Origin: a virus
Virus record (IMG/VR): IMGVR_UViG_3300011416_000033
Coordinates: 1-26,268 of that record
Length of the DNA stretch: 26,268 nt
Reading direction: 5' to 3' (one strand)
Notes under the pieces: model-generated
What the model saw: the letters and a program-made list of their open reading frames with translations, nothing else
The model's database searches: none
What the model was told of the DNA's origin: nothing
Shown here: positions 1-26,268 of the stretch, one piece after another
How positions within the stretch are numbered: position 1 is the first letter of the stretch
Layout of the letters: each line of letters opens with the position of its first letter
Translations under genes and position numbers: made by a program

Positions 1-9
1 AGTCAAGTA

Positions 10-15
10 TATAAT
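10..15 (+). promoter_or_regulatory. possible -10 box for the first gene
   Basis: A perfect TATAAT lies 6 nt before the ATG at 22. If it is used, transcription would start at or next to the A of the ATG and give a leaderless mRNA, which fits the absence of a Shine-Dalgarno site there. The -35 region would lie outside the window, so this is only a weak call. Confidence 0.25.
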
Positions 16-21
16 TCCCAT

Positions 22-432
22 ATGGATCACAGCGATATTGTCGAATTTTATCGAAGCGGAAAGACGCTGGCACAGATAGGGGAAATATATGGACTGTCGA
101 GACAGAGAATCCAGCAAATAACGAAGAAGCTAGGGCTATCTGCGCGGGATGGTGGGGCGCGCGTTCGTGCTGTGCCAGAACCAGAGCGCACACGCCGTCA
201 GGCATTTGGTCTGCAAAAGTCAATGGCGAAACAGCGCGGTATCGAATGGCTTTTGACGTTCGATGAATGGTGGGAAATATGGGCGCCTCGTTGGGATAAT
301 CGTGGAAGGAGATCAGGTCAAATGGTTATGTGCAGAAACCGCGATAAAGGTCCGTATTGCGTTGGCAATGTGAGGATAGATACCGCCAATGCAAACCACG
401 CCGAATATCACGCCATGAAACGTAGCCCTTGA
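22..432 (+). CDS. helix-turn-helix phage accessory protein (HNH-associated type)
   Basis: A 136-aa protein. Residues about 4-40 form a helix-turn-helix of the kind seen in sigma region 4 or transposase N-termini (TLAQIGEIYGLSRQRIQQI). The C-terminal half carries a block I recognise from small phage accessory and homing-endonuclease-like proteins: GIEWLLTFDEWWEIW, then DKGPYCVGNVRI followed by an N/H-containing tail. I do not see a complete zinc HNH motif, so nuclease activity is not claimed. No Shine-Dalgarno site precedes the ATG. Its stop codon overlaps the -35 box of a promoter that drives the region ahead of the lysis genes. In lambdoid phages the gene in that position is the late antiterminator Q, so a regulatory role is possible from position only. 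DNA binding is likely; the exact function is unknown. Confidence 0.7.
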   Translation: MDHSDIVEFYRSGKTLAQIGEIYGLSRQRIQQITKKLGLSARDGGARVRAVPEPERTRRQAFGLQKSMAKQRGIEWLLTFDEWWEIWAPRWDNRGRRSGQMVMCRNRDKGPYCVGNVRIDTANANHAEYHAMKRSP

Positions 433-457
433 ATTTCGTCAAATTATGGAATATGAT
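429..457 (+). promoter_or_regulatory. sigma70-like promoter ahead of the leader, tRNA and lysis genes
   Basis: TTGAAT (429-434) and TATGAT (452-457) are separated by exactly 17 nt. They match the sigma70 consensus at 4 of 6 and 5 of 6 positions. The -35 overlaps the stop codon of the preceding gene. The start of transcription would be near 464. An AATAGT element at 465-470, just inside the transcript, resembles a second -10 box, the type of element that causes the sigma-dependent pause at lambda PR'. That last point is speculative. Confidence 0.55.
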
Positions 458-463
458 GACGCC

Positions 464-568
464 CAATAGTCCGACTGCCGGCCAGTTGTTGCCGTGGATG
501 CGCCCCGATGGGAGGGCGCAGGTCGCTCGATAGAATCCTGAACGGCTCCGAGAAATCGGGGCCGTTTT
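464..568 (+). ncRNA. candidate leader RNA of about 105 nt
   Basis: This gene-free stretch lies between a sigma70-like promoter and an intrinsic terminator. The predicted transcript has three hairpins: ACTG/CAGT at 474-477 and 483-486; a 7-bp GC-rich stem at 499-505 and 514-520 with an 8-nt loop; and the terminator at 541-566. It could be a free small RNA, a lambda 6S-like by-product of a late promoter with a leader terminator, or a cis-acting antitermination RNA like HK022 put. I see no open reading frame with a ribosome site in it. The boundaries are inferred from the promoter and terminator. Confidence 0.4.
541..568 (+). terminator. intrinsic terminator T1 ahead of the tRNA
   Basis: Ten-bp stem, 541-550 with 557-566, containing one G-U pair; 6-nt loop agaaat; the 3' arm runs into TTTT (565-568). 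It ends transcription from the promoter at 429-457 or from the upstream gene, and separates both from the tRNA. Confidence 0.75.
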
Positions 569-578
569 CACGTACAGG

Positions 579-653
579 CGCGCAGTGTAGCAGCGGCAGC
601 TAGCCAGCCTCATAAGCTGGAGGTCGATGGTTCGAATCCATCCTGCGCTACCA
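579..653 (+). tRNA. tRNA with CAU anticodon, initiator (fMet)-like
   Basis: Full cloverleaf with encoded CCA (651-653). The acceptor is 579-585 with 643-649, A73 at 650. The D stem is 588-591 with 599-602. The anticodon stem is 604-608 with 616-620 (5 perfect pairs), loop CTCATAA, anticodon CAU at 611-613. The T stem is 626-630 with 638-642, loop TTCGAAT. Three features match bacterial initiator tRNA: the first acceptor pair is a mismatch (C1 x U72), the D stem has A11-U24, and the sequence from position 8 reads TG-N-AGCAG as in fMet tRNA. It lacks the three consecutive G-C pairs of the initiator anticodon stem; 29-31 with 39-41 are A-U, G-C, C-G. Alternatives are elongator Met or a lysidine-type Ile tRNA. 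It lies between two terminators. Confidence 0.9.
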
Positions 654-696
654 ATTCAGGCCGTCTGCCAGACTGCTGAATCCTCCGGTGGACTCG

Positions 697-730
697 GGGC
701 CGGACTCACAAGGTCCGGCCCTTTTTCTTT
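697..730 (+). terminator. intrinsic terminator T2 upstream of the lysis genes
   Basis: Nine perfect base pairs, GGGCCGGAC at 697-705 with GTCCGGCCC at 713-721, loop of 7 nt, then TTTTTCTTT (722-730). The ribosome site of the next gene (GGAG at 731) follows directly, so this strong terminator sits right at the entrance of the lysis cassette. Confidence 0.9.
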
Positions 731-738
731 GGAGCGCC

Positions 739-1077
739 ATGAGAGACAACCCGCTGGTGTGGCTGGCCATGTTCCTAGCGATGGTAGCCGTGATCGCTTT
801 CCTCACGATCGGCCAAGCGCGCGCCCAAGTCGACGGGTGTGAGCTGCTGTGGGACATCGCCATTGTCGCCCGAGGGATGGCGGAGGAGGGCATACCCCAG
901 GCCACCATCACGAGCGCGATGGCGCGCATGTACAGCACGCCCAGGCCCCTGTTGGATGAGGTCGCCAAGGTCGCGGTTGAGAGCAAGCTGCCGGCCGGGG
1001 TGTTCGCGTACCGCATGAGAGCGCAGTGCAATGGCTCGCCTGATCCAAAGCCCGGTACGACATTTCGCTCTACGTAA
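739..1077 (+). CDS. small secreted protein at the head of the lysis cassette
   Basis: A 112-aa protein. I choose the ATG at 739 because GGAG (731-734) lies 4 nt upstream; an in-frame GTG at 688 would put coding sequence through the terminator. Residues about 7-25 are hydrophobic and are followed by ARA-Q, a good signal peptidase I site, so the mature protein of about 80 aa should reach the periplasm. It has two cysteines in the mature part, which could form a disulfide, and no domain I recognise. Its place before the holin-like gene suggests a lysis or envelope role, but this is inference. Confidence 0.7.
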   Translation: MRDNPLVWLAMFLAMVAVIAFLTIGQARAQVDGCELLWDIAIVARGMAEEGIPQATITSAMARMYSTPRPLLDEVAKVAVESKLPAGVFAYRMRAQCNGSPDPKPGTTFRST

Positions 1078-1139
1078 CCCCGTCTGCGAGCGCGCCGTCG
1101 CGGCGATGCGCGAGGACATGGAGCGACTGGAGGTTCCCC

Positions 1140-1355
1140 GTGAAACGTTGGACTCTGATCCCGGACTGGAAACGATTGTGGATCAAGCTGTGGAGCGTGA
1201 AGCTCGCCCTTATCGCGGGGTTACTGTCCGGTATCGAGGCCGCGGTCGCCATTTGGATTGATGGGCGCCCGGCGATCCTCGCCCTGGGCGTGATGGCGAT
1301 CAGCTTCGGGGCGGCGGTGTCCAGGATCGTGGCGCAACCGAAGCTGCACCAATGA
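1140..1355 (+). CDS. holin-like small membrane protein
   Basis: A 71-aa protein with a GTG start preceded by GGAGG (1129-1133) at 6-nt spacing. It has a basic, Trp-rich N-terminus (PDWKRLWIKLWS), two hydrophobic segments (about residues 20-39 and 42-63), and a polar tail ending AQPKLHQ. This pattern matches a family of small phage proteins commonly found just before the endolysin and annotated as holin-like. The next gene, an endolysin with a signal-anchor-like N-terminus, starts inside its stop codon (ATGA at 1352-1355). Size and two-segment topology resemble pinholins such as S21, which work with signal-anchor endolysins. Membrane location is well supported; holin function is inferred from size and context. 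Confidence 0.75.
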   Translation: MKRWTLIPDWKRLWIKLWSVKLALIAGLLSGIEAAVAIWIDGRPAILALGVMAISFGAAVSRIVAQPKLHQ

Positions 1356-1858
1356 GCAAGCCCGTTCGCATCGTCGTGGCGGCGCTGTCCCTGAGCGCTG
1401 CCGGATACGCCGGTATCGTCGGCTACGAGAGCTACACCAGCGTCGCGGTGGTTCCAACCAAAGGGGATAGATGGACCGTGGGTTTTGGCTCCACATTTCG
1501 CGATGATGGCTCACCCGTTCAGATGGGCGACACGATTACCCCACCCCAAGCGATCAAGCGCAGCGTGGCGCATATCGCCAAGGATGAGACCGGATTGAAG
1601 CGCTGCGTCACCGGCGAACTGCACCAAGCAGAATTCGACATTTTGATTGACTTTTCGTACCAGTATGGCGTCTCAGCGACGTGCCGATCTGGAATGGTGC
1701 GGCACATCAACGCCGGCGAGTACGAACAGGCTTGCAACGCTTACCTGCAATGGAAGATGGCGGGCGGATTCGATTGTTCAACGCCGGGCAACACACGATG
1801 CCGCGGCGTGTGGACGCGCCAGCTTGAGAGGCAGGCGAAGTGCCTGGCGGCGCAGTGA
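1352..1858 (+). CDS. GH24 lysozyme-type endolysin with N-terminal signal anchor
   Basis: A 168-aa endolysin that should cleave peptidoglycan between N-acetylmuramic acid and N-acetylglucosamine. The N-terminus (residues 7-23) is a weakly hydrophobic, Ala/Gly/Ser-rich segment typical of signal-arrest-release endolysins. The catalytic region is YESYTSVAV...DRWTVGFGST, with Glu26 as general acid and Thr42 conserved. The position that holds Asp in T4 and phage 21 lysozymes appears to be Thr36, with Asp39 nearby; this variant is common in related phage lysozymes. The C-terminal part has the family pattern QAEFDILIDFSYQYG and a VW-x-RQLER helix. The ATG overlaps the stop of the holin-like gene. Cysteines at several positions may matter for periplasmic folding. 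Confidence 0.93.
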   Translation: MSKPVRIVVAALSLSAAGYAGIVGYESYTSVAVVPTKGDRWTVGFGSTFRDDGSPVQMGDTITPPQAIKRSVAHIAKDETGLKRCVTGELHQAEFDILIDFSYQYGVSATCRSGMVRHINAGEYEQACNAYLQWKMAGGFDCSTPGNTRCRGVWTRQLERQAKCLAAQ

Positions 1859-1974
1859 AGCGCGTCCTGCTCGCGGTTGTTGCCGGCATGATCTGGCTCG
1901 CGCTGCAATTCCAGCCGGTGTTCGATCCCGTGTTCCGGTGGGCGGATCAACTGACGGACTGGCTGCTGCGATGA
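1855..1974 (+). CDS. tiny membrane protein in the lysis cassette
   Basis: A 39-aa reading frame starting with GTG inside the endolysin stop (GTGA overlap). It begins MKRVLLAVVAGMIWLAL, a basic start followed by one hydrophobic segment, then an amphipathic tail with WADQLTDWLLR. There is no clear Shine-Dalgarno site, so it would depend on coupling to endolysin translation. It resembles the mini membrane proteins that accompany holins, but I recognise no family. Confidence 0.5.
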   Translation: MKRVLLAVVAGMIWLALQFQPVFDPVFRWADQLTDWLLR

Positions 1975-2000
1975 CCGTTTCACAATGGAGGGTTCTGCAC

Positions 2001-2144
2001 ATGAAAATGATCGGGCTTATGGGCGTCAGTGACAACGGCGTGATGTTCTCGCCGAAGGGCCGCAGACTGTTCAGGCTGCCATTGCGTCTGGCCGCGCTGA
2101 TCCAGCGAGCGCAGCACTGGATCGCGCAGAGGACGTGGCGATGA
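2001..2144 (+). CDS. small basic hypothetical protein
   Basis: A 47-aa protein. The ATG at 2001 is preceded by GGAGGG (1987-1992) at 8-nt spacing; an alternative ATG at 1971, which overlaps the stop of the 39-aa frame, would add ten residues but has no ribosome site. It is rich in Arg and Leu (RRLFRLPLRLAALIQR), suggesting an amphipathic basic helix at the C-terminus. It overlaps the next start by ATGA. No recognised family. Confidence 0.5.
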   Translation: MKMIGLMGVSDNGVMFSPKGRRLFRLPLRLAALIQRAQHWIAQRTWR

Positions 2145-2335
2145 GCAAGCTCGATCAGTGGGGCGAGAAGATTCAGGAAACGGAGCCGTGGTTTGACCGG
2201 ATGCTGACGAAGCTGGCAGCGCATTCGCACACTGCGAAGATCGTTTGCGTGGTTACCGCTCTGGCGCTGGCGACGGGATTGCTGATGTGGCTGATATTCC
2301 GGTTTGTAGTTCTGTCGCGCCTTTGCGGCGCATAA
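2141..2335 (+). CDS. small single-pass membrane protein
   Basis: A 64-aa protein. I choose ATG 2141 over GTG 2135 because AGAGGA (2128-2133) has proper spacing only to 2141. About 33 polar residues are followed by one long hydrophobic segment (about residues 34-59). The stop of the preceding gene overlaps the ATG. Size, topology and position between endolysin and spanins would suit a second holin or antiholin, but nothing in the sequence proves it. Confidence 0.6.
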   Translation: MSKLDQWGEKIQETEPWFDRMLTKLAAHSHTAKIVCVVTALALATGLLMWLIFRFVVLSRLCGA

Positions 2336-2345
2336 GGAGCATCAC

Positions 2346-2567
2346 ATGTCTTGGAACATCAACGTAGCCGGAACTGATCGGGAAACAATCAAGGTAGCCG
2401 TGAACGCGGATCAGCATATGCCGCAGCAACTCAAGGACCTGTTCGCCTTTCAGGTTGACCGCATGAAACCGATGGCTGACTGTGGTATCGCCGTGAGAAG
2501 CTCGGGGCATCACGACGAGAATTACTGTTACGGAGATTTCAAGGTGGAGAGGACTAAGCTGGTATGA
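2346..2567 (+). CDS. conserved small phage protein of unknown function
   Basis: A 73-aa soluble protein with a strong AAGGAG (2334-2339) at good spacing. It starts MSWNINVAGTDRETIK and has a mixed alpha/beta pattern ending in a GHHDENYCYGD segment. Short phage proteins with the same start are common near lysis genes, but I know of no assigned function. The i-spanin start overlaps its stop codon (ATGA at 2564-2567). Confidence 0.65.
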   Translation: MSWNINVAGTDRETIKVAVNADQHMPQQLKDLFAFQVDRMKPMADCGIAVRSSGHHDENYCYGDFKVERTKLV

Positions 2568-3040
2568 GCATGACCCAGCGCGGCCTCCTATCCCCGGCCC
2601 TCATCCAACTCATCCTGTGGGGCGTTGCTGCAGCCGCCGTCATGGGCGCCGTCTGGTGGGTCGTCGATACCTGGCGGGACGGCCGGGCGGCAGTGCGCGA
2701 GGTCGAGGCAATCAAGGCCGAGGTATTTCCCGGATGCCGCAAGGATACCGCGCTTGAGTGCGCGCGGGAGGTCAAAGCCGCGCTTGCCGACTGTGAGACG
2801 CGCGAGAAGGCGTTGCTCGCCCTGATCGCCAAGCAAAACGCGGCGATACAGGAACTGGAAACCAAGGCCAAGCAAGCGCAGGCACGGGCCACGGCTGCAT
2901 TGGCGCGGGCGGATAAGGCCGCTACAGCCACGTTGGTCGAGCGCGAGCGCTTGGAGGCCCTGATCCTCGCCGGCAATGCGCCCGGGGAATGCCCGGCAGG
3001 TCAGGCCGTGTCGCAGGTTAGGCAGGGGTTGCGGCCGTGA
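2564..3040 (+). CDS. inner-membrane spanin (Rz-like)
   Basis: A 158-aa protein with one N-terminal transmembrane segment (about residues 15-36, Ala/Val/Trp-rich) and a long periplasmic region rich in Ala, Glu, Lys and Arg predicted to form coiled coil (about residues 44-145). This is the standard i-spanin design: anchored in the inner membrane, it binds the outer-membrane spanin and fuses the two membranes as the last lysis step. The next gene, a lipoprotein, starts in its stop codon (GTGA at 3037-3040), as expected for an Rz/Rz1 pair. It has a few extra cysteines (GCRKD, ALEC, ADCE) that could crosslink dimers. Confidence 0.85.
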   Translation: MSMTQRGLLSPALIQLILWGVAAAAVMGAVWWVVDTWRDGRAAVREVEAIKAEVFPGCRKDTALECAREVKAALADCETREKALLALIAKQNAAIQELETKAKQAQARATAALARADKAATATLVERERLEALILAGNAPGECPAGQAVSQVRQGLRP

Positions 3041-3288
3041 GGGCCATCATCTTGCTCCTGCTGCTCGCCGGCTGCGCCACCGTGCCGGACGTGCCGACAG
3101 AGGTTAGGGTCCCCGTCGCCGTCCCCTGCCTGACCGTCGACCAGGTGCCGCGCGCCACGTTCAAAACCGATGCCGATCTCGCCAAACTCCCGGACGGCCC
3201 TCTCGTGCTGGCGCTGGCTAAGGACCGGCTGGAGAGGCAGGCGCACATCGGCAGGATTGAGGCGATCCTACAGGGCTGCGTCAAGTGA
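3037..3288 (+). CDS. outer-membrane spanin lipoprotein (Rz1-like)
   Basis: An 83-aa lipoprotein with a GTG start overlapping the i-spanin stop. The N-terminus MRAIILLLLLAGC is a signal peptide with lipobox LAGC, so Cys13 would be lipidated. The mature part (about 70 aa) begins with a Pro/Val-rich stretch (ATVPDVPTEVRVPVAVP), typical of Rz1-type o-spanins. It should sit in the outer membrane and bind the Rz-like partner in the periplasm. The stop codon directly abuts the end of the converging XRE gene with no spacer. Confidence 0.88.
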   Translation: MRAIILLLLLAGCATVPDVPTEVRVPVAVPCLTVDQVPRATFKTDADLAKLPDGPLVLALAKDRLERQAHIGRIEAILQGCVK

Positions 3289-3498
3289 CTACCGACTCCC
3301 CCGGAACGGCATCCTCTCCAACCCGGCCGCGTGCAGCCAGTAGATCCACGCCCTGGAGCCCATCGGTTGCGCGCCGATCTCGTAGCGCGCCCACGTCACC
3401 CGGTTGACCCCGGCGAGATCAGCGGCCTGCTGCTGAGTCAGGCCGGCCTGAGCACGGGCGGCGCGGATGTCAGCGGGGGTTGGACTAGTCGGGGTCAC
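3289..3498 (-). CDS. XRE-family transcriptional regulator
   Basis: A 69-aa protein on the minus strand with a GTG start (3498). It is essentially one Cro/CI-type helix-turn-helix: ADIRAARAQAGLTQQQAADLAGVNRVTWARYEIG, with recognition helix around VNRVTWARYE, plus a short C-terminal tail. Small XRE proteins of this type are common in phages as repressors or Cro-like regulators. It is the last gene of a three-gene leftward operon, overlapping the previous gene by 14 nt. A palindrome overlapping the operon promoter (4076-4092) is a plausible binding site. Its stop codon touches the stop of the converging o-spanin gene and I see no terminator between them. Confidence 0.85.
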   Translation of the reverse strand: MTPTSPTPADIRAARAQAGLTQQQAADLAGVNRVTWARYEIGAQPMGSRAWIYWLHAAGLERMPFRGSR

Positions 3499-3733
3499 GC
3501 GATTCCAGCGTCAGGCCGGCACGGTAGCCTCGTCCAAGGGCGGCGCGTTGCGGGTCCGTGGAGTCTGATGCCGCGAGCCACATATCGTGCTCCGCCTCAG
3601 TGCCGAAATTTTCGCCGTGATGGGCGCGGCGCAGGCCGCGCATGTAGCCGGCCCACCATGACGAGCGGATGTGATCGGAGTCTAGCCGGCGCAGCGTGTC
3701 GGCCCGGCGCAGCAGGGATGCGAATGTGCTCAC
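3485..3733 (-). CDS. hypothetical protein of the leftward operon
   Basis: An 82-aa protein with a GTG start overlapping the upstream gene stop by 4 nt (3730-3733). It is rich in Arg, Ala and Trp (HIRSSWWAGYMRGLRRAHHG) with several His and Glu residues, and looks soluble and helical. I do not recognise it. Operon context with an XRE regulator suggests an accessory or regulatory role. Confidence 0.65.
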   Translation of the reverse strand: MSTFASLLRRADTLRRLDSDHIRSSWWAGYMRGLRRAHHGENFGTEAEHDMWLAASDSTDPQRAALGRGYRAGLTLESRDPD

Positions 3734-4014
3734 GAACGATCCAGTTCGCGGCGCTCGGCGGCAACGCGGCGGCGCAGCTCGCGACGGATAACGCGCGGCA
3801 GAGACTCGGGGGTGGCCATGAGCGTGCCGCCGGTGCTTTCCAGGCGCTCGCAGACCTGCGGGTAGTGCCCGGCGTTGTCGCGAATACGGACGTAACCAGC
3901 CTGCCCGCTGGACGTGTGCGGAGCGAAATACGTCGTTCTCGTGCGTTCGCCGTAGAACGGATCGTCACGCTCGACTGTGACGTTGTTGGAATCTACTGTG
4001 ATTTTGGTTTTCAT
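3730..4014 (-). CDS. hypothetical protein, first gene of the leftward operon
   Basis: A 94-aa protein with an ATG at 4014 preceded by GAGGAG (4026-4021) at 6-nt spacing, a strong ribosome site. The N-terminal half is predicted beta-strand rich (KITVDSNNVTVERDD, TRTTYFAPHT) and the C-terminal third is strongly basic and helical (RVIRRELRRRVAAERR). No family is recognised. It is the promoter-proximal gene of the XRE operon. Confidence 0.7.
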   Translation of the reverse strand: MKTKITVDSNNVTVERDDPFYGERTRTTYFAPHTSSGQAGYVRIRDNAGHYPQVCERLESTGGTLMATPESLPRVIRRELRRRVAAERRELDRS

Positions 4015-4073
4015 CTGGATCTCCTCACCGGGCTACCGGCCGGTGGCGGTGGTGATCGATTGACCACATAATC

Positions 4074-4101
4074 ATTGTAGCACATTGCTACACTGATGCA
4101 A
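4074..4101 (-). promoter_or_regulatory. leftward promoter with overlapping palindromic operator
   Basis: Read on the minus strand, TTGCAT (4101-4096) and TACAAT (4079-4074) are separated by 16 nt, a good sigma70 promoter for the XRE operon. The palindrome TGTAGC-N5-GCTACA (4076-4092) covers the -10 box and spacer, the usual place for a repressor operator. The sequence ATTGTA also recurs at 4109-4114 and 4119-4124, exactly 10 bp apart, which would place two half-sites on one helix face ahead of the rightward gene at 4139. Autoregulation by the XRE protein is inferred. I see no convincing rightward promoter in the same gap. Confidence 0.6.
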
Positions 4102-4138
4102 CAACTAAATTGTAACAGATTGTAATAAAGGGTAGCCG

Positions 4139-4318
4139 ATGACATTCCAAATCTACCGCACCCGTGGCAAGCAGTACCGCTGGCGGCTGCGCGCCAAGAA
4201 CGGGAAGATCGTCGCCTGCAGCGGCGAGTCCTACAAGCGCCGCGTGGACATGATGGAGTCTATTGATCTCGTCCGCGCCACGGACTACGCAACGCAGGTC
4301 GAGGAGGTAGCGAAATGA
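4139..4318 (+). CDS. DUF1508 (YegP/UPF0339-like) small protein
   Basis: A 59-aa protein with AAAGGG (4127-4132) before the ATG. The sequence FQIYRTRGKQYRWRLRAKNGKIVACSG followed by ESYKRR and a helix (VDMMESIDLVR) matches a single DUF1508 unit: strands F-x-h-Y and Y-x-W-R-h, N-G-x-h-h-x-x-S-G-E, then helix. The family is widespread in bacteria and phages and its function is not established. It lies just across the operator region from the XRE operon and overlaps the next start by ATGA. Confidence 0.8.
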   Translation: MTFQIYRTRGKQYRWRLRAKNGKIVACSGESYKRRVDMMESIDLVRATDYATQVEEVAK

Positions 4319-4620
4319 GCACACCGGATTGTCCCATCGAGCCGCACAGCCGGCGCAGCATCATCGGCACCCGAATCGTCGAGGCAATAATTATCGCAGC
4401 CGTCACGGCCGGCGCCACCGGTTACGTGAGCCTGCGTGTGGTCGAGGCGCGCGCGGATAATGACCGCGAATCGATCAGCGAGTTGAAGGTCGCGATGCGG
4501 GAAAACACTCGCGCTATCAACGATTTGACGCGCCTCGCGAACCGTCTGGAAACCGTGGCCGAGGAACGTCGCTCTCAGATCGAGGCCAGGCTGCGGGCGC
4601 TGGAGGAGCGGCGCCGGTGA
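4315..4620 (+). CDS. membrane-anchored coiled-coil protein
   Basis: A 101-aa protein with GAGGAGGT (4301-4308) 6 nt before the ATG. One hydrophobic segment (about residues 21-40, IVEAIIIAAVTAGATGYVSL) is followed by a charged helix to the end (DNDRESISELKVAMRE... RRSQIEARLRALEERRR) with heptad spacing, so it should be a single-pass protein with a coiled-coil domain. Similar small phage proteins are sometimes annotated as XhlA-like or holin-associated. Function unknown; its place is between the regulatory module and terminase. Confidence 0.7.
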   Translation: MSTPDCPIEPHSRRSIIGTRIVEAIIIAAVTAGATGYVSLRVVEARADNDRESISELKVAMRENTRAINDLTRLANRLETVAEERRSQIEARLRALEERRR

Positions 4621-4781
4621 TCGAGCTTGCGAGCCAAACAGTCCAGCTACCGGCGGCGGCCGTGCCAGTCGTGATTCGAGATTCGTCCGGCATGACGCGC
4701 GAGCTGGTGCTGCTGATCACGGAGCGCGGCGCGGCTTGGCCGATGTCGTGGATTGAGCTGCCATGTTCGGGGACGGCATGA
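4617..4781 (+). CDS. small hypothetical protein upstream of terminase
   Basis: A 54-aa frame starting with GTG in the stop of the previous gene (GTGA), with GGAGGAG (4602-4608) 8 nt upstream. The middle is predicted beta-rich (VPVVIRDSSGMTRELVLLI). No family recognised. It ends one base before the terminase small-subunit ATG, which supports a real coupled gene rather than a gap. Confidence 0.55.
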   Translation: MIELASQTVQLPAAAVPVVIRDSSGMTRELVLLITERGAAWPMSWIELPCSGTA

Positions 4782-4782
4782 A

Positions 4783-5142
4783 ATGGTGAAGGTTACTAAA
4801 GTAGCAAAAAATAGTAAACGCGGGGCGAGGCCGGGAGAACGTCGGGGTGGACGCCAGAAAGGCACGCCAAACAAAAAGACCGCCGCGACGGTGAAAGCGG
4901 TTAAAGCCGGCGGCGTGACGCCCCTGAACTACATGCTGAACGTGATGCGTAAGCCCATCCCGGCCGATGCCGAGCCGCAGGTAAAGGTTGTCATGATCGG
5001 GATGCGGTTCGAGGCCGCGAAAGCGGCGGCTCCGTACGTGCATCCCAAACTCGCGGCGATCGAGCACACCGGGAAGGACGGGGAGAGCCTGTTCCCGAAG
5101 CGCGTGCTGATCGAGTTCGTAGATGCCCCAACCAGAAAGTGA
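4783..5142 (+). CDS. terminase small subunit-like protein
   Basis: A 119-aa protein. I use the ATG at 4783 rather than the in-frame TTG at 4753; GGGGAC (4769-4774) gives a fair ribosome site. The N-terminus is highly basic (GERRGGRQKGTPNKKT), then a TPLNYMLNVMRKP segment and a helical AKAAAPYVHPKLAAIEH segment. This is the common small-terminase pattern of podovirus-like phages, with the basic region probably contacting DNA. It overlaps the large subunit start by 20 nt. It should recognise phage DNA and recruit the large subunit. The first 12 codons are unusually AT-rich, which may ease translation initiation. Confidence 0.78.
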   Translation: MVKVTKVAKNSKRGARPGERRGGRQKGTPNKKTAATVKAVKAGGVTPLNYMLNVMRKPIPADAEPQVKVVMIGMRFEAAKAAAPYVHPKLAAIEHTGKDGESLFPKRVLIEFVDAPTRK

Positions 5143-6433
5143 GGCGCCGCAGTCACCGGTTCAATTTCCACGACTGCTGCAACCGCTGTTCGCGCCGTAC
5201 CGCTATAAGATTTTGTACGGTGGCCGGGGTGGGGCGAAATCATGGAGTGTCGCTCGCGCGCTGCTCACGCAAGGCATGAATGACCCACTGCGAATCCTGT
5301 GCGCTCGGGAGGTCATGCGTACGATCGCTGATTCCGTCCATCGACTGCTCTCCGACCAGGTCGAGGCGGTGCCGGAGTTCAAGGCTTGGTACAAGGTACA
5401 GGAGACATCGATTACCGGTCATAACGGGGCCGAGTTCCTGTACACGGGGCTACGCGCGATCGACGCGGACAAGATCAAGTCGTATGAAGGGTGTGACGTT
5501 GCGTGGGTGGAGGAGGGCCAGGTTCTCTCCAAGCGGTCTCTGGATATTTTGATACCGACGATCCGGGCTGATAGTTCGGAAATCTGGATAACGCTGAACC
5601 CGGAGTTGGACACCGACGAGGTTTACACCCGGTTCATAGGTAGCACGCCGCCGCCGAGGTCATGGGTTCAGCGGGTGACGTGGAGAGATAATCCTTGGTT
5701 CCCTGCCGTGCTGGAGGAAGAGCGCCAGACGATGCTGGCGCGAGACCCGGTTGAGTACGAGCACGTTTGGGAGGGGCGTCCGCGTACGGTGGTCGCTGGC
5801 GCGATCTACGCGACCGAAGTGACTGGGATGATTGAGAGCCGGCGGGTGAGGCGCGTGCCCTACGATCCACGCCTGCTGGTGCACACGATATGGGATCTGG
5901 GCTGGAACGACCAGACCAGCATCATATTCGCGCAGCGATTGCACTCCGAGGTCAGCATCATCGACTACGAGGAGGAGTCATTCCTGCGCTATGACCAGTG
6001 GGCGAAGCGGCTGAAGGACAAGGACTACGTGTACGGGTCGCACTGGCTTCCCCACGACGGAGGCCACAAGACGCAGGCTGGCAAGGGCATCAGCGCGCAG
6101 GATACGCTGAAGCGGCTGCTCGGGATGAAGCCGAAGCTGATTCCCAAACCGGCCGTCAAGGAGGACACGATCAAGGCCGCCAGGATGCTGTTCCCGCGGG
6201 TCTACATGGACGAGGACAAGGCCGCGCGGCTTCTGCTGTGCCTGAAGCGTTACCGACGCGGGGTGCCGGAATCGACCGGCGAGCCCGGGAAGCCGTTGCA
6301 CGACGAATACAGCCACGGCGCGGATACGTTTGGGGGCTTGGCGACGATCGTGGACAAGCTGGGGAACGAGACCGATGCGCCGGTCGTGCGCGTTGTGGAA
6401 CACACGCCTCTAGATCGCGGAATGGGAATGTGA
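5123..6433 (+). CDS. terL: terminase large subunit (DNA-packaging ATPase/nuclease)
   Basis: A 436-aa protein of the Terminase_3/PBSX XtmB-like type. The ATPase domain has Walker A GGRGGAKS (33-40), Walker B CDVAWVEE (124-131) with catalytic Glu, and the coupling motif TLNPE (157-161). The C-terminal RNase H-like nuclease has metal-binding Asp258 (WDLGWNDQTS), Asp312 (LPHDGG) and Asp401 (HGADTF). All expected motifs are intact, so it should be active. It cuts concatemeric DNA and pumps it through the portal into the prohead. The start lies inside the small-subunit gene. The 90 nt after it (6434-6523) hold no convincing gene, only a 20-codon frame and the portal ribosome site. Confidence 0.96.
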   Translation: MPQPESEAPQSPVQFPRLLQPLFAPYRYKILYGGRGGAKSWSVARALLTQGMNDPLRILCAREVMRTIADSVHRLLSDQVEAVPEFKAWYKVQETSITGHNGAEFLYTGLRAIDADKIKSYEGCDVAWVEEGQVLSKRSLDILIPTIRADSSEIWITLNPELDTDEVYTRFIGSTPPPRSWVQRVTWRDNPWFPAVLEEERQTMLARDPVEYEHVWEGRPRTVVAGAIYATEVTGMIESRRVRRVPYDPRLLVHTIWDLGWNDQTSIIFAQRLHSEVSIIDYEEESFLRYDQWAKRLKDKDYVYGSHWLPHDGGHKTQAGKGISAQDTLKRLLGMKPKLIPKPAVKEDTIKAARMLFPRVYMDEDKAARLLLCLKRYRRGVPESTGEPGKPLHDEYSHGADTFGGLATIVDKLGNETDAPVVRVVEHTPLDRGMGM

Positions 6434-6523
6434 TGCGCCGTAGCGGAGTACCGCCTAAAGATGCGCGATCTGGCGCGTGCGCATTTGTTCGGTAGCGGCA
6501 CAGTGCATCAATAAGGAGTCCGA

Positions 6524-8776
6524 ATGCAGCCACTCGTAGAGCACATGGAAGGGGCTGTCGACGGGGAAGGTGCGCCTGCCGAGCTGAGTGAGGAGGATCG
6601 AGTTCGGGCCGAGGATGAGGAAAAGCGTCGGCGCGAGGAAATGTTCGAACACTTGGACGCCTTCGGCCAATCGCTTGCCCAGACCCGGGCCGAGGCCATT
6701 GCCGGCCGGATGACATCCGGAATCGAAGACGAGTGGCTGGAGGACGAGGAGTTCTACAACGGCATCGACGACGCCAACCGCGGCGAGTCTAAGTCGAGCA
6801 CCTGGCGCAAGAAACCGATGGGACAAAGCGAAGTAAAAGCGGTGACCACACGGAGCACTGTGTTCCCGAACATTACGGGGCCATACACCGATGCGGCAGC
6901 GGCGAGGATCTCCGATATGTTGCTGCCTACCGATGATCGTTCCTGGGCGCTGGGGCCGACGCCGATACCGGAGCTGATGAACGTCTCGAAGGGCAAGCTC
7001 TCGCCGCAGATGGTGAAAGAGGCTCAGGCGATGTACCCGGGCCAGCCCGACATGGCGAAGACACGGCTCGCCCAAGCCGTCGATGAGGCAACGGCGGCGA
7101 TGGATGCGGCCAAGGAGAAGGCCGACAAAGCGCAGAAACGTATCGAGGACTGGCACGTCGAGTCTCAGTGGCACGCGCAGATCCGGCTGGTGATCGAGGA
7201 CGCCGCGCGCGTGGGGGCTGGTGTATTGAAGGGGCCGGTGCCCACGAAGCGCCGCCGCGTGTCATACCGTGACGGTGCCGTGCTCGTGCTCGACGAGATC
7301 AAGCCGGTGTCGCGGTGGATCGACTACTGGAATTTCTACCCCGATCCGGCCTGCGGTGAGAATATCCACAACGGATCATATACTTGGGAGAAAGACCACC
7401 TGACCCGCAAGCAGTTGCGGGATCTGAAAGGCGGGCCAGACTACATCGACGAGCAGATCGATGCCTGCTTGGTAGAGGGGCCAACACGCGCGATTGCGGA
7501 GTACAAGCCCGCGGCTGAAATGATGGCCGCCGTTCAAGAGAAGGACAAGTTTGAGGTTTGGTATTTCCACGGCACAGCGGAGAAGATCGACCTGGAAGCG
7601 GCCGGCTGTGACTGCGAGGGCGCTACCGACCCGCACATACCGGCGATGGTCGTTATGATCAATAACCGTGTCATCAAGGCGGCGCTGAACCCGCTCGACA
7701 CGGGGGATTTCCCCTACGACGTGATGGTGTGGCGCCGGCGCTCCGGTTTCTGGGCAGGTCAGGGTGTCGCGCGCCAGATCCGAGTGGCGCAGCGCATCGT
7801 GACCGCGGCGACTCGAAACCTGATGGACAACGCCGGGATTGCCGCCGGGCCGATGCTGGTGTTCCGCCAAGGCGTTGTGAATCCCATGAACGGGGTTGCG
7901 GAAATCGCGCCCCGGAAGATGTGGTACATCGCCGAAGACGCCGAGAACATGGAGGACGCCACCAAGGCGATCGGCGTCGTCAAGGTGGACATGCTGGTGC
8001 AGGAGCTGCTGGATATCATCCAGCTCGGGTTGAAGCTCGCAGAGGACGTCACCGGCCTGCCGATGCTGCTGCAGGGCCAGATGAGCAAGGCCCCGGACAC
8101 CGTTGGCGGCATGACGATGCTGAACAACAATGCGTCGGCGGTTCTGCGGCGCCTGGCGAGGCTATTCGACGATCGCATCACCGAGCCTCATATTACGCGC
8201 TACTACTACTGGCTCCTGCATTACGGAGAAGACGAGGAGAAGGGCGACTACTGCGTGGACGCCCGCGGGTCCAGCGCCTTGGTCGAGCGCGATCTCCAGA
8301 ATCAGGCCGTGGCGCAGATGGGGTCGATCGTGCTCGATCCTCGATTCGGCGTGGACCCGAAGAAATGGTTCGCGGAACTCTGCAAGTCACAGCGTCTCGA
8401 TGCCAAGCGTTTCGAGTACGACGACGAAAAGTGGCGGCAGATCGTGGAGAACATGGCCAAGGGGCCGCAGGATCCGCGTCTGGCTGTTGCGGAAATGCGC
8501 GCTGCGTCGGAGGCCCGGGAGCGCGAGTTCAAGGCCGCCCTTATCATGCTCGAACAGCGCTTCGACTCCGATCAGGCTGAGCGAGACCGGCAGCTCGAAC
8601 TGGTGTTGGCCGGCGTGGATGCCGAATTGGAGACCAAGCGCCAGGCCGGCGACGAGCGGATGTCGCTTTCCGATGTCAAGGCCATGCTGGCCGGCAAGGT
8701 CATAGATATTCGGTCGAAGCAAAGCCTGTTCAACAAGGAGCGGGCGCTCAAACTACAGGCGGGGAGCGGGATCTGA
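6524..8776 (+). CDS. portal protein (head-tail connector)
   Basis: A 750-aa protein with AAGGAG (6513-6518) before the ATG, directly after terL. Large size and features fit podovirus portals: an acidic N-terminal helix (about 20-50), a region with FPNITGPYTDAAAARISDML, a long helical insertion (about 185-215), a central core containing VSRWIDYWNFYPDPAC, the stem/wing region with QGVARQIRVAQRIVTAATRNLMDN and PMLLQGQMSKAPDTVGGMTML, and a Glu/Arg-rich coiled-coil C-terminus (about 655-745) that may form a barrel, as in P22. Twelve copies would form the DNA channel at one vertex. The stop overlaps the next start (TGATG). Confidence 0.92.
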   Translation: MQPLVEHMEGAVDGEGAPAELSEEDRVRAEDEEKRRREEMFEHLDAFGQSLAQTRAEAIAGRMTSGIEDEWLEDEEFYNGIDDANRGESKSSTWRKKPMGQSEVKAVTTRSTVFPNITGPYTDAAAARISDMLLPTDDRSWALGPTPIPELMNVSKGKLSPQMVKEAQAMYPGQPDMAKTRLAQAVDEATAAMDAAKEKADKAQKRIEDWHVESQWHAQIRLVIEDAARVGAGVLKGPVPTKRRRVSYRDGAVLVLDEIKPVSRWIDYWNFYPDPACGENIHNGSYTWEKDHLTRKQLRDLKGGPDYIDEQIDACLVEGPTRAIAEYKPAAEMMAAVQEKDKFEVWYFHGTAEKIDLEAAGCDCEGATDPHIPAMVVMINNRVIKAALNPLDTGDFPYDVMVWRRRSGFWAGQGVARQIRVAQRIVTAATRNLMDNAGIAAGPMLVFRQGVVNPMNGVAEIAPRKMWYIAEDAENMEDATKAIGVVKVDMLVQELLDIIQLGLKLAEDVTGLPMLLQGQMSKAPDTVGGMTMLNNNASAVLRRLARLFDDRITEPHITRYYYWLLHYGEDEEKGDYCVDARGSSALVERDLQNQAVAQMGSIVLDPRFGVDPKKWFAELCKSQRLDAKRFEYDDEKWRQIVENMAKGPQDPRLAVAEMRAASEAREREFKAALIMLEQRFDSDQAERDRQLELVLAGVDAELETKRQAGDERMSLSDVKAMLAGKVIDIRSKQSLFNKERALKLQAGSGI

Positions 8777-8964
8777 TGAAAATGAAGGAGGCGCGGCTCG
8801 TGATCTTCTCCTCACCGAACGGGCGCGGTGACTGGGTTCCGGTGAAGCCAGAGGCCGTGCCGGAGTGGGTGAAGGGCCCGGATAACATGGCGCGGCTGGT
8901 GAACGGCCAGACCTGCATGAAATGTGACGAGGGCGAGACAGTTCTGAATGGTATTGCGCGCTGA
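8776..8964 (+). CDS. small hypothetical protein after portal
   Basis: A 62-aa protein starting in the portal stop codon, with GGGGAG ahead. It has the segment LVIFSSPNGRGDWVPVKPEAVPEWVKGPDNMARLVNG, split by prolines, and one CMKC pair near the C-terminus, which could bind a metal only as part of a dimer. Small genes of this type follow the portal in several podoviruses. Function unknown. Confidence 0.65.
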   Translation: MKMKEARLVIFSSPNGRGDWVPVKPEAVPEWVKGPDNMARLVNGQTCMKCDEGETVLNGIAR

Positions 8965-8966
8965 CG

Positions 8967-9059
8967 ATGCACCAGGCGGTGAAGATGCAGAAGAGCATGA
9001 TGAAGCGTGAGCGCCGAGTCGAGCGTAACCGCCGCACGCTTAATCGGAGCCTGCACTGA
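8967..9059 (+). CDS. possible 30-aa basic peptide
   Basis: The frame starts 2 nt after the preceding stop and ends at TGATG, the next gene start. The product is very basic (MMKRERRVERNRRTLNRSLH) and helical. It lacks a good ribosome site, so it would depend on coupling. It fills the only gap between two clear genes; I hold it as possible, not certain. Confidence 0.4.
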   Translation: MHQAVKMQKSMMKRERRVERNRRTLNRSLH

Positions 9060-9286
9060 TGGCTGATCGTATCCTGAACAACGAGGAGCGCCACAGCCAG
9101 GCGTGGACAAAGGCGAAATCCTACATGGAAAAGCGCATCGCGCTTCTCCGATCGAGGAATGACAGCGACCTGGACGAGCGCAAGACCGCGCGTTTGCGCG
9201 GCAGCATCGCAGAACTGAAACACCTGATCAGCTTGGGAGAGGAAATAGTAATTCCTCACCAGGACGACGAATTATTCAAGGACTGA
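9059..9286 (+). CDS. small helical hypothetical protein
   Basis: A 75-aa charged, mostly helical protein (RIALLRSRNDSDLDERKTARLRG, then a helix and an acidic end HQDDELFKD). The ATG overlaps the previous stop; CGGAG lies upstream. No domain recognised. It sits between portal and scaffold, where podoviruses often carry small assembly factors. It is the last gene before a terminator. Confidence 0.65.
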   Translation: MADRILNNEERHSQAWTKAKSYMEKRIALLRSRNDSDLDERKTARLRGSIAELKHLISLGEEIVIPHQDDELFKD

Positions 9287-9354
9287 ATCCGCGGCCTGGG
9301 AAACCACACCGCAGAAGGAAGCCGATGACACCGTTGGGTGCCTCGGCACGTAGG

Positions 9355-9379
9355 CCCGCTTCGGCGGGTTTTTTGTTTT
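9355..9379 (+). terminator. intrinsic terminator before the scaffold gene
   Basis: Stem CCCGC (9355-9359) with GCGGG (9364-9368), a TTCG tetraloop closed by C-G, then TTTTTTGTTTT (9369-9379). The C(UUCG)G loop is unusually stable. The scaffold ribosome site follows within 3 nt (GAGG 9382-9385). It separates packaging genes from head genes. Confidence 0.88.
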
Positions 9380-9391
9380 GTGAGGCGTGAC

Positions 9392-10333
9392 GTGACAGAC
9401 CAAACAGACCAAGTTGAACTAACGGACGAGCAACGGGAAGCGCAGTCGGCCTTGGAAGAGAAAGAAGGCCAGGCCGGTCTTGCATCAGGATTCGCGCGCA
9501 TAAGCGGAAAAGATGCGTCCATCGACACTGCGACCACAGGGGCCACCGAGAAATCGGCCGCCGAAGTGGAAGCCGAGGCGAAAGCCGCGGCAGAAGCGCA
9601 AGCTGCCGAAGCGAAGGCTGTGGACGAGGCTGCGTACAACGCACTTCCCAGGGCGCTGCGGGATCGGGTTGAAAGACTCGAATCCATCCCGGGCGCGATC
9701 GACAAGCTTGCGGGACACGTTGGCGGATTCAAGCGCCAGCTCGATGCTGCAGTCGCCACGGCCACGGCCGCCGCGAGCAGCAAGGGCGGCGTGGCTCCGA
9801 CCGATGCGGAAGTGAGCGCCGCGCAAGCGGATAAGAGCGGGGAAAAGTGGAAGCAGGTGCAGGTGGACTTTCCCGACTGGGCCGAGGCCCTTGAGGAAAG
9901 GCTGGCCGGCATCGGCGCACAGAAACCCGTTGATGTCGATGCGCTGAAGAAGGACGTGACCGGCACCGTAGAGGCCAGAGTTTCACAGGGCGTCGACGAG
10001 GCCGAGGAGCGTGCCTTTCTCCGTCTGAAGTATCCAACTTGGAAGAATGACGCAAAGACGCCTGAGTTCAGGGCGTGGTTTGCGGCACAACCGGCAGAGA
10101 TCCAGTCGCTTGGCTCAAGCACGTTGGCTGACGACGCGATCAAGGTCTTCGACAGCTATTCGGTGCACCGGAAGTCGGTGTCCGATGCGGCTGCGGCACG
10201 CCAGAGGAACCAACGGCGCTTGGAAGGCGCGGTGACCCCGAGAGGGACATCCCACCCCGTCACGCCAGGCACTCTTCCAGATGAAGAGGGGCTTAACGTC
10301 GGATTCAACAAGGTCCGGAGAGCCTCAGTCTAA
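9392..10333 (+). CDS. scaffolding protein
   Basis: A 313-aa acidic, Ala/Glu/Lys-rich protein directly upstream of the major capsid protein, the standard scaffold position. I choose the GTG at 9392 because GAGG (9382-9385) precedes it by 6 nt and any upstream start would run through the terminator. It starts with Thr/Asp/Gln-rich sequence, has a long helical, Ala/Glu-rich stretch (about 52-80), more helix to about 250, and a basic C-terminus (residues about 270-313, with RQRNQRRLEG and NKVRRASV), the end that usually binds coat protein. Internal scaffolds diverge quickly, so family matching is weak; the call rests on composition and synteny. Confidence 0.82.
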   Translation: MTDQTDQVELTDEQREAQSALEEKEGQAGLASGFARISGKDASIDTATTGATEKSAAEVEAEAKAAAEAQAAEAKAVDEAAYNALPRALRDRVERLESIPGAIDKLAGHVGGFKRQLDAAVATATAAASSKGGVAPTDAEVSAAQADKSGEKWKQVQVDFPDWAEALEERLAGIGAQKPVDVDALKKDVTGTVEARVSQGVDEAEERAFLRLKYPTWKNDAKTPEFRAWFAAQPAEIQSLGSSTLADDAIKVFDSYSVHRKSVSDAAAARQRNQRRLEGAVTPRGTSHPVTPGTLPDEEGLNVGFNKVRRASV

Positions 10334-10345
10334 AGGACATCCAAC

Positions 10346-11386
10346 ATGCCTATCACCAAATATACGACCAATGCGGGCCGTATCAACGAGATCAAGGGCG
10401 AGATCCTTGCTCACGCATTGCCGGTCGAGGTCTTGGCCCTCGGCTGCAAGATGAAACCCATGCCCAAGAGCCAGGGTGACAACATCAGCTATCGGCGTTA
10501 CCTGCCGTTTGGCGCAACCACGGTGAGCGCCAACACGCAGAACCGTCCCTCGGTGGATGCTGCTGCCCACATTCTCACGGAAGGCGTGACGCCTGATGCC
10601 GACCAGCTCACCCCGGTCGATGTCAACGTGCAGCTCCAGCAGTACGGTTGCCTCTACAGCTACACCGACAAAGCGGCGGACCTGTACGAGGACGACCTGC
10701 CAGAAGAGCAGAAGATTCAGACCGGAGAGCGCATGGGTCTGGTGCGCGAAATGATCCGGTACGGATCGCTCAAGGCGTGCACCAACGTTATCTATGCCGG
10801 CGGCACGTCCCGGGTCACGGTGGACGAGGCGATCAGCCTTAACATCCTGCGCCGGATGACGAAAACGCTCAAGGCGAACCACGCCAAGAAGAAGACGCGG
10901 ATCATATCCGCCAGTGTGAACTACGATACCTCGGCGATTCAGCCCGGGTACATGGTGTTCGTGCACACGGATGCCCAGCCCGACGTGGAAGATTTGCCGG
11001 ATTACGTGCCGGCCTCCAAGTACGGCAATCGCCAGGTGATCAACGAGAACGAAATCGGGTCTGCCGGTGAGTACCGCTTCATCTTGAGCCCCGAACTCTC
11101 GCCGTATCTGGCGGGTGGGGCCGCGGTGGGGGCGACGGGCCTGGTCTCCGCTGGTGCGTCGAACGTGGATGTCTACCCCTTCATCGTCATGGGTGAAGAG
11201 GCGGCGTTTGACGTGGCGCTGCGCGGCGCGAACAGCCTTGATGTCACTCACCTTCCGGCGAGGCAGAAGGACAAGTCGGATCCGTTGGGGCAGCGTGGCT
11301 ACGTGGGCGCGTCGTTCTGGGATGCAGTCCTGGTCACCAACAACGGCTGGATGGGTGTGATCGAGGCCGGCGCCACCGACGTTTAA
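10346..11386 (+). CDS. major capsid protein, N4-gp56 family
   Basis: A 346-aa HK97-fold coat protein. Recognisable family blocks include TKYTTNAGRINEIKGEILAH at the N-terminus, ISYRRYLPFGATT, ILTEGVTPDADQLTP, LQQYGCLYSYTDKAADLYEDD, VYPFIVMGEEAAF, and near the C-terminus DPLGQRGYVGASFWDAV. Length and order fit the N4-gp56 group. AAAGGA precedes the ATG. Hundreds of copies form the shell around the scaffold. A hairpin (11404-11423) follows the gene. Confidence 0.93.
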   Translation: MPITKYTTNAGRINEIKGEILAHALPVEVLALGCKMKPMPKSQGDNISYRRYLPFGATTVSANTQNRPSVDAAAHILTEGVTPDADQLTPVDVNVQLQQYGCLYSYTDKAADLYEDDLPEEQKIQTGERMGLVREMIRYGSLKACTNVIYAGGTSRVTVDEAISLNILRRMTKTLKANHAKKKTRIISASVNYDTSAIQPGYMVFVHTDAQPDVEDLPDYVPASKYGNRQVINENEIGSAGEYRFILSPELSPYLAGGAAVGATGLVSAGASNVDVYPFIVMGEEAAFDVALRGANSLDVTHLPARQKDKSDPLGQRGYVGASFWDAVLVTNNGWMGVIEAGATDV

Positions 11387-11403
11387 CCCCGACAAACCCT
11401 GAC

Positions 11404-11423
11404 GGGGCTGGGTAACCAGTCCC
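11404..11423 (+). terminator. hairpin after the capsid gene, weak terminator or attenuator
   Basis: Eight-bp stem 11404-11411 with 11416-11423 (one G-U), GUAA tetraloop of the GNRA type, then only ATTTTAA. The short U-run suggests partial termination or an mRNA 3'-end stabiliser for the coat message. An alternative 5-bp stem (11387-11391 with 11403-11407) would compete with it. Confidence 0.5.
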
Positions 11424-11444
11424 ATTTTAACCAAGGAGATTGAA

Positions 11445-11918
11445 ATGAATGACACGATGGAAGTTCCCCGCGGGTTTACTGGTTCTTTTTCAAGGGCTGG
11501 GCTCGCGATTGGCGACGGCGCAAAAACGGGCGTGGCAATTGCTGCGCCAAACGGCGCTGGCGTCGATTTCGCGATCGACGGCATCGGCTACCACAAAGCG
11601 GACGTGGCAACTAACGCTCCGTTGACTGGTGCGACACAGGCCGATCTTACGACCTGCCTGTATCTGGTACAGGTTGACTCAGGCGGAACTTTGAGCTTCG
11701 TCAAGGGCGACGAGGAGCTGACCGCAGACCTGACGGCAGGTAAGCGCGTGCTGCACTGGCCGGAGCCTGCATCTGCAAGATGTCCGGTCGGCGCGGTCAA
11801 AGTTCTCACTGTAGGCGCGACGTTCATTCCGGGCACCACGGCGCTTGATGCGGCGGCGGTGACCGAGACGTACTACAACTTCCTCGGCGGCATGCCGACC
11901 GCGCCGTTGACCTCGTAG
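11445..11918 (+). CDS. putative head decoration or structural protein
   Basis: A 157-aa protein with AAGGAG (11433-11438) before the ATG, immediately after the major capsid gene. It is rich in Gly, Ala and Thr and predicted mostly beta (AIDGIGYHKAD, TCLYLVQVDSGGTLSFVKGDE, VGAVKVLTVGATFIPGTT). This position and composition fit a capsid decoration protein or a small virion protein. No specific family is recognised. It is bounded on both sides by hairpins, so it may be expressed at its own level. Confidence 0.65.
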   Translation: MNDTMEVPRGFTGSFSRAGLAIGDGAKTGVAIAAPNGAGVDFAIDGIGYHKADVATNAPLTGATQADLTTCLYLVQVDSGGTLSFVKGDEELTADLTAGKRVLHWPEPASARCPVGAVKVLTVGATFIPGTTALDAAAVTETYYNFLGGMPTAPLTS

Positions 11919-11933
11919 GGCAAAGCACTGAAC

Positions 11934-11960
11934 AGGGCGTTCTTCGGGGCGCCCTTTTTT
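11934..11960 (+). terminator. strong intrinsic terminator with UUCG loop
   Basis: Nine-bp stem 11934-11942 with 11947-11955 (two G-U pairs), C(TTCG)G tetraloop, then TTTTTT ending at 11960. It follows the small structural gene; the next ribosome site (AGGAG 11982-11986) is 22 nt downstream. I see no clear promoter in that short gap. Confidence 0.88.
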
Positions 11961-11993
11961 CCCATACCAATTTCATAAATCAGGAGACATATC

Positions 11994-13058
11994 ATGCTTT
12001 GGCAACGAATCACGAACGCGATCATTACGAAAACCATGAAGTTCGGAAAGGGAGCCGTGATGAAAGTCACGTCCGCCCTCGGCGTCGAAACAACGCTCGA
12101 CATGGCCGAACTTGCTGCGCTTCAGAACATTGCCGCAGCCGACCTTGCCAAGATCGACGGCATCACCAACGGTACGTCGGCAGCCGGTAAGGCATTGGTG
12201 CTGGACTCGTCCGGGAACATCGACACGTTCGGCGCCGGCGCGATTACTGGCTCTGATTCCTCTCTCGGCATCACGGGCCAGGCGGCTGCCCAGGGAGGGG
12301 CCATCGTCATCACCGGCGGGACTTCCTCGACCGCAGGTAACGTCGGCGGCGTGGTGCAGATCGTCGGCGGCACTTCTGGGACCACATCGAACGGTGCGGC
12401 GGTCTCGCTGACCGGGGCCGTGAGCGGCACCACTGGCGCAGTCAACGGTGGCGCGGTGACAGTAGCCGGCGGCGCGGGCCATGCAACGAGCACGGGAGTC
12501 GGTGGTCTTGCCACCCTGCAAGGTGGCGCGAGCGGCGGCGGTGCTACTGGTAACGGCGGTAATGCGGCGGTCACCGGGGGCGCTGCGGCTTCCACCAACG
12601 GTTCGGGAGGCGCGGTCGTTATTACTCCTGGCGCCTTGGCAGGCTCGGGCGTCAACGGAGGCTTACACCTTCGGTCGCCTACTGGTCTCATCTTCAATCA
12701 GCAAACGGCGGCATCGGATATTGCCGACACTGCACCCACCCTAACCGTGGCGCAGTTCATCAACGGCATTGTTCATGGCAATCCTACGACGGGGCGTGCT
12801 GTTACCACGCCAACTGGCGCGGCGCTATCTACTGCGTGCGGTGTCGGTCTGGCCGTGGGCGATAGCTTCACTTTCGCCCTGACTACCATTGGTGTTGGTG
12901 CCGATGACATTTATACGTTGACGGCCGGCGATGGTAATGTCACTTTCATTGGCGCCGTGACCCTGGGGCCAGTTGTTACCAATACTTCTCCTGGTTCAGC
13001 ACTCTGGCGGTTCCGCAATACGGGCGCGAATACGTGGGTGGGTTACCGCAACAGCTAA
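11994..13058 (+). CDS. Gly-rich repeat structural protein (head fibre or decoration-like)
   Basis: A 354-aa protein. The ATG at 11994 has AGGAG at 7-nt spacing; a second in-frame ATG at 12060 also has its own GGAG (12051-12054), so two N-termini are possible. After ELAALQNIAAADLAKIDG and SAAGKALVLDSSGNI (a motif common in phage head-fibre and decoration proteins), residues about 75-220 are Gly/Thr/Ala/Val repeats with GGAIVITGGTSS-like units, likely a beta-solenoid. The C-terminal domain of about 120 aa has FTFALTTIGVGADDIYTL and ends WRFRNTGANTWVGYRNS, a likely globular beta domain. The family is not certain. A surface-exposed, carbohydrate-binding role is plausible. Confidence 0.68.
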   Translation: MLWQRITNAIITKTMKFGKGAVMKVTSALGVETTLDMAELAALQNIAAADLAKIDGITNGTSAAGKALVLDSSGNIDTFGAGAITGSDSSLGITGQAAAQGGAIVITGGTSSTAGNVGGVVQIVGGTSGTTSNGAAVSLTGAVSGTTGAVNGGAVTVAGGAGHATSTGVGGLATLQGGASGGGATGNGGNAAVTGGAAASTNGSGGAVVITPGALAGSGVNGGLHLRSPTGLIFNQQTAASDIADTAPTLTVAQFINGIVHGNPTTGRAVTTPTGAALSTACGVGLAVGDSFTFALTTIGVGADDIYTLTAGDGNVTFIGAVTLGPVVTNTSPGSALWRFRNTGANTWVGYRNS

Positions 13059-13068
13059 AGGCAAATTA

Positions 13069-13098
13069 AACCCCTCCGGGGCAAGACCTGGAGGGGTT
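13069..13098. repeat. inverted repeat between two late genes
   Basis: Nine-bp perfect inverted repeat, AACCCCTCC (13069-13077) with GGAGGGGTT (13090-13098). On the plus strand no U-run follows; on the minus strand it is followed by TTAATTT, so it may be a weak bidirectional terminator. The 3' arm holds a GGAGG and lies next to the ribosome site GGGAG (13099-13103) of the next gene, so the hairpin may tune its translation. Confidence 0.5.
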
Positions 13099-13108
13099 GG
13101 GAGATCGT

Positions 13109-13522
13109 ATGAAACTCTTTGAAATCTGGAATTCAAGCAAAGCATGGGGCACGCTGTCGGCGCTGAAGAAGAACCCCAAACTCGCGTACCGTCTTTTGAA
13201 GTACGAGAAGAAGGTGAACTCTGAACTGGAGGCATGTGAAAAACACCGACAGGCTTGCGTGTACGAGGTCTCCGGGGCGGAGCCCGGATCTGTGGTCAAT
13301 ATCGCAGAGGGGACACCGGAGTTTGCGGTGTTCCTCAAGAAGTTCAACGAGTTCCTGCAAGGCGAGTCAGACCTTGACTGGATCGGAGTCAGTCTGGACG
13401 AATTGATCGATGCTCTGGATGCAGAGATCGGCAACGTGCTGTCGGAGAACGACATCGAGTTGCTGGAACCGTTTTTCACGGAGCTGCCGAAACCCGACCT
13501 GAAGCTGGTCGAGAATCGGTGA
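13109..13522 (+). CDS. small helical virion-assembly protein of unknown function
   Basis: A 137-aa protein. ATG 13109 is chosen over TTG 13097 because GGGAG (13099-13103) has proper spacing. It is almost fully helical and charged: KKNPKLAYRLLKYEKKV, then SELEACEKHRQACVYE, EFAVFLKKFNEFLQ, and an acidic C-terminus (NDIELLEPFFTELPKPD). The layout resembles the protein at 24718, which also has a LLxxLKPEVK-type N-terminus; both look like small DUF1617-type or chaperone-like phage proteins. No function is established. Confidence 0.65.
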   Translation: MKLFEIWNSSKAWGTLSALKKNPKLAYRLLKYEKKVNSELEACEKHRQACVYEVSGAEPGSVVNIAEGTPEFAVFLKKFNEFLQGESDLDWIGVSLDELIDALDAEIGNVLSENDIELLEPFFTELPKPDLKLVENR

Positions 13523-13552
13523 CACTTTTCCGGCCTTCGGGCCACTACGAGG

Positions 13553-13582
13553 AGGCCATCTTTCAGGTGGCCTTTTCTTTTT
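13553..13582 (+). terminator. intrinsic terminator
   Basis: Eight-bp stem 13553-13560 with 13566-13573 (one G-U), TTTCA loop, then a TTTTCTTTTT run. A smaller GGCC-TTCG-GGCC hairpin (13532-13543) stands just before it. The next ribosome site GGAGG (13583-13587) begins right after the T-run. Confidence 0.85.
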
Positions 13583-13592
13583 GGAGGTCATC

Positions 13593-14246
13593 ATGCCGAG
13601 ATTGGCAAAGCAACCCAGTGAAGCACAACTCGCGGCACGCGCTGCGGGAGCTGAAAGGTTAAAAGCGGCAACTGCTCAAAGGTTAATAGCGGCGGGTGCG
13701 CCGGAGATCGAGGCGCCAGAGCAAAGCCAGGCACAGGATTCTGCGGTGCCCAGACGTTACACGCATCCTGTGCGTTCGCGCAGGAGAGACTTCGACGCCG
13801 GCTCAGAAAAAGTAGGGCAGGACAAGACGCGCCACATGAAATCCCACGGACCGGCGCGCCGGGCGTTGGAGCCAACCGTTGTTGAGCCTGTGGAGTCTCC
13901 AGTACCGAAGATCAAGCTGGAAGCGCTCCGCTTCAACGAGGACATCATCACCATCGTCGTGCACGACTCGACCAATCCAACGGATGAGCCGTTCCCGGAG
14001 GTCTGGAATGACGGGGTGGTACAGCGCTTCCAACGGGGGAAGGAAATGCAGGTCAAGCGCAAGTACGTCGAAGTGCTGGCGCGGGCGAAGCGCACCACGC
14101 GCGGCAACGAGAAGTACAAGGACGCGAATGGTGATGATGCTTACCGCTACCCGGCGCATTCCGCGCTGCGTTACCCGTTCAGCGTGCTACACGATCCGAG
14201 TCCGAGGGGCCGCGCCTGGCTCTCCGGCATTTTGCAGGAGGGGTAA
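13593..14246 (+). CDS. hypothetical structural protein
   Basis: A 217-aa protein; ATG 13593 has GGAGG at 5-nt spacing. The first 110 residues are basic, Ala/Gln/Glu-rich and probably flexible (AARAAGAERLKAATAQRLIAAG). The C-terminal half is compact: IITIVVHDSTNPTDEPFPEVWNDG, VKRKYVEVLARAKRT, NGDDAYRYPAHSALRYPFSV, PRGRAWLSGIL. I recall proteins with this C-terminal block in structural regions of environmental podoviruses, without an assigned role. The disordered basic arm could bind nucleic acid or other virion proteins. Confidence 0.65.
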   Translation: MPRLAKQPSEAQLAARAAGAERLKAATAQRLIAAGAPEIEAPEQSQAQDSAVPRRYTHPVRSRRRDFDAGSEKVGQDKTRHMKSHGPARRALEPTVVEPVESPVPKIKLEALRFNEDIITIVVHDSTNPTDEPFPEVWNDGVVQRFQRGKEMQVKRKYVEVLARAKRTTRGNEKYKDANGDDAYRYPAHSALRYPFSVLHDPSPRGRAWLSGILQEG

Positions 14247-14249
14247 GCC

Positions 14250-14624
14250 ATGGCGACCCGTCCCTGCGCTGTTGCCCGCATTGATGAAAATACCGTCAAG
14301 TTTTCCTGGGACACGCTCACAACTACCAACGCCGATGGCCAGCCGATCCCGTCGAACTTCGCCGATTATGCAGACCGGCACGTTCAGGTTGTGGGCGCGT
14401 TCGGCGTGGGCGGCAATCTGCGGGTGGCGGGTTCGCTCGACTTGAGCAACTACGCTGCGCTCAACGATCCGTTCGGCGCCGCGTTGAACATCACTGCGGC
14501 AAGCGTGAAAGGCATCACGGAGATACCCCTTCTCACCCGTCCCGAAGTTACCGCAGGGGACGGCACCACGGATCTCGACGTTTTCATAATCGCGCGGCGC
14601 AGCCGTAGCGGTAAGGAGGTTTGA
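14250..14624 (+). CDS. hypothetical structural protein
   Basis: A 124-aa protein starting 3 nt after the previous stop, with GGAGG upstream. It is predicted mostly beta: NTVKFSWDTLTTTNADGQPI, HVQVVGAFGVGGNLRVAGSLD, LDVFIIARRSR. The pattern resembles small beta-sandwich virion proteins. Its last codons carry the AAGGAGG ribosome site of the next gene, so the two are coupled. Confidence 0.62.
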   Translation: MATRPCAVARIDENTVKFSWDTLTTTNADGQPIPSNFADYADRHVQVVGAFGVGGNLRVAGSLDLSNYAALNDPFGAALNITAASVKGITEIPLLTRPEVTAGDGTTDLDVFIIARRSRSGKEV

Positions 14625-15179
14625 ATGGACAGCAATCTTCTCGCAATGGCAGATGCGATTCGGCGCGAGGCGCAGCGCACGCAAATCTTCATAGAGATCG
14701 CTTCGTTTCTGGAACACGTCGGCTCTCTCGAACAGGCGACGAACGAGCGCACGCGCCTGCTGGAAGAGGCCAAGTCTCGCCTTTCCGATATTCACAAGAA
14801 GATAGACGAGGCGGAAGCCAAACGGGCGACCGCGCAGGCGCATCTTGACACCGCCCATGCCTCTGCCGAGCAGACCATCAACAAGGCGCGCAGTGACGCC
14901 AAGGCGCAGGTTGCGGATGCGAACGCTCAAGCCGTCAGGGTGGTGGCCGAGGCGAACGACCAGTGCGCCAAGATGAAGGCTGCGGCACAAGCAGATGCCG
15001 ATCGCCTTGTGGGTGAGGCGAAAGCCCGCGAGACCGCTGCTGTTGCCAAAGTGGCCGAGGCGGACGCCAGGCTCGCCAAGATCAGGACCGATACTGATAC
15101 GGCCGGCAAGGAACTTGCTGCGGTTAACTCGAAGCTGGAAGAGGCTCGGCGCGCAGCGCGGAAGATGTTTGAGGGGTAA
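14625..15179 (+). CDS. long coiled-coil virion-associated protein
   Basis: A 184-aa protein with AAGGAGG (14613-14619). Apart from the first 30 residues it is a continuous Ala/Glu/Lys/Asp-rich helix, with heptad-like spacing (SRLSDIHKKIDEAEAKRATA, ADARLAKIRTDTDTAGKELA). It should form a rod-like coiled coil. Candidate roles are a virion stalk, an ejection protein or an assembly chaperone; none is shown by the sequence. Its composition resembles ATP synthase b-type or Tol-like stalks by convergence only. Confidence 0.65.
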   Translation: MDSNLLAMADAIRREAQRTQIFIEIASFLEHVGSLEQATNERTRLLEEAKSRLSDIHKKIDEAEAKRATAQAHLDTAHASAEQTINKARSDAKAQVADANAQAVRVVAEANDQCAKMKAAAQADADRLVGEAKARETAAVAKVAEADARLAKIRTDTDTAGKELAAVNSKLEEARRAARKMFEG

Positions 15180-15185
15180 CCCGCA

Positions 15186-16031
15186 GTGAAGCAGCCGCTT
15201 ACCGCCGACGAACGGCTGGAGCGCATAGAGAGCAACGCGAAGCGGTTTCGCTCGCTACCGCGTCTTGCGTTGCAACCCGACAACGATTTCACGCTGGCGG
15301 TATGCGGCTACGGACCGTCGCTTGCGGACACATGGCAGGAGGCCGCGAAGTGCGACCGGATTATGACGACATCCGGTGCACACGATTTCCTGATCGGGAA
15401 GGGGGTGATCCCGCACTACCACGCCGAGCTTGACCCGCGTGAGCACAAGGCGGCTTTCGTCAAGAACAGCCATCCCGACGTGACCTACTACATCGCGGCG
15501 CATTGTCACCCGAAGATGTTGGCGAGGCTGACATACGAAGGGCGCAAGGTGGTGCTCTACTACGCGGTCACTCAGGATGACAACGCGCGCCAGGCCGCGC
15601 AGGTCATGCGGCTGGAGCCGGTCTACCACGACGTGATTTCAGGTCACACCAATGTCGGGATGCTGGCGAACAGCATCGGACGTGTCCTGGGACACCAGTA
15701 TTTCCATCTTCACGGCATGGACTGCTGCTTCCCTAATGGTCAGATGTGGGCGGGTCCGCATACCGGAAGGCGGCAGGATGTGGTTACGGTGAGGGTGGAT
15801 GGGCGTGAATACCTGACATCCCCGCAGATGATGGAGTCCACGGACGACATGATCCGCGTCTTTATACAGATGCCCCATGTCACCTTTGTAGTGCATGGCG
15901 ACGGACTCCTCGCGGCGCGCGTGCGATTGCTGAAACGAGACATGGCGTTTGCGCTGAGCAAGCGGTGGTGGGAGCCGGTGGACTTCTACATCCGCGAGCC
16001 GGTCGAGCGCATGGCGAGCATCCGGTTATGA
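15186..16031 (+). CDS. DUF115/Maf-type protein (MptE-like, glycosyltransferase-like fold)
   Basis: A 281-aa protein with a GTG start; GAGGGG lies upstream. It has the two hallmarks of the DUF115 (PF01973, MptE-like/Maf) group: the nucleotide-binding loop CGYGPSL (40-46) after a strand, and the later block SGHTNVGMLANSIGRVLG then FHLHGMDCCFPNGQ, equivalent to the family G-Q-D-x-x-F motif. A HAELDPREHKAAF acidic segment follows the first helix. Known relatives include pterin diphosphokinases and flagellin sialyl-type transferases. Here it lies inside the virion gene block and overlaps the Gly-rich protein gene by 4 nt, so it may modify a virion protein or host glycan, or be a structural derivative. 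Function is inferred. Confidence 0.72.
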   Translation: MKQPLTADERLERIESNAKRFRSLPRLALQPDNDFTLAVCGYGPSLADTWQEAAKCDRIMTTSGAHDFLIGKGVIPHYHAELDPREHKAAFVKNSHPDVTYYIAAHCHPKMLARLTYEGRKVVLYYAVTQDDNARQAAQVMRLEPVYHDVISGHTNVGMLANSIGRVLGHQYFHLHGMDCCFPNGQMWAGPHTGRRQDVVTVRVDGREYLTSPQMMESTDDMIRVFIQMPHVTFVVHGDGLLAARVRLLKRDMAFALSKRWWEPVDFYIREPVERMASIRL

Positions 16032-16777
16032 CGACCGAGACCTTCACTACGCCGGGGCAGTTTCTATGGGTCTCGCCGTTAACCGGAACCGTTCAGATCG
16101 AGATGTGGGCGGGCGGGGCTGCTGGTGGCGGGAACAACACGACCTCGGACGGCGGTGGTGGCGGCGGTGGATCAGGTTACGGCAAGCTCAACGCTTACGC
16201 AGTGGTTTTGGGCACGACCTACACGGGATTCATCGGCACTGGCGGCACCGGAATTTCAGGCACCAGCGGCACAAACGGCGGCGGCACGTTCTGGCGTGAT
16301 GCGGCTACGTTCAACATACCGGGTGGAACTGCCGGGAGCGGGGCCTTTCATCCGACGACGCCTCGGGCTGGCGGGGCGGGAAGTGCGCCAGCGAGCTTCA
16401 CCGGCAGCTTCGATGTCACGACAACCGGCGGGACGGGCGGGGCTGGGGTCAACAACAACTCGGGTGGCGGTGGTGGCGGGGGTGGATCAGGTGGGAACAC
16501 GACGGGCGGCAGCACGGGCAGTGCCGGCACGGCGGGCACTGGCGGCGCTGGCGGCGTGGCTGGCACGACCAACGGCGGCATCGGCGGCGTAGGTGGAAGC
16601 GGAACGAATCCAGGTATCGCGCCGATCTCCGGGAATGGCGGCGGCGGTGGTGGGTCTGGTGAGGGAACTCAGGTCGGAGGCACAGGAAAGAACGGCAAGA
16701 TCATCCTGACCTACACGTTACCAGGCGGCATTGCGCCCCTGGCTCTTAATCATCTTCACAAGTTGATGAACGCATGA
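16028..16777 (+). CDS. glycine-rich adhesin-like tail protein
   Basis: A 249-aa protein. The ATG at 16028 overlaps the DUF115 gene stop (ATGA); a longer frame start at 15965 lies inside that gene and is not used. The N-terminus ETFTTPGQFLWVSPLTGTVQIEMWAGGA is the start of a Gly_rich_2-type domain: one beta strand pair, then poly-Gly loops. Several stretches of 5-8 glycines (about residues 42-49, 156-163, 216-221) alternate with Thr/Asn/Ser. Such domains occur in phage tail-fibre adhesins, where polyglycine helices carry receptor-binding loops, as in T-even gp38. It likely decorates a fibre tip. The repeats make it prone to slippage and recombination. Confidence 0.75.
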   Translation: MTTETFTTPGQFLWVSPLTGTVQIEMWAGGAAGGGNNTTSDGGGGGGGSGYGKLNAYAVVLGTTYTGFIGTGGTGISGTSGTNGGGTFWRDAATFNIPGGTAGSGAFHPTTPRAGGAGSAPASFTGSFDVTTTGGTGGAGVNNNSGGGGGGGGSGGNTTGGSTGSAGTAGTGGAGGVAGTTNGGIGGVGGSGTNPGIAPISGNGGGGGGSGEGTQVGGTGKNGKIILTYTLPGGIAPLALNHLHKLMNA

Positions 16778-18147
16778 GCCACATTCTTCGACAATCGACT
16801 CAGGTTGTAGTCCGCATCGGCCCGTTCATGGACTCGGTTGATGCCGTGACCCCGGAAACCGGCATCACGTTAGGCGCGGCGGATCAGGCCGAAGCTCTCA
16901 AAGCCGCTGGCGCCGCAACTGCGGACATTTCTGGAAACACTTGGGCGGCAATCACCGGAGCTGGTGGCTGGTATGACCTGACGCTTACGACCACGGATAC
17001 GAACACCATCGGAGACCTGACCATCGTTGTGCAGGACACAAGCGTGTGCCTGCCGGTGTTCGCGCGTTTTCAGGTGATCGAGGAAGTGACGTATGACGCG
17101 CTATATGCCGCCAGCGCCAACGCTTTTGCGGGTGCGGCGGGTTCTACGACTTTGGGCGCGGGGGCAATTACCGCGACAGTGATTGCAACGGGGGCCATTG
17201 ATGCGGACGCGATTGCCGCAGACGCCATTACCGCGGCGAAGGTAGCTGATGGCACGATTGATGCTGCGACATTCGCGGCTGGTGCGATCAATGCTGCGGC
17301 CATAGCGAACGGTGCTATCGACGCCGCTACATTCGCCGCGGGGGCCATTGATGCCACGGCGATTGCCAACGGCGCGATTGATGCGGCTACCTTCGCTGCC
17401 GGGGCAATAGACGCAGCGGCTCTGGCTGCTGACGCCTCGGCTGAGATAGCCGATGCCGTGTGGGATGAGGACGCGACCTTACACCAGACGACAGGCACCT
17501 TCGGACAGGCGATTGGCGACCCTGTTGCGGATACCAACACGATCTACAAGGCCGTGGTGACTGATGCTACGGGTGTGACGGTCGGGACTGACACGGCCAC
17601 GTTGCTCACGCGCATGGGGACACCATCAGACCTGGGCGGCGGCGCCACCGTGGCGGCGAACCTGGTTGATATCGAATCGCAGACCGACGATATCGGTGTT
17701 GCAGGTGCGGGCCTGACCGCGATCAATCTCCCTGATCAGGTGATGAACATAACGGGCGACATCACAGGGAATCTTTCCGGTAGCGTTGGATCGGTCACTG
17801 GCGCGGTGGGGAGTGTGACTGGTAGCGTGGGCAGTGTAGTCGGCCTGACAGCATCGAATCTGGACGCGACGGTATCTAGCAGGGCGACTCCGGCGCAGGT
17901 CAATACTGAAGTGCTCGATGTGCTGAATGTGGACACCTTTGCCGAACCCGGACAGGCGACGCCTGGGGCGACGATGACACTCGCGCAGAAGATCGGCTAC
18001 TTGTTCAAGGCGTGGCGGAACCGCAGCACGCAGACCGCGACCGATTACAAGCTCTACAACGATGATGCTGTGACGGTGGATCAGAAGGCATCCACGAGCG
18101 ACGACGCCGTGACGTTCGATCGTGGCGAAGTCGCAACAGGTCCATGA
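16774..18147 (+). CDS. tail-fibre-like structural protein with decapeptide repeats
   Basis: A 457-aa protein starting in the stop of the Gly-rich gene. An N-terminal beta domain (about 1-115, VVVRIGPFMDSVDAV...FARFQVIEEVTYDALYA) is followed by eight 10-residue units (140-219) of the type GAIDAATFAA/GAIDATAIAN, then VWDEDATLHQTTGTFGQ, a short GSVTGAVGSVTGSVGSV repeat (about 340-360), and a helical C-terminus. This architecture is common in phage side-tail or appendage proteins: an attachment domain followed by a trimeric repetitive shaft. Its exact place in the virion is unknown. Confidence 0.72.
   Translation: MSHILRQSTQVVVRIGPFMDSVDAVTPETGITLGAADQAEALKAAGAATADISGNTWAAITGAGGWYDLTLTTTDTNTIGDLTIVVQDTSVCLPVFARFQVIEEVTYDALYAASANAFAGAAGSTTLGAGAITATVIATGAIDADAIAADAITAAKVADGTIDAATFAAGAINAAAIANGAIDAATFAAGAIDATAIANGAIDAATFAAGAIDAAALAADASAEIADAVWDEDATLHQTTGTFGQAIGDPVADTNTIYKAVVTDATGVTVGTDTATLLTRMGTPSDLGGGATVAANLVDIESQTDDIGVAGAGLTAINLPDQVMNITGDITGNLSGSVGSVTGAVGSVTGSVGSVVGLTASNLDATVSSRATPAQVNTEVLDVLNVDTFAEPGQATPGATMTLAQKIGYLFKAWRNRSTQTATDYKLYNDDAVTVDQKASTSDDAVTFDRGEVATGP
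17191..17430 (+). repeat. eight tandem 30-bp coding repeats
   Basis: Within the 457-aa protein gene, 30-bp units encode GAI(D/N)A(A/T/D)xxAx decapeptides. Alternating units make a 60-bp higher period (ATFAAGAIDA then TAIANGAIDA). Base differences between units are mostly at third positions. Copy number is likely to vary between relatives. Confidence 0.85.
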
Positions 18148-18353
18148 GCCTTGACACGAGAGACAAGAGGGCATCGGCAATCAATCCTGGCTGTCCGTGG
18201 CGCGGGCTGTGGCCGACGTCGGACGCCACGATCGATGCAGGTAATCGCAGGCAGACCGCGTTTCTGTCCTCAAGCGTTGTTGCCGTTGGCGGTGGTGGCG
18301 GCGGCGCAACACATGAATGGCTGATCCGCGCTCGGCGCAGGGGACGTAGATGA
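18144..18353 (+). CDS. small hypothetical tail-region protein
   Basis: A 69-aa protein joined by ATGA overlaps to the genes on both sides. It starts MSLDTRDKRASAINPGCPWR, a start I recognise from short proteins in podovirus and siphovirus structural clusters, and then has a Gly-rich stretch and a basic C-terminus. The usual family length and role are unclear to me; a small structural or assembly function is inferred from context. Confidence 0.65.
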   Translation: MSLDTRDKRASAINPGCPWRGLWPTSDATIDAGNRRQTAFLSSSVVAVGGGGGGATHEWLIRARRRGRR

Positions 18354-19054
18354 ATTATCTCGAACTCGCAGTAAAGGCCCGCCAGGAGTGCGGCGCCTCC
18401 GGCACTGGGCCGGCCGCAGTGACCAATCAGACCGGCGAATCAAAGCGCATCGTGGACTGGGCGGCCGACGCCTGGACGGAGATCCAGAACAGGCATGAAA
18501 ACTGGAAGTGGATGCGCTCATCGTTCACGTTCAATACCGTGCTGAACGACGACACCTACGCCTTCGGAGGCTGTACCGATACCAAGACCTCTGCGGCGAT
18601 TGCGCGCTTTGCTCGCTGGTGGTGGGAAAACCTTGAGTACTCATTCCGAATTTACCTGCAATCGAGCGGGGTGGCCACCGAGGGCTGGCTGATACCTATG
18701 GACTACGAGCAATTCAAGCGCCGGTATCGCTTCGGCACGCAGAACAACGGCTTTCCGGCGCACTACACGATCGACGAGGACGACAACATCCTGCTCGGCC
18801 CGAAGCCGAACGGGGTCTACGTGGTCTCGGGCGACTACCAGCGCGGCGCCCTGGTGCTGGCGGCGAACTCCGACACGCCCGACATGCCGGCGCGCTTTCA
18901 CATGCTGATCGTGTACGAGGCGATGTTGAAGTACGCGGGTTACGAGTCGGCACAAGAAGTCTGGACGCGCGCGATGGCGCATCGTGGCGTCCTGATGCGG
19001 CAGCTTGAAGGGAATCAGTTGCCGCAGATGAAGTTGGCTGAGCCTTTGGCATGA
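18350..19054 (+). CDS. head-tail adaptor protein (SU10-adaptor type)
   Basis: A 234-aa protein starting MNYLELAVKARQECGASGTGPAAVTNQTGE, the typical beginning of the phage adaptor group that includes the SU10 adaptor. It continues with IVDWAADAWTEIQNRHENWKWMRS, a beta-rich middle, and a C-terminal helix bundle (FHMLIVYEAMLKYAGYESAQEV...AHRGVLMRQLEG). Adaptors form a ring below the portal and connect it to the tail nozzle; the next gene, overlapping by 4 nt, is the nozzle candidate. This supports a short-tailed virion. Confidence 0.82.
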   Translation: MNYLELAVKARQECGASGTGPAAVTNQTGESKRIVDWAADAWTEIQNRHENWKWMRSSFTFNTVLNDDTYAFGGCTDTKTSAAIARFARWWWENLEYSFRIYLQSSGVATEGWLIPMDYEQFKRRYRFGTQNNGFPAHYTIDEDDNILLGPKPNGVYVVSGDYQRGALVLAANSDTPDMPARFHMLIVYEAMLKYAGYESAQEVWTRAMAHRGVLMRQLEGNQLPQMKLAEPLA

Positions 19055-21144
19055 GACGGTCGCTGGCTGTTGCGGTGGAGCGCGCGCTGAGTCGCGCTGC
19101 ACCCAGTCTCGATTTCTTCCCGTTCGAGGGCGGGCTCGATCTTGTTTCCTCGCCCCTGAGTATTGTCCCGGGGCGGGTGGTGGAAGCGCAGAACTTCGAG
19201 AGCACGGTGAACGGTGGCTACCGCAGGATCAAGGGCTACGAGCGCCACGACGGGCGACCCAAACCCTCTGATGCCCAGTACGCGATCCTCAATGTCACCA
19301 TCACCGGGGCTTTTGCGGTAAATGACACCATCACGGGGGTAACCTCGGGGGCGACTGCGGTGGTGGTGGCTGTAGTGACAAGCGGAACCCCGGATTATCT
19401 GGTCATCACCAAGATCAGCGGTACTTTTATTAACCCGGAAACCCTGAATGTTGGTGGAAGCGGGCAGGGCACGACCAGCTCGGAAGCGACGGTAGACGGC
19501 GCTTCGACCGCTCAGCTTCACGCGCAATACAAGAACCTTGCCGCGGACGAGTACCGGGATGATATCGGGGCGGTCCCTGGCTCTGGCGTGGTTCGAGGGG
19601 CTATCCGACACGGCGGCGTTACCTACGCCTTCCGCAACAATGCCGGAGGCACCGCAACAGAGCTTTACAAGTCATCGGTCGGCGGCTGGGTGGCGGTAAG
19701 CCTCGGCGAGCAGGTCAGTTTTACCGCTGGCGGCGGCGATATCGACGAAGGCGACACGCTCACCCAAGGCGGGGTCACCGCCACCGTCAAGCGGGTGGTC
19801 ATCACGTCTGGGACACTGGCCGGAGGCACCGCGGCCGGCAAGTTGATCCTGTCCGGCCGAGCCGGTGGCAACTATGCGGCCGGCGCCGCGACAACGACCG
19901 GGGCTGGGGTTCTGACGCTCTCCGGGGCGCAGACAGCCATCACCCTACAGCCGAATGGGCGCTACGAGTTCGTCAAGGAGAACTTCGGGGGCGCTGCCAA
20001 CACTACCCGGATTTACGGCTGCGACGGGGTAAACAAGGGGTTTGAGTTCGATGGCACGGTGTACGTGCCGATCGACACCGGCATGACGACGGACGCGCCC
20101 AGTCACGTCGCGGCGCACAAGAAACACCTGTTTTTCTCGTTTGTGGGGAGCGTGCAGCATTCCGGCACGGGAACACCGTATGTGTTCACCGTGCTGTTGG
20201 GCGCGTCCGAGATCGCCATGGGTGACACCGTGACAGGCTTTGCGGTGCAACCCGGCGTGGAAGCGTCCGCAGCGCTTGCGATATTCACCCGCAACCGCAC
20301 CAGCATCCTTTACGGCACCAGCTCGGCAAACTGGAATCTGGTGCCCTACCGTGCGGAGCTGGGGGCCTACGGCTACACGATTCAGGACATCGGTTTCACG
20401 ATCTTTCTGGATGATCGCGGCATCACGAACCTGGTCACGGCACAGAGCTTCGGCAACTTCGCTCATGCTGCGCTGACCTATCACATCCACACCCTTGTCA
20501 ACGAGAAGCGGCTGCTGGCGACGGCATCGTGCATATCGCGTGACAGGTCGCAGTACCGCATCTTTTTTTCGGACGGATCGGCGCTCTACTTCACCTTTGT
20601 CGGGAAAAAACTCATTGCGATCATGCCGGAGCTGTTTCCTGACATCGTGCGCTGCGCCTACTCGGGAGAGGAAGACGATGGATCAGAAATTGCGTTCTTC
20701 GGGTCGGATGCCGGATTCGTCTACGAGATGGAGAAGGGCACCAGCTTCGACGGGGACGCGATTGAATACTACTTCGTGCTGCCGTTCCACTTCATCAAGA
20801 GCCCGCGCACCAAGAAGCGCTATCACGGCGGGCTTTTTGAAATGACGGGCGAGGGCTACGCCGAGTTCAATTTCAGTTTCTCGCTCTCCTACGCTTCCGG
20901 CGAGCAGGATGTCGATACGACACTGATGCTGGGGACGAATTTCTCCTCGTCAGGGCGCTGGGATGTCGGGGTGTGGGATGTCGGGATTTGGGACGGTCGG
21001 ACGCTGATCCCGACGGAGTTTGACCTGACCGGAAGCGCAGAAAACATCGCGCTCCGCGTGTCTGGATCGGCCGACTACTTCGAGCCATTCACTTTCCACG
21101 GCGTGATGATGGATTACGCGCCGCGGAGGAAGCTGAGGGTATAA
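19051..21144 (+). CDS. tail nozzle-like protein (T7 gp12 / SU10 nozzle type)
   Basis: A 697-aa mostly beta protein starting in the adaptor stop codon. The N-terminus LDFFPFEGGLDLVSSPLSIVPGRVVEAQNFE is the usual start of nozzle-type proteins. Residues about 85-150 and 225-300 look like inserted Gly/Thr-rich domains (NDTITGVTSGATAVVVAVVTSG; GDTLTQGGVTATVKRVVITSG) that repeat a similar pattern. The rest fits a beta-propeller-like body (ALAIFTRNRTSILYGTSS, FFSDGSALYFTF) and a C-terminal beta domain (RWDVGVWDVGIWDGRTL). Six copies would form the lower tail tube through which DNA exits. Confidence 0.8.
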   Translation: MRRSLAVAVERALSRAAPSLDFFPFEGGLDLVSSPLSIVPGRVVEAQNFESTVNGGYRRIKGYERHDGRPKPSDAQYAILNVTITGAFAVNDTITGVTSGATAVVVAVVTSGTPDYLVITKISGTFINPETLNVGGSGQGTTSSEATVDGASTAQLHAQYKNLAADEYRDDIGAVPGSGVVRGAIRHGGVTYAFRNNAGGTATELYKSSVGGWVAVSLGEQVSFTAGGGDIDEGDTLTQGGVTATVKRVVITSGTLAGGTAAGKLILSGRAGGNYAAGAATTTGAGVLTLSGAQTAITLQPNGRYEFVKENFGGAANTTRIYGCDGVNKGFEFDGTVYVPIDTGMTTDAPSHVAAHKKHLFFSFVGSVQHSGTGTPYVFTVLLGASEIAMGDTVTGFAVQPGVEASAALAIFTRNRTSILYGTSSANWNLVPYRAELGAYGYTIQDIGFTIFLDDRGITNLVTAQSFGNFAHAALTYHIHTLVNEKRLLATASCISRDRSQYRIFFSDGSALYFTFVGKKLIAIMPELFPDIVRCAYSGEEDDGSEIAFFGSDAGFVYEMEKGTSFDGDAIEYYFVLPFHFIKSPRTKKRYHGGLFEMTGEGYAEFNFSFSLSYASGEQDVDTTLMLGTNFSSSGRWDVGVWDVGIWDGRTLIPTEFDLTGSAENIALRVSGSADYFEPFTFHGVMMDYAPRRKLRV

Positions 21145-21146
21145 GC

Positions 21147-24107
21147 ATGGCGAATGATTTTTATACAAGCACCAGCGTTCCTGGCACTGGGGCTGCGCTT
21201 TCTTCGGCGACGATCCGGGCCGAGTTTTCGGCGATCTCGGCGGGCTGCGACAAGCTGCCGGGCCTCAGCGGCAACGGCAACAAGGCCGTCGTCGTCAATG
21301 CTGGCGGCACCGCCCTCACTGTCACCGCCGCAGCTCTCGCCTTGGCCGTGGCCTTCACGACTGCGGGAGCCGGCGGGATCACCCTGACCTCGACCGGCGC
21401 CACGAACGTCACCCTTCCCACGACTGGCACACTTGCCACCCTGGCCGGTGCGGAAACCTTCACCAACAAGACCATCACGACCTTCGGCGGCGCGCTGACA
21501 TTTACTCCGGCCGGTGCGTCTGCCACGTTCTCCCCGACTGGCGCCGGTACAGTCACGATCGCGCCTGCAACCGCTGGCACGGTCAACAATGTGGTGATCG
21601 GAGGGGTAACCCCGCTTGCCGGCACGTTTACCACGTTGGGAGCGAGTTCGTTGAGTTTGACGGGCACTCCGCTCGGCCCCGCAAGCGGCGGGACGGGTGT
21701 TGCGAACAACGCAGCTTCTACTCTCACGATCTCCGGCAGCTTCGCTACCACCTTTACGGTATCCGGCGTGACTGGCGTGACCCTTCCGACATCGGGGACA
21801 CTGGCGACGCTGGCAGGCTCAGAAGCCCTTACCAACAAGACGTACAACGGCAACACCTTCACCGCTGGGACTGGGGTTCTCACGATCGCTGCTGGCAAGA
21901 CGGCGACGCACAACGCCACGACGACGTTCGCCGGGACCGACGGTAAGACGTTGACGATATCCAATAGCCTGACACTCGCCGGGACCGATGCAACCGTGAT
22001 GACGTTCCCGACGACCTCGGCAACGATTGCCCGCACCGACGCCGCGAATACTTTTACCGGTGTGCAGACGATGACCTCGCCTGCGATTACGACGCCAGCC
22101 TTTACGGGGGCGTTCAGCGGCACTTACTCGCTTGGCGGCACGCCGACGATCAACGTCGCGGCTGCTGTGGGCGGAGCGTGGACCGCAGCCGCTACCTGGA
22201 CCCTGCCTGCCCTGACGCTTGGTGGCACGGTATCCGGGGGAGGACAGCAAATCAACAACGTGGTGATCGGCACGGTCACGCCTCTTGCTGGGGCATTCAC
22301 CACGCTCTCGGCTTCCGGCAACGTCACGGTCACGAACGGCCAACTGATAACCGCTGCGGCGAGTTCGGCGCTCTTCAACACCGTGGCGACAACGCTGGCG
22401 ATCGGCGGGGCTGCGACCACGCTAACGCTTGGTGCCGTAGCGAGCGCGACGACCTGGACCGGACAGGCTTGGACACTGACCGGCGCCAACTCGACGAACA
22501 ACACGGCGCTGACGGTGCAGAACACGTCCAACGCGGCAGCCGCGTCGCACTCCTACATCAACGTTGCGGTTGGCGGTACGACCTCAACGGGCGACCCGCA
22601 TGTGCGGCTGACGATCCCAGGCGGAACATCATGGTACATGGGAACGGACAACTCTGCGTCCGACGCATTCATTATCGGAACCGGTACTGCGGTCGGCACC
22701 AATCCAGCCCTAACCATCAGCGCGGTACTGGCCGCAACCTTTGCGGGCGCGGTATCCGTGTCCTCCGGCAACCTGACGACGAATGTGGCCACCACGCAGG
22801 TCATTTTCTCGGCGAGCGGTGTAGCGACTGGAGGCGCCGGTTTCACCTTCAACACGACTGGCGACATTTTGACCGTTGGCGCGATCAATGTTGCTGGCAC
22901 CACGGCACCGACCTCTGGATGGTATCTGCCGAGCGCCGACCTGATCCGCACGCCGAACTCGGTGACGATTGACGACAACCTCACCGTCACCGGCGGCACG
23001 ATCACCACCGGCAGCGGGCAGGACGCCAATATCCTAATAGGAACAACGGACGGGAGCGACAACCGATTACTGACCCTTTGCGCTGGCGGTGCCTCATCAT
23101 CCGGTCGCGGCGCGTCCCTCATACTATATGGCAATGAGCACGCGCAAACGGGGATATTGAGGCTTGGTGCTGGCGATGTGTCCGGTGGCACCATCGACTT
23201 ATACGCGAACGCCGCGTTGCAAGCCAGAATCCTTCGTGTCTCCTCGACGACTCGCTGGATCGAGATATTCGGCAGCAACGGTAGTAGCCCGACGATTCAG
23301 GCAAGCGACGGCGACCTGACTTTGACTTCGGCAGCGGCGACCGGCAGCATCATCCTGAGCCCGACTGGGTCTGGCGGCATCGTGCGGGTGACGGGAGGCT
23401 CGAACGATCTGTACGTTGATGATAGTATTTTTGCTGGACTTGGCGGGACTGGTAGTAATTCTCCAGTTATTGTCCTAGACGGTGGAACTGCGGCCAATTC
23501 CGGACCTATGCTACGTCTGAGAAAAAACTCTTTAGATAGAGTGCTGTTAGGTATGGAGTCCGCTATTCTGGGAGGCGGCAGCGCGTCGAACAATATGCTG
23601 TTTTGGGTCGAAAGCACCAATGATCTTAAGGTCTATATTAACGGGACGGAGCGATTCAAAATTGCCAGCACAGCAGATGCCTCTCGGATCGTCAATGGCA
23701 TCCGCATCGGTGCGGACTCGACGAATAACCTGCTCGACGACGCCACCAATGGCGCTGGCTCCGCAACGCTTTTCATCGGCAACGCCTCGATCAACGTCAC
23801 GTCCGACATCCGCATGAAGCCTAACCGCTCGCCGACAAAGCGTGATGCGTGGCGGATCATCGACCAGATCGAGGTCATCGACCACGACTGGAAACAGGAC
23901 TCTGTTTACGGTTACATGAATGAACGTGGCCCGTTCATGGGCGTAGCGGCGCAGCAGATTCAGCCGATCACGCCGTGGGCGGTGAACAAGCCGGGCAATC
24001 CTGACGACCTGTGGTTCGTTGAGCACGTCCACCTTGTGCCATTGCTCATCAAGGACGCGCAGGAAACGCACGCACGCCTCGCCGCGCTCGAAGCGAGACT
24101 CAACTAA
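21147..24107 (+). CDS. tail fibre with C-terminal S74 autocleaving chaperone
   Basis: A 986-aa protein. The N-terminal and middle parts are Thr/Gly/Ala-rich beta repeats, including two copies of TLP(T/S)(T/S)GTLATLAG..(A/E).TNKT (near residues 90 and 213) and two copies of NNVVIG-VTPLAG-FTTL (from 147 and 370). The last 101 residues are an intramolecular chaperone of the Peptidase_S74 type: SDIRMKPN starts at Ser886, with Lys891 five residues later, the same spacing as the Ser-Lys dyad of endosialidase-type chaperones. Then DQIEVIDHDW, GPFMGVAAQQIQPI and a terminal trimeric helix. It should fold a trimeric fibre and be released by self-cleavage before Ser886. Residues about 750-845 come from a less GC-rich stretch. 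Confidence 0.9.
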   Translation: MANDFYTSTSVPGTGAALSSATIRAEFSAISAGCDKLPGLSGNGNKAVVVNAGGTALTVTAAALALAVAFTTAGAGGITLTSTGATNVTLPTTGTLATLAGAETFTNKTITTFGGALTFTPAGASATFSPTGAGTVTIAPATAGTVNNVVIGGVTPLAGTFTTLGASSLSLTGTPLGPASGGTGVANNAASTLTISGSFATTFTVSGVTGVTLPTSGTLATLAGSEALTNKTYNGNTFTAGTGVLTIAAGKTATHNATTTFAGTDGKTLTISNSLTLAGTDATVMTFPTTSATIARTDAANTFTGVQTMTSPAITTPAFTGAFSGTYSLGGTPTINVAAAVGGAWTAAATWTLPALTLGGTVSGGGQQINNVVIGTVTPLAGAFTTLSASGNVTVTNGQLITAAASSALFNTVATTLAIGGAATTLTLGAVASATTWTGQAWTLTGANSTNNTALTVQNTSNAAAASHSYINVAVGGTTSTGDPHVRLTIPGGTSWYMGTDNSASDAFIIGTGTAVGTNPALTISAVLAATFAGAVSVSSGNLTTNVATTQVIFSASGVATGGAGFTFNTTGDILTVGAINVAGTTAPTSGWYLPSADLIRTPNSVTIDDNLTVTGGTITTGSGQDANILIGTTDGSDNRLLTLCAGGASSSGRGASLILYGNEHAQTGILRLGAGDVSGGTIDLYANAALQARILRVSSTTRWIEIFGSNGSSPTIQASDGDLTLTSAAATGSIILSPTGSGGIVRVTGGSNDLYVDDSIFAGLGGTGSNSPVIVLDGGTAANSGPMLRLRKNSLDRVLLGMESAILGGGSASNNMLFWVESTNDLKVYINGTERFKIASTADASRIVNGIRIGADSTNNLLDDATNGAGSATLFIGNASINVTSDIRMKPNRSPTKRDAWRIIDQIEVIDHDWKQDSVYGYMNERGPFMGVAAQQIQPITPWAVNKPGNPDDLWFVEHVHLVPLLIKDAQETHARLAALEARLN

Positions 24108-24116
24108 GGAGACCAC

Positions 24117-24335
24117 ATGGCAACTCTCACCACCACCATCCCTGACGCCGTAGTGCCGCGCGTTCAGGCTGCGGTGGGCGGTATCATAGGACTAAAAGAC
24201 GTGAACGGCAATCCTCGCCCGGCGACGGCGAACGAGGTCGAGGCCGAGATGCGCGCCTATCTCAAGCACTTCGTGCTGGACTGGGAAACACGAGTGCAGA
24301 AAGAGGCGATCACCGTGCCGGAGACAGGGCTGTGA
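24117..24335 (+). CDS. small protein following the tail fibre
   Basis: A 72-aa protein with AAGGAG before the ATG. It is helical with a short central loop (IIGLKDVNGNPRPATANEVEAEMRAYLKHFV). Similar short proteins often follow fibre genes in phages and may be assembly factors, but none is characterised that I can name. The next gene starts in its stop codon (GTGA). Confidence 0.65.
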   Translation: MATLTTTIPDAVVPRVQAAVGGIIGLKDVNGNPRPATANEVEAEMRAYLKHFVLDWETRVQKEAITVPETGL

Positions 24336-24721
24336 CCGCCCTAGTCCTCTGCCTGCTCGCCGTCGCCGCAGCGATTCCGATCTACTTTGGATTCGTGATG
24401 CTCGGATCGCCGTTCACCGTGCTGTGCGCTCTGCTCGCAGTAGCTCACATGGCCGACGCTGGATCAACGCGATGGGTGCTCAAGCGCGGCTCGCACGAGT
24501 CCAATCCCGCGTTGGCATGGCTCGACCGCACGATTACTCCACTGCCGAATACTGGCAAGTGGCTGTGGTTGCTGACCCCGAAGATGATCGTCATAGGGCT
24601 GCAATGGGCGGCGCTGGCGCTCTACTGGCCTGACGACTGGGTGATCGCGATGGCGTGCGTGACGATTGTGGCGCACTTCGGGATTGCGAGTAGGAATCTC
24701 AACACGGTGAGGAAAAAATGA
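24332..24721 (+). CDS. multi-pass membrane protein
   Basis: A 129-aa protein with a GTG start overlapping the previous stop. It has four likely membrane segments: about residues 3-23, 27-42, 76-96 and 99-117. The loop WVLKRGSHESNPALAWL resembles the motif of small DUF5658-type membrane proteins. A holin-like or superinfection-exclusion function is possible; it lies far from the lysis cassette. The next ATG overlaps its stop. Confidence 0.65.
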   Translation: MTALVLCLLAVAAAIPIYFGFVMLGSPFTVLCALLAVAHMADAGSTRWVLKRGSHESNPALAWLDRTITPLPNTGKWLWLLTPKMIVIGLQWAALALYWPDDWVIAMACVTIVAHFGIASRNLNTVRKK

Positions 24722-25182
24722 TCAAGGCCACAGTTCAGGAAGTGCTCGACTCTCACAAGGCGTTTCGTCGCATCAACGAGGAAGTGCGCCTGCCGCAGAA
24801 AGCCGCTTGGCGCGTGGCGCGGCTGTTGAACAAGCTCAAACCCGAGGTCAAGAACTTCGAGGAGGCCCAGCTCAAGCTGTTCATGGATGCCGGCGGTGTT
24901 CAATCCGGTGGTGGTGTGCAGCTTGAGGCTCTTGAGCGAGAGGACGATGAATCTTCGGCTGAGTGGGCGAAGCGCCAGAAGGAACACCGCGACACGCTGA
25001 ACAAGCTGAGCGACGAAATGCGCGGCCTTTCCAAGAACGAGGTCGAGATCGACTACGACCCTATCCCTCTGGTGCTGTTTGAGGACGACGAAAAGACGCC
25101 CGCAGAGAAGCGGCGGCAGTTTTCGGCCAATGACTTCGCAGACGCCGGGCCGTTCCTCGTCGAGACCGACAAGAAGGAGTAA
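24718..25182 (+). CDS. DUF1617-like helical protein
   Basis: A 154-aa charged protein starting in the stop of the membrane protein. The N-terminal part KATVQEVLDSHKAFRRIN..LP.KAAWRVARLLNKLKPEVKNFEEAQ fits small phage helical proteins of the DUF1617 kind. An acidic, EWAKRQKEHR-containing helix and a beta-like tail (VEIDYDPIPLVLFEDD) follow. Function unknown; its place just before the Gln-rich internal protein suggests a partner or chaperone. Confidence 0.65.
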   Translation: MIKATVQEVLDSHKAFRRINEEVRLPQKAAWRVARLLNKLKPEVKNFEEAQLKLFMDAGGVQSGGGVQLEALEREDDESSAEWAKRQKEHRDTLNKLSDEMRGLSKNEVEIDYDPIPLVLFEDDEKTPAEKRRQFSANDFADAGPFLVETDKKE

Positions 25183-25185
25183 CCC

Positions 25186-26268
25186 ATGACCGGCCTGATC
25201 TCCACTGTCATCAACCAGGACGATCCGCTTTCCAGCCTTTCCGGTTACGACCCGGCACTCTCCGAGGTCGAAGCCGGGACCGATACCGTCGCCGGGCAGA
25301 TGGAGTCTTTGCTGGCCAAGGATTCGCCGTATCTGACGCAGGCCCGTACTCGGGCCGCACAGGGCATGAACAGCCGCGGTCTCTCGAACAGTTCCCTGGC
25401 GATAGGGGCGGGGGAGGCGGCGGCCTACGATGCCGCTCTCCCCATCGCGTCCCAGGACGCCAGCATCTACAACACCACAAGGCTCACCAATCAGGCGGAG
25501 GAAAATCGTGGATTTGAATTCACTGCTGGCGCGAATAACCAGGGGGCATTGACGGCGTTTCAGGCCAATAAGGCCCTGGAGAGTCAGCGGCTGTCCGGGA
25601 CGCAAGCCATTGAGCAGATCGGTGCGCAAGGCGCTGAGTCGCGGCTGAACATCGGTGTCCAGACCGGCGCGAACCTTCAATTGATGGCCCAAGAGTTCGC
25701 CAATCAGACCCAGCTCACCGCCGCCCAATTCGCCCAGCAGAAAGCGATGACGCTCCTGCAAGGCGAGATCGAGAGCGGTCTTATCACGACGCGCGAGCAA
25801 TCGGAAGCCCGGCTCGCCCAGTTGCAGGGGCAGATCCAATCATCGTTGTCCGCACAGGCTTTCGAGCAGCAGCTCGGAACGATGGGCTACGCGAATACCT
25901 TACAGAAGGAGTTGATGGGAGTCGAGGCCCAGTTCCAGCAGGACATGGCGCAGTTGCAAACCAACCTGCAAACCGGGCAAATCATGCCGGCAGAGCTTGC
26001 CCAGCAGCAGGCGCTGCTCACCCAGCAATACCAGCAGCGACTCGGAGAAATGGGATTCTCGGCCGAGGCACAGCAGCAACTCGTCACCCTGCAGGCCACG
26101 CTGCAACAGCAAATGGCGCAGCTCGAAGCGAACTTGCAGACAGGCCAGATCATGCCCGCGCAATTCGAGCAACAGAAGCAACTGCTCGACATGCAGCAGG
26201 ATAACCAACTGGCGACACTCGCGAAGCAGTCTGAGATTCAGCAGTCCATGGCTCAACTGCAAGCCGAT
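25186..26268 (+). CDS. Gln-rich repeat virion protein, 3' end outside the window
   Basis: Open frame of 361 codons from ATG 25186 (AAGGAG upstream) to the window edge without a stop. It starts MTGLISTVINQDDPLSSLSG, has ARTRAAQGMNSRGLSNSSLA (about 60-80) and then long Gln/Ala/Leu/Glu-rich helix. A 56-aa unit repeats at residues 230-285 and 286-341, each containing LQTGQIMPA; a looser copy precedes them. Podoviruses carry proteins of this type in the internal/ejection protein region, where they are likely injected with DNA. That role is inferred. Antisense open frames across it are composition artefacts. Confidence 0.82.
   Translation, partial: MTGLISTVINQDDPLSSLSGYDPALSEVEAGTDTVAGQMESLLAKDSPYLTQARTRAAQGMNSRGLSNSSLAIGAGEAAAYDAALPIASQDASIYNTTRLTNQAEENRGFEFTAGANNQGALTAFQANKALESQRLSGTQAIEQIGAQGAESRLNIGVQTGANLQLMAQEFANQTQLTAAQFAQQKAMTLLQGEIESGLITTREQSEARLAQLQGQIQSSLSAQAFEQQLGTMGYANTLQKELMGVEAQFQQDMAQLQTNLQTGQIMPAELAQQQALLTQQYQQRLGEMGFSAEAQQQLVTLQATLQQQMAQLEANLQTGQIMPAQFEQQKQLLDMQQDNQLATLAKQSEIQQSMAQLQAD
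25873..26208 (+). repeat. two tandem 168-bp coding repeats
   Basis: Unit 1 (25873-26040) and unit 2 (26041-26208) start with LG(T/E)MG(Y/F) and share MAQL..NLQTGQIMPA at a constant 168-nt offset (ATG at 25945 and 26113). They lie in the Gln-rich protein gene and may continue past the window. Confidence 0.8.

Follow-up and report, generated by a model that had tools for sequence, protein, structure and literature searches.

An initiator-like tRNA gene between two terminators in a putative lambda-type late switch of an uncultured podophage

Introduction

For 50 years it has been asked why lone tRNA genes occur in phages, and the locus described here raises this question together with that of how a late gene block is expressed when two terminators and a tRNA gene stand between it and its likely promoter. 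The window, meaning the whole stretch of DNA that was analysed, is a linear virus fragment of 26,268 bases that is podophage-like in having an SU10-type portal and lysis genes 5' of the terminase; its terminase large subunit (5123-6433, plus strand; phrog_3717, E 6e-53) is 48-49% identical to those of Hollowayvirus LKA5/H66. The contig starts 21 nt 5' of an open reading frame (22-432, plus strand) encoding a small HTH (sigma-70 region 4-like) and HNH-associated protein of 136 aa (PF04545, E 1e-5; phrog_16521, E 1.5e-16), and the early genes are absent from the fragment. The 306 bases that separate this frame from the next one, at 739, hold a promoter, a leader, a first terminator (T1), the tRNA gene and a second terminator (T2). 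The best reading of this arrangement, and judging from the sequence a probable one, is a processive-antitermination switch of the lambda PR'/tR' type that incorporates an initiator-like tRNA gene.

Promoter and Leader

The putative late promoter is formed by TTGAAT (429-434) and TATGAT (452-457), 17 nt apart on the plus strand; it matches the consensus at 9 of 12 positions and is the sole match of this quality on that strand in the first 1.9 kb. Its position at the junction of early and late genes, directly before the lysis block, bears out what the original prediction had described, and the TGA stop of the frame 22-432 falls within its -35 box. The same scan scores lambda PR' at 9/12, and the two promoters have in common a -35 hexamer of the form TTGA(C/A)T and possibly a -10-like hexamer just past the start. 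In the window the latter is AATAGT (465-470, plus strand), 7 nt past the -10, which in a post hoc comparison was set beside GACAAT of the related contig L008 and AACGAT of lambda; it was noticed after the fact and is a possible sigma-dependent pause element. When the upstream regions of the window and of another relative, L004, were compared, the best local alignment was the promoter itself (15 of 2000 shuffles were equally good), with TTTCG following the -35 and GGAA preceding the -10. A Q-binding element was also sought between the two hexamers, where the spacer ends TTCG and GGAA proved common to the window and L004 only; the exact promoter pattern, among 2.9 million viral contigs, was likewise found in L004 only.

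The leader RNA (464-540, plus strand) is without a likely gene. Three hairpins had been described in it; the first is weak, and the credible ones are T1 and a GC hairpin; folding of the leader including T1 (464-572) lies only slightly above that of shuffles (z -1.57). A leader RNA that itself confers terminator resistance in cis, like put of HK022, had been put forward as an option and would agree with a leader that contains no gene and does form a credible hairpin, but it is very improbable given that the fold barely exceeds shuffles, that the tRNA was the sole match of an Rfam scan with none in the leader, that the leaders of the relatives, too few and too diverged for an alignment, differ, and that L004 has a protein candidate adjoining its promoter. 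Nothing in these results favours a cis-acting RNA.

Terminators and Lysis Block

Terminator candidates on the plus strand of the whole window were ranked by hairpin energy plus a U-run score, and among the 31 obtained T2 (696-730; -21.8 kcal/mol) ranks first and T1 (541-568; -18.1 kcal/mol) third. The stem of T1 (542-565) is perfect, with 10-12 pairs, and is followed by a short U run (TTTT), while T2 has an 11-pair stem (696-722) and a long U run reaching 730; the segment 654-730 folds with a z of -2.37. With the tRNA gene at 579-653, the order T1, tRNA, T2 stands as originally given. The U run of T1 ends 10 nt before the tRNA and that of T2 ends 8 nt before the ATG at 739, and the separate promoter just before 739 that had been named as possible counter-evidence did not appear, the consensus scan giving no promoter-like site of at least 8/12 in 566-738. 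Because of these short spacings and the lack of such a promoter, the tRNA and the late genes are seemingly reachable only through terminator read-through, to which there seems little alternative for expressing either the tRNA or the gene at 739. The main loophole is an 8/12 promoter at 508-536, which is not conserved in the relatives and whose start would fall inside T1, so that it could bypass this terminator.

The first gene after T2 (739-1077, plus strand; GGAG at 731-734) encodes a small protein with a signal-like N-terminus and no match in family searches. It is followed by a holin of the DUF7940 type (1140-1355, plus strand; PF25612, E 1e-11; phrog_1356 holin), by an endolysin of the phage lysozyme family with an N-terminal signal-anchor-like segment (1352-1858, plus strand; PF00959, E 1e-20), and by a weak match to an Rz-like spanin at 3037. 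A lysis cassette starting 9 nt after T2, as first claimed, is correct in that an open reading frame preceded by a good ribosome-binding sequence starts at 739, but the lysis genes proper start at 1140. Farther on, three short open reading frames on the minus strand (3289-4014) split the block between Rz/Rz1 and the terminase; one of them encodes an XRE-type HTH protein (PF13560, E 1e-9) and the third has a homolog in the contig L019.

The same anatomy could be plain punctuation, in which T1 closes the early operon and T2 the tRNA gene, and in which late expression comes from leakage through both or from a promoter invisible to the scan, with no regulated antitermination. Terminators beside tRNAs and at operon ends are indeed common, the tRNA could be transcribed from the promoter at 508-536, and non-sigma-70 promoters are overlooked by consensus scans; this account is nevertheless unlikely, as the strongest plus-strand terminator of the window would be placed immediately before a gene that needs expression, and as terminators flank the tRNA on both sides in relatives of unrelated sequence. 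In five contigs pooled, the interval from the tRNA to the following gene held 4 terminators where 0.24 were expected (P 1e-4), and 3 were found upstream of the tRNA against 0.83 expected, a slight excess (P 0.05), where the P values are guides rather than strict tests since the regions were picked after the layout had been seen.

The tRNA Gene

The tRNA, treated as filler in the original prediction, is rather the most conserved part of the locus. It is a tRNA-Met(CAU) with an encoded CCA (579-653, plus strand), detected by ARAGORN and matched in Rfam with 58.5 bits (E 2e-10). Bacterial initiator tRNAs are characterized by a 1x72 mismatch, by an A11:U24 pair that aids formylation, and by three G:C pairs in the anticodon stem (29-31:39-41), for which strong conservation among cellular initiator tRNAs is reported (PMC7949028). 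The window tRNA has a C1.U72 mismatch, at a position that is C.A in E. coli metZ and G-C in the elongator metU, together with A11:U24, G2:C71 and C3:G70; among 77 aligned positions, 56 are identical to metZ versus 44 to metU. Its anticodon stem (CCAGC/GCTGG) has A29:U41, G30:C40 and C31:G39, and two of the three conserved G:C pairs are therefore absent. By its 1.72 mismatch and its A11:U24 pair the tRNA is initiator-like, and the label stays at this term because the set of three G:C pairs is incomplete.

Across a set of 12 phage tRNAs, 1.72 is unpaired in 11 and a purine at 11 faces a pyrimidine at 24 in 10, while G30:C40 is present in all, G31:C39 in seven and G29:C41 in a single one; seven of the 12 came via similarity to tRNAs in the set or its literature, and the counts do not describe a random sample. 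That the G:C pair at 29:41 has been lost repeatedly poses an evident biochemical puzzle. According to a survey, tRNA-fMet genes have in general been avoided by phages where this tRNA is a target of VapC cleavage (PMC10264068).

A tRNA gene at a phage locus may also be an attachment site or a captured host tRNA with no part in a switch, and several prophage relatives in host genomes do adjoin host tRNAs and carry integrases. For the present locus such an origin can hardly be expected, because no integrase lies at the site in the window or in the relatives L003, L004, L008 and L251, and because the isotype and the initiator-like features are kept despite the diverged sequence.

Related Phages

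Relatives were collected by terminase searches of viral contigs, and only loci with a readable upstream region were used. Those with a terminase identity of at least 57% and enough upstream sequence mostly have a tRNA-Met(CAU) on the same strand, as in L003 and L004 (both 68%), L251 (60%) and L008 (58%), while looser relatives have a tRNA at the site in a minority, mostly of other isotypes. The elements, their order and their recurrence were read directly from these sequences, and the layout is kept though the DNA is barely alignable. L251 has the full anatomy of the window, with a promoter TTGCAA-16-GATAAT at 2888 (9/12), T1 at 2957-2974 (-11.8, with TTTTTATT), the tRNA at 3114-3191, T2 at 3229-3253 (-17.1, with TTTTTATT) and a small open reading frame at about 3278. 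In L004 a zinc-finger, Q-like gene is followed by a promoter TTGACT-18-TATGCT resembling that of the window, by the tRNA and by T2, with no ordinary T1; the stop of the Q-like gene overlaps the promoter in its -35 box, as the stop of the frame 22-432 does in the window. L008 shows a promoter of 10/12, a strong T1 (-26.9) and the tRNA, with no T2 found. In L003 a good promoter is lacking and the terminators are all weak; an HNH homolog, corresponding to the window protein 22-432 and located at 4150-4386, follows one of these terminators and lies directly 5' of the tRNA. Such absences are weak evidence because the window and most relatives are fragments.

Among rhizobial phages, phiLM21 shows the order annotated transcription antiterminator, HNH gene, T1, tRNA, T2 and terminases, and RHph_TM3_3_3 the order NusG-like antiterminator, HTH gene, two strong terminators that end 11 nt before a tRNA-Met, and terminase; neither has a good promoter close to the tRNA. 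For phiLM21-like prophages single tRNA-Met/fMet genes have been reported (PMC12429752); they share the lone tRNA with the window and differ from it in having other head genes, and the passages of that report on them describe no switch. Similar tRNAs occur at other places in RR1-A, phiKX1/2, Elanor, DoCa5 and MW202675, and the tRNA is therefore not tied to the late-switch layout.

The rhizobial phages bear on a further possibility, that antitermination acts on a long early transcript arriving from upstream, through an N-like, NusG-like or other factor, and that the promoter at 429 is minor or unused. Their antiterminators are generic or NusG-like, no good promoter lies close to their tRNAs, and L003 too is without one; against this, promoters of at least 9/12 are found at the expected place in the window, L004, L008 and L251, and those of the window and L004 align beyond the hexamers, which makes an early-transcript mechanism quite unlikely.

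Several other observations were made at these loci. HNH or HNH-like genes or remnants lie around the tRNA in the window (22-432), L003 (4063-4572), L004 (about 2200-2255) and phiLM21 (gp35), clustering in differing positions at the junction as if at an insertion spot. In L008 a segment at about 1330-1362, after T1 and 5' of the intact tRNA-Met, resembles a tRNA 3' half and is perhaps a decayed second tRNA, and the tRNA-Met of phiLM21 (L320, NC_029046; 21148-21224) is on the minus strand in GenBank and on the plus strand according to ARAGORN. The contigs L185, L236, L238 and L242, with terminases of about 50% identity, have 2, 3, 2 and 4 in-frame TAG codons in the terminase, respectively, and a tRNA with the anticodon CTA just 5' of it, which is read as late-gene amber recoding in relatives of the window phage; L196 has the CTA tRNA and a terminase without in-frame TAG. 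L089 (63% terminase identity) was discarded as a layout match, since its gene order is different and the site is without a tRNA. Genome contigs of Methylobacterium and some others also have tRNAs 5' of the terminase, but these were judged to be host tRNAs or attachment sites and were not counted, several of them adjoining integrases.

Candidates for the Antitermination Factor

From the lack of a visible Q homolog it had been argued that the factor may be new, which does not follow: the window has no phrog_127 match, but the fragment begins just upstream of the site and lacks the early genes, and the absence of Q therefore proves nothing. In loci whose upstream side is fully covered, a gene of the antitermination type is often present, as with the Q-like gene of L004 and the annotated genes of phiLM21 and RHph_TM3_3_3. 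The L004 protein, whose gene was likewise recognized from the sequence, matches phrog_127 (E 5e-6) and a protein of MW202713 that is annotated as an antitermination protein (E 3e-7 with 35% identity over 88 aa; 34% when aligned at full length); it resembles lambda Q in the zinc finger, on which its assignment mainly rests, and its predicted structure (pLDDT 40) is an unusable model. Phage_antitermQ (PF06530) gave no match in L003, L251, L004 and L008, and a weak one in L017. The proteins in the Q position of L003 and L251 matched no family, and the upstream proteins of L004, L003 and L251 have almost no relatives in viral or phage collections. Those of L003 (3612-4022) and L251 (2447-2872) are orphans of 126-141 aa with a common YLxEWxxWxR...GY motif (BLASTP E 4e-4 in a single comparison) and are possibly divergent antiterminators.

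Proposed Mechanism and Known Systems

Late control by antitermination, as originally proposed, is upheld in part, by the anatomy of the window and by the layouts of L251, L004, L008, phiLM21 and RHph_TM3_3_3, in which a tRNA with one or more flanking terminators lies ahead of late genes. For the processive-antitermination switch we infer the transcription start, the termination efficiency, the factor, and the timing and use of the tRNA, as follows. The host sigma-70 polymerase would start near 464 constantly and mostly stop at T1, so that only a short leader RNA is made, until an antitermination protein, most likely Q-type and encoded just 5' of the contig end, accumulates and loads at the promoter or pause site. 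The modified polymerase would then pass T1 and T2 and transcribe the tRNA and, after it, the lysis and packaging mRNAs; the tRNA, freed by RNase P and 3' processing, would appear late and presumably be used for initiating translation at that stage.

One close model is the PR'-6S-tR'-Q system of lambda and of phages 82, 21 and P22, which likewise has a promoter between early and lysis genes, a gene-free leader and a terminator; the window differs in having a second terminator and a tRNA gene enclosed by the pair, in having no Q, and in a leader of about 100 nt versus about 200 in lambda. In Stx phages tRNA genes also lie in the Q-dependent late operon, after Q and pR' and ahead of the lysis genes, and are elongator tRNAs for rare codons, unlike that of the window. 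The pR' and Q of Stx phages are documented (PMC6266700). The Pseudomonas phage YA3 is, like the window phage, a podophage, and a temperate one, with a Q gene, a promoter (PP4), a terminator (tRf10) 224 nt on and then holin and endolysin genes (PMC7326022); it has no tRNA genes, and its Q is of the Phage_antitermQ type, which was not detected in the close relatives of the window. T5 and cyanophages also encode tRNA-fMet, but within large tRNA sets (PMC4810235), whereas the tRNA of the window is a lone gene inside a late leader.

Conclusions

The variant aspect of this probable lambda-type switch is the initiator-like tRNA inside it. Lambda-type late control would thereby be extended to an uncultured podophage group, and an initiator-like tRNA between two terminators, recurring in unrelated phages, connects the tRNA with the late switch, so that the old question of lone phage tRNA genes can be tested directly. 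Tentatively, the arrangement may be a recurrent module of temperate phages of several bacterial groups, in which terminators hold back a phage-borne initiator tRNA whose anticodon stem is non-canonical (G29:C41 lost, G30:C40 retained), and in which nothing but antitermination at the late stage sets it free; the late switch would thus alter translation initiation, or restore it when toxins such as VapC cut the host initiator tRNA.
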